A stretch of 64,000 nt of DNA from Gemmatimonadaceae bacterium (GTDB taxonomy: Bacteria > Gemmatimonadota > Gemmatimonadetes > Gemmatimonadales > Gemmatimonadaceae): positions 62,001 to 126,000 of the forward strand of contig JBBJNV010000008.1 of the NCBI GenBank assembly GCA_037721215.1, in the 5' to 3' direction. The notes beneath the pieces are model-generated. The model saw only the letters and a list, made by a program, of their open reading frames with translations. It made no database searches and was not told the origin of the DNA. The position numbers were made by a program, and so were the translations under genes. How positions within the stretch are numbered: position 1 is the stretch's first letter; the number at the start of each line of letters is the position of its first letter. This document shows positions 1-64,000 of the stretch, piece by piece.

Positions 1-1795
1 AATCGATGGCAGAGGCATAGCTGTTGTCGGTAAGGAAACGGCTTATGTCGCCGCGAACTCCGAGCGTAAGGGTGAGCTTCGGATTCACGGTCCAGATGTC
101 TTGAGCGTAAAACGCGCTCTGCATCGCGTCGAAGTACACGTTGGGATCTTCGCCAAGTACGATCCCCCGTCGGAAACCGTTCGCCGTATTCGACTGGAAA
201 TCAGCGATGCTGTTGAAGGTCCAGACTCCAAAGGAGCTCTGACTGAACAGATTGCGAATCTTTACCAGTTCGTTTCGGGTGCCGACCACGAAGCTATGAT
301 CGCCGCGGGGAATGGTCAGGTTGTTGGTGAATTCGTAAGTGTCGGCATCAAGCTCGTTTCCCTGCGAGAACTGGTCTGTCCCGGCAATGATCTGACGGCC
401 ACCGGTGTAGTTGACAGTAACCTGGGGAAAGACGGTGGCCGACGTGCGACGGTCTTCAACGAAGGTCGCGCCGACAAAGGCTTCGTTGCTCCAGCCATTG
501 CTGAAATTCGAGAAAAGCTGGACGACAGGAGCCTTCTTGATGCTGTTAATCGCGTGGAAATTGGAAGAGTAGATTGCACGCGTGGCAGTACGCGCATTCT
601 GACGGCGATTGTTATTGACAGCGTCGGTGTAGTTCATCCGCGCGACGAACCGATGGCTGTTGTTGATCTGCCAATCCAGTCGGCCGAACAGATTATTCAT
701 CGGCGTCGGCGAATTGATGATGCCAGCAGCACCCGGTTCTGGGGCTCCGGTTTTTGCGCGGTAGGCGGCTTCAAATGCGGTGATGTCGGCATCTACGAAG
801 GGGAACGCCGTAGTCGCGTCGCTCGGCTGACCGAAGAACGGTCCGCTTACGGGCGTCGATTCTCTCGTCCATTCGTTCGCCGTGAAGAAATGCAGCTTGT
901 CCTTGATGATCGGCCCGCCAAGGGTGAAACCAGTCTGGCGGCGGCTGAAGTCGGTAGCGCGCAGCGTCGGAACGTCCCGGCCGTAATCCTGGTTGCGAAA
1001 ATACTGGAATAACGACCCGTGTAATTCATTGGTTCCACTCTTCGTGACGGCATTGAGAAGAAGCCCGCCGAAATTGCCCTGGCGCACATCGTACGGCGCG
1101 AGCAGAATCTGGTATTCCTTAACCGCGTCGATCGAGATTGCCTTGGCGTTGATCTGTCCACCTGGCTGACCAGTGGAGCCGAGCCCGAATACGTCCCGCT
1201 CGGTCGCTCCGTCGATCTGGACGTTGTTCATGCGGTTCGACATTCCACCGCCGGAGAACCCGGGGCCGGAGCTGGAGACCTGGGGGGCGAGCCTCGTAAA
1301 ATCGGTGAGGTTGCGGCTGGTGGTAGCAGCGCGCTGCAGGAGTTGCTCGGAGATAGTTGTTTTTGTACCGGTGCTGGTAGGCGCGATGATCTCGCCCGTA
1401 GAACCCGCGGCGCGAATCTCGACTTCGGCAAGCTGTGCCGCCTGCGATGTCATCCGGAGATCGAGACGGCTGGTCTGGCTCAGCTGGATCTGGATGTTCT
1501 CCCGGGTCTGCGGCGAGAATCCAATCCGGCGCGCTTCCAGCGTGTACGGGCCACCTACTTCCAGCGAGGGAAGGTTGAACCGCCCGCCTTCGCGGCTGAT
1601 GGTGCGCTGGGTGAAACCAGTGGCGCGGTTGGTGATTGAAACCTGTACGCCTTCCAGTCCTGCACCGGTGCTGTCGGTGACCACGCCGCTAACGGCGCCG
1701 GTCGTGACTCCCTGTGCATGTGCGTGAGTTGAAACGAACGCCGCCAGGAATGAACCCAGAATGGCGACCGTGATGGTCAAACGTCGTGTGTGCAT
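1..1795 (-). CDS. TonB-dependent receptor with carboxypeptidase-regulatory-like N-terminal domain (partial, runs off left edge)
   Basis: The frame opens at the ATG at 1795 and is still open at base 1, so about 598 N-terminal residues are visible. Residues 1-28 are a signal peptide ending AHAHAQ. Residues about 30-110 read as a carboxypeptidase-regulatory-like fold (GAVSGVVTDSTGAGLEGV). A plug-like region follows near 140-240 (NNVQIDGATERDVFG, LNAVTKSGTNELHG), then barrel sequence. This is the Oar-type layout of outer-membrane TonB-dependent receptors, which import or bind large ligands; the substrate cannot be told from this part. The 253 bases between this gene and the permease upstream (1796-2048) hold nothing I recognise. 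Long open frames on the opposite strand here are codon-bias shadows. Confidence 0.88.
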   Translation of the reverse strand, partial: MHTRRLTITVAILGSFLAAFVSTHAHAQGVTTGAVSGVVTDSTGAGLEGVQVSITNRATGFTQRTISREGGRFNLPSLEVGGPYTLEARRIGFSPQTRENIQIQLSQTSRLDLRMTSQAAQLAEVEIRAAGSTGEIIAPTSTGTKTTISEQLLQRAATTSRNLTDFTRLAPQVSSSGPGFSGGGMSNRMNNVQIDGATERDVFGLGSTGQPGGQINAKAISIDAVKEYQILLAPYDVRQGNFGGLLLNAVTKSGTNELHGSLFQYFRNQDYGRDVPTLRATDFSRRQTGFTLGGPIIKDKLHFFTANEWTRESTPVSGPFFGQPSDATTAFPFVDADITAFEAAYRAKTGAPEPGAAGIINSPTPMNNLFGRLDWQINNSHRFVARMNYTDAVNNNRRQNARTATRAIYSSNFHAINSIKKAPVVQLFSNFSNGWSNEAFVGATFVEDRRTSATVFPQVTVNYTGGRQIIAGTDQFSQGNELDADTYEFTNNLTIPRGDHSFVVGTRNELVKIRNLFSQSSFGVWTFNSIADFQSNTANGFRRGIVLGEDPNVYFDAMQSAFYAQDIWTVNPKLTLTLGVRGDISRFLTDNSYASAID

Positions 1796-2048
1796 AGTGC
1801 AGGCCTTGGTAAAAAGTGGAGACGACAACCTGAAACGGAGCGGCACCCGGCGGCCATGAGCTGGCCGAAGAGGACACCCAGGTGGCAACATACGTCGTGA
1901 TGCGACCATCGCCAGCGAACCGGAAGGCAACCGCCGGCCCGAGCCCTGGTCAGTGGAAATTACCCGCCGTTACATTCGCCTGCAAGCAATTCCGGCGGAC
2001 ACTCGGTAACACTCCGGCAACAGCGAATCGCGGCGCACCCGCGACGCA

Positions 2049-3503
2049 TCACGCCGCACCTGGCCGCGCCCGTCCAACAGTCAGAAAATAGACAGGAATT
2101 CCCACCAGTATCACGCCAAGCACCGCAAGCGTTGGCCATCTGCTCGAGGGATCAACGATGGCGTTTATGAGGAGCAGCGTCGTCGACAGAATGAATAGCG
2201 CTGGAACCACGGGATAGCCCGGCACCCGGAACGACGGGTTGTAATCCGCCCTGCGCCTCAACACGAACACAGACCCGACGGCCATTGCGTAGAAAGGCAC
2301 GATCGCCGTCACAAATGCATCGGCAAGCTGCTCGAAAGTTCCGGCAAGAACGAAAACCACCCCCAGCATCGCGGACACCGCAATCGCCACGTAAGGGGTA
2401 TGATACCGCGGGTGCACCGCGGCCATGCTCTTGAATAAGAGCTTGTCATCCGCCATCGCAAACAAAACCCGCGGGCCGGTGAACATCGAGCCGTTCAGGC
2501 CGCCAAAGGTCGAGATCATCACGACAATCGCCACGAAAGCAACGCCGCCGCTGCCGAGGAGCCGGTCTGCGACGTCGGCCGCAACCAGCTTCGAGGTTCG
2601 CATCTCGGATACCGGCAGAACGGCGAGATAAGCCAGATTGGCGAGCAGATAAATCACGATGATCGCAACGGTGCCGATAATCAGAGCGCGCGGCAGATTC
2701 CGCCGCGGATTCTCTACCTCTCCGCCGACGAAGCTCAAATCGGCCCAGCCGTCATAAACCCACAAGACCGAGACGAGCGCCAGCCCGAACGCGCCGATCG
2801 AGAAACTGCCGCTTGGAGCTACAGGCGTGTAATTCCCGCCGGTCTTCGGAAGGCCCAGGCTGAACGCAAGCACAATGATGAAAAGGAGGCCACCGACTTT
2901 GGCCAGCGTGGTGATATTCTGCACCGCACCCGCCGTTCTTACGCCCACGTAATTGAACCCGGCAGTCAAAAGAATCGCGACGGCGGCGATGTAGTGCACA
3001 TAGCCATCGTAAGGGGCAAGACCCGGATTGTTGCCAGTCACTCGCACGAAGTACTCAGCAAACGTCGTCGATGTCGCGCCGAGTGCCGCAGCCCGGATCA
3101 GCGTCACCTCCGACCAGCCAAAGAGAAACGCCGCCAGCCTGCCCCACGCTTCTCTTATATAGATATAGACGCCGCCGGTCTGGGGAAACGCGCTCCCCGC
3201 CTCAGCCAGGCTGAGTGCCCCGCAAAGCGCAAAAATGCCGCCGGTCACCCAGACAGCGAGAAGCGGCAGCGTGCCGGGAAGTTTGTCTGCTATGCCGGCC
3301 GGAGATCGGAAAATTCCCGAGCCGATGGTGGAGCCAACCAGAATGGCCACCGCGGTCCACAATCCGATGCGCCGCGGAAGCGGGCCGTCACCAGCCCCGG
3401 AGGTGGTCGAAGGCTCGCCACCACCAGAAGAAGCGGGCGCGCTAGCGTCGGCGTGGTGGCCTCCGCGCGAGCCAGCAAGATCAGCATTGCCAGGCTGTTT
3501 CAT
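2049..3503 (-). CDS. APC-family amino acid permease
   Basis: A 484-residue integral membrane protein with a Gly/Ser/Ala-rich N-terminal tail of about 45 residues, followed by about twelve hydrophobic segments. The first helix carries the APC signature GSTIGSGIF, the broken-helix substrate site of the amino acid/polyamine/organocation superfamily. The family moves amino acids across the inner membrane by antiport or proton symport; the specificity cannot be read here. The gene is transcribed leftward, in the same direction as the TonB receptor, but 253 bases separate them, so they need not be one operon. The next gene to the right is divergent. The ATG at 3503 fits because the TM region begins soon after it. 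Confidence 0.9.
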   Translation of the reverse strand: MKQPGNADLAGSRGGHHADASAPASSGGGEPSTTSGAGDGPLPRRIGLWTAVAILVGSTIGSGIFRSPAGIADKLPGTLPLLAVWVTGGIFALCGALSLAEAGSAFPQTGGVYIYIREAWGRLAAFLFGWSEVTLIRAAALGATSTTFAEYFVRVTGNNPGLAPYDGYVHYIAAVAILLTAGFNYVGVRTAGAVQNITTLAKVGGLLFIIVLAFSLGLPKTGGNYTPVAPSGSFSIGAFGLALVSVLWVYDGWADLSFVGGEVENPRRNLPRALIIGTVAIIVIYLLANLAYLAVLPVSEMRTSKLVAADVADRLLGSGGVAFVAIVVMISTFGGLNGSMFTGPRVLFAMADDKLLFKSMAAVHPRYHTPYVAIAVSAMLGVVFVLAGTFEQLADAFVTAIVPFYAMAVGSVFVLRRRADYNPSFRVPGYPVVPALFILSTTLLLINAIVDPSSRWPTLAVLGVILVGIPVYFLTVGRARPGAA

Positions 3504-3593
3504 CCCGCAACGCTACTGCAAACAGTCACCGCGCGCGAGTAGCTTTAGCCGCAATGCGCACCATGAGCCTGACCGTCTCGCCCGATTGACTGC

Positions 3594-3812
3594 ATGAGTC
3601 AGGCACTGGCCGAGACTGTCTTCTGGATTGCCGCCGCACTGTGCATCGTCGCTGAGCTCGCGGTAGTGCGCGCAGCCTTCCTCCCCCCGGCTGACGTAAG
3701 CCAGGCGTCGTCCATCCCCCAATCGCGCCGCGGATCAGAGATGCTATGGGCGGTTTGCCCTGCGATTGGCCTCGCTCTGCTGCTGAGCGCAACATGGCGC
3801 GCAATCCATTGA
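3594..3812 (+). CDS. Small two-TM protein resembling the membrane hairpin of cytochrome c oxidase subunit II
   Basis: A 72-residue protein with hydrophobic segments at about 6-28 and 49-68. The second (SEMLWAVCPAIGLALLL) has the E-x-x-W-x-x-x-P spacing that opens the second helix of COX subunit II, but there is no CuA domain. Its 3' end overlaps the next gene, ctaA, by 19 nt, so the two are probably translated together with ctaB and the ABC exporter. The context points to a role in oxidase assembly or as an accessory subunit; that is inference from position and the weak motif. It could instead be an unrelated small membrane protein. No function is established. Confidence 0.6.
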   Translation: MSQALAETVFWIAAALCIVAELAVVRAAFLPPADVSQASSIPQSRRGSEMLWAVCPAIGLALLLSATWRAIH

Positions 3813-4771
3813 TTCACGACACGGTGCCCGATGAACGTGCGTTGAAAGGTTTCAGGCGTCTGTCATATGTCGCCCTGGTACTCGTGGTAGCTCAGATTGT
3901 GTTCGGTGCGATCGTTCGCATCACTGGCTCGGGAATGGGATGTGGCGATCACTGGCCCAGATGTCTTGGCTCATGGTTTCCTCCTCTCGACCGCGTCGAC
4001 CTCGTAATTGAGATCACTCACCGCTACATGGCGATGGGGCTTTCGATTGTAGTAGCGGCTCTGCTGATTGTCGCGTTGGCGCGCCGGTCTCGACCTGGCA
4101 TGAGCGGTCGAGGTGGACTGCTTCGGCCTGCCGGGCTGGCGACTTTTCTCGTCGTTTCCGCCGCGCTCCTCGGTGCAGTGACGGTAAAGCTTGGGCTCAA
4201 TCCACTGGTGATTGCCGCGCATCTGACGATCGCCATGTCACTGCTGGCAGTGATTGCCGTAATCGCAATCCGGAGTGGAGCATTTGGTGGATCACGTGAG
4301 TCCGGCGCATCGGCACGAACGGTCATGTCAGCCCGAATCGGGCTCGTAATGGCTTTGGCGGTGCTGGTACTCGGTGCGCTCACCGCCAACCTGCCAGGTG
4401 CGGCTGCGTCGTGCGGCGGGTTTCCCTGGTGTCGCTCGATCAACGGTGGCGGGGCGGGACTCGCAGTGCAAATTGTACATCGCGTGCTCGCGTTCCTTCT
4501 GATCGGACATCTCTGGGCGGTTGCGCGGGGCGCCGCCCGACGGAACGAACCCGGCACGATAGTACGTACCGCACGGATCGCGCTCGCTTTGGGCGTCACG
4601 CAGCTTCTGGTTGCCGGGGCGATGGTAGAGATGAGCTTTCCGCCCGTTTTCCGATCGCTCCACCAGGCGGTTGGAACATTATTGTGGCTGGCGATCGTCG
4701 TACTGACGGTGCTTGCGTCTCGCGGCGGACATGCATCGAGTCCTGCAATGACTCAACGGATGGCGGCGTGA
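3794..4771 (+). CDS. ctaA: Heme A synthase (COX15/CtaA family)
   Basis: A 325-residue polytopic membrane protein that oxidises the C8 methyl of heme O to a formyl group to make heme A for aa3-type oxidases. Visible features are about eight TM segments, the N-terminal motif GAIVRITGSGMGCGDHWPRC with its conserved cysteine, the heme-ligand region EITHRYMAMG, a second half with CGGFPWCRSI and IVHRVLAFLL, and a C-terminal SLHQAVGTLLW. The start at ATG 3794 gives a short cytosolic N-terminus. An in-frame ATG 48 nt upstream also exists but lies deeper inside the preceding gene. The stop shares one base with the ctaB start (TGATG), so the two enzymes of heme A synthesis are coupled. Confidence 0.93.
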   Translation: MARNPLIHDTVPDERALKGFRRLSYVALVLVVAQIVFGAIVRITGSGMGCGDHWPRCLGSWFPPLDRVDLVIEITHRYMAMGLSIVVAALLIVALARRSRPGMSGRGGLLRPAGLATFLVVSAALLGAVTVKLGLNPLVIAAHLTIAMSLLAVIAVIAIRSGAFGGSRESGASARTVMSARIGLVMALAVLVLGALTANLPGAAASCGGFPWCRSINGGGAGLAVQIVHRVLAFLLIGHLWAVARGAARRNEPGTIVRTARIALALGVTQLLVAGAMVEMSFPPVFRSLHQAVGTLLWLAIVVLTVLASRGGHASSPAMTQRMAA

Positions 4772-5658
4772 TGGGAGCTCCAGCGCTGACCGCTGAACGC
4801 ACGCTGCTCCAGGACATGGTGATGCTCACCAAACCCCGGATCATTTCCCTGCTGCTGGTCACCACCATCGCCCCGATGTTCGTAGCCGGCAATCCCGGGT
4901 GGCTGCTGGTGCTGATAGTACTGGTCGGCGGCTACCTGATGGCGGGCGGGGCAAACGCGGTCAACATGTACCATGATCGTGATATCGACAACCGGATGGC
5001 GCGCACACGCCTGAGGCCGATACCCGGAGGGCGGATCAGTGGTACGTCGGTACTCGCATTCGGCATTGCTCTCGCCACCGCTGCCACGTTCCTCTTTGCT
5101 TATTTCGTCAACGTGCTGTCGGCAGCGCTGGCGCTTGCGGGATTCTACTTTTATGTCTACGTGTACACGAGATGGCTGAAGCGGACTACGCCCCACAACA
5201 TCGTGATCGGCGGTGCCGCTGGAGCGTTTCCACCGCTGGTGGGATGGGCCGCGATGACCGGCCGCATCGACCTTGTCGCCGTCTATCTGTTCGCCGTGAT
5301 CTTCTACTGGACTCCCCCCCACTTCTGGGCGCTCGCACTGCTCAAGCAGCGTGACTATACCAGGGTTGGTGTCCCAATGGCCCCGCTGGTGTGGGGCGAA
5401 CGCGAGACGATGAATCAGATGCTCTCGTATACTGTCATTCTGATTGCACTCACCGTACTTCCAGTGACCTTTGGCGCATTCGGAATGATTTATCTCGTCT
5501 CTGCTGTAGTGCTTGGTCTGGTGCTTCTTGGTGGGGTCATCCGGATGCGCAGGGCAGTCGAGTGGACGGCGCCTGCGTGGTGGGTCTACAAGTATTCGCT
5601 TCTTTATCTGGCGCTTCTTTTTTGCGCGATGGCGGCTGACAAGAAAATCGGAATCTGA
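4771..5658 (+). CDS. ctaB: Protoheme IX farnesyltransferase (heme O synthase)
   Basis: A 295-residue UbiA-superfamily prenyltransferase that adds a farnesyl group to protoheme to make heme O, the substrate of the preceding CtaA. It has multiple TM helices. The prenyl-diphosphate/Mg site is seen as NAVNMYHDRDIDNRM (the N-x3-D-x3-D type), followed by RPIPGGRIS. The second Asp region is near KRTTPHNIVIGG, and the conserved YFYTPPHFW-like loop appears as FYWTPPHFWALAL. The start at ATG 4771 overlaps the ctaA stop by one base. Its own stop overlaps the start of the ABC exporter in the same way. Confidence 0.94.
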   Translation: MGAPALTAERTLLQDMVMLTKPRIISLLLVTTIAPMFVAGNPGWLLVLIVLVGGYLMAGGANAVNMYHDRDIDNRMARTRLRPIPGGRISGTSVLAFGIALATAATFLFAYFVNVLSAALALAGFYFYVYVYTRWLKRTTPHNIVIGGAAGAFPPLVGWAAMTGRIDLVAVYLFAVIFYWTPPHFWALALLKQRDYTRVGVPMAPLVWGERETMNQMLSYTVILIALTVLPVTFGAFGMIYLVSAVVLGLVLLGGVIRMRRAVEWTAPAWWVYKYSLLYLALLFCAMAADKKIGI

Positions 5659-7457
5659 TGGCTGAGAAGCCGCCGTCCCGGCGCGTGCCTTCTCCGCGGC
5701 CGCTGGGACAACTGCTTCCCCGCGTCTGGCCTCACGCATCCCGGCTTGCCGCAGCGCTCACGTGTCTTCTCATCAGCGTTGGAATCGCGCTCGCGTTCCC
5801 GCAGATTGTGCAACATATGCTGGACGCTGCATTCATATCGGCCGATTCATCGTTGCTGAACAAGATTGCGCTTGGTCTGGTAGCGCTGTTCGCGGTGCAG
5901 GCGTTGTTGAATTTTTCGCAGGTATATCTGCTCACCATCACCTCAGAGCGAATTGTCGCTTCTCTCAGGCGCGATCTCTTCGCCCACCTGATACGTCTTT
6001 CGCCGGGGTTTTTTACCGAACGCCGTACGGGCGAAATCACGAGCAGGCTGTCTGCTGACACGACGGTGCTGCAGACCGTCCTCAGCTACAACCTCTCCGA
6101 GTTTGCAAGGCAATCCCTGTTTCTGATCGGCGGCATAGTGCTGCTGACGATGACCCACCCCCGCCTCGCAGTTACGACGCTTGCGGTGGTTCCGGTCGTT
6201 GTCGGCGCCGCATTTTTCTTTGGGAGACGCCTGCGTCGCGCGAGCACCGGCGTTCAGGATCGTATCGCCGAGGCCACCGGAACTGCGGAAGAAGCGTTCT
6301 CGCAGATTCGCACAGTGCAGAGCTTTACACGCGAGGGCGAAGAGACGCGGCGTTACACCGCGCACATGGCGCACGTCATTGCCGCTGCCATCGATCGATC
6401 GCTCATTCGCGCGACTTTTTTCGGCATTCTCACGTTCTGCGCCTTCGGCGGCGTGGTCGCGGTTCTATGGCAGGGCGGCCGCCTCGTGCTGGAAGGCACT
6501 TTGACCGCCGGCGCTCTCGTATCGTTTCTGCTGTACGCGTTGTACGTGGCCGGGGCAGTTGGGTCGCTCGGATCGCTGTTCGGGGCTTATCAGGAGGCGG
6601 TCGGCGCCGCTCGGCGAACATTCGAGCTTCTCGAGACAGAGCCCGATATTGCCAGCCCGGCGAAACCAACTCCGCTGGCGACCCCGGTACGCGGCGCCGT
6701 CGACCTCGAAAACGTGCACTTCACTTACTCTCCTGCACTGCCGGACGTGATCAGCGGTGTGTCATTGCGGATTGCCCCCGGTGAAGTAGTTGCGCTTGTC
6801 GGCTCGAGTGGAGCCGGCAAGACCACGATTGCTTCGCTCATTCCGCGGTTCTGGGACGTGACCGGAGGCCGCATAAGCGTCGACGGGCACGATATCCGCG
6901 AGCTGGACCTGAGGGAATTGCGCGCGGCGATTGGCATGGTTCCGCAGGAGCCGGCGCTGTTCAGCGGCACTGTCCGCGAGAACATTGCCTACGCGCTGAT
7001 GGAGGACGGGGCCATGCCACCGGAATCGGACATCAGGCGCGCCGCCTCTGCCGCGCATGCGACGGAATTCATCGACCGGCTCGTCGAGGGGTTCGATACC
7101 CTTGTCGGTGAGCGCGGCGTAAAGCTGTCCGGCGGGCAGCGCCAGCGACTCGCGATTGCGAGGGTATTCCTCAAGAATCCGGCAATCGTGATCCTCGATG
7201 AGGCAACATCGAGCCTCGACAGCGAGAGCGAACGGCTGGTCGAGGAGGCGATGGAGGAGCTGTTGCGTGGCCGTTCGACGTTGATCATCGCGCATCGTCT
7301 GAGCACTGTGCTTCGCGCCGACCGCGTGGTGGTGATCGATCACGGGCGAGTGGTCGAGGAGGGCACGCATACGGCACTGCTGGCTGCAGAAGGCGTGTAT
7401 TCGCGTCTTTACAGGGGGCAGTTCAGAAACGAGCCCCAAATGGCATCGACGATCTGA
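5658..7457 (+). CDS. MsbA-type ABC exporter, fused permease and ATPase
   Basis: A 599-residue half-transporter. Residues about 20-320 form the six-helix exporter membrane domain. Residues about 350-590 form the nucleotide-binding domain, with Walker A GSSGAGKTT, Q-loop VPQEPALFSG, signature LSGGQRQR, Walker B VILDEATSSLD and the H-loop IIAHRLST. The family works as a homodimer flipping lipids, lipid A precursors or drugs. The substrate is unknown, and its place in the ctaA-ctaB operon (start overlapping the ctaB stop by one base) does not prove a heme-related role. The 110-base gap after the gene contains a short GC-rich hairpin (CGCCG/CGGCG near 7461-7481) without a T-run. Confidence 0.92.
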   Translation: MAEKPPSRRVPSPRPLGQLLPRVWPHASRLAAALTCLLISVGIALAFPQIVQHMLDAAFISADSSLLNKIALGLVALFAVQALLNFSQVYLLTITSERIVASLRRDLFAHLIRLSPGFFTERRTGEITSRLSADTTVLQTVLSYNLSEFARQSLFLIGGIVLLTMTHPRLAVTTLAVVPVVVGAAFFFGRRLRRASTGVQDRIAEATGTAEEAFSQIRTVQSFTREGEETRRYTAHMAHVIAAAIDRSLIRATFFGILTFCAFGGVVAVLWQGGRLVLEGTLTAGALVSFLLYALYVAGAVGSLGSLFGAYQEAVGAARRTFELLETEPDIASPAKPTPLATPVRGAVDLENVHFTYSPALPDVISGVSLRIAPGEVVALVGSSGAGKTTIASLIPRFWDVTGGRISVDGHDIRELDLRELRAAIGMVPQEPALFSGTVRENIAYALMEDGAMPPESDIRRAASAAHATEFIDRLVEGFDTLVGERGVKLSGGQRQRLAIARVFLKNPAIVILDEATSSLDSESERLVEEAMEELLRGRSTLIIAHRLSTVLRADRVVVIDHGRVVEEGTHTALLAAEGVYSRLYRGQFRNEPQMASTI

Positions 7458-7567
7458 ACCGCCGGACCCCCCGCTCGGCGGCGGCAGGCAATACCGTTTT
7501 CGGCCTGAATGCGTTTCATTCCTCAAGGCGCGTTTCCGCGCCTGGTGACCTTTACATGGGAGGATTT

Positions 7568-8113
7568 ATGAAGATATGGATCGCAATGGCAGTTGCATCT
7601 GCATTGAGTCTTGGAGCAGCACCAGCACACGCGCAAATAGCCCGAGGCGTGGAGCTCGGTATCGATGCTGGTGTTGCCATCGGCCTGGGAGACAACTCAC
7701 AGACCACGATCGACATCCCTGCGCAGAGTTTTCGCGCCGGCTTCGTCATGACGGACCGGATCTCGATTGAGCCCAAGCTCGGCCTTAGAATCGTCACCGG
7801 TGGCGGCGACACTTTCTCGTTCTACCGCGCCGAGGTAGGCGCCTTGTACCATCTGTCACCCCGAGCCGACCGCATGCGTGCGGGCGTTTATGTCCGGCCG
7901 TTCGCGGGCCTGGTTGGTTTCAGCGCCGGCGATGACGATAACGATACCGATGTCAGCGACACGAACGGTCTGCTTGGCGTCGGAGTGGGCCTCAAAGTTC
8001 CACTGCTGAGCCGGCTCTCGAGCCGCTTCGAAGCCAACTTCGCCGGAAACTTCGGGGACAACACCGACAGTCAGATCGGCCTGCTCGCAGGCCTGTCCTT
8101 CTTCACCCGGTAG
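7568..8113 (+). CDS. Exported beta-barrel-like outer membrane protein
   Basis: A 181-residue protein beginning MKIWIAMAVASALSL, with a signal peptide cleaved after AHAQ. The start at 7568 is preferred over the in-frame ATG at 7556 because a strong GGGAGGA ribosome site lies between them, just upstream of 7568. The mature part has alternating hydrophobic/polar strands, Gly-rich turns, an Asp-rich loop (DDDNDTDVSDTN) that could bind cations, and ends GLLAGLSFFTR with an aromatic near the C-terminus. This resembles small eight-strand outer-membrane barrels. No specific family is recognised. The gene converges on the lipoprotein gene at 8103-9014, with an 11-base overlap at the 3' ends. Confidence 0.72.
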   Translation: MKIWIAMAVASALSLGAAPAHAQIARGVELGIDAGVAIGLGDNSQTTIDIPAQSFRAGFVMTDRISIEPKLGLRIVTGGGDTFSFYRAEVGALYHLSPRADRMRAGVYVRPFAGLVGFSAGDDDNDTDVSDTNGLLGVGVGLKVPLLSRLSSRFEANFAGNFGDNTDSQIGLLAGLSFFTR

Positions 8114-9014
8114 GCGCTGCCGCGCCAGTCGCCGGAACAGCCGTCCCTGGAGCTGCAGGGGCGGCTGTTCGTGGAGAGGCTGCACCAGGCAGCACCGCCA
8201 CGACCGGCCCCGGAAGCTGGATAACGAGCTTTGCACTCTGGCTCGCCGTCACCGTCACTGACTGTTCGACTACGCCCAGAACCGGGTGCCACGCTTTCAG
8301 GTTATAGGTTCCGGCTGGAACATTGTCGATGCTGAACTCTCCTGTCCTCGATGATACTGCTGAGTACGGATGATCGAATACGAGAATCCATGCTTTGGAC
8401 CATGGATGCAGATCGCAGATCACCTCGAGCTGCGCGGGCTTCGTCAGGAGTCGGTCGAGGGGAACGACTTCACCATTGTCGTTGAAGGGAGCAATTGCTT
8501 CTGTCTCACCCGTTCCGACATTGATGATTCTCGTACGGTGCAGCTCGACATCCTCGCTTGCAACATTGAGCGTACCGGGCGCAAGCACCGCCTGAATTCT
8601 CGGAGTAAGAAGGCACTCCTTGTTCGACAACTCGAACCTGCGCTCAGCAGACATCGGCTTGCCGGCGCGAATATCGGTAAGCCACACCACCGTGCCGCCG
8701 ATCCGGGATCCGGAGTGCTGGACCAGCTCATCGGTAACGCTGCGGCCGCACCCGGATCGACCGTCCGCGAACTGAATTACAGAGTCGGCGGGGATCGCTC
8801 CCGTGAAATCAACAGTCCCCCCGATCGTCGCGCCCCCAGTCACGCTGATTGCGCGATATGGAACCGCCGAAGCCACGACGGCCGAGGTACGCGGAGGCAC
8901 ACTGCCTTCTTTTTTCTCAACGCGCGGCTGAGCCGCCGAAGCCTTCGTTTCACCGGAGCAGGCGTTCAGCGCCAGCAGACAAATGGCAGTGACGCCGGAC
9001 AAACGACAGATCAT
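8103..9014 (-). CDS. Lipoprotein with cupredoxin-like / carboxypeptidase-regulatory-like domain
   Basis: A 303-residue protein with a lipobox (CLLALNAC, Cys19), so it is probably lipid-anchored in the periplasm or outer membrane. The central region (about 60-265) includes ICDLHPWSKAWILVFDHPY and FSIDNVPAGTYNLKAWHPVL. This pattern is seen in plastocyanin-like proteins often labelled methylamine-utilisation-like, where a Cys-His pair followed by a carboxypeptidase-regulatory-like module forms a beta-sandwich. Metal binding through Cys and His is possible but not shown. The last about 30 residues are an Ala/Pro/Gly-rich tail. The gene stands alone and is convergent with the gene on its left; the 105 bases to the amidohydrolase gene look non-coding. 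Confidence 0.7.
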   Translation of the reverse strand: MICRLSGVTAICLLALNACSGETKASAAQPRVEKKEGSVPPRTSAVVASAVPYRAISVTGGATIGGTVDFTGAIPADSVIQFADGRSGCGRSVTDELVQHSGSRIGGTVVWLTDIRAGKPMSAERRFELSNKECLLTPRIQAVLAPGTLNVASEDVELHRTRIINVGTGETEAIAPFNDNGEVVPLDRLLTKPAQLEVICDLHPWSKAWILVFDHPYSAVSSRTGEFSIDNVPAGTYNLKAWHPVLGVVEQSVTVTASQSAKLVIQLPGPVVAVLPGAASPRTAAPAAPGTAVPATGAAAPTG

Positions 9015-9119
9015 TCTATATTCCCGTAATTCCCGACACCGCGGGAATTGATATTCTTTGATTGATACTACTCGACGTGAATGGGCAACGCGCGTGCCAA
9101 GCCCCCGCTCACTGCACTT

Positions 9120-10835
9120 CTATTTGCGTTCGTAAACCGGGCGGCCACCAATAAACGTCGAGACCACCTGCGTCTTGAGAATCTCCCCCGCCGGTACTCT
9201 CATGATGTCACGATCGAGTATCACGAAGTCTGCGTACTTGCCGGGCGCCAGCGAACCCATCGATTCCTCCTGGAATGCAGCATACGCCGGCCAGATCGTC
9301 ATCGATTTGAGCGCTTCGCTCCGCGACATGACCTGATCCGGGTACCATCCGCCAGCCGGCCAGTCGGTGCCGTCCTGCCGCGTAACCGAAGCATGAAACG
9401 ATATGAGCGGATTCACTTCCTCTACCGGGAAGTCGCTGCCATTTGGAATGATCACGCCGGTGTTCAGCAGCGAACGCCACGCATACGCACCCTTTACCCG
9501 CTGCGCCCCCACGCGCGCCTCGGCCCATCGCATGTCGCTCGTCTGATGACTTGCCTGCATTGATGGAATGACGCCAAGCGTCGCAAAGCGAGGGATGTCG
9601 GCAGGGGCAATTACCTGGGCGTGCTCGACGCGAAAGCGGTGACCCGCGGAAGGAACAGTCCGCAACGCGGCATCGAACGCATCCAGTACGATTCTGTTAC
9701 CGCGATCGCCGATTGCGTGAACATTTACCTGGAAGCCATTCCGTAATGCCAGCGTTGACACGCGTTGTATATGTGCGGGTGCGGAAACCAGTAATCCGGT
9801 GTTGGCAGGATCGTCGGAATACGACGCGAGAAGGGCTGCACCGCGCGAGCCGAGAGCACCGTCGGAGTAAAGTTTGATACTTCTGATCCAGAGTCGTCCG
9901 TCATGCAGGCCGCTTTGTGGTCCGCGTCTCATGTAGTGCATGATGTCGGCGCTGTCATCGCTGATCATCACATAGTTGCGCAGATTGAACCTGCCCTGGC
10001 GTGCGTGCGATTCGGAGATGTCGATTGTCCTGCGGCTGGCCCCGGCATCGTGAATTCCAACGAGGCCCCATCGATTGGCCTCTGCCACTGCCGCCAGCAC
10101 CGCGTCGCGCGTCTGGTCGCCCGAAAGATCGGGAACGACTCGCCCGATAAGGCCTTCGGCGTTGTCTACGAATACCCCTGACGGTGCGCCATTGGCCGCG
10201 CGCACAACTCGACCGCCGGTTGGGTCCTTTGTCGACGCCGAAACTCCAGCGAGTCGCATCGCCATTGCGTTCGCGAGGATTGCGTGGCCGTCAACGCGGG
10301 TAAGAACCACTGGATTGTCCGGGAGCGCGCGCGAAAGAGCGTCGTGGGCAGGAAATTGTTTATCGGGCCACAGGTTCTGATCCCATCCCCGGCCCACTAC
10401 CCACTCGCCCGGTTTGAGCTGCCGCGCACGAGCGACGGTCCGCGCAATCACCTCTTCATAGGTCGCTGAGCCAGCCAGCTGAACGTTCCGCAACGATTGC
10501 CCAAGACCCAGGAGATGCGCGTGCGCATCCACCATTCCGGGGATCACCGCTCGTCCGCCGCCGTCGATCACCCGCGCGCGCGGTCCGGCAAGTGAACGCA
10601 CTTCGCGGTCCGAGCCCGCGAACAGCACACGCCCATCCCGAACGGCGATAGCGGACACGAAAGGCCGGGACTCATCGACCGTGTAGATACGCGCGTTCAC
10701 GACTATCAGATCGGCAGCGCGCGGCGCGGGCCGGGAAACGCGCGCCGCCTGAGCGGAGACGTCCCTGACGCTGAAAACGAGTGCCAAGCCCACGCAAACG
10801 AGGCCGAAACGAAAGCGAAAATTACGATTCAACAT
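9120..10835 (-). CDS. Exported amidohydrolase, YtcJ-like (amidohydrolase 3 family)
   Basis: A 571-residue metal-dependent hydrolase with a signal peptide (MLNRNFRFRFGLVCVGLALV, cleavage near VSAQA). Visible features are LIVVNARIYTVDES and VIPGMVDAHAHLLGLG (HxH metal ligands), then VNVHAIGDRGN and RVEHAQVI (further His ligands), NGSDFPVEEVNPL (catalytic Asp region) and a C-terminal GKYADFVILDRD that closes the small beta domain. The family hydrolyses amide or related bonds of small molecules; the substrate is unknown. I chose ATG 10835 because it puts the signal peptide at the N-terminus; an upstream frame to 10907 would run into the preceding toxin gene. Confidence 0.88.
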   Translation of the reverse strand: MLNRNFRFRFGLVCVGLALVFSVRDVSAQAARVSRPAPRAADLIVVNARIYTVDESRPFVSAIAVRDGRVLFAGSDREVRSLAGPRARVIDGGGRAVIPGMVDAHAHLLGLGQSLRNVQLAGSATYEEVIARTVARARQLKPGEWVVGRGWDQNLWPDKQFPAHDALSRALPDNPVVLTRVDGHAILANAMAMRLAGVSASTKDPTGGRVVRAANGAPSGVFVDNAEGLIGRVVPDLSGDQTRDAVLAAVAEANRWGLVGIHDAGASRRTIDISESHARQGRFNLRNYVMISDDSADIMHYMRRGPQSGLHDGRLWIRSIKLYSDGALGSRGAALLASYSDDPANTGLLVSAPAHIQRVSTLALRNGFQVNVHAIGDRGNRIVLDAFDAALRTVPSAGHRFRVEHAQVIAPADIPRFATLGVIPSMQASHQTSDMRWAEARVGAQRVKGAYAWRSLLNTGVIIPNGSDFPVEEVNPLISFHASVTRQDGTDWPAGGWYPDQVMSRSEALKSMTIWPAYAAFQEESMGSLAPGKYADFVILDRDIMRVPAGEILKTQVVSTFIGGRPVYERK

Positions 10836-10887
10836 GCGTCGAGTCCGGGCGGATGAATGGAACCAGCCCTGGGAGAGCCAGAAGTGG

Positions 10888-11232
10888 TCATGGAGAATGG
10901 GATGCACCTAAAATATTCCTGAGGGCGAGGTCTACCTTTCCGCGGTCATCCTCGCCGAGCGTACCAAGGCGGCGAAGAACCAGGCGATTATCGAGAGTGA
11001 AGAGCTTGAGCCGCACAAAGCAATCAACGGTGAGGCCGGCGGAATCGATACTGCCGATCCGCGTATCGCCGGGCCATTCCCTTTCCCGCGAAGTAGTGAT
11101 CATCGCCAGAAGTGTATACCCTTCGCCGTTGAACCCGTTACTGCTCAATACAAGGGCGGGGCGTCGCTTCGACCCGGCACGGTCGGTAAACGGGAACGGC
11201 ACCACGACAGTATCCCATCTTTCAAAGATCAT
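10888..11232 (-). CDS. PemK/MazF-type endoribonuclease toxin
   Basis: A 114-residue protein starting MIFERWDTVVVPFPFTD, the typical opening of the PemK/MazF fold. KRRPALVLSSNGFN (the RPALV motif) and DCFVRLKLFTLD follow. These toxins cleave mRNA and are held inactive by a cognate AbrB-fold antitoxin. The start at 11232 lies inside the last codons of the antitoxin gene (11-nt overlap), which favours coupled translation with antitoxin made first. An in-frame ATG further upstream would add 21 residues that do not match the family, so it was not used. Confident in family, not in target sequence. Confidence 0.87.
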   Translation of the reverse strand: MIFERWDTVVVPFPFTDRAGSKRRPALVLSSNGFNGEGYTLLAMITTSREREWPGDTRIGSIDSAGLTVDCFVRLKLFTLDNRLVLRRLGTLGEDDRGKVDLALRNILGASHSP

Positions 11233-11449
11233 CGAACGCCTCGTCATCCTCGGCGCTAAGCCACTCTTCGGACACGGTCGTGCCCAGGGCGGCATGAAAA
11301 GCCGCGTCGAATGGGTCGAGGCGGTGGAGCGTCACCGTGCTCCCAGTCACCTCATAATAGATTTCGTCGCCCGCCGTGATGTTGAGAACCTCGCGTACCC
11401 GCTTTGGTATCGTGACCTGGCCCTTTGACGAAAGCGTGCTCTTTGACAT
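11222..11449 (-). CDS. AbrB/MazE-family antitoxin
   Basis: A 75-residue protein. The N-terminal half (MSKSTLSSKGQVTIPKRVRE, then AGDEIYYEVTGSTVTL) is a SpoVT/AbrB swapped-hairpin DNA-binding domain. The acidic C-terminal tail (EEWLSAEDDEAFDDL) is what would wrap the toxin. It precedes and overlaps the toxin gene. A ribosome site (GAGGAA) sits about 10 nt before the ATG. The pair probably represses its own promoter in the divergent region 11450-11564, as is usual in the family. Confidence 0.88.
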   Translation of the reverse strand: MSKSTLSSKGQVTIPKRVREVLNITAGDEIYYEVTGSTVTLHRLDPFDAAFHAALGTTVSEEWLSAEDDEAFDDL

Positions 11450-11564
11450 GAAATGGTTCCTCGCAATTAACTCAGCACCCCCGAGGGCGTGGGCTGCGGC
11501 AGGTACAACCGGTCAAAGTAAGTCCGGGAGATATCAAGAGCAATCTTTACTTCAGGAAGTTGGA

Positions 11565-12641
11565 ATGGTAAAGATCTTTACAAGATTTGGTAGGTGCGTG
11601 CTGTGTTTCGTTATTTCGGGCCTGGTTGCGGCTTGCGGGCGGTTTCCCTCAGGCGTTAGTACCGGCCCTGGTTTCTGGCTGACGCCGGAAGTTGCACGGA
11701 CATCTGGCATTGCCGGAGCCACAAGCCCCGGCCCAATCGTACTGGACACTCTCAGTTTTCGCGCGCTGCAGACTACCATCCCCCTTCAGAGCACACCCGC
11801 TTCCGACTCAGGTAAGAATCAGGAGGAGACGCCCGGTTCCCGGCAGAACCGGGCAGCGTCGGCGAGATCCGTGACCGACCGGGATACAAATCAAAACGTG
11901 CTGCGTGCCGCAGTCGTGACATCATTTCAGGGCCAGCGCCATCATCCCGAAACGGTGCGCGCGCTGGCGGCTGATTCCCAGGCTCTGGCGTCAACGGCCG
12001 GCGCTGTCGCCGCGCACGCGCGGAAGGCCGGGGCCAACGCCATGATTATCGATCTCCAGGGAATGACCGCCGCGGACATCCGGCAGCTGATCGACGTAAC
12101 GCGCGCAATCGCCGATTCAGCCCGGGCATATGTATTGGGTCCCATAGGTTTCGTCGTTCCTGCGGCCGACACGGCGGCGTATCCTGGAGCGCTCATTGCG
12201 CGAACAGCCGATTTCATCGTCCTCAGGCTAATGGGTGAGCACCGTCCGGGAACTGCTCCAGGATCGTTCGCCACGCCCGTCTGGTTCGGACGTCAGATCG
12301 GAATCAGGGCAGCGGAAGTGGGCGCGAGCCGCGTCATCGCCGAGCTGCCCCTTTCGGGTTACCGATGGGAACGCGATGGCACCGCGCGCCGCATTACATA
12401 CAGTGAAGCACAGGCGTTGGTTGTTGCCGAAGGACTGGCGTTCAGGCGGGACGCAGAGACTCGCGCACTGACTGCGTCGTCACCGCGGGATGGCTGGGAC
12501 ATCTGGATCAATGACCATGAGACGACGCAGTTTCTGATAGCGGCCGCCCGGCGCACAGGCGTGAACCGGTTTGTATTTGCCGGTATCGAGGGTTCGGACC
12601 CGCAAATCTGGACAACGTTCGGGCATAGTCTGCGGCGATAG
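11565..12641 (+). CDS. GH18-like lipoprotein, probable non-catalytic
   Basis: A 358-residue protein with a lipoprotein signal (VISGLVAACG). The start at ATG 11565 is supported by AGGAAG just upstream. After a low-complexity stretch (about 60-120), residues about 125-355 resemble the TIM-barrel of GH18/YaaH-type proteins. The beta-4 strand reads ANAMIIDLQGM, late strands include VIAELPLSGYRWE, and the C-terminal block WDIWINDHETTQFL...GIEGSDPQIW matches the way these barrels end. Where active GH18 enzymes carry D-x-x-D-x-D-x-E, this strand offers D-L-Q, so a catalytic acid seems absent. It may bind glycan rather than cut it. Family assignment is by pattern only. Confidence 0.55.
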   Translation: MVKIFTRFGRCVLCFVISGLVAACGRFPSGVSTGPGFWLTPEVARTSGIAGATSPGPIVLDTLSFRALQTTIPLQSTPASDSGKNQEETPGSRQNRAASARSVTDRDTNQNVLRAAVVTSFQGQRHHPETVRALAADSQALASTAGAVAAHARKAGANAMIIDLQGMTAADIRQLIDVTRAIADSARAYVLGPIGFVVPAADTAAYPGALIARTADFIVLRLMGEHRPGTAPGSFATPVWFGRQIGIRAAEVGASRVIAELPLSGYRWERDGTARRITYSEAQALVVAEGLAFRRDAETRALTASSPRDGWDIWINDHETTQFLIAAARRTGVNRFVFAGIEGSDPQIWTTFGHSLRR

Positions 12642-12667
12642 CCATCGCGCGAGCGACGGGCCGGCAC

Positions 12668-13846
12668 CTACACCACGATCATGTCCCTCTGGTATTCCCG
12701 CGGTGTAACGATCAGCTCGCCGTCACCAATGTATCCGTTTACCTCACTCCGCATTCCCACTTCCCCGGCGATGTAAATGCCCGGTTCGATGGAGAAACCA
12801 ACTCCGTTGATCAAGAGCCGGTCGTCACGCGTTTCAAGGTTGTCGATGTGCGGGCCCGAGCCGTGGAGATCGCGCGGATCGATCGAATGGCCAGTCCGAT
12901 GAATGAAGTCATCCCCGTGCCCCCGCGATGCAATTACCGCTCGCGCGGCATCGTCGACTTCGCCCCCCTGCACAGGCGTAGCACTCTCGATCCTTTCACG
13001 CACCAGTGAAATCGCCGCGTCGCGCGCGTCGCGAACGGCAGTCCACACCTGCATGTCGCGCTCTCCCGGCTCGCCCAGGGAACCCATCCACGTCTGGTCA
13101 GCGAACACCCCGCCATCTTCCCGGGCCCACAAATCGATGAGCAGGATGTCTCCGCGGCTGATCATGGAGGATCCCTCAGCCGGCGGTTCGTAATGCGGAT
13201 TTGCGGCGTTTGGTCCGATCGCGACAATGGGACCATGATCGGTCGACAGACCTAGGGCGGCAAACCGTTCGAGGATCCACTGCTGGAGCGCGAACTCCGA
13301 CAGAGGCGTTTTACCGGAGGCATGCTCGCCCGCGCGCCGCATCGCTTCCTGCGCGATGCCCGCGATGATTGTCGCCGCGCGTTGATGCGATGCAAGATCG
13401 GCTGCGCTCCAGACAGCGTAAAAACGGCTCACCAGATCGGCGCTCGAGACGACAGTGGCACCCGCATTAGCCACCATCTCGAGCACTCCCGCGGGAATCC
13501 GGTCGAGGTAAGGAACAGCGTCACCCGGGGAGTACTCCATCGCGACACGTTTGCCAGCCGCCATGCTGTGGAGCGCGGATTCGAGTGCCCGCCATCCGCT
13601 GTACTTTATCTTCGTCCACGCCGGTGGCCAGCTCAGCCATGGACCTTGCTCAATAGCGTGCGTCACGGCGACCGGCACTCCCTCCCTCGGTATGAGCACG
13701 AAGATGCGGCGCGTCCCCATGCCCGTTAAGCCGAGCATGCCATTCGCAACCGGATTCAGGCCGTGGAAATCGTATAGCAGCCAGCCGTCGAGGTTTGCAT
13801 CTCTCAGTGCAAGCTGAAGGGCGGGAAGGGATTCTGGCGTCAGCAT
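12668..13846 (-). CDS. M24-family metallopeptidase (Xaa-Pro aminopeptidase-like)
   Basis: A 392-residue protein with an N-terminal creatinase-like domain (about 1-150: DGWLLYDFHGLNP) and a C-terminal pita-bread fold. Metal ligands are visible in order: DILLIDLWARE, DGGVFADQTW (two Asp), HRTGHSIDPRDLHG (His), FSIEPGIYI (Glu) and MRSEVNGYI (Glu). The family removes N-terminal residues preceding proline or acts on dipeptides, using two Mn/Co ions. There is no signal peptide, so it is probably cytosolic. The start ATG 13846 lies one base after the stop of the upstream V4R-like gene, implying an operon. An in-frame start 13 codons earlier overlaps that gene. Confidence 0.88.
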   Translation of the reverse strand: MLTPESLPALQLALRDANLDGWLLYDFHGLNPVANGMLGLTGMGTRRIFVLIPREGVPVAVTHAIEQGPWLSWPPAWTKIKYSGWRALESALHSMAAGKRVAMEYSPGDAVPYLDRIPAGVLEMVANAGATVVSSADLVSRFYAVWSAADLASHQRAATIIAGIAQEAMRRAGEHASGKTPLSEFALQQWILERFAALGLSTDHGPIVAIGPNAANPHYEPPAEGSSMISRGDILLIDLWAREDGGVFADQTWMGSLGEPGERDMQVWTAVRDARDAAISLVRERIESATPVQGGEVDDAARAVIASRGHGDDFIHRTGHSIDPRDLHGSGPHIDNLETRDDRLLINGVGFSIEPGIYIAGEVGMRSEVNGYIGDGELIVTPREYQRDMIVV

Positions 13847-13847
13847 A

Positions 13848-14699
13848 TCAGTGGGTGAGAGGTCCGGACGCACGCCATTCAGCACGCCATTCGCACTGCC
13901 GGTCGCCGCGTTGCGTGCAAAGCAGATGTTCCACGGGCCCGCCGCCGTCGATGATCAGCCTTAGCAACTCCTGCAGCGCCGATTCATAGAATACGCAACC
14001 GGCCGACTTCGGTGCACCATTGACGGTGACGGAATGCGGAACTTTAAGTGTCAGAAAAGCACCGCTTCGCTCGAGGCTTCCCCCAAAATCGCTCTCGCTG
14101 ATACCCTTTACATGCTTCAGAGCGAGCGGCCTTGCCAGCAGCCCGGGCACCGTTTTGATCGTCGTGCGGTGAGTCGACGGCACAGCTCCGTAAACCTCGC
14201 TTGCCAGTATGCGCCCGGCACTTCGAAAAAGCGCGTCGGCATCCGGTCGGCGTCCGATCAGAGTGCCCAGGCCGGAAGCCTCCGCGTAGGGAATCTTCTG
14301 CCCGCGCTTCACTGCGTCCGAGTACCGGCGGATCTGCAGATATACCGTGTCGCTCAGACCCAGCCGCTTGTTACGCAGCTCCTGAACGAACTCAGTCTCG
14401 ATGTCGCCCTCCGGGGTGTCCTCCTCCGGGGTGTCCATGCGACGTATGGCTTCGAGGAGACTGAGCGGAATTCGCGCATTGACAGGCGGGGGCATTGGTG
14501 GCGGCGTCCAGGAGGTCGGCATACAGGTGGCGGCGAGGAGTAAAGCTATTGCAATTCCGCTTGCAATGCGGTTGCGTAAAAGGAACGCCTGGGCGCAACG
14601 GCTGGCTTCGACCAGGGTAGAAGCACAGACGTTGCGTTGTCGTCCTGCGAAACGCCGCTGCCGGACCGAGCTGATCTGAAACGAGACTACTTGTCGCAC
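13848..14699 (-). CDS. Exported protein with V4R-like (4-vinyl reductase) C-terminal domain
   Basis: A 283-residue protein with a long basic leader, a hydrophobic segment at about 46-60 (IASGIAIALLLAATC, possibly a lipobox) and a Pro-rich stretch (PPPMPPP). Residues about 180-272 end in CVFYESALQELLRL, then LLCTQRGDRQCEWRAEW. The C-x-Y start, helix, then C-x4-GD-x2-C-x-W spacing is that of V4R domains, which bind small hydrophobic molecules or metal through the cysteines in XylR-type regulators and bacteriochlorophyll enzymes. V4R proteins are normally cytoplasmic, so an export signal is odd. The gene is upstream of and tightly linked to the M24 peptidase. Assignment is by Cys pattern; moderate certainty. 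Confidence 0.55.
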   Translation of the reverse strand: MRQVVSFQISSVRQRRFAGRQRNVCASTLVEASRCAQAFLLRNRIASGIAIALLLAATCMPTSWTPPPMPPPVNARIPLSLLEAIRRMDTPEEDTPEGDIETEFVQELRNKRLGLSDTVYLQIRRYSDAVKRGQKIPYAEASGLGTLIGRRPDADALFRSAGRILASEVYGAVPSTHRTTIKTVPGLLARPLALKHVKGISESDFGGSLERSGAFLTLKVPHSVTVNGAPKSAGCVFYESALQELLRLIIDGGGPVEHLLCTQRGDRQCEWRAEWRASGPLTH

Positions 14700-14726
14700 G
14701 AACTACCGGATTTGCCAGAGAAACCA

Positions 14727-16202
14727 GTGCCGAACGTGACGAGTCGGGCGCGGGTTCTGCTCGTGAGTACCAATCGCGAGAGGCAGCCCTATCCAGTCGT
14801 TCCCAACGGGCTCGCCTGCGTCGCCTCCGCGCTGGCGGCCGCAGGTCACGATGTGAAGTTCCTCGATCTTTGCTTTGTTCGGGATCCGGCGAAGGCCGCC
14901 GCGGCAGCCGCGCGCAAAATGTCACCTGCTGTTATCGGCGTCTCGATCAGGAATATCGACAACAGCGACGCCATTGCACTCAGGCATTACACTCCCGAAG
15001 CGCGTTCAATCGTCGCCGCTTTGCGGGCGGCTGCACCGCTGGCGAAAGTCATTGCCGGCGGAGCGGCGTTCGGAGTGGCTCCGGAAGCACTGTTCCGGGA
15101 CTTTGGTGTCGACTATGCTGTCGCCGGAGACGGCGAACGCGCCAGCGTCGCTCTGGTCAGTGCTCTCGCTTCAGGACGCGAAGTTGATGGTATCCCTGGA
15201 GTGGTCCGTAACGGCGGAGATCGGGTGCATTTTACGCCGCCGGGAGAAGATGCGGACCTCGATGCCCTTCCCCAGCCGGAATTGCACCGCTGGGTCGATA
15301 TCAGGCGCTACCAACGGCACGGAGCCACGGTGCCTATTCAGACGAAGCGCGGCTGCGTGTACAGATGCGTTTACTGCACTTACCGCAATGTCGAAGGCTG
15401 GGGGTATCGCACGCGAAATCCGGAACTTGTCGCCGACGAGATTGCGGAGCTGAAACAGAAGGCAGGTGTGAGGAATTTCGACTTTGTCGATTCGACATTC
15501 AACTCTCCGCCCGGCCACGCGATCGAGGTTTGCGAGGCGATCACGCAGCGGAAACTGAACGTCCATCTCGACACCACTAACTTCACACCTGCAACGGCCT
15601 CGACGGAGCTGTTAACGGCAATGCGGCGAGCAGGTTTCAGAACGCTTGGTATCACCGCCGAGAGTGCAAGTGACCCGGTTCTGGAACGGTTGGAGAAGGG
15701 ATTCACGGCTGCGAAGGTCCGCGAGGTTGCCGAACGAGTCGAGAATGCCGGTATCCGGACACTGTGGATATTCCTGGCTGGTGGGCCGGGAGAGACCGAA
15801 GCCACCCTAGAAGAAACCCTGCGCTTTGCCTCATGGCGGCTGGAGCGAGGCGATGCTGTATACCTCACCGTCGGCTTGCGTGTCTATCCAGGCACGACCC
15901 TTCATCGCATCGCCATCAGTGAAGGGACGATCGCGAAGGACGACTCGCTTCTCGACCCGACATTTTACTTTTCGTCGGCCCTTCAGTTTGACTCCGCGGT
16001 TATGCGCCTGCAGCAGTTCGCGGCGCATCATCCCCGCTTCATGTTTTCAGCCGACTCACGATCGAGCGTTCTGCCATACCTCACGCGGGCCGCGGCAATT
16101 TTGAGACTGCCCAGGCCTCACTGGCAGTACATGGGCCTGTTTCAGCGCATCGCGCGCTCGGGATTGTGGACCGGCGCTCCGCAGGCGGCATATCGTGGCT
16201 GA
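14727..16202 (+). CDS. B12-binding-domain radical SAM protein
   Basis: About 491 residues. Residues about 5-150 are a cobalamin-binding-like Rossmann domain (RARVLLVSTNRE, VPNGLACVASALAAAGHDV), though without the DxHxxG motif. Residues about 200-400 are the radical SAM barrel with the 4Fe-4S motif C210-x3-C214-x2-C217 (RGCVYRCVYCTY). The class is typified by BchE and many C-methyltransferases or ring-forming enzymes of natural product pathways; the reaction here is unknown. The start is taken at GTG 14727; an ATG at 14637 lies inside the divergent gene. Its stop overlaps the next gene's start by 8 nt. It is the first gene of the six-gene cluster ending at 20411. Confidence 0.85.
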   Translation: MPNVTSRARVLLVSTNRERQPYPVVPNGLACVASALAAAGHDVKFLDLCFVRDPAKAAAAAARKMSPAVIGVSIRNIDNSDAIALRHYTPEARSIVAALRAAAPLAKVIAGGAAFGVAPEALFRDFGVDYAVAGDGERASVALVSALASGREVDGIPGVVRNGGDRVHFTPPGEDADLDALPQPELHRWVDIRRYQRHGATVPIQTKRGCVYRCVYCTYRNVEGWGYRTRNPELVADEIAELKQKAGVRNFDFVDSTFNSPPGHAIEVCEAITQRKLNVHLDTTNFTPATASTELLTAMRRAGFRTLGITAESASDPVLERLEKGFTAAKVREVAERVENAGIRTLWIFLAGGPGETEATLEETLRFASWRLERGDAVYLTVGLRVYPGTTLHRIAISEGTIAKDDSLLDPTFYFSSALQFDSAVMRLQQFAAHHPRFMFSADSRSSVLPYLTRAAAILRLPRPHWQYMGLFQRIARSGLWTGAPQAAYRG

Positions 16203-17439
16203 TGCGCAGGTCATTGTCGTCGGCGGCGGCCCAGCCGGTTCATCGACCGCGTATTTTCTGGCGCGTCAGGGAATTGACGTCCTGCTACTCGACCGCGCTC
16301 TTTTTCCCCGTGACAAGGTGTGCTCGGAATACATGAGTCCGCAGGCGTCCCGCATACTCTCCGCGATGGACGCTCTCAGCGCGGTTGAAGATTCCGGGGC
16401 CGCCCAGCTTGCGGGAATGCGGGTGCATGCACCCAATGGTCTCATCATCCATGGCGAGTTTTCGGCCGACCACGGCTTCCGCGGCTTTCGCGACCGTGGT
16501 CTTGCGGTTCGCCGCACGGTGCTCGATTCAATCCTGCTCGAAAGAGCGCGCGAAGCTGGGGTTCGAATCGAGGAAGGAACGCGCGTGACCGACGTAGTGA
16601 AAGGCGCAAAAGGGCGGGTGACAGGAGTTGTAACTGGAGGTGGAACGAAGCGCGAGACGCAGCGAAGCGCCGCGGCTGTAATTGGCGCGGATGGACTGCG
16701 ATCTGTGATTGGCCGCCGGCTCAATCTCATCCGCGCCAGCGCATGGCCGCGCCGGATTGCTCTCGTCACGCATTACGATGGTGTCGAGGGCATGCGGGGA
16801 TTCGGTGAAATGCATGTCGACCGGGGCGGTTACTGCGGTCTCGCTGAAGTCGGCGGCGGGCTGACCAACGTCGCTGTGGTGGTCCCGGTATCACGGGCCG
16901 CGGAAGTGGCAGCGGGTCGTACCGAGTTCCTGGAAAGCTGGATAACGGAGAGACCACGCATCGCCGCAATGTTCAATCATGCCACCAGAGTCGACCCGGT
17001 GCGCGCTACCGGTCCGTTCGCATCGTCTGCACGGAAAGCCTGGACAAGCGGAGCGGCACTCGTGGGAGATGCCGCTGATTTCTTCGATCCCTTTACAGGC
17101 GAGGGTATCTACGCCGCGTTGAGGGGAGGCGAGATTGCTGCTCCTTTCATCGCGGAATCCGTCATCGCCCGTGCCCGCGGGCGGAACCCAGACAGGCCGC
17201 TTGGCGCGTACGAAGCCGCGCGCCGGTCGGAGTTTTCCGGAAAATGGAAGGTGGAGCGGCTCGTCGGCGCCGCGGTGGCGGTGCCCGCGATCCTCAATCG
17301 CGCGGCGACGGTTCTTTCGCGGCGGCGGGATATGGCCGACATCTTCGTTGGAGTGGTGGGCGATTTTGTGCCACCACGCGAGATCTTCAGGCCTTCATAT
17401 CTGCTGCAAATGATGTTTTCGCTTCCCAGCCACGCGTGA
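16195..17439 (+). CDS. FAD-dependent oxidoreductase of the geranylgeranyl reductase type
   Basis: 414 residues from a GTG start. It has the dinucleotide-binding motif VIVVGGGPAGSSTAYFLARQ, then PRDKVCSEYMSPQ (the substrate-site region typical of GGR and related flavoproteins), and the second FAD motif ALVGDAADFFDPFTGEGIY. Known relatives reduce isoprenoid double bonds or hydroxylate aromatic and polyketide substrates. With a flavin reductase as the next gene, a monooxygenase or halogenase-like role is possible, but the classical tryptophan halogenase motifs are not seen. It overlaps the upstream radical SAM gene by 8 nt and the downstream flavin reductase by 4 nt. Confidence 0.85.
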   Translation: MADAQVIVVGGGPAGSSTAYFLARQGIDVLLLDRALFPRDKVCSEYMSPQASRILSAMDALSAVEDSGAAQLAGMRVHAPNGLIIHGEFSADHGFRGFRDRGLAVRRTVLDSILLERAREAGVRIEEGTRVTDVVKGAKGRVTGVVTGGGTKRETQRSAAAVIGADGLRSVIGRRLNLIRASAWPRRIALVTHYDGVEGMRGFGEMHVDRGGYCGLAEVGGGLTNVAVVVPVSRAAEVAAGRTEFLESWITERPRIAAMFNHATRVDPVRATGPFASSARKAWTSGAALVGDAADFFDPFTGEGIYAALRGGEIAAPFIAESVIARARGRNPDRPLGAYEAARRSEFSGKWKVERLVGAAVAVPAILNRAATVLSRRRDMADIFVGVVGDFVPPREIFRPSYLLQMMFSLPSHA

Positions 17440-17912
17440 CGATCGACCATGATGCGTTCCGGGCGGTGCTCGGCAGGTTTTCCACCGGCGTCACAGTCGT
17501 CACGACCCTGGGTCCGGCGGGCAACGACCAGGGTATGACGGTTAGTGCATTTTCCTCGCTGAGTCTCGACCCGCCTCTTGTCCTGATCTGCATCGATCAT
17601 TCGGCATCCATGTATCCATCGCTGCTTGACGCAACTCATTTCGTGGTCAACATCCTGTCCGAGGGCCAGGAAGCGCTTGCGCGACGGTTCTCGGGAGTCG
17701 ACCCGAACCGTTTTGACGGAATCGGTTATTCCCGCGGACAAACCGGCCTGGCGCTCCTGGATGATGTGCTCGGGAGCATCGAGTGTCGCGTAACCGCGCG
17801 GCAGGAGGCCGGCGATCACGACGTCTTTTTCGGCGAGGTCGAATTCGCCAGCGCCAGCGACGGCAAGCCGCTGCTCTATTACCGCGCAGGATACGCGCAG
17901 CTCGAGCGTTGA
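17436..17912 (+). CDS. Flavin reductase-like protein (HpaC/ActVB type)
   Basis: 158 residues, starting at a GTG that overlaps the preceding stop (GTGA). It has the split-barrel flavin reductase pattern: FRAVLGRFSTGVTVVTT, then GMTVSAFSSLSLDPPLVLIC, FVVNILSEGQEALARRFSG and DVFFGEVEFA. Such proteins supply reduced FMN/FAD by NAD(P)H oxidation to a partner monooxygenase, most simply here the adjacent GGR-type flavoprotein (inference). A longer frame begins at 17244, inside the upstream gene, and adds no family sequence. The protein is full length for the class. Confidence 0.88.
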   Translation: MTIDHDAFRAVLGRFSTGVTVVTTLGPAGNDQGMTVSAFSSLSLDPPLVLICIDHSASMYPSLLDATHFVVNILSEGQEALARRFSGVDPNRFDGIGYSRGQTGLALLDDVLGSIECRVTARQEAGDHDVFFGEVEFASASDGKPLLYYRAGYAQLER

Positions 17913-17916
17913 CGAT

Positions 17917-18612
17917 ATGACGGGATTACTCACTCCACGCCGGCGGCGCGGCTTCGAGCTGCTGGACGATCCGAAGATTGACCCGAAGATCGTCACCCGG
18001 TCGATGTCCGACGTCTCTCTTTCAAACGTCATTTTCGGGGGAACGCGCGCCGCGCTCGGCGAGCTGAAAGCGGTGATACCCATGCTTGGCTCCGAGGCGA
18101 CGCTACTCGATGTAGGTACGGGCGCCGGCGACATTCCGACGCGAGCGCGCCAGACGGCGGCCAAGGCCGGGGTCACGCTATGGACCATCGGCATCGATAT
18201 GGCCGAACCGCTGGTATCTGCGCACCGCCATTGCAACAGTGCCGTGGTCCGGGGAGATGCCCTCATGCTCCCGTTTGGAAACAACAGCGTCGACATCGTC
18301 ATGTGCTCGCAGCTGCTGCATCATTTCACCACCGACGGTGCAGTTGCGGTTATCGGCGAAATGAACAGGGTTGCGAGGATGCGGGTGATAGTCAGCGACC
18401 TCCGCCGGAGCTGGTTTGCCGCGGCCGGTATCTGGGCTACTTCGTTTGCGCTCGGTTTCCATCACGTCAGCAGACACGACGGCGTCGTATCCGTTATGCG
18501 CGGCTTCGTTCGCAGCGAGCTCGCGGACATCGTAGAAGCCGCCGTGGGTACCCGGCCTCGTGTGCGGAGACGGCCTGGCTTTCGCCTTACAACAAGCTGG
18601 ACACCGCAATGA
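17917..18612 (+). CDS. Class I SAM-dependent methyltransferase
   Basis: 231 residues. Motif I is LLDVGTGAGDIPTRAR, motif II is TIGIDMAEPLV, and the acidic post-motifs are VVRGDALMLPFGNNSVDIV followed by CSQLLHHF. This is the UbiE/Coq5-like core, commonly acting on quinones or polyketide rings at carbon or oxygen. The N-terminal about 45 residues (RRRRGFELLDDPKIDPKI) resemble those of methyltransferases in pigment or polyketide clusters. The start lies 4 nt after the flavin reductase stop, and its own stop overlaps the next start (ATGA). The substrate is unknown; it is presumably a cluster product. Confidence 0.87.
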   Translation: MTGLLTPRRRRGFELLDDPKIDPKIVTRSMSDVSLSNVIFGGTRAALGELKAVIPMLGSEATLLDVGTGAGDIPTRARQTAAKAGVTLWTIGIDMAEPLVSAHRHCNSAVVRGDALMLPFGNNSVDIVMCSQLLHHFTTDGAVAVIGEMNRVARMRVIVSDLRRSWFAAAGIWATSFALGFHHVSRHDGVVSVMRGFVRSELADIVEAAVGTRPRVRRRPGFRLTTSWTPQ

Positions 18613-19154
18613 CAAAAATGAGCGAACCATACGAGCTTGGGCCCATGCCGCTCGGGCGGCCCATGGAGATTCGTGACGAGCAGTTCGTGCGCGCGCCGTG
18701 GCGCGTGATCTTCGACATCGCAAGGCGCGTCGAGGAGTGGCCGACACACCTGTCGCACTATCGTTTCGTTCGGTTTCGCGATCACGCGACCGACGGCGGC
18801 GGGATTGTCGAGATGTCGGCGTACCGGCCCTTTGGCATTGCCGGATGGCCGACGTGGTGGCTTTCGGAGATGTCTGTGGATGAAGGCGCCCCGGCAATCC
18901 GTTTTCGGCACATCAAGGGTATCACCAAGGGGATGGATGTCGAGTGGAGTTTTCGGTCGGCTCCAGGAGGAACCCATGTGACGATTCTTCACGTATGGGA
19001 CGGGCCACCGATTCCAGTGCTCGGCATCCCCACGGCAACGCTGGTCATCGGGCCGGTATTCATACATGGAATTGCCTCGCGTACCCTCGCCGGCCTGGCT
19101 GTCGCGGCCGAACGGGAAGCGGGGAGACGCGAGCGGGCTCGCGCAACGCAATGA
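18609..19154 (+). CDS. SRPBCC (START-like, polyketide cyclase-type) protein
   Basis: 181 residues starting MTKMSEPYELGPMPLGRP. The fold is suggested by VRAPWRVIFDIARRVEEWP (the helix-grip opening), GGIVEMSAYRPFG, MDVEWSFRSAPGGTHVTILH and a long C-terminal helix (ASRTLAGLAVAAEREAG). Members include aromatase/cyclases of type II polyketide pathways and CoQ-binding proteins. Next to a ketosynthase, a cyclase or intermediate-carrier role is the natural guess, but that is inference. It overlaps the methyltransferase by 4 nt. 15 nt separate it from the ketosynthase. Confidence 0.75.
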   Translation: MTKMSEPYELGPMPLGRPMEIRDEQFVRAPWRVIFDIARRVEEWPTHLSHYRFVRFRDHATDGGGIVEMSAYRPFGIAGWPTWWLSEMSVDEGAPAIRFRHIKGITKGMDVEWSFRSAPGGTHVTILHVWDGPPIPVLGIPTATLVIGPVFIHGIASRTLAGLAVAAEREAGRRERARATQ

Positions 19155-19169
19155 CGAGAGGCTATTGGT

Positions 19170-20411
19170 GTGGCAAAGCGTAGAGTAGTCATCACGGGAA
19201 TTGGGGCGATCACTCCAATTGGCATGTGCGCGTCTGGCCTGTGGGATGGAATCCTTCGCGAGAAGTCTGCGGTTGGTTCGCTGACGAGGTTCGACCCGTC
19301 AGTCTTCCGCAGTCACAATGCCGCGGAGGTTAACGACTATGTGCCGACAGATCACCTGGATCACAAGCGGGCGAAGCGCCTGGACCGATTCGGTCAGTTC
19401 GCCGTGACGGGAGCGCACATGGCGATTGCCGACTCGGCTCTTCGACTCGAAGGCGAAGACCGCGATCGAATCGGATCGACGATGGGCACAGCGCTCGGCG
19501 GAGTGGGCTATGCGGAGGAGCAGCTCGGCGTGTTTATTCAGCATGGCGTAAGAAATGTGGATCCACTTCTTGCGCTTTCGGTGTTTGGCGGCGCTGCCAG
19601 TTGTAACGTCGCCATCGAGCTAGGCATAAGTGGTCCCAACTCCACCAACGCAATGAGCTGTGCGTCCGGCACGATCGCGGTCGGCGATGGGTTTCGCCTT
19701 ATTCGCGACGGTTATGCCGATGTGATGGTGTCGGGGGGCTCGGAAGCACCGCTTGCCCCGCTTTGCTTCGGGGCCTTCTCGATTATTCGCGCCATGTCCA
19801 CTCGAAACGATACGCCGTCGATTTCATCGAGCCCGTTCGACAAGGACCGCGACGGTTTCGTAATGGGCGAAGGTGCGGCGGTGATGGTGCTGGAAGAGTA
19901 CGAGCGGGCGGTCGCTCGCGGTGCGCGGATCTATGCGGAGATCGCGGGCTATGGTGTGACAAACGATGCGTGGCACATGACTGCTCCGCGGCCCGATGGA
20001 TCTCAGGCCTCGCGGGCGATGCGACTTGCCCTCGAAGATGCGCACCTGAGCCCGCACGAGATCGGGTACATGAATACTCACGGAAGTTCGACTCCGCTCA
20101 ACGATCCAACCGAGACGGCAGCAATCAGGAATGTTTTCGCTGAGCATGCGGATGCGCTCCCGATGAGCGGGACCAAGGGCTATTACGGACATGCGCTCGG
20201 GGCGTCCGGCGCGATTGAAGCGGCCATCTGCGCACTGGCGATGAAAAATGAGTGGCTGCCGCCAACGGTGAATCTTACGGAGGCGGACGAAGCCTGCGAT
20301 CTTGACTTCATGCCGGGAGCTGGCAAATCGGCGCGAGTGGAGCACATGCTGACGAATTCATTTGGCTTCGGCGGAATAAATGCGGCACTGGTGCTCCGCC
20401 GCGTCAGCTGA
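19170..20411 (+). CDS. FabF-type beta-ketoacyl-ACP synthase (KAS II family)
   Basis: 413 residues from a GTG start (VAKRRVVITGIGAITPIG). The catalytic triad is intact: Cys164 in AMSCASGT, His in NTHGSSTPLND (about 303) and His in GYYGHALGASGA (about 341), plus the C-terminal FGFGGINAALVL. It condenses acyl and malonyl-ACP thioesters. It could be a housekeeping FabF, but no fabG, fabD, fabH or acpP is next to it. Instead it closes a coupled set of oxidoreductase, methyltransferase, SRPBCC and radical SAM genes, which suggests a dedicated role. No acyl carrier protein gene is visible in the window. Confidence 0.88.
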   Translation: MAKRRVVITGIGAITPIGMCASGLWDGILREKSAVGSLTRFDPSVFRSHNAAEVNDYVPTDHLDHKRAKRLDRFGQFAVTGAHMAIADSALRLEGEDRDRIGSTMGTALGGVGYAEEQLGVFIQHGVRNVDPLLALSVFGGAASCNVAIELGISGPNSTNAMSCASGTIAVGDGFRLIRDGYADVMVSGGSEAPLAPLCFGAFSIIRAMSTRNDTPSISSSPFDKDRDGFVMGEGAAVMVLEEYERAVARGARIYAEIAGYGVTNDAWHMTAPRPDGSQASRAMRLALEDAHLSPHEIGYMNTHGSSTPLNDPTETAAIRNVFAEHADALPMSGTKGYYGHALGASGAIEAAICALAMKNEWLPPTVNLTEADEACDLDFMPGAGKSARVEHMLTNSFGFGGINAALVLRRVS

Positions 20412-20487
20412 TGAGTCAGGGGCAGCGCGCTCGTGCTCACCTGCACAGGTTTCCCGCACCGCTTGCCAGGCCACCTGAGGACAAAAC

Positions 20488-21228
20488 ATGCGTGATGCCG
20501 TTCGCCATTTCGTAGCCGAATTAATCGGCACTTTCGCGCTCGTGTTCGTGGGCGGTGCGGCGATCATGATCGCCAGGGATACGAACAGTCCTGCAGGCCT
20601 GATCGGCATAGCGCTCGCCCATGGTCTCATGCTGGGAGTGATGGTAAGTGCGCTCATGCGGGTCTCGGGTCACCTCAACCCCGCGGTAACTCTGGGGTTT
20701 CTGGCTACCCGTCGCATCGACACGTCGATGGCCGGGGTCTACATACTCGGCCAGCTCATCGGCGCGATCGTCGGAGCTTACGCACTCAAGTTCACCTTTC
20801 CATTCACGCTCTTTGAGGTCACCCGGGGCGGTGGTCAGGCCATCGCGCTGCAGGTCACCGGGGGACAGGCGTTTGTTCTCGAGGCCATCGCGACATTTCT
20901 TCTCGTGATCGTCACTTTTGGAACCATCGTCGATCCCAAGGCCCCCCGGATGGGCGGATTGGCAGTGGGGTTTGTTTATGCCGCCAACATGCTGGCGATC
21001 GGTCCGCTCACCGGCGCTTCCATGAATCCAGCGCGATCCTTCGGGCCCGCGGTGACGACAGGGATCTTCGAGGCCCAACTCATCTACTGGCTGGCGCCCA
21101 TCACCGGCGCGCTTGCCGCAGCGGTGCTGTACGAATTCCTGTTCATCAGGCGTGATGTCGAGCCACTGACATACGGCACCCTGAAACCGGCGGCCACGAC
21201 GCGCGATGCAGCACGCACGGTTGATTAG
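20488..21228 (+). CDS. Aquaporin (MIP family, AqpZ-like)
   Basis: 246 residues with six TM segments and both hemichannel signatures, HLNPAVTLGF (about residue 62) and SMNPARSFGPA (about 180), each with an intact NPA box and the second followed by Arg. The NPARSFGP version is typical of water-selective bacterial channels rather than glycerol facilitators. The N-terminus (RDAVRHFVAELIGTFALVFVGG) is the usual family start. The gene is 76 nt after the ketosynthase, in the same direction; whether it shares that transcript cannot be told. The C-terminal about 20 residues are a cytosolic tail. Confidence 0.92.
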   Translation: MRDAVRHFVAELIGTFALVFVGGAAIMIARDTNSPAGLIGIALAHGLMLGVMVSALMRVSGHLNPAVTLGFLATRRIDTSMAGVYILGQLIGAIVGAYALKFTFPFTLFEVTRGGGQAIALQVTGGQAFVLEAIATFLLVIVTFGTIVDPKAPRMGGLAVGFVYAANMLAIGPLTGASMNPARSFGPAVTTGIFEAQLIYWLAPITGALAAAVLYEFLFIRRDVEPLTYGTLKPAATTRDAARTVD

Positions 21229-21230
21229 GT

Positions 21231-21248
21231 TATATGGGATACCATATA
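21231..21248. promoter_or_regulatory. Perfect AT-rich inverted repeat, possible operator
   Basis: TATATGG-GATA-CCATATA: 7-base perfect arms with a 4-base spacer, just after the aquaporin stop and about 100 nt before a small lipoprotein gene. It stands out in GC-rich DNA. It may be a protein-binding site or part of a promoter; there is no T-run after it, so it is not a standard terminator. Confidence 0.3.
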
Positions 21249-21347
21249 TTTCCGCTCCCTCTCGCCCGTAACAGGGGCTGATTCGGTTTCAGGCGTGGGG
21301 AACTTTACCCGCCTCCCGGATGTCCAAATACGTTCAGGGAGGCAACC

Positions 21348-21698
21348 ATGATTTTCGCAAGACGGGCTTTTTTCGGTGTGCTGCTTGTGGCCGTGGCAGC
21401 GTGCAGCACCGCGGCAGGGAGACGGCAGGCAGCCGAGACGGAACGAACCACTGTGAGCGTCGATAATCAGGCGTTGCTCGACATGACGATATACGTGTTC
21501 AGCGGCGGCCAGCGCATTCGGCTCGGCACCGCAAGAGGGCTAAACACGACAGTTCTCACAATACCGCCGAGCATCGTTTTTGGCGCTACGTCACTTCGCT
21601 TTCAGGCAGATCCGATTGGCGGGCGCACCTCGCCGGTGAGTGAAACGATCAGCGTTGCCGAGGGCGATGAAGTAGTCCTGCGCATTCCGCCCAGCTAG
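21348..21698 (+). CDS. Small lipoprotein of unknown function
   Basis: 116 residues with a lipobox in VAVAACSTAAG (Cys19). A GGGAGG ribosome site lies 6 nt before the ATG. The mature part is one beta-rich domain of about 80 residues (TVSVDNQALLDMTIYVFSGG, then GTARGLNTTVLTIPPS) that ends EVVLRIPPS; it resembles small carboxypeptidase-regulatory-like or Ig-like folds but matches no family I can name. It converges with the pyrophosphatase gene, with 14 nt between the stops. Function unknown. Confidence 0.75.
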   Translation: MIFARRAFFGVLLVAVAACSTAAGRRQAAETERTTVSVDNQALLDMTIYVFSGGQRIRLGTARGLNTTVLTIPPSIVFGATSLRFQADPIGGRTSPVSETISVAEGDEVVLRIPPS

Positions 21699-21712
21699 AC
21701 AGCCTGCAGACG

Positions 21713-22252
21713 CTACGGTCCGACGCGCAGGTATTTTTCCCTGTAGCGGGCAATTGAATCCTGAATGACGGTGCACGCGACCTCGCTCTTTTCCCACCCC
21801 AGGATTTCAACGCGCCGGCCTTCGAGATCCTTGTAGATGTGGAAGAAGTGCTCGACCTCTTTCAGATAATGCTGCGATAGATCGGCGATATCGAAGTACT
21901 CGTTGTAGAAGGGGTCGTTCGATGGCACCGCGATGATCTTGTCGTCCGGTTCTCCGCGGTCGAGCATTTTCAGCACGCCAAGCGGACGACAGTCGATCTG
22001 GCAGCCCGGGAATGTCGGCTCGTTGATGCTGACGATGATGTCCAGCGGATCGTTGTCCTCGTGCAGCGTGCGCGGAATGAAACCGTAGTCGCCGGGATAA
22101 TGGACAGCTGAGAATAAAACGCGATCAAGTCGAAACTGACCGGTTTCCTTGTCGAGCTCGTACTTGTTGCGGCTGCCGCGCGGAATCTCCACAACTGCGG
22201 TGACCACCTCTGGCGGATGGGACCCGATCGGAAAGTCATGCCACGGATTCAC
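21713..22252 (-). CDS. ppa: Inorganic pyrophosphatase (family I)
   Basis: 179 residues. It hydrolyses pyrophosphate to phosphate and pulls biosynthetic reactions forward in the cytosol. The signature EDNDPLDIIV (D-x-D-P-x-D metal site) is clear. EIPRGSRNKYELDKETG near the N-terminus carries the conserved Lys/Arg residues, PGDYGFIPRT the tyrosine loop, and HFFHIYKDLEGRRVE the late active-site region. The start is a GTG that overlaps the stop of the aldo/keto reductase gene by four bases (GTGA), so the two are co-translated. Confidence 0.94.
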   Translation of the reverse strand: MNPWHDFPIGSHPPEVVTAVVEIPRGSRNKYELDKETGQFRLDRVLFSAVHYPGDYGFIPRTLHEDNDPLDIIVSINEPTFPGCQIDCRPLGVLKMLDRGEPDDKIIAVPSNDPFYNEYFDIADLSQHYLKEVEHFFHIYKDLEGRRVEILGWEKSEVACTVIQDSIARYREKYLRVGP

Positions 22253-23298
22253 GAAATCATTCTCTCCATTGTGCCCTTGTACGACATCGGCTCTTCCTCG
22301 ATTCCGAAATTGCCGGACGCAAGCACACGGACTCGTTCAATATCGCTGGCCGACAGCGCCGGCATCCCGCTTGCCGCGGCGAATTCTTCGAGCTGCGCAG
22401 CATCATAGATATTCGGAAGCACGCTTACCACCGCGGGCTCAGCAAGCAGCCATTGCAGCGCGGCCTGACCGAGCGTCATCTGCTCGCTGAGAAAATCGAG
22501 GGTGCGAATCTTCTTGAGACCGTTTACAAGCCATGACCGGGGGCGGTGCCGGCGGTGGTCGTTCGCCGCGAAGACCGTGTCTTCCGTGTATCTGCCCTCG
22601 AGCATTCCGGAGGCGTGCGTCACGCGAATATTGAAGGTGCAATCCGGCGCATGCTCGCGCGCGGCCGTGACCATTGCCGAGCCCGGGTGTTGCTCCAGGA
22701 TATTCCAGATCATCTGGATAGTGCCTACGTCGGGCTCCCGCTCGCAGAGCTCAACAGCTTCGTACAGCCACCCGATTGCGGGACCGAAAGCCGCGCCCCA
22801 AACGCGGATTTTCCCCTCGTTTTTCAACTCACGAAGAGTGTGCCAGATTTCCGGCTCGCGAACGTGCTCCATCTTGATGTTGTGCAGTTGCAGAACATCG
22901 ATGTAGTCCGTTTCCAGACGTTCCAGGCACTTGTCGACCGCGAACCTCATATACTCAGGCTCGAAACGCTGTGGCAGTTCGCTCTGGCCACGTCGCGCTT
23001 TCGCGGCCGTTTCGTCGTAGATGTCGTAACCGATCTTGGTGGAGTACACTACGCTGTCGCGTTTTCCGCGAAACGCAGTCGCGAGCTGGGTTTCGCTGCG
23101 GCCGTTGCCATAGGTGTCGGCGGCATCGAAAAAATTGATTCCAAAGTCGTCGGCCGAACGACGCAGCATCGCGACTGCCTCGTCATCCGTCTTTTCCCCC
23201 CACCAGCCGGTGGATAACGTCCACGTTCCGAATCCGATTTCACTGACAGCGATGCCGGTGCCCGGGAAAGTTCGATACTGCATTGTTTGCGTCTCCAT
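22249..23298 (-). CDS. Aldo/keto reductase
   Basis: 349 residues of the NAD(P)H-dependent aldo/keto reductase superfamily. The catalytic tetrad appears as Asp and Tyr in FFDAADTYGNG, Lys in VYSTKIGYD and His in DVLQLHNIK. ALQWLLAEPAVVSVLPN carries the late cofactor-side region. It resembles the YghZ/general oxidoreductase branch rather than sugar reductases. The physiological carbonyl substrate is unknown. The gene leads a two-gene operon with pyrophosphatase. An alternative Met five codons in (MQYRTFPGTG) is equally close to the family start. Confidence 0.9.
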   Translation of the reverse strand: METQTMQYRTFPGTGIAVSEIGFGTWTLSTGWWGEKTDDEAVAMLRRSADDFGINFFDAADTYGNGRSETQLATAFRGKRDSVVYSTKIGYDIYDETAAKARRGQSELPQRFEPEYMRFAVDKCLERLETDYIDVLQLHNIKMEHVREPEIWHTLRELKNEGKIRVWGAAFGPAIGWLYEAVELCEREPDVGTIQMIWNILEQHPGSAMVTAAREHAPDCTFNIRVTHASGMLEGRYTEDTVFAANDHRRHRPRSWLVNGLKKIRTLDFLSEQMTLGQAALQWLLAEPAVVSVLPNIYDAAQLEEFAAASGMPALSASDIERVRVLASGNFGIEEEPMSYKGTMERMIS

Positions 23299-23356
23299 AG
23301 TCAGGCGCTAAAGCTAGGAGCTCGGGCCGTTTGTGGCAGTGGGTTGCGCGGTTTCG

Positions 23357-24205
23357 CTAGAGAAGCGCGAGCCGCTGCGAGCCGGTCCAGCTGGTTCCTG
23401 GAGCGAGCCTCAACTCCCGTCCTACGATCGCGGCCTCGACACAAATCATCCGAAGATACTCATCATCGTTCATGTCATAGAGCTTGCTGGTGGCAGTTTC
23501 CCAGGGATTCCAAACCACGATGTGGGGAAACCCGGATCGCGCGATCTCGACCGTAGTATCGCGCGCATTATCCATGAATCGCAGCGGCGATGGCGCGCCG
23601 AGATATATACGATCGATTTCGGTTGTTACGCGCAGCTCCCGGTCACGATGGGTTTTGAGGGCGCCAGCAGCAACCTTGTCGATATAGCTCGTGCCTGCCA
23701 GCCCCATGAGCTCGGCGTACGTGATGTCTCCGACTGACAGGTAGGTATGCAGCGCCGCTGTGAACGCGTACATCTCCTCGCCGCTGTTCGTCACCAGCAG
23801 GCGGATCTCGATATCCTTTTCCGCCAGCGTAACCGTTAACTCCGCTTCGTAGCGGTAGGGCCAGATTTTCCGCGAAGCCTCGGTATCCGCGGTGCAGAAT
23901 GTGACGGACGACGGCTCGTCCGACTCCGTCTCGAGCAGTTGCCACTCTGTTGTCCGCAGCCACCCGTGCCTCGGCAGCGGCCCGCCATCGGCGAACTGGG
24001 GAAAAACCACGGGGACGCCGCCGCGGATGGCCTCTCCGGGTTCGAACCGCGCTGCCTCACTCAGGAAGAGCATCTCATGGCCACCCGCCGGAACCCACGA
24101 TGTCACATGGGCGCCGTTTGCGTATACGTCAGCGACAGCGCCGGATGGGTGCGACAGCACGACCTTCTGCATGTCGTTGATTCCATCCACCAGGCTATGC
24201 GTCAT
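23357..24205 (-). CDS. D-hexose-6-phosphate mutarotase-like / aldose 1-epimerase family protein
   Basis: About 282 residues in the galactose-mutarotase-like beta-sandwich family, YeaD branch. Signals are GAHVTSWVPAGGHEMLFLS, IRGGVPVVFPQFAD, LPRHGWLRTTEW (the conserved His), a second His in AALHTYLSVGD, and the catalytic-Glu region near the end. The family interconverts alpha and beta anomers of sugar phosphates. I chose the start at 24205 (MTHSLVDGIND). A Met at 24174 is possible, while the frame up to 24265 adds no family sequence. The gene lies 90 nt downstream of hemB on the same strand and may be the last gene of that operon, without a known link to heme. Confidence 0.8.
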   Translation of the reverse strand: MTHSLVDGINDMQKVVLSHPSGAVADVYANGAHVTSWVPAGGHEMLFLSEAARFEPGEAIRGGVPVVFPQFADGGPLPRHGWLRTTEWQLLETESDEPSSVTFCTADTEASRKIWPYRYEAELTVTLAEKDIEIRLLVTNSGEEMYAFTAALHTYLSVGDITYAELMGLAGTSYIDKVAAGALKTHRDRELRVTTEIDRIYLGAPSPLRFMDNARDTTVEIARSGFPHIVVWNPWETATSKLYDMNDDEYLRMICVEAAIVGRELRLAPGTSWTGSQRLALL

Positions 24206-24295
24206 GGCCAATACAAAGGCAACGGTCATGCCCGGCTGATTCCCAGCCCGGTGCCCACGGCCCATCGCGTTCGCGCGGAGCGGCGACCAAGGGTC

Positions 24296-25270
24296 TCAAC
24301 GAAGCAGCCGAGCTGCCTTGACCGCAAAATAGGTGACAATAAAGTCGGCACCGGCGCGCCTGATTCCCAGCAGCGACTCCATCATCACCCGCTCTCCATC
24401 GATCCACCCCCGCTCGGCCGCCGCGTGAATCATTGAATACTCACCACTCACCTGATATGCGGCTACCGGGTATCCCGTCGCTTCCTTGACCCGCGCAATT
24501 ATGTCGAGGTATGGCCCTGCGGGCTTCACCATCACGGCGTCCGCCCCTTCCTCGATGTCGGCAAAAACCTCCCGAAGCGCCTCGTCCGAATTGGCAGGGT
24601 CCATCTGGTATCCCTTCCGGTCACCGCTCGCCGGCGCCGACTCTGCAGCTTCGCGAAATGGCCCGTAGTAGGCCGATGCGTATTTCGCGGCGTAGCTGAG
24701 CAGCGGTGCATTGGGAAATCCACTGTCGTCGAGCGCGGCACGAACAGCGGCGATGCGGCCATCCATCATGTCGCTCGGTGCAATGATGTCGGCGCCGGCT
24801 GCCGCGTGAGAAACCGCCGCCCGCGAAAGCAGCTCGAGGGTTGCATCGTTCTGGACTTCGCCGCCCTTCAGAATTCCGCAGTGCCCGTGATCCGTGTACT
24901 CGCACATGCAAACGTCAGTAATGACGACGAGGCCGGGCAGCTCGCTCTTGAGAAGTCTGACCGCACGCTGAACGGCACCATCATCTGACCAGGCTTCACT
25001 GCCGGTTGCATCCTTCGTATCGGCAATTCCGAAAAGGATCACTCCGCCGACGCCAACACTCGCCGCTGCTTCCGCGTCCCTCAAAAGCTCGTCGGGGGAA
25101 GTCTGCGCCGTTCCGGGCATGGACAAGACAGGGTTTCGGAGCTTGTCGCCGTTCCGGACAAAAAGAGGCATGACGAGCTGGGACGGCGCCAGCGACGTCT
25201 CGCGGACGAGGCTGCGGAGCGCCTCTGTGCGTCGCAGCCGTCGCCCCCTGAATTCTGGAAAGGATGACAC
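24296..25270 (-). CDS. hemB: Porphobilinogen synthase (delta-aminolevulinic acid dehydratase)
   Basis: 324 residues. It condenses two 5-aminolevulinate molecules to porphobilinogen. The Schiff-base lysines are in [17 protein letters not shown] and [14 protein letters not shown]. The zinc cysteine triad is present in [14 protein letters not shown], so this is a Zn-dependent form. The N-terminal [19 protein letters not shown] is typical. The gene starts 3 nt after the hemC stop and closes the tetrapyrrole part of the leftward ccm-hem operon. Confidence 0.96.
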
Positions 25271-25273
25271 TCT

Positions 25274-26242
25274 CTATTCCGGTTGGGGTGCAATCAGTTG
25301 ATCTGCCGATCGCAGCTCCATCAACAGATTCGTCGCTCCGCGTGTGCGAAGCTCCGCCGCCAGCGCGCGCCCGGATTCTTCTGGCGCTGCCTGATCGACC
25401 TGGTGCGAGCCCCTGACGAACTCATGGCCGGCAACGTCACTGACAAATCCATGGAGTACCATACATTCCCCGCTTTCTGTGAACTGCGCTGTTGCGAGAG
25501 CTCCGATTGGTACCTGGCACCCGCCTTCGAGCGCAGCGAGAAATTCCCTTTCCGCGCGCGTGCTGATACTTGTCGGTGCGTGATCCAGACTGCCCAGCAC
25601 CTCCAGCAACGCATGATCTGCCAGCCTCGCCTGGATGGCGATTGCACCTTGTCCCGCAGCGGGAAGCCAGCGCGGCGGTTCGAGAAACTGCGTGATTCTC
25701 GATTCGACACCAAGCCGGATGAGACCTGCGGCGGCGAGAATCGCCGCATGCACGTCTCCCGCGTCGACCTTCCTCAGCCGTGTCGGCACGTTACCTCGAA
25801 GCTCCACGATTTCAAGGTCGGGGCGCAGTGCCGCGAGTTGAGCACGGCGCCGCAGGCTCGAAGTTCCAACTCGCGATCCCGGCGGTAAGGACTCGACGCT
25901 GTCAGCCCTGCCTGATGGGTTCACGACGAGCACGTCCCGCGGATCCTCGCGCTCGAGGAGCGCCACAACGTCAAGTCCTTTGGGCTGTGATGTGGGCAGA
26001 TCCTTCAGGGAATGCACGCAGCAGTCGACCTTGCCATCCATCAACGCGACTTCGAGCTCGCGCGTGAACAGACCCTTCGCGCCGATGCTGCTCAGTGGTT
26101 GATCGAGCCGCCTGTCGCCCGTCGTCGTGAAAGTGACCAGCTCGCACGATACACCGCGTGCAGCAAGAGCCGTCTCTACCAGCCGTGCCTGACGGAGTGC
26201 GAGCTCGGATGCCCGCGTGCCAATTCGAACGACGTCGCTCAC
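25274..26242 (-). CDS. hemC: Hydroxymethylbilane synthase (porphobilinogen deaminase)
   Basis: 322 residues from a GTG start (VSDVVRIGTRASELALRQA) that overlaps the cobA/hemD stop (GTGA). It polymerises four porphobilinogen units on a dipyrromethane cofactor. The cofactor Cys is in ALEGGCQVPIGALA. Catalytic and cofactor-binding Arg/Lys residues are in HSLKDLPTSQPKGL and VGTSSLRRRAQLAALRPDL. A frame extending to 26302 would enter the upstream gene and was rejected. It is full length for the family. Confidence 0.95.
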   Translation of the reverse strand: MSDVVRIGTRASELALRQARLVETALAARGVSCELVTFTTTGDRRLDQPLSSIGAKGLFTRELEVALMDGKVDCCVHSLKDLPTSQPKGLDVVALLEREDPRDVLVVNPSGRADSVESLPPGSRVGTSSLRRRAQLAALRPDLEIVELRGNVPTRLRKVDAGDVHAAILAAAGLIRLGVESRITQFLEPPRWLPAAGQGAIAIQARLADHALLEVLGSLDHAPTSISTRAEREFLAALEGGCQVPIGALATAQFTESGECMVLHGFVSDVAGHEFVRGSHQVDQAAPEESGRALAAELRTRGATNLLMELRSADQLIAPQPE

Positions 26243-27753
26243 GCCAGTGTGCGCTCTATTGCGCCCACCAGCCCATCGATCGTTGAGTGCTCCGCCTCGC
26301 ACCGCAGCTCGATTCCCGCCGCCCGGATCGCTTCACTGGTGACTGGCCCGATCGACGCCGCCGGCGCGCGCAACGCCAGATCTTCGCCAACCGCATCGAT
26401 GTAACCGCGCACGGCTGAAGCAGACGCAAAAGAGACGAGGTCTATCAGGCCGCTCTCAAGGCTTCGTTTCAGCTCGAGGGCACCCCGGCCATCCGGCGAA
26501 GAGCGATAAGCGTGCACAACTTTGAGACTGGCGCCCATCGCGGCAAGACCGTCCGGGAGTACCTCGCGCGATCCCTCGGAAGTGACATAGAGGAACCGTG
26601 CGTCCGTCAGGTCGAACCCGGACAGAATATCGAGCAGTCCTTCAGCGACAAAGCGCTCCGGTATGACATCCACCGCGATGCCTTTCTCGAGCAGTGACGC
26701 CGCTGTTGCAGGACCGACCGCACCCACTTTCAATCCCGCCAGCGCACGGCTGTCTTTACCCGAGCCGAGCAGCTGTTCCCAGAAAATTGCCACCGCGTTC
26801 TGGCTGGTGAAGATCAGCCACTGATATTCGTGCAGCCTCAGCAATTCGGAGCGAAGCGGTGCGAGGTCGAGACGCTCGATGCGCGTCGCCGGCATCTCGA
26901 TAACCGCCGCGCCGAGATCGCGCAGCCTCTGATTTATGATGGACGGCACGTCCGAGGCACGCGTGACGACGATTTGTTTGCCGAACAGAGGTCTGTGCTC
27001 GAACCACTTGATTTCATCACGCAATACCACGGACCATCCGATTACCGTAACGACGGGCGCGGCAATCCCCTCCGCTGCCGCACGCTCGGCGAGGGTAGCA
27101 AGAGTCGCGGTGACGGTACGCTGCCTGGGGTAGGTGCCCCACTGAATCGCCGCGGCCGGAATGCCGGGAGGCATTCCCCCGTTGATCAAGGCCGCGGCGA
27201 TGGAGGGCAATGTATTGACTCCCATATAAATGACGATGGTGCCGCCGACCTTGGCCAATGCATCCCAGTTTGTCTGCGTCGATGCCTTTGCCGGATCTTC
27301 GTGTCCCGTTACAAACGTCACCGAAGTCGCAAGACCCCTGTGCGTGACGGGAATTCCCGCGTACGCGGGCGCGGCCAGACCGGCAGTGACGCCGGGCACG
27401 ATCTCGAAGGGAACCGTGGCATCGTTCAATGCCTGTGCTTCCTCGCTCCCGCGACCGAATACGAGAGGGTCGCCTCCCTTGAGCCGAACCACCCGCTTCC
27501 CCTCACGCGCGAGGCGCACGATGAGATCGTTGATCTCGTCCTGCGGAACCGATTTGCTGTCGCCCCCCCGCTTCCCGACAAAATAAATCTCGGGAAAGCC
27601 CGTTTCCCTCGCATCAGGGGGCAGCAGGTCGCGGTTGGCAAGCGCATCGTAGACAATCGCGTCGGCGGTGTCCACGAGGTGCTTGCCACGCACTGTAATC
27701 AACCCTGTGTCACCCGGCCCGGCGCCAACGAGAAACACAGTTCCAGGCTTCAT
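26239..27753 (-). CDS. Fused uroporphyrinogen-III C-methyltransferase / uroporphyrinogen-III synthase
   Basis: 504 residues, two enzymes in one chain. Residues about 1-245 are SUMT (CobA): VFLVGAGPGDTGLITVRG, VVRLKGGDPLVFGRG and VTHRGLATSVTFVTGHE. They methylate uroporphyrinogen III at C2 and C7 to precorrin-2. Residues about 255-500 are HemD (uroporphyrinogen-III synthase): KQIVVTRASDVPSIINQRL, WLIFTSQNAVAIF and FLYVTSEGSREVLPDGL. They close the hydroxymethylbilane ring. The fusion channels tetrapyrrole toward siroheme or B12-type products. The start overlaps the stop of the Ahb-like gene (ATGA), and the stop overlaps hemC. Confidence 0.95.
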   Translation of the reverse strand: MKPGTVFLVGAGPGDTGLITVRGKHLVDTADAIVYDALANRDLLPPDARETGFPEIYFVGKRGGDSKSVPQDEINDLIVRLAREGKRVVRLKGGDPLVFGRGSEEAQALNDATVPFEIVPGVTAGLAAPAYAGIPVTHRGLATSVTFVTGHEDPAKASTQTNWDALAKVGGTIVIYMGVNTLPSIAAALINGGMPPGIPAAAIQWGTYPRQRTVTATLATLAERAAAEGIAAPVVTVIGWSVVLRDEIKWFEHRPLFGKQIVVTRASDVPSIINQRLRDLGAAVIEMPATRIERLDLAPLRSELLRLHEYQWLIFTSQNAVAIFWEQLLGSGKDSRALAGLKVGAVGPATAASLLEKGIAVDVIPERFVAEGLLDILSGFDLTDARFLYVTSEGSREVLPDGLAAMGASLKVVHAYRSSPDGRGALELKRSLESGLIDLVSFASASAVRGYIDAVGEDLALRAPAASIGPVTSEAIRAAGIELRCEAEHSTIDGLVGAIERTLA

Positions 27754-28913
27754 GCCGCTTCTCTCTCATCCACCCCGTGCATCGCAGCCGGCTCGAGTCC
27801 GACGCGCAAACACCACTTCGCATACTCCACTGGCGATATCTCCGACGGCTTGATCTCGCTTCGGCCGCCCCAGAAGACGTTTGTGTAAGCTACGGGAATG
27901 CCGACTTCGGCCAGGTGCCGGTCGATGGCGTCCTTGTGGGCAAGAACTGTCGATTTGTCAGTGCCATGGGCCACCGCCATGATATTCACGCTGGCAAACT
28001 CGGGCCCGCCTTCCCGCCAATAGGCATGAGTGAGGATGTGATGTCTTCCCACCTCGCGCCCTGCTTCAATCTCGCGTCCGGCGGGAACGCGCCAGTGAAA
28101 GAGCGCGTTATAGCGCGTTACGCGGACCCCCGTCGCCGAGGGCTTTACATGTTCGAGGAAAGTCGAGAACCGTCCGACCACCCCCCGTTCATTCAGGGAA
28201 CGTGAGACAGCGATGAACTCCTCAAATGACACGCCCGCCTCGCGGGCACGGGCGCGCCACGGATCAGATGTGATCTCCGACACCATGAATTCACGTTTGA
28301 GCGGGCCGAGTACCTGCCAGTCGCGCGCCGACAGATCGACGATCCGGGTGTCGAGCACCGCGCCCGGCTCGTCTGTCTTCGAACCCGGTGCCATCCCGCG
28401 GCGCCGCACATGGCCCACGCCGAGAGCGAAAAGCCGCTTCGCCGGCATCACACGAAACGATTCGGCACCGATCACACCGGTCAGATATTCGCAGTGTTTC
28501 GACATCGAAAATCCCTGAGGCACCTTCAACGTCGTCCACAGCCGGTATTCTGAACCGGGCGTTTCATTATCAGTTGACCTGATAACGACGTGACCCGAAA
28601 ACGGGTCGCTCTTCGACATGTATTCGAATGCGGCATCGATCTTCCCCGCCGGAATTTTCCAGGCGATTAACGCACCCGGTGCGAGGTTGGTTGCCATCAT
28701 CGTCTGCCGGATTCTCCGGATCGTTCCGGCGGCGAGCATCGCTTGCAATCGCTCGATTACTGTCTGCTCGTCGAGAGATGCCGCGCGCGCAATCTCGGCA
28801 AACGGTTCGAGCGTGAACCCCGGCACGCGGTCCTCGGCGATCGCAAGGATGCTGGCGTTTATTGGGTCGGATACCTCGGCGGGAATGTCGGCGTCCGTTC
28901 GTGAAGAACTCAA
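27750..28913 (-). CDS. Fused siroheme decarboxylase-like protein (AhbA-AhbB / NirDL type)
   Basis: 387 residues with two tandem Lrp/AsnC-like halves, each a winged helix plus a ferredoxin-like domain. Half one spans about 17-180 (AILAIAEDRVPGFTLEPFAE, RLQAMLAAGTIRRI, EYRLWTTLKVP). Half two spans about 200-365 (RDWQVLGPLKREFMV, RSLNERGVVGRFSTFLEH, ILTHAYWREGGPEFASVNI). The HAYWRE/FASVN and EYRLWTTL stretches match the substrate region of siroheme decarboxylases rather than gene regulators. AhbA/B convert siroheme to didecarboxysiroheme, on the way to heme (with AhbC, AhbD) or heme d1. The start is a TTG overlapping the ccmD stop (TTGA). Often mislabelled as an Lrp regulator; the porphyrin context favours the enzyme. 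Confidence 0.8.
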   Translation of the reverse strand: MSSSRTDADIPAEVSDPINASILAIAEDRVPGFTLEPFAEIARAASLDEQTVIERLQAMLAAGTIRRIRQTMMATNLAPGALIAWKIPAGKIDAAFEYMSKSDPFSGHVVIRSTDNETPGSEYRLWTTLKVPQGFSMSKHCEYLTGVIGAESFRVMPAKRLFALGVGHVRRRGMAPGSKTDEPGAVLDTRIVDLSARDWQVLGPLKREFMVSEITSDPWRARAREAGVSFEEFIAVSRSLNERGVVGRFSTFLEHVKPSATGVRVTRYNALFHWRVPAGREIEAGREVGRHHILTHAYWREGGPEFASVNIMAVAHGTDKSTVLAHKDAIDRHLAEVGIPVAYTNVFWGGRSEIKPSEISPVEYAKWCLRVGLEPAAMHGVDEREAA

Positions 28914-29038
28914 TTTCGCAAATCCGGCTCACGATGCCGGAGACTCTTTCGCCTCCAGCTAAGGGCAGCCGCGTACACCACGAAAATGATAGTCCCCGCC
29001 GCGTAAGCAGCGTAGTAGTACGCCGAGTTATCAGGCAT
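28910..29038 (-). CDS. ccmD: CcmD-like heme exporter small subunit
   Basis: About 42 residues (MPDNSAYYYAAYAAGTII, then a basic tail SWRRKSLRHRE) with a single TM helix. The size, single helix, basic cytosolic tail and position just after ccmC are those of CcmD, which helps release holo-CcmE from the CcmABC complex. The ATG at 29038 overlaps the ccmC stop by 8 nt. An upstream frame to 29095 exists but lies inside ccmC. The sequence is too short for certainty, so the call rests mainly on context. Confidence 0.7.
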   Translation of the reverse strand: MPDNSAYYYAAYAAGTIIFVVYAAALSWRRKSLRHREPDLRN

Positions 29039-29699
29039 CGTACGTTTCCGGAGGATGGGCATTGTCGCGTTCGACCGCGTAACGGTACCGGCCACGAAGC
29101 AAGGCTACGTAAAGCAGCGTAAATGAGCCAAACGACAGCAGCAGCGTCGCAAGCATTTCACCTGGCAGCGACGGAGCGCCGGGCTTCATCAGGATGGGCT
29201 GTGGGTGCAGCGTCCTGAAGAGATAGACACTCAAATGTATGAAGGGTATGAGCAGGGTTCCAAGAATTCCCAGCACGGCGCTGTACCTCGCCCGCATTGC
29301 GCGGTCGTCAACAGCGCCCCGCAGCACGATGTACCCCAGATATATGAACCAGAGAAACAATGTCAGTGTCAGCCGCGCGTCCCAGGTCCACCATGTGCCC
29401 CATATTGGCTTTCCCCACAGTGGCCCTGTCACCAGGACAATCGTGGTGAACATCACGCCGACTTCGGCCGATGACTCCGCGATGCGGTCCAGTCGCTCGT
29501 CCTTCAGCCACAGATAGAGAACGCTGGCAAGCCCCACGAGACCGAACGCCAGAAACGCAACCCATGCCGAAGGCGCATGGAGATAGAGAATTTTCTGGGC
29601 GGGACCCTGGATTGCCTCGAGTGGCGTGAAAAAGAACGCGCGTATGTAGGTGATCGCGATTGCCGCGACAGCCGCCACGGATAATGGGGTTGCTTTCAT
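29031..29699 (-). CDS. ccmC: Heme exporter protein CcmC
   Basis: 222 residues with six TM helices. The tryptophan-rich heme-handling motif is intact (WGKPIWGTWWTWDARLT). The flanking external His residues are in YLHAPSAWV and IHLSVYLFRTLHP. CcmC loads heme onto the chaperone CcmE at the periplasmic face in System I cytochrome c maturation. The start at ATG 29699 overlaps the ccmB stop by 4 nt. An upstream frame to 29732 adds only residues encoded within ccmB. Confidence 0.94.
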   Translation of the reverse strand: MKATPLSVAAVAAIAITYIRAFFFTPLEAIQGPAQKILYLHAPSAWVAFLAFGLVGLASVLYLWLKDERLDRIAESSAEVGVMFTTIVLVTGPLWGKPIWGTWWTWDARLTLTLFLWFIYLGYIVLRGAVDDRAMRARYSAVLGILGTLLIPFIHLSVYLFRTLHPQPILMKPGAPSLPGEMLATLLLSFGSFTLLYVALLRGRYRYAVERDNAHPPETYDA

Positions 29700-30376
29700 T
29701 CCTCGAGCGTGAAAGGATAGGCAAGCATGCAACCGACAGTAAATACAATATCGAATGCCAGCAGCAATTTAAGCCACGGCAACGTCTCGCCAACCGGGCG
29801 GCCGCTCAGCAGCTTGGCAGTCGCCTGAGCAGCTGGTATCACGATCGGAACGAAGAATGGAAGCGACAGCATCGGCAGCAGTAATTCGGCCAGCCGTGTG
29901 TTGACTGCCATTGCGCTGAAGAGCGTCCCGACAGCGACGAGCCCGATGGCGGCCAGCAGCGTTATCGCGCACAGCGGGGCGAGTACGGATCCAATTGGTA
30001 ACCCGTAAAAGAGCGCAATGGCAGGAATCGAAGCGGCCTGAACGCCGATTACGAAAATAAGGTTTGCCATGGCCTTGCCAAGGTAGATCGATTCGCGGGC
30101 CACCGGAGACGCGAGTAGCCCATCGATGGCGCGATCTGCCTGTTCGGCGCCGAACGACCTGTGAAGTCCAAGCAATCCGGAGAATGTGAACACAACCCAG
30201 AGCACTCCCGGCGCGAGATCGGCCGCGGTGACTGCGGTAGGATCCCAGGCGAAGAAAAAAATGACGACACCGAGCAAAGCGAAGACGACCGCTGACAAAA
30301 AAGCGCTGCGTGTTCTGAACTCGATTGCCAGATCTTTCATGGCGATGACCCAGGAATCGCGAAGAGCATCACCCAT
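29696..30376 (-). CDS. ccmB: Heme exporter protein CcmB
   Basis: 226 residues with six TM helices, the membrane partner of the CcmA ATPase in the CcmABCD complex. The N-terminal amphipathic start (ALRDSWVIAMKDLAIEFRTR) and GLHRSFGAEQADRAIDGLL are characteristic of the family. ATG 30376 overlaps the ccmA stop by 8 nt (ATGGGTGA). A longer frame to 30640 runs into ccmA and was rejected. Confidence 0.93.
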   Translation of the reverse strand: MGDALRDSWVIAMKDLAIEFRTRSAFLSAVVFALLGVVIFFFAWDPTAVTAADLAPGVLWVVFTFSGLLGLHRSFGAEQADRAIDGLLASPVARESIYLGKAMANLIFVIGVQAASIPAIALFYGLPIGSVLAPLCAITLLAAIGLVAVGTLFSAMAVNTRLAELLLPMLSLPFFVPIVIPAAQATAKLLSGRPVGETLPWLKLLLAFDIVFTVGCMLAYPFTLEE

Positions 30377-31091
30377 TTGAAGCGACCATGGCGGCGTATT
30401 GTTCCCCATATGCCCCGGGCTCGACGTCAGCGCGCGGGTCGCTGCGGACAATGCGACCACGCTGCATGATTGCCGCCCGGGTTGCGAGAGAAAGTCCGTC
30501 ATCGATACTGTGAGTGACCAGGACGAGGGCGGCGCCGGCGCCTCGGAGACCGAGCAGCATGTCCGAAAGCGCACGCGCTCCGGCAACATCGAGTCCGGTA
30601 AAAGGTTCGTCGGCCAGCACGACGACCGGCCCATGTACAATCGCGCGCGCGATCGAGACCCGCTGCTTCATTCCGCGACTGAGCGCACGGACGGGAGTGT
30701 TCGCTCTTTCTGACATTCCCATCACGCCAAGCGCTCGCGCCGCGGCCGCGCGTGCGTCAGCGACACCGTATAGTCGGGCGGCGAATTCAACATTCTCGCG
30801 AGCAGTGAGTGCGTCGTAGAGGAGCGAATGATGCGAGATAATGCCAACGCTGCGGCGCACATCGGCGCCGCCGGGAAGAGCTGAGTCCCCAATGCGGGCA
30901 CTGCCACTGCTTGGCTTGAGCAGGCCCGCAAGCATCCTCAACAAGGTCGTCTTGCCCGCTCCATTGGGGCCAAACAGCGCAAGCACCTCACCGGGGGCGA
31001 CAGAAATGGACACACTGTCAACGGCCCGCCGCGAGCCGAACGACTTGCTCAGGTTTTCCGTTACGACTGCCGCGGTCGATGAACTTTGCAT
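30369..31091 (-). CDS. ccmA: Heme exporter ATP-binding protein CcmA
   Basis: 240 residues. ABC ATPase with Walker [11 protein letters not shown], signature [10 protein letters not shown], Walker [13 protein letters not shown] and H-loop VTHSIDDG. It drives release of heme-loaded CcmE. It is the first gene of the leftward operon ccmA-B-C-D, ahb-like, cobA/hemD, hemC, hemB. The start at ATG 31091 faces the divergent acs gene (start 31170), so the shared promoter region is only 78 nt. CcmE, CcmF and CcmH are not in the window. Confidence 0.9.
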
Positions 31092-31169
31092 GAACCCCAA
31101 AGCTGGCACTCTGGCGCACGCCATGCAAAACGGACAACGTTGCGAGACCGCAACCAACCCAGGTCCAAG

Positions 31170-33167
31170 ATGAACGACATCGACGTTCTGCTGCAGGAAA
31201 ATCGCAAATTCCCCCCGAGCGACGAGTTTCGCGCGGCAGCGAGCGTAGTCTCGGAGAGTGTCTATTCGGAAGCGGCAGCCGACCCTCAGGCATTCTGGGC
31301 GGCCAGGGCCGCGGAGCTCGCCTGGATGCGGCCATGGGACAAAGTGCTCAACTGGAATCCCCCACACGCGAGCTGGTTCACGGGAGGTCAGCTCAATGCC
31401 TCGGTAAATTGCGTGGACCGTCACCTGGAAGGACCTCGACGGGACGCTCCGGCCCTCATCTGGGAGGGGGAGCCTGGTGACAGCCGAACGCTGACGTTTT
31501 CGGACCTGCACGCCGACGTCTCACGTTTTGGCAACGTGCTCAGGTCACTTGGCATTCGCCGTGGTGACCGGGTAGCCATTTATCTGCCGATGATTCCCGA
31601 GGCCGCAATCGCGATGCTCGCGTGCGCGCGAATCGGTGCAATTCACTCGGTTGTGTTTGGCGGATTCTCTCCGGAATCATTGCGCGACCGGATCAACGAT
31701 TCCGATTGCAGAGTGCTCGTGACCTCCGACGGCGGATACCGGCGGGGTCAGGTGGTACCTCTCAAGCGCAACGCGGACGAAGCGCTCGAGCAAACTCCGT
31801 CAATTGAGAACGTCATCGTGGTGAAGCGCGCATTTGTCGGGACAGGTGCCGGCGGTGCGGCAAGCGTGAAGGCACACATGCAGGCAATCGACATCCAGAT
31901 GCGCGACGGGCGTGACCTGTGGTATCACGATTTGATGGAGACAGCCTCAGCGGAATGCGAGCCGGAAGCGATGGAGGCGGAGGATGTTCTGTTCATTCTC
32001 TACACGTCCGGAACCACCGGCAAGCCGAAGGGAATTGTCCACACAACGGGCGGATATCTGACTGCCGTGACGGCGACCGCGAAGCTCGTGTTCGACCTGA
32101 GGGATGACGACGTTTTCTGGTGCACGGCAGATGTTGGCTGGGTAACCGGCCACTCCTACCTGGTTTACGGGCCCCTCGCCAACGGAACGTCGTGCGTGAT
32201 GTACGAGGGCGCGCCGGACAGCCCCGCGAAAGATCGGTTCTGGGATATCTGCGAGCGACTCGGCGTCACCATACTTTACACAGCGCCGACTGCGATTCGC
32301 GCTTTCATGAAGTGGGGCGCAGAGTATCCGGCGAAACACGACTTGTCGAAGCTGCGACTCCTCGGATCGGTCGGGGAACCGATCAATCCTGAAGCATGGA
32401 TGTGGTACCGCGAGCACATCGGCGGAAACCGGTGCCCGATTGTCGACACCTGGTGGCAGACCGAAACCGGGGCCATCGTGATCTCTCCGATTCCCGGCAT
32501 TACCGGCACGAAACCCGGCAGCGCAACAATGGCACTACCCGGGTACTCGGCCGAGCTTCTCGATGCGAACGCCGATGTCATTCCTGTTGGCGGGGGCCTG
32601 CTGGCGCTGACGGGGCCATGGCCCTCCATGCTTCGCACGATATGGGGCGACGACCAGCGCTATGTGGATACCTATTTCACCAAGTGGCCCGGGCGGCCTG
32701 ACCTGTACTTTCCGGGCGACGGCGCAAAACGCGACGACGATGGCTTTTTCTGGATCCTGGGGCGCGTGGATGATGTCCTGAACGTAGCCGGCCACCGCAT
32801 CGGCACGATGGAAGTGGAGTCGGCGCTCGTTGAGCACCCTGCGGTAGCCGAAGCCGCAGTTGTCGGGAAGACCCATGACGTAAAGGGACAGGCGATTGCA
32901 GCGTTCGTCACGCTGCGTGACGATCACGTCCAGACACCGGAACTACGCGAGGAGCTAAGGAGGTTCGTTGCCGCCAAGATCGGCGCGCTCGCACGACCCG
33001 ATGACATTCTTTTTTCGGCCGACTTGCCCAAGACCCGCTCCGGCAAGATCATGAGACGCCTGCTGCGGGACATCGCTGAAGGCCGGATTCTTGGCGACAC
33101 TACCACGCTCGCCGACCCGGGTGTGGTGGCAAGTCTCAAGGAGCAATACGAGGGGCAGGAGGGATGA
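31170..33167 (+). CDS. acs: Acetyl-CoA synthetase (AMP-forming)
   Basis: 665 residues, the usual Acs length. It makes acetyl-CoA from acetate, ATP and CoA through acetyl-AMP. Motifs are the P-loop [46 protein letters not shown]-like [11 protein letters not shown], and the C-terminal [16 protein letters not shown]. The catalytic lysine is in [12 protein letters not shown], the site acetylated by Pat-type regulators in other bacteria. The start at ATG 31170 is chosen over an ATG at 31086 that enters the ccmA gene. The gene stands alone, divergent from the ccm operon. Confidence 0.95.
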
Positions 33168-33303
33168 GCCCCGGAAGGGACGCGGACGACGAGGTTCAGG
33201 TTCAGACGTGAAGCGTCACTTGTTTACGAGATGAACTTTCTGACCGCGGTACGAACTTCGCTTTAGATTTCACTTTCAAACGCCAATAACCCCGGACGGT
33301 TTC

Positions 33304-33678
33304 ATGCTAAGTGGTTTGTTTCCTGAATCGATATTCGGCCGCAAGCTCAACGCGAACGCTGAGCGGCGCCTCAGACTTTCCCAAGCCCGTGCTGAAGAGA
33401 CGGTAATCCGCGCTCACGTGGACAATTCGCTGATGTTCGTGGACACGCTCGCCGAGGATCTCTCTTTCGACCGTGCGATCGATACGTACATCCGTGTGAT
33501 GGGTATCCCAGAGCCGCTTGCGAGCACTGTCGCTACGCGTGCGTTGGTGAGTCTTGGGCGCGATCTCGTTCCGTTCCGCCGTCGTGCGAGAGAGGAAGGG
33601 CAGGAAGATGAGGAGATCAAGCCGCGCCTCCGGCTCGATGATGCGGCCGCACGGCAGCGGAGCGTCAAACGGAGCTGA
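33304..33678 (+). CDS. Hypothetical protein, charged and helical
   Basis: 124 residues, no signal peptide or TM segment. It is helical by composition: NAERRLRLSQARAEETVIR, then a compact middle (DNSLMFVDTLAEDLSFDRAIDTYIRVMG) and a basic/acidic C-terminal tail (RRRAREEGQEDEEIKPRLRLDD). I recognise no family. A TTTAGATTT stretch about 35 nt before the ATG could be a -10-like element. The 136 nt before it and the 170 nt after it (33679-33848) show nothing else. It is probably a real gene, because the frame is isolated and has good codon use. Confidence 0.65.
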   Translation: MLSGLFPESIFGRKLNANAERRLRLSQARAEETVIRAHVDNSLMFVDTLAEDLSFDRAIDTYIRVMGIPEPLASTVATRALVSLGRDLVPFRRRAREEGQEDEEIKPRLRLDDAAARQRSVKRS

Positions 33679-33848
33679 CGGCCTTGCGCATTATTGCGCG
33701 AGGATAGCGCCCGGGTTACCTGGGCGTAGTCACTCGCTGAGGTAGTCCGCGGTAGGCCGCCTGGAGCGTGTTCCCCAGCGCTCCGAAGATGAGGGCAACG
33801 ATTGATTCAGTCAGGAGGGCGCCAACTTCTGGCTGCACCACATGAGCG

Positions 33849-34268
33849 TCAATCGAATTCTCTGTAATCCAGCACTGTCGTTGCGAAGATGGCGAGCACG
33901 ATCACTGCCGATACTACGCACCACTGACAGACGGCATGAATCACGAATAGTTCGAGATACGTGAGCCAGGTGGAGAAAATCAGCCCGGATCCCGAATAGA
34001 GAACCAGCGCCTGCGACATGCCCTTCGAACCTGCGTATCGCTCCTGCACGCTTACCAGGCCAAGAGCCAGAAGACCCGCATAGAATGCGACGCCCCAGGC
34101 GGCAACTGGTAACCCGAGGAAGGTCGCCCACTTGCTGGTGTTCACTGTTTCGCAGGAGCCGACGCTGCAGTTCAGGGCCCCTATCATTCCCAGCTTGTAA
34201 AGCAGCAGGTACAGCGCCACGAAGAGCCCTGCCAAGGCCAGCGCCCCGACAATCATGCGCTTTCTCAC
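33849..34268 (-). CDS. Vitamin K epoxide reductase (VKOR) family protein
   Basis: 139 residues with four TM helices. The active pair is in VIHAVCQWCVVSAV (CxxC) and the loop cysteines are in LNCSVGSCETVNTSKWATF (C-x5-C with the family Ser/Asn). Bacterial VKORs reoxidise DsbA-like proteins and pass electrons to quinone, replacing DsbB. It starts 5 nt after the stop of the DsbA-like gene, so the two form a complete disulfide-forming pair. Full-length minimal form without a fused thioredoxin domain. Confidence 0.92.
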   Translation of the reverse strand: MRKRMIVGALALAGLFVALYLLLYKLGMIGALNCSVGSCETVNTSKWATFLGLPVAAWGVAFYAGLLALGLVSVQERYAGSKGMSQALVLYSGSGLIFSTWLTYLELFVIHAVCQWCVVSAVIVLAIFATTVLDYREFD

Positions 34269-34273
34269 GAGGG

Positions 34274-35011
34274 CTACTGGCTCGCGGGAGCCACCCCACC
34301 GGCCCGGGTGGCGGAATCGACAATTGCCTTCAACACGTCGTAAGGGAGGGCGCCCGGATACATCTTGTCCCCTACGATGAACGTGGGCGTCGACGAAACC
34401 TTCCGTTTTTCGCCATCGGCGAGGTTGGCGAGGATCCGGGCGTCATGCTTGTTCGAATCGTAACAGGCTTCCCATACTGACTCATTCAGACCGATGTCCT
34501 TGGCGTACTGCTGGAAAAAAGGCTTCGGGTTATCGGCCGCCTGGGTGTTCCACTGATCCTGGCGCGCGAAAATCCTGTCGTGCATTTCCCAGAATTTGCC
34601 CTGGTCGTTTGCGCAGGCCGCGGAAAGAGATGCCCGCTTGCTGTTCTTGTGCTGCGGCAACGGGAAATCGTAAAACGTGAAGCTCGCGAGGCCGGCGTCA
34701 ACGATCCGCTTGCGCACATCGGGCTCGGTGACAGTTGCGAACTGGGCGCACCCCGGGCATTCGAAATCGGCAAATTCGATGATCTTCACCGGTGCGTTGG
34801 CGTTCCCGATGGTGTACCCCTGCGATGGTCCGAGGGTAGCCGGGTCGACGGCTACGGGGGTGCCCACCGCTCCGTCGTTTTTGTGCATGAGCGAATATCC
34901 CAGTAGACTTCCGCCAATCAGGGCGATCGCGCCAAGAACCAGGTAGAATCCTTTTGGCCGGGTTGATGCGTTGCGTACGACATTCTTCCGGTTATTTGGT
35001 TTGCCAGCCAT
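34274..35011 (-). CDS. Membrane-anchored DsbA-like thiol oxidoreductase
   Basis: 245 residues with an N-terminal membrane anchor (GFYLVLGAIALIGGSLLGY, about 20-40) and a periplasmic thioredoxin fold of the DsbA/DSBA_4 type. The active site is FADFECPGCAQF (CPGC). The cis-proline loop is SSTPTFIVGDKMYPG. Two further cysteines (AACANDQ, WEACYDS) may form a structural disulfide. It introduces disulfides in exported proteins and is presumably recycled by the VKOR encoded downstream. The start MAGKPNNRKN at 35011 is preferred; the frame to 35068 adds non-family residues. Confidence 0.9.
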   Translation of the reverse strand: MAGKPNNRKNVVRNASTRPKGFYLVLGAIALIGGSLLGYSLMHKNDGAVGTPVAVDPATLGPSQGYTIGNANAPVKIIEFADFECPGCAQFATVTEPDVRKRIVDAGLASFTFYDFPLPQHKNSKRASLSAACANDQGKFWEMHDRIFARQDQWNTQAADNPKPFFQQYAKDIGLNESVWEACYDSNKHDARILANLADGEKRKVSSTPTFIVGDKMYPGALPYDVLKAIVDSATRAGGVAPASQ

Positions 35012-35102
35012 TGCCGTGCCGTGTTGAATGTAGGGTGATACTGCGCGGCGTTTCAGACTGCGGCGCACGAGCGATCGTAAAAGCTAGAGGAGAGGTATAG
35101 TT

Positions 35103-35948
35103 ATGCAAGCTGATGTCCTTCGCGTACCCGTAGGCCCGGGCGCGATGCACGTCGAAAGATTCGGGCATGGTGGCACGGCCGTGATCCTCATTCACGGCTT
35201 TGGAACGTCGACTTTTCTCTGGCGCCACGTGGCGCCTGCGATCACCGAGGCCGGCCACACCGCATACGCTGTCGATATGTTCGGCCACGGAGAGTCCGAC
35301 CGGCCATTCGATGCCGATTTTGGCATTGCGGCGCAAGCTGAGTATCTCGACGCGGCAATGACGGCGCTGCGCGTTGCACGCGGGATCCTTGTCGGGGTGG
35401 ATATCGGCGGCGCAATTGCACTTCGGCTCGCGGCCACACGGCCCGAGCGCGTTGAGAAGCTGGTGCTGATAAATACGCCAGCGTTCGACGAGCTACCCGG
35501 AAAAGACGTCACGCAGATGCAGCGAAGCACAGCGAAGTTCGCGTTTCGCACGACCCGTGGTGTGCTCGGGGCGGCGCCCCTCATCGAGGGTATTCTGAAG
35601 GGGAGCGTCGCCGACCCGGGCGTAAGCATGCCGGTCAAGCTCATTGCCCGCTACCTGGCACCGTTTGTTGGCAAGGATGGAGTCAACCATCTGCTGGCGC
35701 TAGCGAGCTCGATCAGCAACGAGGACATGGCGGACGTCAATCTCGGAACGATTCACGTGCCGGCGCTGGTGCTTTGGGGGGAAAAGGACCGCTGGGTAGA
35801 CGCGAAGATCGCCGACAAGCTGATTGGCGCGCTCCCGGATGGCCGCCTTGTCCGTCTGCCCGGAGTAGGCCGTTTGCTTCCAGAGGAAAATCCGGCGCGC
35901 CTGTGCGAGCTGCTGCTCGATTTCATGAAACGGCGAGCGGTGGCCTGA
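35103..35948 (+). CDS. Alpha/beta hydrolase with Asp nucleophile and unusual His position
   Basis: 281 residues. The fold is clear: ILIHGFGTSTFLWRHV (oxyanion HG), VDMFGHGESDRP and a nucleophile elbow LVGVDIGGAIALRL. The elbow has Asp100 where serine is usual, as in haloalkane dehalogenases and epoxide hydrolases. The usual catalytic histidine site near the C-terminus reads PGVGRLLPEENP, with Arg257 where GH is expected (codon CGT). The acid may be in LWGEKDRWVDAK. With the histidine missing, normal hydrolysis is doubtful. Purine-rich GAGGAGAGG precedes the ATG. The gene is divergent from the DsbA-like gene. Confidence 0.8.
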   Translation: MQADVLRVPVGPGAMHVERFGHGGTAVILIHGFGTSTFLWRHVAPAITEAGHTAYAVDMFGHGESDRPFDADFGIAAQAEYLDAAMTALRVARGILVGVDIGGAIALRLAATRPERVEKLVLINTPAFDELPGKDVTQMQRSTAKFAFRTTRGVLGAAPLIEGILKGSVADPGVSMPVKLIARYLAPFVGKDGVNHLLALASSISNEDMADVNLGTIHVPALVLWGEKDRWVDAKIADKLIGALPDGRLVRLPGVGRLLPEENPARLCELLLDFMKRRAVA

Positions 35949-36018
35949 CGCCCTATGAGAGAGGGCACATCGGCGTTAGATTGAGGGTAATCAACTCTCA
36001 AACCTTTCAACCGGATTA

Positions 36019-36279
36019 ATGAACAAGCAGAAGCCTAGATACACGAGAACCGTTGCGCCTGTTACTACCCCGTTCGAAGAAGCGCGCGATGAGATGTTCC
36101 AGCACATCATGAAGAGCGGAGTGATCGGAGCTCTTCCCGAAGATCAGAAAGAATGGTTCGATAGCACAATCGCATATCTTGCCGAACGCTACCACGAGCT
36201 CACGCCGAAACAGGTAACAGAGCTTCGTGTTCTGGGCGAACGGTTTTCGCAGCCCGCCAAGGTCAACGCAGCGGTCTGA
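36019..36279 (+). CDS. Small hypothetical protein
   Basis: 86 residues, acidic-neutral, no TM or signal. It reads EEARDEMFQHIMKSGVIGAL, then EDQKEWFDSTIAYLAERYHELTPKQVTEL and LGERFSQPAK, so two or three helices are likely. I do not recognise the family. TTAGATT lies about 37 nt before the ATG, similar in sequence and spacing to the one before 33304. It follows the hydrolase gene by 70 nt and is probably transcribed on its own. Confidence 0.68.
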   Translation: MNKQKPRYTRTVAPVTTPFEEARDEMFQHIMKSGVIGALPEDQKEWFDSTIAYLAERYHELTPKQVTELRVLGERFSQPAKVNAAV

Positions 36280-36314
36280 GCTGATGCGCGGAGCGCTGAC
36301 CCGGTAGCGAGGGG

Positions 36315-36821
36315 TCAGCGCCGTTCCGCGGTTGCGCGCCGCAGCACGATCCCGATTCGTGCTCCTCCACCCAGCGACGCTTCGACAGAAAACGCCGATC
36401 TGCCCCTCACAGGGCCATCGACGCCTGCCAGCAGCATCAGGTACGTGTGGGCGTTTTCTCCCTGATCAAACCGTGTCGTCAGGCCGCCACCGCCGTAAGC
36501 GGCCCAGCGGCTCTCGCGAAACGGGTCGAGATAAAAACGCGTAAGGAGATCTATTCTTGCGCTTCGGCCGCCGCTGCTGAATCCCGCACCAGCGACGATC
36601 CCGGTGCGCACATAATTACCGACGGGGCGGCTGATGCCGATGCCCGCATGAACGGCGTCGACCCGGGCGAATAAGGCATCGATGCGCACCTCGGGAGACA
36701 CGCGAGACGCAGGCGGTGGAGAAGCACGTTGTTGCCCCGGGAGTGCAGCCGGCCCAAGGACAAGTACGGCAGTAGACAACATGAGGAGGCCGTAATGGCG
36801 AATTCCTGGACATCTGTCCAT
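36315..36821 (-). CDS. Exported protein, outer-membrane-like
   Basis: 168 residues. It has a signal peptide (GLLMLSTAVLVLGPAALPGQ), then a Pro/Ser stretch and Gly-rich alternating strands (GIVAGAGFSSGGRSARIDLL, WAAYGGGGLTTRFDQG, SVEASLGGGARIGIVL), as in small outer-membrane barrels. I know no named family. ATG 36821 shares one base with the stop of the upstream phosphatidyltransferase gene (TGATG), so they form a pair. A longer frame to 37304 lies within that gene and was rejected. Confidence 0.6.
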   Translation of the reverse strand: MDRCPGIRHYGLLMLSTAVLVLGPAALPGQQRASPPPASRVSPEVRIDALFARVDAVHAGIGISRPVGNYVRTGIVAGAGFSSGGRSARIDLLTRFYLDPFRESRWAAYGGGGLTTRFDQGENAHTYLMLLAGVDGPVRGRSAFSVEASLGGGARIGIVLRRATAERR

Positions 36822-37369
36822 CAGCTGGGCGATGCACCTTTGCCGGCCGCAACCCGGGCCCGGTGAAGCGCCAGCGTATAATCGAGAACCGAGGCGGCAG
36901 ACAGCACTCCAACGACCACAATCAGCGGTTGGACGGCCGCGGAAAATTGAAGCACGGCCACCAGAATGACGAGTTGAACAACGGTTACCGCCTTGCCGAG
37001 TGCACGAGCCTGAAATGACGATGCGCTGAGGCCGGGAATGAATCGTGCGACTATGAATCCAACGGCCGTTGCGATGTCGCGGACGAGGAACACCAGATAC
37101 TGCGAGAGTGAGAGCCACCCGGCGAGAAGGTAGGTGGTCACCGCAGACAGCACGAACACGCGGTCCGCGAGCGGATCGATCAGCGCGCCGGTAACCGTCG
37201 AGCTGTTCCTGCGGCGGGCAAACCAGCCGTCCAGAAAATCCGTGATCGCGGCGACGACGATGAGAAGGGTGCGCTGCCACCGGCCATCGATGAGAACGAA
37301 ACACAGAGCCAGCACGAGGCGCGAGAGAGAAATGGTGTTTGGAAGAGTAAAAATTGCGCCGCGCTCCAT
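36821..37369 (-). CDS. CDP-alcohol phosphatidyltransferase
   Basis: 182 residues with about five to six TM helices. The family motif D-G-x2-A-R-x8-G-x3-D-x3-D is complete: LDGWFARRRNSS followed by GALIDPLADR. The opening TLPNTISLSRLVLALCF is that of PgsA/CLS-type enzymes, which transfer a phosphatidyl group from CDP-diacylglycerol to an alcohol such as glycerol-3-phosphate or inositol phosphate. The exact acceptor cannot be told. It is first of a two-gene leftward unit with the exported protein. Confidence 0.88.
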   Translation of the reverse strand: MERGAIFTLPNTISLSRLVLALCFVLIDGRWQRTLLIVVAAITDFLDGWFARRRNSSTVTGALIDPLADRVFVLSAVTTYLLAGWLSLSQYLVFLVRDIATAVGFIVARFIPGLSASSFQARALGKAVTVVQLVILVAVLQFSAAVQPLIVVVGVLSAASVLDYTLALHRARVAAGKGASPS

Positions 37370-37433
37370 GCGGACAAGCTAGGTGAGCAGTGTTGCGCTT
37401 GCCAGCATGTCGCGCGACCTCTAGGTTCCGGCC

Positions 37434-38984
37434 GTGTCAGGAGCCCTGAGTCGCTACCACATTCTCGCCGTGCTTTACGTCGCGGTGTCGACCATCATGG
37501 TCATGTGGAACATCATCGTTGCCGGCCGGATCTCGCAGCTCAGGCGCGCGCCCCGGTCATTTGCCGGTATCACTGCAATCGCCGGCTTACTCATGGTTCC
37601 GGCGCTGATGGTGGCATACGCGTCTGCAACGATCCTGCTTGGCCGCGCCATCCAGCCCGTGCGGGGACTGTGGCCCCTGGTCGCCGTTCTCGTTGCCCTT
37701 CAGTCGTTTTTTGCGCTGAGCCGGCGGCTCGTCACGCCGCTCTTCGGGGTGCCGATTGTCGTTTACAATGTGATCATTGCGATCGTCGCGGTCACCAGGT
37801 TTACAATCTCAAGCGACGGAACGCCGCCTGATTTCGGTCTTGCACTGTCGGCGGCACAGGCAAGCGCTCTGGGGTTTTTCTTCGGGGCCCCGGCGTTGTG
37901 GGGAGCCGCTTACCTGCAAGTGCCGGTATTCGCGCCGTCACTGCCGGCGCGGTGGAAATCAAGTGGATACCTGCGTGCCGTCATCGCCGCCTCGGCTGCA
38001 GTCGTCGCCGTTCTGGTTCTGATCGAGATGCCGAATGCCTTCTCGACCATCCACAGTTACGGCCAGTACAAAGATGACCAGCTCCAGGAACACCCCGAAG
38101 GTGATTTTGCGCTTGGCCTCAAACTTCTGCCCGACCTCCGCGGACAACCGCCGCCGCTCGCGCTCGAACGCGATATACCGCTTGCCGATTCGCTCGACCT
38201 CGATGCCGTGATGCTCGTCGTTGACCCGGAGGGCGCAAATCTGACCGCACTGGATTCAATCGCGCGTACCGTCGACGACCGCCGCGCCGACAGCGCCCTC
38301 ATCATTGTTGCGCTCGGCTATCCGACGGATGCCGCGAAGCAGTTTCGCGACTCTCCATCGGATTACACGCGCGATCGAGTCGCCGACGTCAACCGTATCG
38401 CGCGCCGGCTGCGCCCCGACATTCTGATCCCGGCGGTCGATCCGTACGGGGCGGGCTCACGCGCCATCGGCACCCAGCCGCCCGAATACTGGATCGACTA
38501 CCTCACGCGGGCGTCGAGAATAGTCAAAGGGGTGAACCGGCGAATCCGCGTCGGAGTCGCAGCCTCCAGTTATGGGGGCCGAGACAGCACGCTGTACTTC
38601 TGGGCGTCGCGGCGTGGATCGCCGATCGACGTTGTGGGATTTTCAATGCTGCCGGGTTTCGACGGGGCCAACACGCTCGACACGCACATGCGGGTCGCGC
38701 AACGCTGGATGCGCACCCTGCCCGAACGTCCGAGCCCCAAGCCCCACTGGGTATTCTCTGCCGGAGGTTATCCGCTCGCGCATGGTGAGCTGAACCAGGA
38801 GCTGGCGCTGTGGGGTGTACTTGCCTGGGCAACTACCCAGGCCCCGATCAAGGGTCTGATCGTGGCAGAGGCGGGTGATTACAGCGAGTTGCGCGGATTG
38901 AGAGGTGCGAACGGGAAGCTCAGATCTTCGGTTGCGGCGATGATGCGCGCAGAGCGAGGGCTGAAGGAAACAGTGGCGCAGTAG
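37434..38984 (+). CDS. Membrane protein with C-terminal TIM-barrel-like domain
   Basis: 516 residues from a GTG start. About six TM segments lie in residues 1-210. A soluble part (about 230-510) begins after a short linker. Strand-like blocks include LDLDAVMLVVDPEGANLTAL, ADSALIIVALGYP, RPDILIPAVDPYGAG, RIRVGVAASSYGG, PIDVVGFSMLPGF and PHWVFSAGGYPL, spaced like the beta strands of a glycoside-hydrolase-type TIM barrel; IKGLIVAEAGDY would be the eighth. No catalytic pair can be assigned with confidence. It may be a cell-surface glycan-handling protein. Its stop (TAG) abuts the stop of the convergent M16 gene (CTA on this strand). Confidence 0.65.
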   Translation: MSGALSRYHILAVLYVAVSTIMVMWNIIVAGRISQLRRAPRSFAGITAIAGLLMVPALMVAYASATILLGRAIQPVRGLWPLVAVLVALQSFFALSRRLVTPLFGVPIVVYNVIIAIVAVTRFTISSDGTPPDFGLALSAAQASALGFFFGAPALWGAAYLQVPVFAPSLPARWKSSGYLRAVIAASAAVVAVLVLIEMPNAFSTIHSYGQYKDDQLQEHPEGDFALGLKLLPDLRGQPPPLALERDIPLADSLDLDAVMLVVDPEGANLTALDSIARTVDDRRADSALIIVALGYPTDAAKQFRDSPSDYTRDRVADVNRIARRLRPDILIPAVDPYGAGSRAIGTQPPEYWIDYLTRASRIVKGVNRRIRVGVAASSYGGRDSTLYFWASRRGSPIDVVGFSMLPGFDGANTLDTHMRVAQRWMRTLPERPSPKPHWVFSAGGYPLAHGELNQELALWGVLAWATTQAPIKGLIVAEAGDYSELRGLRGANGKLRSSVAAMMRAERGLKETVAQ

Positions 38985-41606
38985 CTAGCTGCTCTTGCCC
39001 TGCCCCCTTACGATGCCTTCAACGCGGCGCGCTGGATCAAAAAATTCCTGCGCGAGTTCCTGGATCTGCGACTGGGTGACGGCCATGATTCGCTTGTCAT
39101 GCTCGTCCAGCTCACTGAGGCCCGACCCGAAAATCCACGCATCCAGCATGTCGGCGAGAACCGCTCCCCCGCTCTCCTGCCGAATTGCATGGGACCCAAT
39201 GGAATATTTCTTTGCGCGTCCAAGTTCATCGGCAGTGACCGGATTGTGCCGGAACTTCGCGAATTCTCCAAGGAGGCCGTCGCGCGCGGTGCCTTCCTTT
39301 TCCGGAGACGTCGCGATGTATGAGAGAAACATTCCCGATGCCTGGTGCTCGCTCACGAAAGCCTGAACGGTGTACGCCAGCGACTGACGATCCCGGAGCT
39401 CATCAAAGAACCGCCCGCCAAGGCCACTGGCGATCGTAGCCGTCAGGCGCGCCGCAAATCTGCGGTCGTCGTTTCGTGCCGGTCCCGGGAAGGCCATTGC
39501 AAGTGCAGTTTGTGCCCTGTCACGGGGTTCAGCATTCAGGACTTCATGCCCTGGCCACGCCGGCAGCGCAACCTGTCGCGCCGCAGCCGGCTGCACCCGC
39601 GCAAATTCACGCGCGATTATTCCTGCCGCATCATCCGCTACTACGTCACCGACCACCCCAATCACCAGCGGTGACGCCAGCAGCCCGGCATACCACTCCC
39701 GTGCACTTGCAGCGTCTATCGTGCGCAGCGAATCCTCTGTGCCGAGCCGCGACCTCGAGTACGGATGCTCCGCGTAGGCCCCCTGCGCCACGAGCCGCAT
39801 TGGATAGCTGAACATGTCATCGCGAAGCGCGGCAATCCCGGCCAGGGCCACCGCTCTTTCAATATCGAGAGCATCGGACAGCAATGTTGCATCGAGCACT
39901 ACGTCCGCGAGAAGCTCGGCAGCGGCCTCGAGGTTCTGCACCGGCACGGAGATGGACCAGCCAAAACTTTCCAGTCCAACACTGACGCCGATGCTGCCGC
40001 CAAGCATCTCCGAGTCTTCGGCAATCTGGGTCGCTGTGCGTCTGGCCGTGCCCTTGACCATCGTGCTTGCCACGAGAGTCGTGATTCCGGCGAGATTTTT
40101 CGGTTCGTCGCGCAGACCGCCCATGGCGTGAATTCCAACGTGCACGATCGCTGCACCCGCTCTTTCGCGAATCAGTATCGGCAAACCGTTCTGCGTCCGG
40201 AACACGGCAACCCCGGCTTGGGTCGCCTCGAGTCGAGGGGCGAGGGCGGGCTCGGGAAGCAGCTGAGGTTTTCGGGGCGGCAGTGCCTCGAGCGGCTGCG
40301 GCGTATCCGCCGTCAAAAGTGCGAGCATCGCGTCAGGTGACTCGGCGATAGGCGCAGTTTCCTCTGGCCGGTAGACGACAATTCCCGCGCGCTCGGGAGT
40401 CAGGTACCGCTGAGCGGTTTCGTGGATCTCATCGGCGGTCACGGACATGAACCGCGCGAAATATTCGTCGCCGAGCTGCCAGCCTCCAAGCGCCTCCCAT
40501 TCGCTCAGATGATTTGCCTGTCCCTCCATCGACTCCTGCCGCCTGATCCAGCGCGACTCGAACAGGCGCTGCACGCGCTCGAGTTCTGCCGAATCGATTG
40601 GATCCTCGCGGAGCGACCTCACCTGCTCCCACACTGCCTGTGCAGCGTCCCGGGCGCAATCCGGCTTGAGCTCGGCGTGCACCACGAACACTCCCAGCTC
40701 CGTCGGCGTGTAGTTGTACGCACTCACTGATGAAACGAGTTGCCGCTCGCGAAGCGCGCGATAGAGCCGCGACGCACGACCAGCGCTCAACAGGCTCGCG
40801 GCCATATCGAGCACCGGAGTGTCCTCGTGGAGCGCCGGGGCAGTCCGCCAGCCGAACACAAGCTGAGTCTGTTCGATGTCACCGGCCAGCTCACGAAATC
40901 TGAAGTCATCGTGGTGCGGCTCGGCCGATCCTGCGCTGCGCTTGGGCGATGAATCAGGCAGCGAGCCATACAGGCTGTTCACAAGGAGCATCGTGTCGTC
41001 CACGACGACATCGCCAACGATGGTCAGAATTGTGTTCGACGGTCGGTAGAAGTTTCTGTAGAACTTCAGCATCGCGGACTGATCCAGCCGTCGCAGCGTA
41101 TCCTCGCGGCCGATTCTCCAGCGCCGCATCCGATGGACATCATGCAGAAGCTCGAAAAGCGTCTCCGCGGCCAAGGCTGAGGGATTGTCCGTTTTTCGCT
41201 TTGCTTCCTGAATGATGACTTCAAGCTCTTTCTTCAATTCACCGACATCGATCACCGAGTTGGCGTAAGCATCTGCCTGGATGTCGAGGCCGGCCGCGAA
41301 GCTGGATGCCGGCAGTACTGTGTAGTATGTGGTGTTGTCGTAAATGGTATGCGCGTTGAGATAACCCCCGGATGCCTTGGTTTCCTTCGCAATCTCGCCA
41401 ACACCGCGCCGCCCGGTACCCTTGAAGAACATGTGCTCGAGGACATGCGAGATACCCCCGATATCGTCGGTCTCGTCGAAGTAACCGGTTTTTACCTGGG
41501 TCAAGATCGCGACCACCGGCGCTGATGTGTCGCGCCGGATCAGCACGGTGAGTCCGTTTGACAATACCGAACGATGCACCGCGCTGCCTGAAGTAAGGCC
41601 AGTCAT
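38985..41606 (-). CDS. M16-family zinc peptidase (two pitrilysin-type halves)
   Basis: 873 residues. The N-terminal half has the inverted zinc motif H-x2-E-H in GISHVLEHMFFKGT and the third ligand in LEVIIQEAKRKTDNP. YNYTPTELGVFVV and the R/Y pocket lie further on. The second half (about 450-870: GIHAMGGLRDEPKNLAGIT) lacks HxxEH and would be the inactive partner domain, as in PqqF-like and processing-peptidase-like proteins. Such enzymes cleave small peptides. ATG 41606 shares a base with the permease stop; a GTG at 41609 is a possible alternative. It is last in the operon 45493-38985. Confidence 0.92.
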   Translation of the reverse strand: MTGLTSGSAVHRSVLSNGLTVLIRRDTSAPVVAILTQVKTGYFDETDDIGGISHVLEHMFFKGTGRRGVGEIAKETKASGGYLNAHTIYDNTTYYTVLPASSFAAGLDIQADAYANSVIDVGELKKELEVIIQEAKRKTDNPSALAAETLFELLHDVHRMRRWRIGREDTLRRLDQSAMLKFYRNFYRPSNTILTIVGDVVVDDTMLLVNSLYGSLPDSSPKRSAGSAEPHHDDFRFRELAGDIEQTQLVFGWRTAPALHEDTPVLDMAASLLSAGRASRLYRALRERQLVSSVSAYNYTPTELGVFVVHAELKPDCARDAAQAVWEQVRSLREDPIDSAELERVQRLFESRWIRRQESMEGQANHLSEWEALGGWQLGDEYFARFMSVTADEIHETAQRYLTPERAGIVVYRPEETAPIAESPDAMLALLTADTPQPLEALPPRKPQLLPEPALAPRLEATQAGVAVFRTQNGLPILIRERAGAAIVHVGIHAMGGLRDEPKNLAGITTLVASTMVKGTARRTATQIAEDSEMLGGSIGVSVGLESFGWSISVPVQNLEAAAELLADVVLDATLLSDALDIERAVALAGIAALRDDMFSYPMRLVAQGAYAEHPYSRSRLGTEDSLRTIDAASAREWYAGLLASPLVIGVVGDVVADDAAGIIAREFARVQPAAARQVALPAWPGHEVLNAEPRDRAQTALAMAFPGPARNDDRRFAARLTATIASGLGGRFFDELRDRQSLAYTVQAFVSEHQASGMFLSYIATSPEKEGTARDGLLGEFAKFRHNPVTADELGRAKKYSIGSHAIRQESGGAVLADMLDAWIFGSGLSELDEHDKRIMAVTQSQIQELAQEFFDPARRVEGIVRGQGKSS

Positions 41607-42316
41607 CACGCGAACGAACGGCGGCGAAGCACGAGAACGCCCGCGACGAAAAACAGAGCGCTGTAGCCAAGTAGCCAGTACACAGCAGGCCAGTCGACCG
41701 CAGCGCCGTTGGCGAGCGACGCCATGGGCATCAACTTGTGAATCGGAGGCAGAAGCGCCAGCACGATTTCCCGCCAGCCACCTGCCGCCGAAAGCTGAGA
41801 ACGTATAATGGTCGTGCCGAGAAAAACCCCTGCAAGAACCGGCCAGTCATGACGAAAGAGACTGGAAACGAAAAACGCGATGCCGCCCAGAGAGAAAAAC
41901 ACCAGCGCGCTGTATACGAGCACCCCCATCGGAAAAGTCGGGTGTACCGATGCCGAAAATATTCCGAGCAGAAGTGCGAATACTGTGAGGTAACCCACAA
42001 AGAAGATCACGAAAATCTGCACGTAATACGCCGGAATGCTCACTGGTTTGGCAAAGAGAAACCGGAAGTATCCAAGCTTGCGATCGTTGGAAATCATGCC
42101 GTTGAACGAGATAAACGCGGCCAGGAACGCGAGCTGCCCGATGATTGCCACCAGGAGCTGGCGCGCTGCGCTCTCGCTGAGCCGCACACTCATCGCGCGC
42201 ATGGGAGCGATGAACGTAAAGCCGATTGCGAGTCCGATGAACATCACCGCGAAGCCCCGCTCACGGATGAAATCGCGCAGTTGCCATGGCGCGTAACGAA
42301 GGAGATTTCCGGACAT
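41606..42316 (-). CDS. ABC-2-type transporter permease
   Basis: 236 residues with six TM helices (VMFIGLAIGFTFIAP, LLVAIIGQLAFLAAFISF, YVQIFVIFFVGYLTVFALL, and others). The N-terminal FRAKK-type cytosolic entry reads RYAPWQLRDFIRERGF. It pairs with the ABC ATPase upstream (stop/start overlap TGATG at 42316) and with the M16 peptidase downstream (TGATG at 41606). The ABC-2 group usually exports lipids, polysaccharides, peptides or antibiotics, or acts in envelope maintenance. The substrate is unknown. Confidence 0.85.
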   Translation of the reverse strand: MSGNLLRYAPWQLRDFIRERGFAVMFIGLAIGFTFIAPMRAMSVRLSESAARQLLVAIIGQLAFLAAFISFNGMISNDRKLGYFRFLFAKPVSIPAYYVQIFVIFFVGYLTVFALLLGIFSASVHPTFPMGVLVYSALVFFSLGGIAFFVSSLFRHDWPVLAGVFLGTTIIRSQLSAAGGWREIVLALLPPIHKLMPMASLANGAAVDWPAVYWLLGYSALFFVAGVLVLRRRSFA

Positions 42317-43248
42317 CAGTTGCTGACTCCGACTGCTTCGCGAAACTGCTGCTCGAGCACCGAGCGCGCCGGTACGACGCTGGCGACCATGACTCCGCTG
42401 CTGATCAGCGTTGCCAGGGCGGCGTTCAGTTCCGGCATTCCATCGAATACAATCTCGAACTCGCCCCCACCGACGTCGACGGCGGACGGCATCAACTCTT
42501 CCATTTTCTCTGCTCCGCTCGCGAGTCTGATGCGATACGCACCTCCGGTCTCGGTCGACTGATCGTAGCCGGTGCTCACAAGGCGCTGGAGGCGTCCGCG
42601 ATCGACAATTGCCACTCTGTCGGCAAGGCGCTGCAGCTCATCGAGATTGTGTGAGGCAATGATGACGGTCTTCCCCGGTTTTCTCAGGTTCTCGACGATG
42701 CCCCGGAAGCGCTGGGTCCACACCGGGTCGAGACCGTGAGTGGGCTCATCGAGGATCATCACTTTCTCATCACGAAGCAACGCCTGCGCAAGCCCGAGCC
42801 GCTGAAGATTTCCCTTCGAAAGCGCCTTTATTTTCTTCGAGCGGTGCTCGGCGATTCCCAGCTGGTCGATCACTTCGCCCACGCGACTGCTGACGCTGGA
42901 CCGGGCAACCCCGGCCAAGGTGGCAAACCGTTTCAGGGCATCGTCCGCTTTCCAGCCGGGATTGATGGACATCAGCTCGGACAGATAACCGATTCCGTGG
43001 CGCTCCACATACGATCGCGGGCGCAAGCCGTCGATGCGGACGGTCCCGGTCGTTGGCTCGAGGTACCCGAGAAGCAACGAGATGAGCGTGCTCTTGCCAG
43101 CACCGTTTGGCCCCGCGATTCCCAGAATCTCGCCTTCATCCACCCGTAACGAAAACTCCTCGACAGCAGTGACTGAGCGGCCGAGGAGCGATCTGTAGAT
43201 TTTCGTTACGGAATCGAATTCGATCACTGAGTGCGTTGGGGCAGACAC
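42316..43248 (-). CDS. ABC transporter ATP-binding protein
   Basis: 310 residues. Walker A IAGPNGAGKSTLI, signature LSKGNLQRLG, Walker B VMILDEPTHGLDP, H-loop ASHNLDELQ. The C-terminal about 80 residues (GGAYRIRLASGAEKMEEL...) are the extra domain usual in ABC-2 ATPases. The start overlaps the end of the TPR gene by 25 nt. It forms the exporter with the permease encoded next. Confidence 0.92.
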   Translation of the reverse strand: MSAPTHSVIEFDSVTKIYRSLLGRSVTAVEEFSLRVDEGEILGIAGPNGAGKSTLISLLLGYLEPTTGTVRIDGLRPRSYVERHGIGYLSELMSINPGWKADDALKRFATLAGVARSSVSSRVGEVIDQLGIAEHRSKKIKALSKGNLQRLGLAQALLRDEKVMILDEPTHGLDPVWTQRFRGIVENLRKPGKTVIIASHNLDELQRLADRVAIVDRGRLQRLVSTGYDQSTETGGAYRIRLASGAEKMEELMPSAVDVGGGEFEIVFDGMPELNAALATLISSGVMVASVVPARSVLEQQFREAVGVSN

Positions 43249-44378
43249 GAGGTCCAGCTTCCGGGGCCCGCCCGGCTGAGGAAACCACGCGCTTCATCGA
43301 AGCGGTTCATCCTCGCAAGCGCACAGCCGAGATAGCCTTGTGAGGCCTTGTCGGACGGGTTGTTCTGAAGCGCCCGAATGAAAAATTTACGCGAGAGGTC
43401 GTAATCGCCGGCTGAGAAAAGGATGAGGCCCATCTCCCGAAGTGCAATGGCATTGTTCGGCTCGAGACGGATGGCGACGTCGAGCTCGCGACGCGCTGTG
43501 CCGAGGTCACCTTCTTCCCGCGCGAGGCGGGAGAGGAACACGTGGGGTGAGGCAAGCGCCGGATTGTCGCGGGCGATCGTTGCAAACTGCCCTTTGGCCG
43601 CCTCCCGCTTACCGGATTGCATTGTCTCAATGGCGTCGGTCAGGTTCTGGTCGGGATTGGTACGACCCGAGAAGTAGTAGGCAAAGCCGCCGAGCGACGT
43701 GAGCACGATCGCCGCGAGGGCAGCGATAAGCCAGATATTTGCCGGCATTTTTCGCCGGCCGGATGAGCGGTACGTCGTGTCAGCGGCGGGTGTTACGACC
43801 TCGGCTGGCGTCTGGCTGCGGGCGCCGGGTTGACTGTATGGCGCGGGCCGGTTGTAGGACGGTGGAGGAGGGGGCGGCATGGTGGCCGGCGACTGGGGAA
43901 TCGTCGGACCTTGCCGGTCGGCGCCGGCGACTTCGGCGGCCGCGGCTGCACTGGGCGCAGCTACGACGGCTGGCGTATCTCTGACTTCCGGCCGCGGCGG
44001 CAGCGGCGGCGCGCTGGGTTCGCTGACTGCAGTCAACAATCCCGATTCGAGCTGTCGGAAGCCTTCGCGCGCCACGACGACATCGTTGTCGGTGGCGCGA
44101 TAGGTAGTGCGATTGGCCCGGTCCCGTGCGCCCAGAAATTCCAGGAGTGCGTACGCCTGGCCAAGCGAGATCAGCTCCCGCTGTCGCAGCTCGCGAATCA
44201 AGCCCTGCCCGCTGAGAGATGACCCACCCATCAATGCACGGAGCGATGTCTCGGTTCCATGCCACAGCTCGAGGATGTCCGCGGCCCGGTCTTCACCGTC
44301 GCGCGATCGATCGAGCCGGCCGGCAATGGACTCGACCGACTTGAGCGCAGTCATGGCCGACTGTTGATCGGCGGTCAT
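43224..44378 (-). CDS. TPR protein with one TM segment
   Basis: 384 residues. The N-terminal domain (about 30-125: DILELWHGTETSLRALMGG, GLIRELRQRELISLGQAYALL) is of no family I can name. It is followed by a long Ala/Pro-rich linker with a PPPPPP run, a TM helix at about 213-232 (IWLIAALAAIVLTSLGGFAY) and TPR repeats at about 240-365 (REAAKGQFATIARDNPALAS, ALREMGLILFSAGDYDLSR, KASQGYLGCALARMNRFDEA). TPRs mediate protein-protein contacts. Its place in the operon with the exporter and M16 peptidase suggests it helps assemble that complex. It overlaps both neighbours (ATGA at its start, 25 nt at its end). Confidence 0.8.
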   Translation of the reverse strand: MTADQQSAMTALKSVESIAGRLDRSRDGEDRAADILELWHGTETSLRALMGGSSLSGQGLIRELRQRELISLGQAYALLEFLGARDRANRTTYRATDNDVVVAREGFRQLESGLLTAVSEPSAPPLPPRPEVRDTPAVVAAPSAAAAAEVAGADRQGPTIPQSPATMPPPPPPSYNRPAPYSQPGARSQTPAEVVTPAADTTYRSSGRRKMPANIWLIAALAAIVLTSLGGFAYYFSGRTNPDQNLTDAIETMQSGKREAAKGQFATIARDNPALASPHVFLSRLAREEGDLGTARRELDVAIRLEPNNAIALREMGLILFSAGDYDLSRKFFIRALQNNPSDKASQGYLGCALARMNRFDEARGFLSRAGPGSWTSCLPQRTQ

Positions 44379-45493
44379 CTCAAAATCCGCAGAAGTCCGG
44401 CGTCGGCACTTCCGCGAATGAAGCTCTCAGCATCCTCGGTAGAGATGAGCTGGCCCGTGAGGGAAAAACCACGCCGAGCTTCGTTCACCATGAATTCCCT
44501 CAATGATTCCGCGGTGCCGTTTCCATGTGCCTCACTCATCTTGACCAGAATCTCCTCCCATGTGCCCTCGAACGAGTGATCCTCGTCGACGGTGATGCAA
44601 TGCGCTTCGGGCTCTGCGGTCTTGTCCTTGACGAAACTGCTCAGCAGCACACCAAACAGCTCGAGTTGTCCGCGCGCGTCGGTGTCGGCTGCTTCGGCCG
44701 CCCTGGCTTCGATTTCCGCCAGCATCTCGTCGATATCATCCGGCTCACCCGCGAGCTCTGCAAGACGGTCTTCCCAGGGCTTGAGCTCGGGGTCGCTGTC
44801 TCGCAAACGATATACCATCTTTTTCAGCTCGATGAGCCGCCAGATGCCAAGCTCGTCCCAGTGGTCGTCGGGCGTTGACCGATCGAGATGGTACAGGGCC
44901 GCCTCGTAGTCACCCTTGTCGTAGAAAATATTGCCGAGGTAAATACGTGCTTCGGTGTGGTCTTCGTCGATCTTCAGCGCGCGGCGAAGAGTGGCAATAG
45001 CTGCATCGTCGTCGCCCTGCCGATGCTGAGCGTAACCGATGCACGAGACTGCTTCAGCAGACTCCGGTGACTGTCGTGCCGCCGTTTCGAAGTATTCGCG
45101 GGAGTCTTCGATAAGGCCTTCGCGAAACAGGGCCCTGCCAATCTGCAGCATGAGCTCGACGTCGTCTTCGTAGCCCAGCTCGAGCGTCCGCCGAAAGCTC
45201 CTCAGCGCCGCCGGCAGCTGACCGAATCTGAGCAGCGTTTCACCCAGCCCGGCGAGGGCATCCTCGTGCTCGGGATCGAGAACCAGCGCCTCTTCGAAGC
45301 TCCTTCTCGCCCATGCGTATTCCTCACGGGCGTGGTAAGCATACCCAACGCCAATGTGAAGCTCTACCGAATTCGGGTAGAGCGCGAGCCCTTCGCGAAG
45401 TACGTCTAACGCCTCGTCGTACTGCCCTTCGTTGTACAGTTGATGCGCTCTTTCATCGTACTCCTCGGAACTCAGGAACGGGGTATTTGACAT
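44375..45493 (-). CDS. TPR-repeat protein, acidic
   Basis: 372 residues, acidic, no signal or TM. Tandem TPR units span about 10-210 (YDEALDVLREGLALYPNSVE, YAWARRSFEEALVLDPEHED, PAALRSFRRTLELGYEDD, DDAAIATLRRALKIDEDHTE). The C-terminal part (about 215-372) is rich in Asp/Glu (EPDDIDEMLAEIEARAAEAA) and ends RGSADAGLLRILR; I do not recognise it. It is first in the leftward five-gene operon and is probably a cytosolic scaffold. The region 45494-45630 to its right holds no gene. Confidence 0.82.
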   Translation of the reverse strand: MSNTPFLSSEEYDERAHQLYNEGQYDEALDVLREGLALYPNSVELHIGVGYAYHAREEYAWARRSFEEALVLDPEHEDALAGLGETLLRFGQLPAALRSFRRTLELGYEDDVELMLQIGRALFREGLIEDSREYFETAARQSPESAEAVSCIGYAQHRQGDDDAAIATLRRALKIDEDHTEARIYLGNIFYDKGDYEAALYHLDRSTPDDHWDELGIWRLIELKKMVYRLRDSDPELKPWEDRLAELAGEPDDIDEMLAEIEARAAEAADTDARGQLELFGVLLSSFVKDKTAEPEAHCITVDEDHSFEGTWEEILVKMSEAHGNGTAESLREFMVNEARRGFSLTGQLISTEDAESFIRGSADAGLLRILR

Positions 45494-45630
45494 CGACGGT
45501 CACAACCTCCGACTGGATCGAGTTGCAATATTGTACTATCGAAACGCGGGTTTGTTCAAGGCATGTTGTGCGCCTGAATCGCCGACTGGGCACGCCTCGC
45601 CTTGCATGAATGATGACGGGCGCGACACTG

Positions 45631-46821
45631 TCAGGTCACTACGTGATTATGGCCGGCGAAGCGCTTCCATTCACCCGTCTTCAGGGCATCATCGATTGCG
45701 GCGACGGCGGCTTCGACTTCATCGTCCCGGTTGAAGAAGAAGGGAGCTATCCGGATTCCGACGCCGGCCCGGTAGTCCACGAGAATGTTTCTGGAAAGCA
45801 ATACCTGCGCGACTTCGTAACCATGATCGGTATCGATGGCGACTGTCCCCCCTCGCCGGTTGGCATCACGGGGGGCATTGACCCTGTAGCCGCGGGCATC
45901 AGCAAGCTCGATGAGTCTTGTTGTCTGGCGCACGCTCTTGGCGCGGATCGCGCCGATGCCGGCCTGCCTCAAAATACGCGGCCCTTCCACCGCCGCGTAG
46001 AGTGCCGGAATCACGGGGGTGCCATTGAGCCAGCGGAATGCACCTGTGGCGTACTCCATCCGGGCTTCGAACGCGAAAGGCCGGCTGTGTGCCTGCCAGC
46101 CTGTAAGAGCCGGTGCGAGAACGTCGCGCACGCGCGGCGACACATACAGAAAACATCCCCCCGGCCCACCGCACAGCCATTTGAGTACGCCCCCGGCAAG
46201 GAAGTCAACATCGCTCTGCCTTACGTCGACCGGAATGACGCCAACCGAATGAAATGCATCGAGAGATACAAGGGCTCCCATATTATGCGCGTGCGCGCAG
46301 ATGGCGTCGGCGTCGTTGATGAAGGCCGACTTGAACAGAACGTGCGAAATGGCGACCAGCCTGGTCCGCTCGTCGATTGCGGCAAGCAGCTCCTCCGCAT
46401 CGATGCTGATACCATCGCCGGACCTCACGACCACTACGCGAGCACCAAACCGTTTCGCCATTTCATGATACGAGTACAGCACAGATGGAAAATCCAGCTC
46501 GGTCATCACGATGGTATCGCGCGGGCCGCCGTAATCGATTGCCGATGCCACCGCTGTCTGGGCAATGGTGACGTTCGGCATCATCACGACTTCGCCTTTG
46601 CCTGCGTTGATGAGCGGCGCGATCTCGTCGCCGGCATTTACCGGCATCTCCCACCAGCCTCGCGACCACGCCTTGACGCCCTTTTCGCCCCATTCGCGGC
46701 CATACTCCGCCAGCCGGTCCGGGACGGAGCGCGGCATGGGGCCGAGCGAGTTGGAGACCAGGTACGTGGTATGCGAGAGGATGGGGAACTCGTCGCGAAA
46801 TTCGAGCAGGGTGTCGGTCAC
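45631..46821 (-). CDS. kynU: Kynureninase-like PLP-dependent enzyme
   Basis: About 396 residues of the aminotransferase class V / kynureninase fold, which splits kynurenine to anthranilate and alanine. It has the conserved TTYLVSNSLGPMP opening, PLP pocket residues in SLDAFHSVGVIPVDVRQSDVD and the catalytic Lys in LAGGVLKWLCGGPGGCFLY. RMEYATGAFRWLNGTPVIP and VDYRAGVGIRIAPFFF close the fold. I prefer GTG 46821 as start. An ATG at 46893 would add 24 residues encoded by the repeat (CATCTGTC arms) and by non-family sequence. A decayed copy of the C-terminal part lies at 47708-48183. Full kynurenine degradation genes are not in the window. Confidence 0.85.
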   Translation of the reverse strand: MTDTLLEFRDEFPILSHTTYLVSNSLGPMPRSVPDRLAEYGREWGEKGVKAWSRGWWEMPVNAGDEIAPLINAGKGEVVMMPNVTIAQTAVASAIDYGGPRDTIVMTELDFPSVLYSYHEMAKRFGARVVVVRSGDGISIDAEELLAAIDERTRLVAISHVLFKSAFINDADAICAHAHNMGALVSLDAFHSVGVIPVDVRQSDVDFLAGGVLKWLCGGPGGCFLYVSPRVRDVLAPALTGWQAHSRPFAFEARMEYATGAFRWLNGTPVIPALYAAVEGPRILRQAGIGAIRAKSVRQTTRLIELADARGYRVNAPRDANRRGGTVAIDTDHGYEVAQVLLSRNILVDYRAGVGIRIAPFFFNRDDEVEAAVAAIDDALKTGEWKRFAGHNHVVT

Positions 46822-46863
46822 TGGTTCGAAGAAAGAGGTAATACGGAACAGCGGAACAACTGA

Positions 46864-46900
46864 CCACAGATGGACAGATGACATCGATGCCACAGATGAC
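46864..46900. repeat. Left arm of an imperfect inverted repeat (ACAGATG/CATCTGT family)
   Basis: Three copies of an (A)CAGATG word in 37 bases (CCACAGATGGACAGATGACA..., CCACAGATGAC). The reverse complement recurs at 47019-47056, so the arms could pair across about 118 bases. The arm overlaps the longest possible 5' end of kynU. It contains no reading frame of its own. Confidence 0.7.
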
Positions 46901-46939
46901 TACGGCGAAGCGTGGCAGTTCCAATTCAATAGCACCCGC

Positions 46940-47265
46940 GTCCACGAACTGGACAAGATGATAAGACAACAACAAACATCAACCGCCACAACAGCAGTTT
47001 CTTTACTTCGGAGTTGCAGTCATCTGTGTCATGGTGTTCATCTGTGCCATCTGTGGAAAAGTTTCCGTGGCAACGTCGGCCGGCCCGGTGAAGCGGCAAC
47101 ATGCTACATTAACCTCAGCCTGCCGCCCATTCCGTGACGCTGCAGTGGCTCAGTGCACCAACCGACCAGCGCAAGGCGCGGCCTCCTGAGAAAGCCAACA
47201 TGACGCACCCGAATTCCTTCGGCAGCAAATCCACGCTCGAGGTCGGTGGACGTCAATACACGATC
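46940..47265. repeat. Duplicated acnA leader, copy A
   Basis: Copy A of a block repeated at 48184-48491. Identity is patchy in the left part (GAACTGGACAAGATG... ACAACAACAAACATCAACCG) and near perfect from about 47108 to 47265, covering the leader and first 22 codons of acnA. In this copy the reading frame then leaves acnA and stops at 47334. Confidence 0.85.
47019..47056. repeat. Right arm of the CATCTGTG inverted repeat
   Basis: GTCATCTGTGTCATGGTGTT... CCATCTGTGG, the near reverse complement of 46864-46900. A related, shorter run of the same word is at 48264-48300 in the second copy of this region. Confidence 0.7.
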
Positions 47266-47334
47266 GGGGGCATTGTCAGGTTCCATCACTGCAAAATGGC
47301 AGGTGGGGGTAGCGGCGGGTACGAGACCACCTAA
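47200..47334 (+). pseudogene. Truncated acnA 5' fragment (decoy start)
   Basis: An open frame of 44 codons whose first 22 match the true AcnA N-terminus ([17 protein letters not shown]), with a few silent or conservative changes. It then continues with unrelated residues (GGIVRFHHCKMAGGGSGGYETT) to a TAA. It is a by-product of the duplication that left this copy of the acnA leader without the rest of the gene. It sits 13 nt before the small ORF at 47348, so it could act as a leader peptide, but nothing proves translation. Confidence 0.7.
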
Positions 47335-47347
47335 GACGGGGCATTCC

Positions 47348-47542
47348 ATGATTTCTGGCAAAGAGAAGATGCTGCAGTTCCTGAGAGGATTTGCTCTATC
47401 TAGCGTAATTTATCTGCTGGTGACATGGTTTATCTGGCCAACGTCCTCTCCTTGGGGAGTCATACCGGGGATGGTAGGTATGGCGACGTTTGTCGGTATA
47501 GTTTTTGTGAAGTACGATGCCCGCAAGACGCCGACTACCTAG
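47348..47542 (+). CDS. Small membrane protein in the duplication scar
   Basis: 64 residues: MISGKEKMLQFLRGF, a TM helix (ALSSVIYLLVTWFIW), then a second hydrophobic stretch (WGVIPGMVGMATFVGIVFV) and a basic end (KYDARKTPTT). The two-helix shape and basic residues on the cytosolic side look like a real small membrane protein, but no family is recognised. It lies in sequence found only between the two copies of the duplicated block, 13 nt after the truncated acnA fragment, so it may be driven by the copied acnA promoter (inference). The 160 bases after it show nothing. Confidence 0.5.
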   Translation: MISGKEKMLQFLRGFALSSVIYLLVTWFIWPTSSPWGVIPGMVGMATFVGIVFVKYDARKTPTT

Positions 47543-47707
47543 TCTGGCAGCCTGTTAAAGAACTTGATGTCCTGCGCGGGTGGCGATTTCTCGGGCTTCA
47601 ACCGTGCCGGGAATACGGAACGGAGCGCAGACGGGAAATTGAGAGCGCTCCCCGAAGCCTGTACGAGGGCGAGTTGCCTGGGGCGACGAGACGGCGCCCC
47701 AGGATAA

Positions 47708-48183
47708 TGGCGGGCGCTACAGGGTCAGGTCACCACAGGGTTTGTCCGGCGGCGAAGCGTCCCCACGCGGCGGTTTCCAGCGCGTCGACCCTAGCGGCAG
47801 CTACCGCCTCCGCTTCATCAAAGATGGCGCCACCCGTACCCCGACTCCAGCCCGGTGTCGGCGAGGATATCCCGGGGCAGCAGGTCTTGTGCGGCCTCGT
47901 ATTCATGAGGTACGTCTATGGCGACCGGAGCCACTCTCCAACTTGAATTCCGTGGCGCGTTGACAGGGTGGCTGCGCGAATCGACGCGTTCTATGAGCCT
48001 CGCTGTCTGCCGAACACTTTTCGCGCGGATTGGCTCCACGCCGGCACGCTTCAGGATTTACGGCCCCTCAGCAGCGGTGTAGAGGGCGCGGATAACTGGC
48101 GTTCCACTATGCCAGCGAAAGGCGCCGAGGTGCATTCCATCTGCGCTTCGAAGGCAAATGGGTGCTCTCGCATTGAGCATCCT
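47708..48183 (-). pseudogene. Kynureninase C-terminal pseudogene fragment
   Basis: Degenerate copy of the last roughly 45% of kynU. Two frames in order on this strand give HPFAFEAQMECTSAPFAGIV, then IRAKSVRQTARLIERVDSRS and EYEAAQDLLPRDILADTGLE. These line up with intact KynU stretches PFAFEARMEYATGAFRWL, IRAKSVRQTTRLIELADARG and EVAQVLLSRNILVDYRAGVG. At least one frameshift and several stops interrupt it, and the part upstream of the fragment (including the PLP lysine) is absent. Its left edge resembles the DNA just beyond the 3' end of kynU. It cannot make enzyme. Confidence 0.85.
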
Positions 48184-48491
48184 GTCCAACGAACTGGACA
48201 AGATGGTACGACAACAACAAACATCAACCGCCGTACCATCAATTCCGTTATCGCGCGTTTGAAGCCATCTGTGTCATCGTGTACCCATCTGTGCATCTGT
48301 GTTAAAGTTTTCCTCGCCCCGGCAACGTGCTACATTAACCTCAGCCTGCCGCCCATTTCGTGACGCTGCAGTGGCTCAGTGCACCAACCGACCAGCGCAA
48401 GGCGCGGCCTCCTGAGAAAGCCAACATGACACACCCGAATTCCTTCGGCAGCAAGTCCACGCTCGAGGTCGGTGGACGTCAATTCACGATC
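48184..48491. repeat. Duplicated acnA leader, copy B (in front of the intact acnA)
   Basis: Second copy of the block at 46940-47265, leading directly into the intact acnA reading frame. It carries the CATCTGTG words at 48264-48300 but lacks the left inverted arm. Confidence 0.85.
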
Positions 48492-51212
48492 TTCCGGCTC
48501 GAGGCCCTCGACTCCCTCTCGGACGGCAACGCCGCCCGGCTGCCCTTCAGTCTCAAGATACTGCTCGAAAATCTTCTGAGAAACGAAGACGGAAAATTCG
48601 TCCGGCCAGCCGATATCGAGGCGCTCGCCAGATGGGACGTTACGGCGAGCACCGAGAAGGAGATTGCGTTCCGCACGGCCCGTGTGCTCCTCCAGGATTT
48701 CACGGGAGTGCCCGCAGTAGTCGATCTCGCAGCGATGCGCGACGCACTCGCAAAGCTTGGCGGCGACCCCACGAAGATCAATCCGCTTCAGCCTGTTGAC
48801 CTCGTGATCGATCACTCGGTACAAGTCGACGAGTACGGATCAGACGCTGCGTTTCTGATAAATGCCGGCCTCGAGTTCGAGCGCAATCAGGAGCGGTACG
48901 CTTTTCTGCGCTGGGGGCAAAAAGCGCTCAGGAATTTTCGGGTAGTTCCGCCCGATACAGGCATCGTTCATCAGATAAATCTCGAATACCTCGCGCAGGC
49001 GGTGTTCACCCAGACCGATGGCGGCGAGACCACGGCGTATCCAGACTCACTCGTCGGTACCGACTCGCACACGACCATGATCAACGGCCTCGGCGTGCTG
49101 GGGTGGGGCGTAGGCGGTATCGAGGCCGAGGCGGCAATGCTCGGGCAGCCAGTTTCGATGCTGATTCCCGAGGTAATCGGCTTCAAGCTCAAGGGCAAAC
49201 TGCCGGCCGGCACGACTGCCACCGATCTGGTCCTGACGGTGACGCAGATCCTCAGGCAAAAAAAGGTCGTCGGCAAGTTCGTCGAATTCTTCGGAGCCGG
49301 GCTTTCGACGCTCTCACTCGCCGACCGAGCCACGATTGCCAACATGGCACCCGAGTACGGCGCGACAATGGGTTTTTTCCCGATTGACGCGGAGACTGTC
49401 AAGTATCTCAGGTTCACTGGCCGGGATGAGGCGCAGGTGCTGCTCGTCGAAGCGTACACGAAAGCGCAGGGGCTTTTCCGAACCGATGAAACGCCTGATC
49501 CGATATTCACGAGCACACTCGAGCTGGACCTCGGCACCGTGGAAGCCAGTCTCGCTGGCCCCAAACGGCCCCAGGATCGGGTGCCGCTGAAACTCGCGAA
49601 GAAGATGTTTCGCGAGGCGCTGGCCGCGGATCTGGAGCGGACCGGTACGATGGCCGGCGCGGCAGCGGCGAAGCAGGCGATGGCAGTTGCCGCTTCACCA
49701 CAGCTTTCCCCCAGCGTCATCGCTACTTCGCAGGACGAGCAGGCAAGCCTGCACTCTGCAATTCAGGTGTCGATGAACGGAGCAAACTTCGGGCTGAGAC
49801 ACGGCGCCGTCGTGATCGCTGCGATTACGAGCTGCACCAACACATCGAACCCGAGTGTGATGCTCGCGGCGGGACTGCTCGCGCGGAACGCAGTCGCAAA
49901 GGGCCTGCGAACAAAACCGTGGGTAAAAACCAGTCTCGCGCCGGGATCGAAAGTGGTGACCGATTACTTCACGGCGGCCGGCGTGCTGGATGCGCTATCA
50001 GAACTGCGTTTCAACGTCGTCGGTTACGGGTGTACCACCTGCATCGGCAATTCGGGACCGTTGCCGCAGCCAGTGGCCGATGCAATCGAGGAGAACAAGC
50101 TCGTCGTTGCTGCGGTTCTTTCAGGCAACCGGAATTTCGAGGGCCGGATAAATCCACTCACGCGGTTCAACTACCTGGCGTCGCCCCCGCTGGTGGTGGC
50201 CTACGCTCTCGCGGGACGGATGGACATCGATTTTCACACGGAGCCGATCGGGCTCGGGAGCGATGGTCCGGTTTTCCTTCGCGACATCTGGCCCGAGGCA
50301 AACGAGGTCGAGGAAGAGATACTCCGGTCCGTAAAAGCCGAAATGTTTCGTGAGCAATACGCAAACGTTTTTCATGGCGACGATCAGTGGCGCGGCCTGC
50401 CTGTTCTGGAAGGGGATCTCTATTCGTGGGACGCAAATTCGACCTACGTCAAGAATCCGCCGTTCTTCGACGGCATCACTATCGAGCCACCCGGGGTACG
50501 TCAGATCACTGGCGCGCGTGTGCTGGCGCTGCTCGGGGATTCCATCACGACCGATCATATCTCCCCTGCGGGGTCTATTCCGGCCGCGAGTCCGGCGGGG
50601 AAATGGCTCATCGAACAAGGCGTCAAGACCACGGATTTCAATTCCTACGGCGCCCGCCGCGGCAATCACGAAGTGATGATGCGCGGGACATTCGCCAACA
50701 TCCGCCTGCGGAACGAGCTCGCACCGGGCACGGAAGGCGGGTGGACATCGGTGACGCCCGGAGGCGATCCCCAGACTATCTACGATGCATCGATGGAGTA
50801 CCAGCGAAACGGCGTTCCCCTCGTGATCGTTGCCGGCAAGGAGTATGGCACGGGCTCGTCGCGCGACTGGGCGGCGAAAGGAACTCTGCTGCTGGGTGTA
50901 CGGGCGGTGATCGCCGAGTCGTTCGAAAGAATTCACCGGTCGAATCTCGTTGGCATGGGTGTGCTGCCCCTCGAGCTTGTCGAAGGAGCGACAAGAACAT
51001 CGCTCGGCCTCACAGGTTTCGAGACATTCGAGATTGCTGGAATGTCCAATGAAATGAAACCGCGGTCGACATTGGCAGTTCGCGCGACAGATCCGACCGG
51101 CGCGGTCAAGGAGTTTCCAGCTCTGTCGCGGATCGATACGCCCGAGGAGATGAGTTATTACCGGCACGGCGGAATTCTGCCGTACGTCCTTAGGCAGCTC
51201 GTGGCGGGTTAA
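48426..51212 (+). CDS. acnA: Aconitate hydratase A
   Basis: 928 residues, the usual size of the AcnA/IRP group. It isomerises citrate to isocitrate in the TCA cycle. The three 4Fe-4S cysteines are in [13 protein letters not shown] and [15 protein letters not shown]. Other landmarks are [34 protein letters not shown] and the swivel-domain [18 protein letters not shown] 48426 begins [17 protein letters not shown]; a frame to 48360 is open but belongs to the leader. The upstream leader, with the first 22 codons, is duplicated at 47108-47265. It is transcribed alone, divergent from kynU and its remnant. Confidence 0.96.
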
Positions 51213-51235
51213 GGCCAGTTCCTGCGCCGCCTAAT

Positions 51236-51859
51236 TCACCGACGCCGTTTTTTTCTGAAGCGCAGTCGAGGAATCGCCGCATGGATCTGGTCCGTAACCT
51301 CCCGCTCCATGCGCTCGGGATCGAGCGGTTTCAGCATTTCCTTCAGCTCTGGATCTTCGCCAATCGTGTGGCCAAGGCGGGTGTAAAGGCCAGCCACAAG
51401 GTGAAGTGTCTTGGTGACCTCCTCTTCGATCCGAAGATTCACCTGTAACGTCAGCTCCTCGCGCAGCTCACCGATTTTGGATTCGCGACTCTGGCTCATG
51501 AGCACGAAGATCGAAAGAAAGATGGCCTCAAGAGAAACGACCATCGTAAGCAGTCCGAATGGATACGGATCGTAGGCCGGCATTCCTCCGATACCGGAGT
51601 TCAGCAGGATCCACGCGCTGAAGGCGATTACGTGGAAGACAAAAAACCCGGTCGAGCTTCCGAGGTTCGTGAGTCCTTCGGCGATGATCTGCATCCGCGT
51701 CTGACCACCGGAATGCTGCGCCTTGATGGCCTGGAAGGTGGTGTGCATCCGGGCGCTGCGGCGCGCTCTGCGCTCCGGATTCGCCTGCCCCGTTACCTCC
51801 GGTGCCATAGCCTCCAGGGGCGATTCACCCACGCCCTCTCCGCTCTCGTTATTGTTCAT
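51236..51859 (-). CDS. DUF1003 family membrane protein
   Basis: 207 residues. The core has two TM helices: GSSTGFFVFHVIAFSAWILL and PFGLLTMVVSLEAIFLSIFV with the family SLEAIFLS motif, followed by MSQSRESKIGELREELTLQVN. The C-terminal about 90 residues are a charged helix (RIEEEVTKTLHLVAGLYTRLG). DUF1003 proteins are widespread inner membrane proteins of unknown function. The start at ATG 51859 is divergent from aguB. A longer frame to 52081 lies inside aguB and was rejected. Confidence 0.88.
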   Translation of the reverse strand: MNNNESGEGVGESPLEAMAPEVTGQANPERRARRSARMHTTFQAIKAQHSGGQTRMQIIAEGLTNLGSSTGFFVFHVIAFSAWILLNSGIGGMPAYDPYPFGLLTMVVSLEAIFLSIFVLMSQSRESKIGELREELTLQVNLRIEEEVTKTLHLVAGLYTRLGHTIGEDPELKEMLKPLDPERMEREVTDQIHAAIPRLRFRKKRRR

Positions 51860-51941
51860 TGTAATGGACGAAGAAGTTGTCGTGATGCAGCACGTCGCGA
51901 TGCCCCCTGAAGGTTTCGATAAACTACCAGCTTTCCCGATA

Positions 51942-52859
51942 ATGACCACACCGATAGGCGTAGGCCTCATCCAGGAGGCAGTGACTTCCGACGCGGCGGT
52001 AAACATCGACCGTGCGATGGAGCGTGTTCGTGAAGCAGCATCGAGGGGCGCGCAGATCATCTGCCTGCAGGAGCTATTCAATTCCCCCTACTTCTGTAAG
52101 TCCCAGAAGAGTGAAAGGTTCGACATCGCCGAACCGATCCCGGGGCCGACGGTCGATCGGATGCAGAAGCTCGCCCAGCAGCTCGAAGTCGTGCTCGTCG
52201 TACCGCTTTTTGAGCGCCAGGCGGCAGGCGTCTACCGCAATTCAGCGGCGATTATCGATGCCGACGGCTCTTTGCTGGGCGTGTACCACAAGATGCACAT
52301 CCCCGACGATCCGCTGTTCAACGAGAAATACTATTTCGCTCCTGGCGATTCGCATCGGTCGCACGATGGCGATCATAAGGGGTCCCATGGATTTCGGGTG
52401 TGGAATACCCGGTACGCCAGGATCGGCGTGTTGATCTGCTGGGATCAGTGGTACCCGGAAGCCGCGCGCATCAACGCGCTGCTCGGCGCTGAAATTCTTT
52501 TCTATCCCACCGCGATCGGATGGCACCCGGCGGAGAAGGCAGAATTCGGACAGGCTCAGGTCGATGCGTGGCGCACCTCGCAACGCGCGCATGCCATCGC
52601 CAACGGTGTATTCGTCGCTGCTCCCAACCGCGTCGGGCACGAAGACGATGAACCGGGTACCGACGGAATCGAGTTTTTCGGACAGTCATTCATCTGCGAT
52701 CCCTTTGGTCGCATTCTCTCCGAAGCCGGCACCAGGCCCGCGGTTCTCGTCGCGGAGTGCGACCGCCGGCTGATAGAGGAAACGCGCCGCAACTGGCCGT
52801 TCCTTCGCGACCGGCGGATCGACGCATACGCGCCCATTCTGAATCGGTACATCGGATGA
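51942..52859 (+). CDS. aguB: N-carbamoylputrescine amidase
   Basis: 305 residues, nitrilase superfamily. It hydrolyses N-carbamoylputrescine to putrescine, CO2 and ammonia. The Glu-Lys-Cys triad is in ICLQELFNSPYFC, LGVYHKMHIPDDP and VLICWDQWYPEAAR. The PYFC loop and ending RRIDAYAPILNRYIG are those of plant and bacterial AguB. ATG 51942 (MTTPIGVGLIQEAV) fits the family start; upstream ATGs would add about 26 or more residues of no family. It is paired with aguA 112 nt downstream, giving the two-step agmatine-to-putrescine route. Confidence 0.93.
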   Translation: MTTPIGVGLIQEAVTSDAAVNIDRAMERVREAASRGAQIICLQELFNSPYFCKSQKSERFDIAEPIPGPTVDRMQKLAQQLEVVLVVPLFERQAAGVYRNSAAIIDADGSLLGVYHKMHIPDDPLFNEKYYFAPGDSHRSHDGDHKGSHGFRVWNTRYARIGVLICWDQWYPEAARINALLGAEILFYPTAIGWHPAEKAEFGQAQVDAWRTSQRAHAIANGVFVAAPNRVGHEDDEPGTDGIEFFGQSFICDPFGRILSEAGTRPAVLVAECDRRLIEETRRNWPFLRDRRIDAYAPILNRYIG

Positions 52860-52971
52860 CGCGTGCTGGATTTGTAAGCCGTGCGCCCTCCCATCGGCCG
52901 GAGAAGAGTCACTGAACGCAGACGCTGCCGGGACTGCAGAGACCAATTCGGTTGGTGCGCATGACCTCATT

Positions 52972-54042
52972 ATGCCCGCCGAATGGGAACCGCACGACGC
53001 AACGTGGATTGCCTGGCCTCATCACGAGCCCGACTGGCCCGGAAAAATGGGCGCGATACCATGGGTGTACGCGGAGATCGTGCGCGCACTGCACCGATTT
53101 GAGCGAGTCGAAATTCTCTGTAATGACGAAGACCTCCTCGAGAGCGCGAGCGCGGTGCTGGCGGCGCACGATGTTTCGCCCCGCGGCTACCGGCTCCATG
53201 TGGTTCCCACCGATCGCGTTTGGTTGCGGGACTCTGCCCCGACATTCGTATGGAATCCACTGGGTCAAGTCGAAGGCATGAACTGGCGGTTCAACGCCTG
53301 GGCGAAGTACGACAACTACACACGGGACGAAAAAGTCGGCACGGCAATCGCCCGGATCGCGGGCCTCCCGCGCGTGGTCGCGGAGCGCCCCGACGACCTT
53401 TCGCCGCTGGTTCTCGAAGGAGGTGGCATCGAGACCGACGGTGCGGGCTCCCTGCTGGTGACCGAGGAGTGGTTGCTAAGCGACGTTCAGATCCGCAATG
53501 CCGGTCTGGACCGCGCCGCTTATGAACGTGCATTCGCCAGATACCTCGGCGCTACCAACGTCCTGTGGCTCGGCAAGGGCTGCGTTGGTGACGACACTCA
53601 TGGCCATATCGACGACATCGCAAGGTTTGCCGCACCAGGTGTTGTCCTGCTGGCTTACGAGCCAAACGCCAGCGATTCGAACCACCGGCAGTCGGTTGAC
53701 AATCTGAAGAGACTTGAAGCAGCGGCGTCACGAGCGCCGCTCAGGATCGTAAAGCTGCCATACCCGCGCCCGGTGATCATGGAAGGACAACGGCTTCCGG
53801 CGAGCTACGCGAACTTCTACATCGCAAACGGAATTGTCATCGTGCCGACTTTTAACGATCCAATGGACCGCGTGGCGTTGCGCATCATCGCAGCGGAGTT
53901 TCCCGGACGCGAGATCGTCGGTATACACTCGCTCGACCTGGTGTGGGGCCTCGGAACTCTTCATTGCCTGTCTCAGCAGCAGCCCTCCGCCCGCAAAATT
54001 ACTTCTCGCCGGTCAGGACAGGTGAGGAACGATTTTCGCTAA
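52972..54042 (+). CDS. aguA: Agmatine deiminase
   Basis: 356 residues of the PPAD-type guanidino-group-modifying superfamily. It hydrolyses agmatine to N-carbamoylputrescine and ammonia, the substrate of AguB. Substrate-binding stretches include MPAEWEPHDATWIAWPHHE, VPTDRVWLRDSAPTFVW and VLEGGGIETDG. The catalytic His/Asp are in DDTHGHIDDIARF and the nucleophilic Cys in LGTLHCLSQQQP. ATG 52972 is the family start. It is in an operon-like array with aguB before it and osmC after it (12 nt). Confidence 0.95.
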   Translation: MPAEWEPHDATWIAWPHHEPDWPGKMGAIPWVYAEIVRALHRFERVEILCNDEDLLESASAVLAAHDVSPRGYRLHVVPTDRVWLRDSAPTFVWNPLGQVEGMNWRFNAWAKYDNYTRDEKVGTAIARIAGLPRVVAERPDDLSPLVLEGGGIETDGAGSLLVTEEWLLSDVQIRNAGLDRAAYERAFARYLGATNVLWLGKGCVGDDTHGHIDDIARFAAPGVVLLAYEPNASDSNHRQSVDNLKRLEAAASRAPLRIVKLPYPRPVIMEGQRLPASYANFYIANGIVIVPTFNDPMDRVALRIIAAEFPGREIVGIHSLDLVWGLGTLHCLSQQQPSARKITSRRSGQVRNDFR

Positions 54043-54054
54043 TCTTCGCTGACC

Positions 54055-54426
54055 ATGAAGATCACACTCGTTGCCGACGATGCCATTCGACTGGAGCAGA
54101 CCGGCGGGCCAATGACCATCGAGGCCGTGTCCTCCGATCAGTTCTACTCGCCCTTCCACATGCTCGCCAGTGGACTGGCGTTCTGTACGTACTCGGTTCT
54201 TACATCGTGGGCGGCCCACGCGAAGCTCGATGCCGGCGATCTGGTGACCGAGGTGAAGTGGTCATTCGCCGAGCAACCGCACCGCGTGGGTTCGATGGAC
54301 GTGAAGATCATCTGGGCGTCGCTGCCGGAGGCAAGGGTCGCTGCGGCAAAGCGCACCGCCGCCCTCTGCGCGATCCACGCTACGCTCACTCATTCACCGA
54401 CGATTACGGCAACCGTTGAGCGATGA
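54055..54426 (+). CDS. OsmC-family protein
   Basis: 123 residues. YSPFHMLASGLAFCTYSVLTSW carries the first conserved cysteine helix and RTAALCAIHATLTHSPTITATV the second cysteine region of the OsmC/Ohr fold, whose members reduce peroxides with a Cys pair. It is slightly shorter than OsmC proper, so it may be a stand-alone OsmC-like protein of different substrate. Start 12 nt after the aguA stop; stop overlaps the next gene (ATGA). Confidence 0.82.
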   Translation: MKITLVADDAIRLEQTGGPMTIEAVSSDQFYSPFHMLASGLAFCTYSVLTSWAAHAKLDAGDLVTEVKWSFAEQPHRVGSMDVKIIWASLPEARVAAAKRTAALCAIHATLTHSPTITATVER

Positions 54427-54893
54427 CGGTCCCGGTTGTGAGGTTTACCGTTCGTGGCGCGGAAGTCGGGGCTGACGCGCCGACGTCTGGCTCGCCGGGG
54501 CGGCCGTACACCGTCGTGTACGATGGATTCTGCAATGTCTGCAAGAAACTCGTTGGAGTTCTTGCACGGTGGGACAGCCGCGGTGATCTCGAGATACTCC
54601 CCTCGCAGACTGCCGGTTTATCGGCACGCTTTCCATGGATTCCCGCGAAGGCGTACCTCGAATCGGTCCAGGTAATCGACAACAAAACCGGAAAGACAGC
54701 TCAGGGAGCGGCCGCGATCGAGCAGCTTATCGATGCGCTGCCCAAGGGAAAACTCATTACCTGGATTTTTTCAGTTCCTCTGGTGCGTCCGGCTGCCGAG
54801 AAATTCTATCGATGGTTTGCCCGCAATCGGTATCACCTGGGGTGTGGGGAGCATTGCCAGCTGCGCGAGCAGAAGATGGATTTTCCCGAATAG
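54423..54893 (+). CDS. DCC-family (DUF393) thiol-disulfide oxidoreductase-like protein
   Basis: 156 residues. After about 25 low-complexity residues comes the family signature YTVVYDGFCNVCKKLVGVL (D-x-x-C-x-x-C), then RWDSRGDLEILPSQT and EQLIDALPKGKLITWIF. The C-terminal RNRYHLGCGEHCQLR adds two cysteines. DCC proteins are thioredoxin-fold-like; their function is poorly known. It is translationally coupled to osmC. Confidence 0.85.
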   Translation: MTVPVVRFTVRGAEVGADAPTSGSPGRPYTVVYDGFCNVCKKLVGVLARWDSRGDLEILPSQTAGLSARFPWIPAKAYLESVQVIDNKTGKTAQGAAAIEQLIDALPKGKLITWIFSVPLVRPAAEKFYRWFARNRYHLGCGEHCQLREQKMDFPE

Positions 54894-54916
54894 AGCGGTG
54901 ACTTTGCCCCAGTTGG

Positions 54917-56413
54917 TTACAACGTAGCAGCGACAGTCTCAGCCCGTTTTCGCTCGCGCACCAGCTCTTTCAGCCAGTCCTCGATCAAGTCTGCCTGAGC
55001 TTCATTGAGTGTCTCTTCCTCGTTCTGAACACCAAGTGGCGCCGCTCCGCCGCTCTCTGTAACCATCCGCTCTACGAGCGCCTCCCATGTGCGCTTCTGC
55101 ACCGCGCCGCCCACGGCCGTCATCGCAAACCAGGAGGGCAGAGACGCCGGCCGATCGTACACCTGCGCTTCGAACCGCACCGCATCGCCCCGCGCCTCGG
55201 AAAGAAACCGCACGCAGCCGGCCAGCGGATGACCCGACAGAGTGATCAGTGTCGCCTTCGTCGCGGTGGCTTCCTGAACCCGCACCTGAACGTTTCCTCG
55301 CAACGGAAGAGACATGGTGAGCGTGGCGCCCTGGTGTAATTCACACTGGGTGCCGGGCTCGATCTCGGCATCGACGATTCCGGGTGTCGCGTCGTTGAAA
55401 TCGCGAGCAAAGCGCTCGAAGAGCTGCTCCGGCGAAAGTCTGCTTCCGCTGATGTCTGCCCAGATGCGTTTCCGCTTCAACGATCCGATACCATCTTCAG
55501 GTAGCTGTTCCGGCTGAATATGGGCGAGCTTTTTCAGACCCTCGCCGAGCGTCATGGGGGTAATGCCGAATACAGTGATCAGAGCGTTATCGGCCGGATC
55601 ATCAATGACATTTCCTTCGCGCAACATCGTGATCTGACTCGCGTTCACCGGCAGCGGAAGGCCAACCAGTTCGGCCAGTGCACTACCCGCGCTGGCGACA
55701 AAGCCGGGGATAGGCACGTGCACTGGATCACGGCCGGTGATATCGGAGAACCGACGCACGAGATCGTTGGTCGATGTCGTTTCGCTCCCCGCGAGGTTGA
55801 GCGTTTGTCCATGCAGATCAGGTCGCTCGGCAGCAGCCGTTATGGCCGTGGCGAGATCGCCAACCCACACCGGCTGGAAGAGGTCGTCGCCCCCATTTAT
55901 CACCGGGATCGCGGGCAGTATTCTCATCATCTTCAGCAGCAGCGAGACCACTTCGTCACCGGGTCCATATACATTCCCCGGTCGCAGTACCATCCATCCA
56001 CCACTGAACGCCCTGACGTGTTTCTCGGCGTCGCGCTTCGAGGTGTGGTATTCAGACTCGCCCTTGCCCGCGCCAAGCGACGACACGTAGATGAAACGTC
56101 CGCAGGAAGCGCGTTCGGCTTCCCGCACCATGTTGAGCGTTCCCGCAACGTTGACGCTTTCAAAAGTGGATTCTGGTGGCGATTCGGCCACTATTCCCGC
56201 GACGTGCAGTACGAGATCGCATCCGTCGGCGCTCCCGCGCACTTTCCCGGGGTCGGCAATGCTCGCCGGCCAGGCTTCCACGTTGTCAGACCACTGGTTG
56301 ATATCGTCGGCAGCATTACGGCTCAACAGGCGGACATGATGGCCGCGCTGAACGAGCTCGGTCACGACCGCTTCTCCGACAACACCGGTCCCACCGGTGA
56401 CAAGCACCTTCAT
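54917..56413 (-). CDS. NAD-dependent epimerase-like protein fused to an SRPBCC-like C-terminal domain
   Basis: 498 residues. Residues about 1-290 are an extended SDR: MKVLVTGGTGVVGEAVV (nucleotide site), IYVSSLGAG, and a Y-x3-K in EYHTSKRDAEKHV, then RPGNVYGPGDEVVS. It resembles the NDUFA9-type or NAD(P)-binding group. Residues about 330-490 form a second domain (RIWADISGSRLSPEQLFERF, CELHQGATLTMSLPLRGNV, RFEAQVYDRPASLPSWF), probably of the DUF1990/SRPBCC lipid- or ligand-binding type (inference). The role is unknown. The start is ATG 56413. The 188 bases upstream of it to the MCP remnant show nothing. Confidence 0.75.
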   Translation of the reverse strand: MKVLVTGGTGVVGEAVVTELVQRGHHVRLLSRNAADDINQWSDNVEAWPASIADPGKVRGSADGCDLVLHVAGIVAESPPESTFESVNVAGTLNMVREAERASCGRFIYVSSLGAGKGESEYHTSKRDAEKHVRAFSGGWMVLRPGNVYGPGDEVVSLLLKMMRILPAIPVINGGDDLFQPVWVGDLATAITAAAERPDLHGQTLNLAGSETTSTNDLVRRFSDITGRDPVHVPIPGFVASAGSALAELVGLPLPVNASQITMLREGNVIDDPADNALITVFGITPMTLGEGLKKLAHIQPEQLPEDGIGSLKRKRIWADISGSRLSPEQLFERFARDFNDATPGIVDAEIEPGTQCELHQGATLTMSLPLRGNVQVRVQEATATKATLITLSGHPLAGCVRFLSEARGDAVRFEAQVYDRPASLPSWFAMTAVGGAVQKRTWEALVERMVTESGGAAPLGVQNEEETLNEAQADLIEDWLKELVRERKRAETVAATL

Positions 56414-56601
56414 TGCCCCTTCCGCTGTACGAGTCAACAACGGTGAGGGCAGAATGAGTGCCACTGATCCGGCACACGCTCGTCCCGCGGGTCGATGCCG
56501 TGACTCTCCCCGACTATCCTCGTCATTCTGACGGGTGGAACATGTCCGCCCGGCAACGGGGGATTTAATTAACAACGCGTGTAGCGACAACGTCGCGGGC
56601 A

Positions 56602-56945
56602 ATGGAGAACAGCGCGTCATACGTAGCAGAGATAGAGCGCGTGGGCCGGGAAATGGACAGTGAGCTCGCAACGATTGTCGCTGCAGCGGAGCGCACGCGG
56701 ACTGCCGCGGCCACAGTGTCTTCAGCGGCAGAGGAAAACGTGGACGCGGTCGAGGGTGCAGCGCGCAACCTCGGCCTTGTGGCAAGACCGCCGAGAGTCA
56801 CGCGACGGCGGCAATGCAGGTCAGCGCGTCGACGGAGGAACAGAGTGCAGCGTGCGGGCAGATGACGAGCGCATCGACCGAGTTATTGCTTGGAAGCCGT
56901 CAGCTTCGGGGACTTGTCGGAGAGCTGAGGACCGCAGCCGCCTGA
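56602..56945 (+). pseudogene. Methyl-accepting chemotaxis protein C-terminal remnant
   Basis: An open frame from the ATG at 56602 reads VGREMDSELATIVAAAERTR, then AAATVSSAAEENVDAV, a coiled-coil stretch of MCP type. After a change of frame near 56790 the other frame gives AMQVSASTEEQSAACGQM and SASTELLLGSRQLRGLVGEL, which is the usual MCP tail (STEEQSAA ... EL ... LRGLV). Without the N-terminal sensor, TM and most of the signalling hairpin, and with a frameshift, it cannot be a working receptor. Confidence 0.7.
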
Positions 56946-56946
56946 G

Positions 56947-57877
56947 TCACTGAACGCATGGGGCATCCGGCGCGCCTGCTGGCTTGTCCACCCGCGGCGG
57001 CCGATCGAGATTTGCCACTCGCACCGTCACATCACGCACGAAATCGGCAACACGCCTCATGTGGTCGTAGTCGATGTATTGCGGCTCATCGGTTATCTGA
57101 TGATAGTCGGCATGAAGCCCGGTCGTGAAAAACGTTACCGGGATTCCGTAACGCGCATACATGTAGTGATCGCTCCGGCAATAAATCCTCTCGGGATGTC
57201 CGTTGGCGTCGTAGTTATAGTCGAAGACGAACGGGCGCGCCCGCGCAGCGTTTACCTGCTCGACGATGTCGCCCAGCTGCGTCGAGACGCGTCGGGAGCC
57301 AACGAGCTGCAGGTAATCGGGTCCGCCGCCGGTGATGTCCGAGGCGCTTCCCCTCCCGACCATATCCAGGTTGAGCTGAGCGACAATCGATTCTCGCGGA
57401 ACGGTTGGATGTTCGGTGAACCACCTGGCGCCCAGCAGTCCTTTCTCTTCAGCGGTATGCCACACAAACAGGATTGATCGCCTTGGCTTGACGGGCGCAT
57501 TTGCCAGCGCCTCGGATACCGATGACATTTCGCGCGGTACCCGGGGCAATCGAACCCGCGAACCGGGCTGAGCTGGATTGAATATCCTGAAACCAGGTGC
57601 CGACGTCGCCCGCGGGCTCGAGGCCAATCCGCGCTGCTTCCGCGGCTATGTAAGTGGTTGCCATCGCGTTGCCGATCGTGCCTGCTTCGCGGCCCATCAT
57701 GGAATCATCCGCGTAGGCATACAGCCGTGATTTCAAGTCATCGACAGTGATCGCGGCGAGGGTTGAACCCGCGCGAGGCGAGCCAGCCGTGGTAACAACC
57801 TGCTGCTGAGCGCATCCGCCAACGAGCAGCAATGCTGCCAGCATTCGCAGTGCGCGACCGTGTCTCTTGTCCTGCAT
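56947..57877 (-). pseudogene. M28-type metallopeptidase with internal deletion (lipoprotein signal retained)
   Basis: The 5' part (57877-57449) is a 142-residue open frame with a lipoprotein signal (LAALLLVGGCAQQ) and the M28 opening (AITVDDLKSRLYAYADDSMM, then IAPGTARNVIGI). The 3' part is in another frame from about 57520: LFVWHTAEEKGLLGARWF (Glu-Glu ligands), LNLDMVGRG (Asp) and TGLHADYHQITDE (His). The stretch between NVIGI and SEALANAP, which in this family carries the AHYDH and GADDNASG zinc ligands, is absent, and the join is out of frame. It is therefore inactive. Confidence 0.8.
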
Positions 57878-57942
57878 CAGATTGTCTCCGGAGGAATATC
57901 AGTTGAGTTACTGGTTTGTCTCTCGAACCTTATCTTACGGCA

Positions 57943-58665
57943 ATGCATCGTGATAACGCTGTTCTACTGTTGAGCGGCGGGCTCGACTCCTCGACATTGC
58001 TCGCGCTCGCGACGAGCCAGGGATATCTGGTTCACGCCTTGAGCTTTCGCTACGGCCAGCGGCACAGCGCCGAAATCGACGCATCGAAGAAGATCGCGGC
58101 GCGGTTCGAGGTAGTCGAGCACATCGTCTCTGAAATCGACCTCCGCATCTTCGGTGGGTCTGCGCTGACTTCGGATATTGCAGTGCCGAGGGATCGCGCG
58201 GTTGACGATAGCGAGGACATCCCGATCACCTACGTGCCCGCCCGCAACACGATTTTCCTCTCCGTTGCTCTGGCGTGGGCTGAAGTTCTGGGAGCACGCG
58301 ACATTTTTATCGGCGTCAACGCCCTTGACTACAGCGGTTATCCAGACTGTCGTCCCGAGTTCATCGACGCGTTTCAGACGATGGCGCGACTTGCGACGCG
58401 CGCCGGAGTAGAGGGGGCAGGCGACCTCCGGATTCGAACACCCCTGATGGACATGTCCAAAGCAGACATCATCAGGCTCGGCCTCGAGCTCGGAGTCGAT
58501 TACGGAATGACGGTGAGCTGTTATGATCCGGCTCCCCTCGGGCACGCCTGCGGACATTGCGATGCGTGCCAGCTGCGAAGACGCGGGTTCGAGGAGGCCG
58601 GGGCGGCGGATCCAGCCCAGCATACTTCCCGAACTTCCCCCGGTCGAGCGGGCCGGGGCCGCTGA
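57943..58665 (+). CDS. queC: 7-cyano-7-deazaguanine synthase (preQ0 synthase)
   Basis: About 240 residues. It converts 7-carboxy-7-deazaguanine to preQ0 using ATP and ammonia. The P-loop-like motif is [29 protein letters not shown] and [17 protein letters not shown] are family signatures. The zinc cysteines are in VSCYDP and [18 protein letters not shown] 57943 is preferred; a frame back to 57916 adds nine residues. The C-terminal about 24 residues ([12 protein letters not shown]...) extend beyond the family. Its stop shares one base with queE (TGATG). Confidence 0.94.
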
Positions 58666-59300
58666 TGGCGTACACGGTAAAGGAAATTTTCTACACGCTA
58701 CAGGGCGAAGGGGCCAATGCAGGGCGAGCAGCGGTGTTTTGCCGTTTTTCGGGATGCAACCTGTGGAACGGGCGGGAGGAAGACAGAGAGCGCGCAGTCT
58801 GCAAATTCTGCGATACCGATTTTGTCGGCGTCGGTCCCGATGGCGGCAGGTTTCAGACGGCCGAGTCACTTGCCGGGCGGATTGTGCTGGCCTGGCGCGG
58901 CAATGATGCCAGCGGCCGACGCTTCGTCGTGTGCACCGGCGGCGAGCCACTGCTGCAGGTAGACGGTGCACTCATCGATTCAATTCACGGCGCGGGATTC
59001 GAGGTTGCGGTCGAGACCAATGGATCCAGACTCGCGCCCGCCGGCGTTGACTGGATCTGCGTCAGTCCGAAAGCCGGTGCGTCGCTGGTCCAGACATCAG
59101 GGGACGAGCTCAAGCTCGTCTTTCCTCAACCCGGGGCGATGCCCTCCGACCTGGAGCATCTGAAGTTTCGCCACTATTTCCTTCAACCGATGGATGGCCC
59201 ACTGGCGGCGGAGAACACTCGCGCTGCCGTCGATTACTGCATGCGGCACCCTCAATGGCGATTGAGCCTGCAGACCCACAAGCAACTCGGGATTCGATGA
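58665..59300 (+). CDS. queE: 7-carboxy-7-deazaguanine synthase
   Basis: 211 residues, radical SAM enzyme of queuosine synthesis that contracts the CPH4 ring. TLQGEGANAGRAAVFCRFSGC opens it. The iron-sulfur cysteines are the QueE-type C-x14-C-x2-C: SGCNLW to VCKFCDTDF. The glycine-rich VVCTGGEPLLQ follows, and VETNGSRLAPAG and CVSPKAGASL complete the barrel. It is coupled to queC. The queD and queF partners are not in the window. The 182 bases after it (59301-59482) hold no gene. Confidence 0.93.
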   Translation: MAYTVKEIFYTLQGEGANAGRAAVFCRFSGCNLWNGREEDRERAVCKFCDTDFVGVGPDGGRFQTAESLAGRIVLAWRGNDASGRRFVVCTGGEPLLQVDGALIDSIHGAGFEVAVETNGSRLAPAGVDWICVSPKAGASLVQTSGDELKLVFPQPGAMPSDLEHLKFRHYFLQPMDGPLAAENTRAAVDYCMRHPQWRLSLQTHKQLGIR

Positions 59301-59482
59301 TTCGGCGGCATCCATTCCACATAGCGCCCCCCCTCCTCATATTCCTACTCACTGGCCGCGACACGCCAACAGTCTGACTGGCTGGGCGCGGCGCAAAAGT
59401 TTGCGGCCGCGGGCTGCCCGCACGCCGATCGGCTTCACTTGATCGCCGGCGTTCAATCCATACCATCTGAAGTGGAGAAGTC

Positions 59483-60205
59483 ATGAAGAGCAAGTTCCCC
59501 GGCGGCAACCGTACTGGCGCACTCCTGGTCGCCGCCGTAATTGTGGCAAGTGTCGCGGGGCTCGGCGCACTGCTCGCGTCCGACCACCAGGATACGCCTG
59601 AAGTCGAGCTGAACCCGCGCATGGACATCAGTGATGTCTATGCGTTCCCTGGGTCCAGTCCCGACCGCATTGTGCTCGCAGTCACGACGTCTTCCCCGAT
59701 TGGCGGCCAGACGGCGTCCTTCGATCCGAATCTGTTGTATCAGATCAAGGTGGATAACACGGGCGATGCAAAGGAAGACCTCGTCTTTCAGATAACGTTC
59801 GACGGAGCGGCTGGCAGCAGCCAGCAAGTGCTCGTCCGCGGTCCTGTCGCCCCCGCAGCTACTGGTACGATGGCTACACTCGTCACTACCGGCACAACGA
59901 TCGAAGGCGCTGTCAACGCGTCACTGGGCTCTGCGACAGGAGTGCAGGTATTTGCGGGATTGCGCGGCGATCCGTTCTTCATCGACCTCGAGCAGTTCTT
60001 CAAAATCCTGCCGGACCGGCGCCCTTCGACAGGGGGATTGTCCAGTCCGCTCACGCAAACCGCGACCGGCTTCCGCAACCCGGGCGTCGATCTGCTGGCT
60101 CCGTTCAATGCGCTCGCAATTGTCATCGAGCTTCCAAAGTCGCAACTCCTCCCTTCTACCGCCGCCGACGCAAAGTTCGGTGTGTGGGCAACAGTCAGCC
60201 GGTAA
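59483..60205 (+). CDS. DUF4331-type exported protein, N-terminal half
   Basis: 240 residues with a signal/TM segment (GALLVAAVIVASVAGLGALL). Then the DUF4331 opening: ASDHQDTPEVELNPRMDI, DVYAFPGSSPDRIVLAV, YQIKVDNTGDAKEDLVFQI, FAGLRGDPFFIDLEQFFKI, and an ending KFGVWATVSR. Full-length DUF4331 proteins continue with a second half; here the chain stops, and the second half is the next gene. A ribosome site (GGAGAAG) precedes the ATG. Function unknown; the family sits in the envelope. Confidence 0.82.
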   Translation: MKSKFPGGNRTGALLVAAVIVASVAGLGALLASDHQDTPEVELNPRMDISDVYAFPGSSPDRIVLAVTTSSPIGGQTASFDPNLLYQIKVDNTGDAKEDLVFQITFDGAAGSSQQVLVRGPVAPAATGTMATLVTTGTTIEGAVNASLGSATGVQVFAGLRGDPFFIDLEQFFKILPDRRPSTGGLSSPLTQTATGFRNPGVDLLAPFNALAIVIELPKSQLLPSTAADAKFGVWATVSR

Positions 60206-60212
60206 CAGAGTC

Positions 60213-60821
60213 ATGAATTTCCGCAAATCTGCCCGTTGCGCGGCCCCGTCGCGGTTGGTCGCTGGCATCGCCGCACTCTCGCTGGTTCTCGCCGTAGTCG
60301 CCTGCAACGATGAGGGTGATGAGATCCTGGGACCGGGAACGAATCGAACTTATACCCAGATCGAAAGGCTTGGAAATCCGCTGGTGTCAGAAGTTTTTTT
60401 CCCCAAGCGCGACCACGGCCTGCATAACACCAAAGGGCCCGAGTCCGATGGCACATCGATGTCGTTAGGCGGCACTGACGTTCCGGGTCACATCCGATCG
60501 TTCGTCGCGTCTTTCGGTCGCAGCGAAAGAATCATCACAACGCTCGGTACCGTGCTGTCACCTGACATGCTGATGGTTTTTCCAAACCGCGCCACTACCA
60601 ACCCGGCAACGGTCGGCTGGCTGACGTGGGCGCTCGCTCCAGGTGTGGGCTACGGTGGACGAAGGCTCAACGATGACGTTGTCGACATAGCATTGAGCGC
60701 AGTCTTCGGAAACGTACTGGACAACACACAGCCGGTTCTTCCAAATCTCACGTCCGATAATGTGCCGGCCAGTGTAAGAACATTCTCGACGACATTCCCG
60801 TACCTCGGAGCGCCAAGGTAA
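60213..60821 (+). CDS. DUF4331-type lipoprotein, C-terminal half
   Basis: 202 residues with its own lipoprotein signal (SLVLAVVACNDEGD). The text after it, TYTQIERLGNPLVSEVFF and RDHGLHNTKGPESDGTSM, resumes DUF4331 where the upstream protein ended. It continues through DMLMVFPNRATT and RRLNDDVVDIALSAVFGN to TTFPYLGAPR. Because it has a separate signal peptide and start (ATG 60213, 8 nt after the previous stop), this is a split into two proteins, not a frameshift. The two halves probably assemble in the periplasm or outer membrane. Confidence 0.82.
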   Translation: MNFRKSARCAAPSRLVAGIAALSLVLAVVACNDEGDEILGPGTNRTYTQIERLGNPLVSEVFFPKRDHGLHNTKGPESDGTSMSLGGTDVPGHIRSFVASFGRSERIITTLGTVLSPDMLMVFPNRATTNPATVGWLTWALAPGVGYGGRRLNDDVVDIALSAVFGNVLDNTQPVLPNLTSDNVPASVRTFSTTFPYLGAPR

Positions 60822-60858
60822 CTGTGGGCGGCAAATCGCCTTTCGCGACCGAATTGCG

Positions 60859-62151
60859 GTGAGCCTCAGCGCCCGGGTTGCCATGATCGTTCTTGTTCTG
60901 CCCGCCGCGATTGCGGGTGTATGGGCAATGAGCGCCGGTCGTGTGGACCACGCGCGCAGCGAAAATGCCGGTTCTGCCGAACGGGACGCGCAGATCGCGG
61001 CGTGGAGCAGCGCCCTCGCGGCCGATTCCCTGAGTGCTATTGCTCTTGGCCAGCTGGGCGCGCTCCATCTGCAGAAAGCGAGAGAAACCGGCGACCAATC
61101 AAGCTACGTCCGTGCTGAGGAGTACGCACGGAGGTCTATTTCGCTGCGCAAGACACGTAACGGGTCGAGCTTCGTCACGCTTGGCGCTGCGCTCGTAGCG
61201 CGTCACGAGTTCGCAGCTGCGGACTCTGTCATCAGCGAGCTGGTCAGTCGCGAACCGGATATTCCTCAATACCTGGCGCTGCTTGGCGAAATCAAACTCG
61301 AACGCGGCGAGTACGATGCAGCCCGGATCGCATTCAGCTCAGTGAATGGTGTGCGTACGCACCTCTCCGTGGCACCTCGCCTCTCGCGGTGGATGGAGCT
61401 GACGGGAAATTCGCGAGGAGCCCGGGATCTGCTGCGTCAGGCGCTAGCCGAGGTCGAACGACGCCCGGATCTTCCGCGCGAACAGGCGGCCTGGTTTTAT
61501 TTGCGCGCTGGCGACCTGGATATGCAACATGGGCGACTCCGCGGCGCCCGAAAAACGTTCGAGGCCGGGCTCGAGCGAAATCCCGGTGATCATCGGCTGC
61601 TTTCAGCGATGTCGCGACTCGAAGCCGCAAACGGAAATCCGCGAATGGCAATCCTTTTCGGTGAGCGCGCGGTTGCAATCCGACCCGATCTTCTCACGCT
61701 GGGAGCGCTTGGCAACGCCTATGCCGTTGCGGGGGACACCGCAATGTCGAGTCAGTATTTCAAGGCACTTGAAGCGACAGTTTCGGCAAGCGGTGCCGCG
61801 CATGACAGGGCGTCGAGTCTGATGCTGCTCGACCGGAATGCCCGCGTGCGCGAGGTGCTGGCAGTCGCCCGCACCGACCTCTTAGCGCGGCACGACATTT
61901 ACGGTTACGACATCCTTGCGTGGGCGTTGCACAAGTCCGGCCGGAATATCGAAGCTAGGGTAGCAATGGCGCAGGCACTGCGCCTGGGCACCGATGACGC
62001 GACGCTTAGCTACCACGCTGGCGTAATCGAACGTGCACTCGGGAATGACGCGCGCGCGCGATTACACTTCGAACGCGCGCTGGCAATCAACCCGCGGTTC
62101 GATAAGCGGCCCCAGTCAGTGAGAGCGATGCTCGACTCGCTTAAAAGCTGA
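60859..62151 (+). CDS. Exported/anchored TPR protein
   Basis: 430 residues from a GTG (VSLSARVAMIVLVLPAAIAG). The N-terminal hydrophobic segment is a signal anchor. TPR-type helical repeats cover about 50-425 (LAADSLSAIALGQLGALHLQ, YDAARIAFSSVNGVRTHLS, LRGARKTFEAGLERNPGDHR, NDARARLHFERALAINPRFD). It is in the same array as the DUF4331 pair before it and is coupled to HupE after it (stop/start TGATG). It is probably a scaffold in the envelope; the partner is unknown. Confidence 0.78.
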   Translation: MSLSARVAMIVLVLPAAIAGVWAMSAGRVDHARSENAGSAERDAQIAAWSSALAADSLSAIALGQLGALHLQKARETGDQSSYVRAEEYARRSISLRKTRNGSSFVTLGAALVARHEFAAADSVISELVSREPDIPQYLALLGEIKLERGEYDAARIAFSSVNGVRTHLSVAPRLSRWMELTGNSRGARDLLRQALAEVERRPDLPREQAAWFYLRAGDLDMQHGRLRGARKTFEAGLERNPGDHRLLSAMSRLEAANGNPRMAILFGERAVAIRPDLLTLGALGNAYAVAGDTAMSSQYFKALEATVSASGAAHDRASSLMLLDRNARVREVLAVARTDLLARHDIYGYDILAWALHKSGRNIEARVAMAQALRLGTDDATLSYHAGVIERALGNDARARLHFERALAINPRFDKRPQSVRAMLDSLKS

Positions 62152-62756
62152 TGTCCGAGTTTCTGTCATTCGTAGAGCTCGGGTTTCGCCACATCACGGA
62201 TCTGGCGGCGATGGATCATATCCTGTTTCTGCTGGCGCTTGCCGCTATATACAGGCCCCGCGACTGGCGAAGCGCGTTATGGGTAATAACGGCGTTCACC
62301 GTTGGACACTCGTTAACGCTCGCTCTCGCCGTGACCGGCGCAATCAAGCTTCCGACTGACGTTATCGAGTTCCTCATTCCGGTGACGATCGTCGCGACAT
62401 GTATCGAGAACATCGTCGTTCGCAACCGGGAGAGCGCGTTCTGGCATGGTCGCTATCGTCCAGTGTTTGCGGGAGTGTTTGGCCTCGTGCATGGGGCCGG
62501 CTTCGCTAATTATCTGCGCGACCTGTTTTCTGACCGGATTGCTTTACCGCTATTCGGATTCAACGTCGGGATCGAGCTTGGGCAGATCGTCGTGCTCGCA
62601 ATTGCCGCGATGATTTTTGTCTCTGCGGACTGGGTGATTTCGAGGCTGCTCAGTTCCGCGACGTCCGCGGCCGGCCTGAGACTTCGTGTGCTGCTCGTTT
62701 CCAGCGCGGTGATGGTGGTTGCGGTGGAGTGGGCTGTAGAACGACGTCCATGGTAG
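62151..62756 (+). CDS. HupE/UreJ-like membrane protein
   Basis: 201 residues with about six TM helices. The family opening LGFRHITDLAAMDHILFLLALA (the HupE/UreJ_2 H-x-D-H-x-L-F motif) is clear, and AFTVGHSLTLALAVTG and VFGLVHGAGFAN with further His follow. HupE proteins are thought to be nickel or other metal permeases (studied for hydrogenase and urease). Which metal, if any, is not readable. ATG 62151 shares a base with the TPR stop. The next gene starts within its last codons. Confidence 0.85.
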   Translation: MSEFLSFVELGFRHITDLAAMDHILFLLALAAIYRPRDWRSALWVITAFTVGHSLTLALAVTGAIKLPTDVIEFLIPVTIVATCIENIVVRNRESAFWHGRYRPVFAGVFGLVHGAGFANYLRDLFSDRIALPLFGFNVGIELGQIVVLAIAAMIFVSADWVISRLLSSATSAAGLRLRVLLVSSAVMVVAVEWAVERRPW

Positions 62757-63286
62757 AAGCAACTCTGCGCAAAGCCCGAATCGGGACATTGTTTCTGCAG
62801 GCGGCCCTTGCGATCTCCGCGGTTTTTCTGCCCTCTCGTGTCAGTGCACACCCAATCCATACGAGCCTGGCCGAGGTGGTTCATGAGGCGTCGAGTCGCA
62901 CAGTTCGCATATCTCTGCGGGTTTTCGTCGACGATTACACGACGGCGTCGCTCGCACACGTGCGGTGGCTTGCGTCAAGACGGCCTCCCAGGACAGCACC
63001 TGACGGGCAATCGCCGTTCGTGACGTATGCTCAGGCCGCCTTCAGAGTCACAGATGCCACGGGACGCCGGATTCCTCTCACCTCATGCGGTGGCAGGCGT
63101 AACGGAGACCTGATGTGGTTGTGCCTGAAAGGTTCGGCACCGCGAGGACTGTCAGGATTGTCAATCACCAGTCACGTTCTGTTCGACATGTACCGGGATC
63201 AGATCAACATCGTCCAGGCGGCTTACGGAGGGCGAAAGACCAGCCTGCTGTTCACACGCGGCGATGGCGCCCGGAAACTTCCCTGA
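62750..63286 (+). CDS. DUF6702-like exported protein
   Basis: About 178 residues. It has a signal peptide (LFLQAALAISAVFLPSRVSA) and a mature part starting with HPIHTSLAEVVHEASSRTVR, a His-rich start typical of DUF6702 proteins. ISLRVFVDDYTTASLAHVR and LTSCGGRRNGDLMWLC (two cysteines) and VLFDMYRDQINIVQAAY follow. It is coupled to HupE (7-nt overlap). The role is unknown; HupE and DUF6702 often travel together. The name is from pattern only. Confidence 0.7.
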   Translation: MVEATLRKARIGTLFLQAALAISAVFLPSRVSAHPIHTSLAEVVHEASSRTVRISLRVFVDDYTTASLAHVRWLASRRPPRTAPDGQSPFVTYAQAAFRVTDATGRRIPLTSCGGRRNGDLMWLCLKGSAPRGLSGLSITSHVLFDMYRDQINIVQAAYGGRKTSLLFTRGDGARKLP

Positions 63287-63397
63287 CGCGGCCCGCGGAT
63301 AAGCTCTCGTGCTGACTGCCTGCGCCGCGATTTATATTGGCTCCCATATTATTCGGACCGTTCACCGGGTAACCCCCGCTCGAACACGCGGGAATGA

Positions 63398-64000
63398 GTG
63401 TTGACGGGCCGGTTCAATGGTGCGAGGCTGATCGCACTGTTGCTTGCGCTGGCCCCGGGCGCCGTAGCGAGAGAGGCGCGTTCCCAGGATTCCGTGGTGA
63501 GGAAGCTGACACCAGTGGTCGTGACAGTTACTCGAACCGGTGCCACCAGCGTGCTCCTGGCTCCATTCGCGCTGACGGTTGTCACTCCGGATAGCACTCG
63601 TCCCGGCCAGCGTCACGTCGCCGTCGACGAGATGCTATCGCTGGTGCCCGGACTTTCGGTGAACAACCGCAACAATCCGTCACAGGATCCGAGACTCGCC
63701 ATCCGCGGCTTCGGTGCGCGGTCGGCGTTTGGAATACGTGGGGTCCGTGTACTCCGGGATGGCATGCCGCTGACGCTTCCCGACGGTCAGACCCCCCTCG
63801 ACTACCTGAGCCTTGAATCCGTCGGTCGCGTCGAGGTCATCCGCGGATCGGCTTCAGCGCTCTACGGGAATGCATCCGGTGGTGTGATCGATATCAAATC
63901 GGAAGCCCCCCCGGCGTCGGCGTTCGAGGCAGAAGCACGGCACTGGGCCGGCAGCAATCAATTCAAGCGCTCGGTGCTGGCAGCCGCCGGGTCCGCCGGC
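63398..64000 (+). CDS. TonB-dependent receptor (partial, runs off right edge)
   Basis: 201 codons are visible, from a GTG at 63398 (VLTGRFNGARLIALLLALAP). A signal peptide is followed by LTPVVVTVTRTG (TonB-box-like), then the plug domain: LVPGLSVNNRNNPSQDPRLA, IRGFGARSAFGIRGVRV, LRDGMPLTLPDGQTPLDY and RVEVIRGSASALYGNASGG. The plug is of the classical siderophore/cobalamin/metal receptor type rather than the Oar type. It follows the DUF4331/HupE/DUF6702 cassette in the same direction, 111 nt away, so a shared metal role is possible (inference). Confidence 0.88.
   Translation, partial: MLTGRFNGARLIALLLALAPGAVAREARSQDSVVRKLTPVVVTVTRTGATSVLLAPFALTVVTPDSTRPGQRHVAVDEMLSLVPGLSVNNRNNPSQDPRLAIRGFGARSAFGIRGVRVLRDGMPLTLPDGQTPLDYLSLESVGRVEVIRGSASALYGNASGGVIDIKSEAPPASAFEAEARHWAGSNQFKRSVLAAAGSAG

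Follow-up and report, generated by a model that had tools for sequence, protein, structure and literature searches.

Five consecutive genes in the 64,000-nucleotide stretch of Gemmatimonadaceae DNA analysed here (the window) probably form an operon for the capture and import of a scarce divalent transition metal, in which DUF4331 and DUF6702 proteins would act as carriers and a HupE-type protein as the permease. The permease families favour nickel or cobalt, and copper is also possible. We arrived at this reading from the conservation of the five genes, the nickel/cobalt-type permeases that accompany DUF4331 in other bacteria, the structural match of DUF6702 to the Ang-1 domain, the metal affinities published for a DUF6702 protein, the X-X-His sequence at the predicted mature start of DUF4331, and the predicted N-terminal histidine of the linked permeases.

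The sequence-only reading had placed six genes on the forward strand, and Pfam searches confirmed both their positions and their families (Table 1). Its three tight junctions were also recovered: a 7-nt gap between the two DUF4331 halves, a 1-nt overlap (TGATG) between the TPR and HupE_UreJ_2 genes and a 7-nt overlap between HupE_UreJ_2 and DUF6702. The fourth junction, between the DUF4331 C-terminal half and the TPR gene, is a 37-nt gap. In a sample of 200 genomes of the phylum, the order DUF4331-N, DUF4331-C, TPR, HupE_UreJ_2, DUF6702 was present in 13 more intact copies and in one further copy divided between contigs, a gene order that recurs far above chance.

Table 1. Features of the putative metal-capture operon and its neighbour (positions in the window).
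Feature	Position	Strand	Basis
DUF4331 N-terminal half (240 aa)	59483..60205	+	Pfam PF14224, N-terminal part of profile, 115 bits
Predicted mature X-X-His codons (Ser-Asp-His, ATCUN-type)	59579..59587	+	Read from sequence
DUF4331 C-terminal half, predicted lipoprotein	60213..60821	+	PF14224 profile 250-421, 69 bits
TPR protein, N-terminal hydrophobic anchor or signal	60859..62151	+	Pfam TPR families
HupE/UreJ_2-type permease, without fused periplasmic domain	62151..62756	+	Pfam PF13795, 153 bits
DUF6702 protein, signal peptide ending VSA	62750..63286	+	Pfam PF20420, 85 bits
TonB-dependent receptor start	63398..64000	+	Pfam Plug and barrel; optional neighbour

The TonB receptor begins, with its plug, 111 nt beyond the five-gene set, as had been described, and is completed outside the window (704 aa; L007:5399-7513). 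It had been counted as part of the cassette, but proved an optional neighbour: only 15 of 31 related loci have such a receptor within 6 kb, and these receptors are of two different types. Over its full length its best family match was PqqU (NF041535), an identity that we rejected on a score of 347 bits against the NCBIfam equivalog cut-off of 1200. Receptors of this PqqU-like type occur in a minority of the related operons.

The PF14224 profile is matched across two genes, and a frameshift was ruled out as the cause because the split is conserved and each half begins with an export signal of its own. The same division was found in a second DUF4331 copy of the genome and throughout the phylum. 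The signal of the C-terminal half ends in a lipobox, VVA/C (LAVVA/C, cleavage at the slash), whose Cys is retained in at least 90% of 20 relatives. For the N-terminal half, the cleavage-site rule predicts a signal peptide followed by a mature sequence S-D-H-Q-D from codon 33 (59579), and D34 and H35 are invariant in the alignment. The -3/-1 signal-peptidase rule was obeyed by all 94 DUF4331 sequences (94/94) of our first set, and a sequence scan, combined with reading of the rows that failed it, showed that of 156 distinct sequences, drawn from six phyla, 154 have His as predicted mature residue 3 (X-X-His). Five members that lack a signal peptide start with M-S-H-H or M-S-D-H, from which methionine aminopeptidase would likewise yield X-X-His. 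By predicted cleavage, DUF4331 has the free N-terminal X-X-His of an ATCUN site, and the N-terminus appears to bind metal once it is cut. Albumin and other ATCUN proteins also have a free N-terminal X-X-His (PMC7701195); in DUF4331, unlike these proteins, the motif is kept family-wide in bacteria and would be exposed by signal peptidase, with binding predicted.

The predicted DUF4331 model is a plain beta-sandwich for which comparison with the PDB returned no informative match; antibody-like beta-sandwiches, at Z of about 6, reflect a common arrangement only. Sequence searches of the PDB found no relatives of DUF4331, HupE or DUF6702, and neither DUF4331 nor PF14224 is named in any paper of the literature searched.

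The HupE-type protein belongs to the family of the HupE/UreJ nickel permeases (PF13795/PF04955; PF13795 cut-off, 24.5 bits) and has conserved His/Asp/Glu residues, with H14, D22, H23, H53, H114 and E142 invariant. It differs from those permeases in being encoded in an operon without hydrogenase or urease genes and in the spacing of its first-helix motif. Fused HupE relatives keep H-x5-DH, whereas the operon subfamily has H-x7-DH (RHITDLAAMDH), which we read as a spacing variant that retains the His, Asp and His residues. The DUF6702 protein (PF20420 cut-off, 24 bits) has a predicted mature His1 at 62849 (VSA/HPIHTS, rule-based cleavage prediction), immediately preceded by Ala in about half of its relatives, and H1, H4, D29 and N120 are invariant in 34 aligned sequences. 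The best PDB match of its AF2 model (pLDDT 94), at a Foldseek E of 8e-6, was 9GCE, in which the Ang-1 domain of a HupE/UreJ-2 protein has Cu bound. Residues 1-145 were superposed on 1-155 (Z 10.8, 2.7 Å, 116 residues) with the His1 ends aligned. The predicted model has the Ang-like Ig fold with an N-terminal His.

In the anglerases Ang-1 and Ang-2, an N-terminal-His domain is fused to HupE/UreJ-2 (PMC12537917). The operon similarly pairs a HupE_UreJ_2 permease with a periplasmic Ig-like domain that starts with His, but it does so with two overlapping genes instead of one polypeptide, with H-x7-DH in place of H-x5-DH, and in linkage with DUF4331 and TPR; the text of the anglerase paper does not mention DUF4331. 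Anglerase domains bind Cu and Ni, those fused to HupE binding Cu best, and for a DUF6702 protein from another species the binding is in the pM range for Ni and in the nM range for Co and Cu (PMC12537917). The 'metal sequesterase' PaDUF6702 described in the same paper shares PF20420 and a signal peptide that ends before His1. Its proposed, modelled site is His1/His28/His32; in the alignment, which covered relatives of the operon protein, position 29 is an invariant Asp and no His is conserved there. The gene context also differs.

Among the genomes sampled, DUF4331 was found in 31 of 200 from Gemmatimonadota, 47 of 297 from Pseudomonadota and 12 of 146 from Cyanobacteria. Outside the phylum, a HupE or NicO gene lies within about 14 kb at 28 of 60 DUF4331 loci. 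The DUF4331-TPR pair may be accompanied there by NicO or HupE with a fused N-terminal-His domain (the NicO form in Nostoc, Phormidesmis, Pseudomonadota and others), by a NiCoT-type NicO or, in one case, by CbiM-CbiQ with an ABC ATPase. In most of the permeases linked to DUF4331, the predicted mature protein begins with His. HupE, NiCoT and CbiM-CbiQ are importers as far as they have been characterised; the NicO family includes exporters, so the family does not fix the direction of transport.

From gene conservation, family membership, the DUF6702 fold match and the conserved residues, all of which are observed, we infer a route that depends on signal cleavage, metal binding, reassembly, hand-over and inward transport of a particular metal. 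The DUF4331 halves would reassemble in the periplasm, one of them tethered to a membrane as a lipoprotein, and the N-terminal half would bind metal through its mature X-X-His as a first-line scavenger or carrier. The TPR protein, whose relatives have a hydrophobic N-terminus in 111 of 139 cases, may be a membrane-anchored scaffold that links DUF4331 to the permease complex. DUF6702 would represent a detached version of the periplasmic metal-binding domain fused to HupE in anglerases; its His1, generated by signal peptidase, would take the ion and hand it to the HupE-type protein, the putative inner-membrane permease. Where present, the TonB receptor may import the chelated metal. The earlier suggestion of envelope metal uptake with DUF4331 and TPR in the periplasm is well supported by conservation, the swapping of nickel/cobalt permeases, the DUF6702 match and X-X-His, while the cofactor uptake proposed alongside it was not supported.

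Several observations weaken the case for metal capture and import. Enzymes that need nickel or cobalt are rare: in the phylum sample, [NiFe]-hydrogenase occurred in 8 of 31 genomes with DUF4331 and 51 of 169 without (no enrichment), urease was nearly absent, Ni-SOD was found in 2 of 200 genomes and B12 ring synthesis in 0 of 200. A need for nickel or cobalt arising from urease, Ni-SOD or the making of the B12 ring was set aside, having been found in the phylum in no more than single cases. The absence of a hydrogenase gene near the operon was borne out, although a [NiFe]-hydrogenase is encoded on another contig of the same genome. Some DUF4331-TPR loci have no neighbouring permease, as is the case for the second copy in the source genome. 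Control by NikR or Fur, for which sites had been anticipated, was not upheld: NikR boxes occurred at chance level and away from the operon, and the window contained no Fur box. No Ni/Co or cobalamin (B12) riboswitch was found in the 19 loci searched. The copper preference of ATCUN sites also weakens the case, since their preference for Cu(II) over Ni(II) amounts to about six orders of magnitude (PMC7701195).

This preference, the best binding of Cu by HupE-fused anglerase domains (PMC12537917) and the scarcity of nickel- and cobalt-dependent enzymes would fit a copper system, in which DUF4331 and DUF6702 take up periplasmic Cu(II), with the HupE-type protein bringing copper into the cell or the operon provisioning cuproenzymes. 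We consider this possible but rather unlikely, as the partner permeases elsewhere are of nickel/cobalt families, including NiCoT-type NicO and CbiM-CbiQ, the characterised DUF6702 prefers Ni (PMC12537917), and the genome of the window has a [NiFe]-hydrogenase. An ECF sigma/RskA anti-sigma pair, typical of envelope-stress control, often adjoins the genes in relatives and is absent from the window. Together with the NicO exporters and a Sphingobium HupE gene that is induced by excess Ni (PMC5557971), these recurrent pairs could suggest metal defence or sequestration, in which the proteins, controlled by the ECF sigma factor, bind excess metal in the periplasm while the permease exports it or simply buffers it. 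Such a role is improbable given that TonB receptors, which suggest uptake, lie close to half of the loci, that no efflux pump recurs in the neighbourhood, and that HupE, NiCoT and CbiM-CbiQ are importers as far as characterised. Least probable is a structural X-X-His (an N-terminal cap or processing signal) in a DUF4331-TPR module whose function in the envelope has nothing to do with metal and which only happens to be encoded alongside a metal permease: the uninformative beta-sandwich and the permease-free loci would agree with it, but a processing signal does not explain mature His3 in signal-less members, and pairing with unrelated nickel/cobalt-type permeases is repeated in several phyla.

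Beyond the capture and import of metal by this operon, we tentatively propose, at slightly less than even confidence, that DUF4331 is a large metal-carrier family in which processing of the protein's own start, by signal peptidase or methionine aminopeptidase, exposes an ATCUN X-X-His, and that the DUF4331-TPR module, often under an ECF sigma factor, passes nickel, cobalt or copper to any of several unrelated permeases that start with a His1 likewise exposed by signal peptidase. Such a metal site, if real, would have escaped notice because it can be seen only when the protein is read from its mature N-terminus. DUF6702 and HupE would together make a two-part anglerase. DUF4331 is widespread, and its link to metal permeases, together with a motif that depends on processing, provides a concrete candidate function for the family and also for its TPR partner.

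The window (C8:62001-126000) derives from a 3.5 Mb draft genome whose relatives, judged by tree and by titles, are Gemmatimonadota. The cassette of rightward genes near its end, noted in the sequence-only reading, proved to be real, with the spacing listed in the table. Pfam families assigned across the locus were DUF4331 (in two halves), TPR, HupE_UreJ_2, DUF6702 and a TonB plug/barrel. The DUF4331 halves match opposite ends of one 421-position Pfam profile (up to position 236 and from position 250, respectively). A frameshift as the source of this split was ruled out because the C-terminal half carries its own lipoprotein signal (LAVVA↓C), and the halves are therefore two genes. Contig C5 of this genome carries a second module of both DUF4331 halves and TPR, which lacks a permease and is followed directly by an rtcB-like RNA ligase gene. 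A queC-queE pair directly precedes the operon, and a MarR-family gene follows the TonB receptor, after which come two adjacent secreted ferritin-like (Ferritin_2) genes just beyond the window.

Features and coordinates (window numbering unless an extracted locus, L, or a contig, C, of a sampled genome, G, is named)
Feature	Position	Strand	Remarks
queC-queE	57916-59300		
Five-gene operon	59483-63286	+	gaps of 7 and 37 nt, overlaps of 1 and 7 nt
TonB receptor	starts 111 nt beyond the operon	+	Pfam TonB plug/barrel
Ferritin_2 genes	L007:9732-11360		
Second DUF4331N-DUF4331C-TPR module	L008:8120-10948		
[NiFe]-hydrogenase genes, contig C26	L144:5596-12359		
Hydrogenase maturation protease	L144:5596-6252		
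Hydrogenase large subunit	L144:7573-9471		RACGVCGGVH and DPCMPC motifs
Hydrogenase small subunit	L144:11037-12359		
CbiM-PDGLE-CbiQ fusion and ABC ATPase	L123:10726-13459		Armatimonadetes; ECF-type Ni/Co importer, after DUF4331-DUF4331-TPR
HupE and DUF6702 about 2.2 kb apart	G039 C1:3481531-3484680; G065 C7:34450-37700		

Among 200 genomes of the phylum, 31 carried DUF4331, 61 DUF6702 and 123 HupE_UreJ_2. The proposed neighbourhood search for DUF4331, TPR, HupE and DUF6702 showed that the gene set recurs among these genomes: the full order DUF4331N-DUF4331C-TPR-HupE-DUF6702 was found on one strand at 13 loci besides the window (the eight loci L024-L031, and L033, L034, L035, L037 and L038), and divided over two contigs in one further genome. 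Additional copies of the operon were present in the named genome collection. On a tree of 64 DUF4331 N-terminal halves, the five-gene label required about nine changes, compared with 22 after shuffling. We infer an old operon with several losses of the HupE-DUF6702 pair. The nearest relatives of the window copy (L064, L065 and L109) also have queC-queE upstream. Many genomes of the phylum have HupE and DUF6702 about 2.2 kb apart, leaving space for an intervening gene (two examples are tabulated), and M1 peptidases have been described adjoining DUF6702 (PMC12537917).

An ECF sigma factor and an RskA-type anti-sigma factor adjoin the operon in 11 of 31 related loci, and no such pair was seen in the window. 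A TonB receptor lies within 6 kb of the operon in 15 of the 31 loci; in six, including L038, it is PqqU-like and of the same type as that in the window, while nine (L025, L026, L027, L037, L095, L101, L105, L110 and L114) have a second type, whose plug contains an HGHGHG stretch and for which no NCBIfam family scored above cut-off. Relatives of this second type also adjoin DUF4331 in Pseudomonadota (L214, L226, L227 and L239). The suggested Fur- or NikR-like sites were not borne out, since neither a NikR nor a Fur box was found near the operon, and a riboswitch search found none.

We compared the DUF6702 and HupE proteins with anglerases, in which a periplasmic metal-binding domain with an N-terminal His is fused to HupE/UreJ-2. 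In 34 DUF6702 proteins from these operons and their near relatives, H1, H4, D29 and N120 were invariant. Ala directly precedes the His in about half of them, and His1 is therefore clear in that half and in the window, and less clear elsewhere. The best PDB match of the window DUF6702 model (pLDDT 94) was the Cu-bound Ang-1 domain of a HupE/UreJ-2 protein (9GCE, Z 10.8), followed by zinc-binding ZrgA and PA4063. A DUF6702 protein binds Ni at pM and Co and Cu at nM levels, and Ang domains, which bind Cu or Ni, are proposed to feed the HupE channel (PMC12537917). Because of this structural match and the published binding data, the HupE and DUF6702 pair is most plausibly an equivalent of the fused anglerase that is encoded by two genes. 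HupE of the operon retains the conserved His, Asp and Glu residues, but has H-x7-DH instead of H-x5-DH.

The sole invariant His in the alignment of DUF4331 N-terminal halves, H35 of the window protein, lies directly behind a hydrophobic segment, and conservation begins abruptly at S33. We searched a first set of 94 distinct sequences for the motif X-X-His, which was SDH in 90 and ADH in four, and predicted cleavage sites with the -3/-1 rule. Residues at -1 and -3 were not selected in this search, and in all 94 they were A, G or S at -1 and small or aliphatic at -3, as signal peptidase I expects. In a set of 157 distinct sequences from all phyla, 143 passed automatically. On reading, 11 of the 14 failures showed the motif (SDHDDG, SSHMDAP and ANHREAP types, and L246 beginning M-SDH), leaving one fragment (L128) and two true exceptions (L112, with SDA, and the second copy in L122). 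X-X-His is therefore present at the predicted mature N-terminus in 154 of 156 sequences, the fragment being left out. Methionine before Ser is normally removed by methionine aminopeptidase, so that the members without a signal peptide, which are probably cytosolic and begin M-SHH (L244, L245, L260 and L268, one with a GTG first codon) or M-SDH (L246), would also end as X-X-His. That the same mature N-terminus can be reached by a separate route argues most strongly for a function of the free N-terminus with His3. Motifs of this ATCUN type, with a free N-terminal X-X-His, bind both Ni(II) and Cu(II), with higher affinity for copper (PMC7701195). Cleavage and metal binding at X-X-His of DUF4331 are our predictions from sequence. 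A model of the fused DUF4331 halves (pLDDT 79, pTM 0.84) showed a beta-sandwich preceding a mixed C-terminal half, and comparison with the PDB gave no informative match.

Scanning the named genomes, and searching for PF14224 in the two phyla to which a Nostoc and a Rhodanobacteraceae genome belong, yielded DUF4331 loci in Cyanobacteria, Pseudomonadota, Armatimonadota, Eremiobacterota and Verrucomicrobiota. Most of these loci encode DUF4331 as a single gene, those of Armatimonadota in split form, and the same kind of TPR protein usually adjoins it. The gene next along often encodes a Ni/Co-type permease, whose family varies. Nostoc, Phormidesmis, Capsulimonas and several Pseudomonadota have NicO fused to a domain starting A↓HPLGNFTINHY. 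At other loci an N-terminal-His domain is joined to HupE_UreJ_2 (L116, L229-L231, L237, L257 and others), L119 carries a second NicO protein, of NiCoT type, and a single locus has the tabulated CbiM-PDGLE-CbiQ fusion with an ABC ATPase. A HupE or NicO gene occurred within about 14 kb in 28 of 60 DUF4331 loci outside the phylum, against a chance expectation that we put at about 1 per cent for a stretch of this length, given one or two such genes in each genome. The predicted signal peptide ended right before a His in most of these 28 permeases, four or five being uninformative (automatic match internal).

Ni or Co is suggested by the permease families, Cu or Ni by the N-terminal motifs. The window's genome encodes, on contig C26, a [NiFe]-hydrogenase with its maturation protease; hydrogenase was not enriched in the DUF4331 genomes of the phylum (8/31 versus 51/169 in the rest). 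Searches of the phylum found urease nearly absent, Ni-SOD rare and B12 ring synthesis absent. We tentatively place Ni first and Cu second.

We propose that the reassembled DUF4331 halves, one of them lipid-anchored, would scavenge metal at the X-X-His end, and that the anchored TPR protein would carry it to the permease complex, where DUF6702 may pass the ion via His1 to HupE for import. The sequence, conservation and fold on which this scheme draws are observed. The operon is more general than could be seen from the window by itself, and the whole system is a variant of metal uptake of the known HupE/anglerase kind. What is new is the prediction that DUF4331 is a family with an N-terminal metal site, and the sharing of the DUF4331-TPR module as a partner between unrelated permeases.
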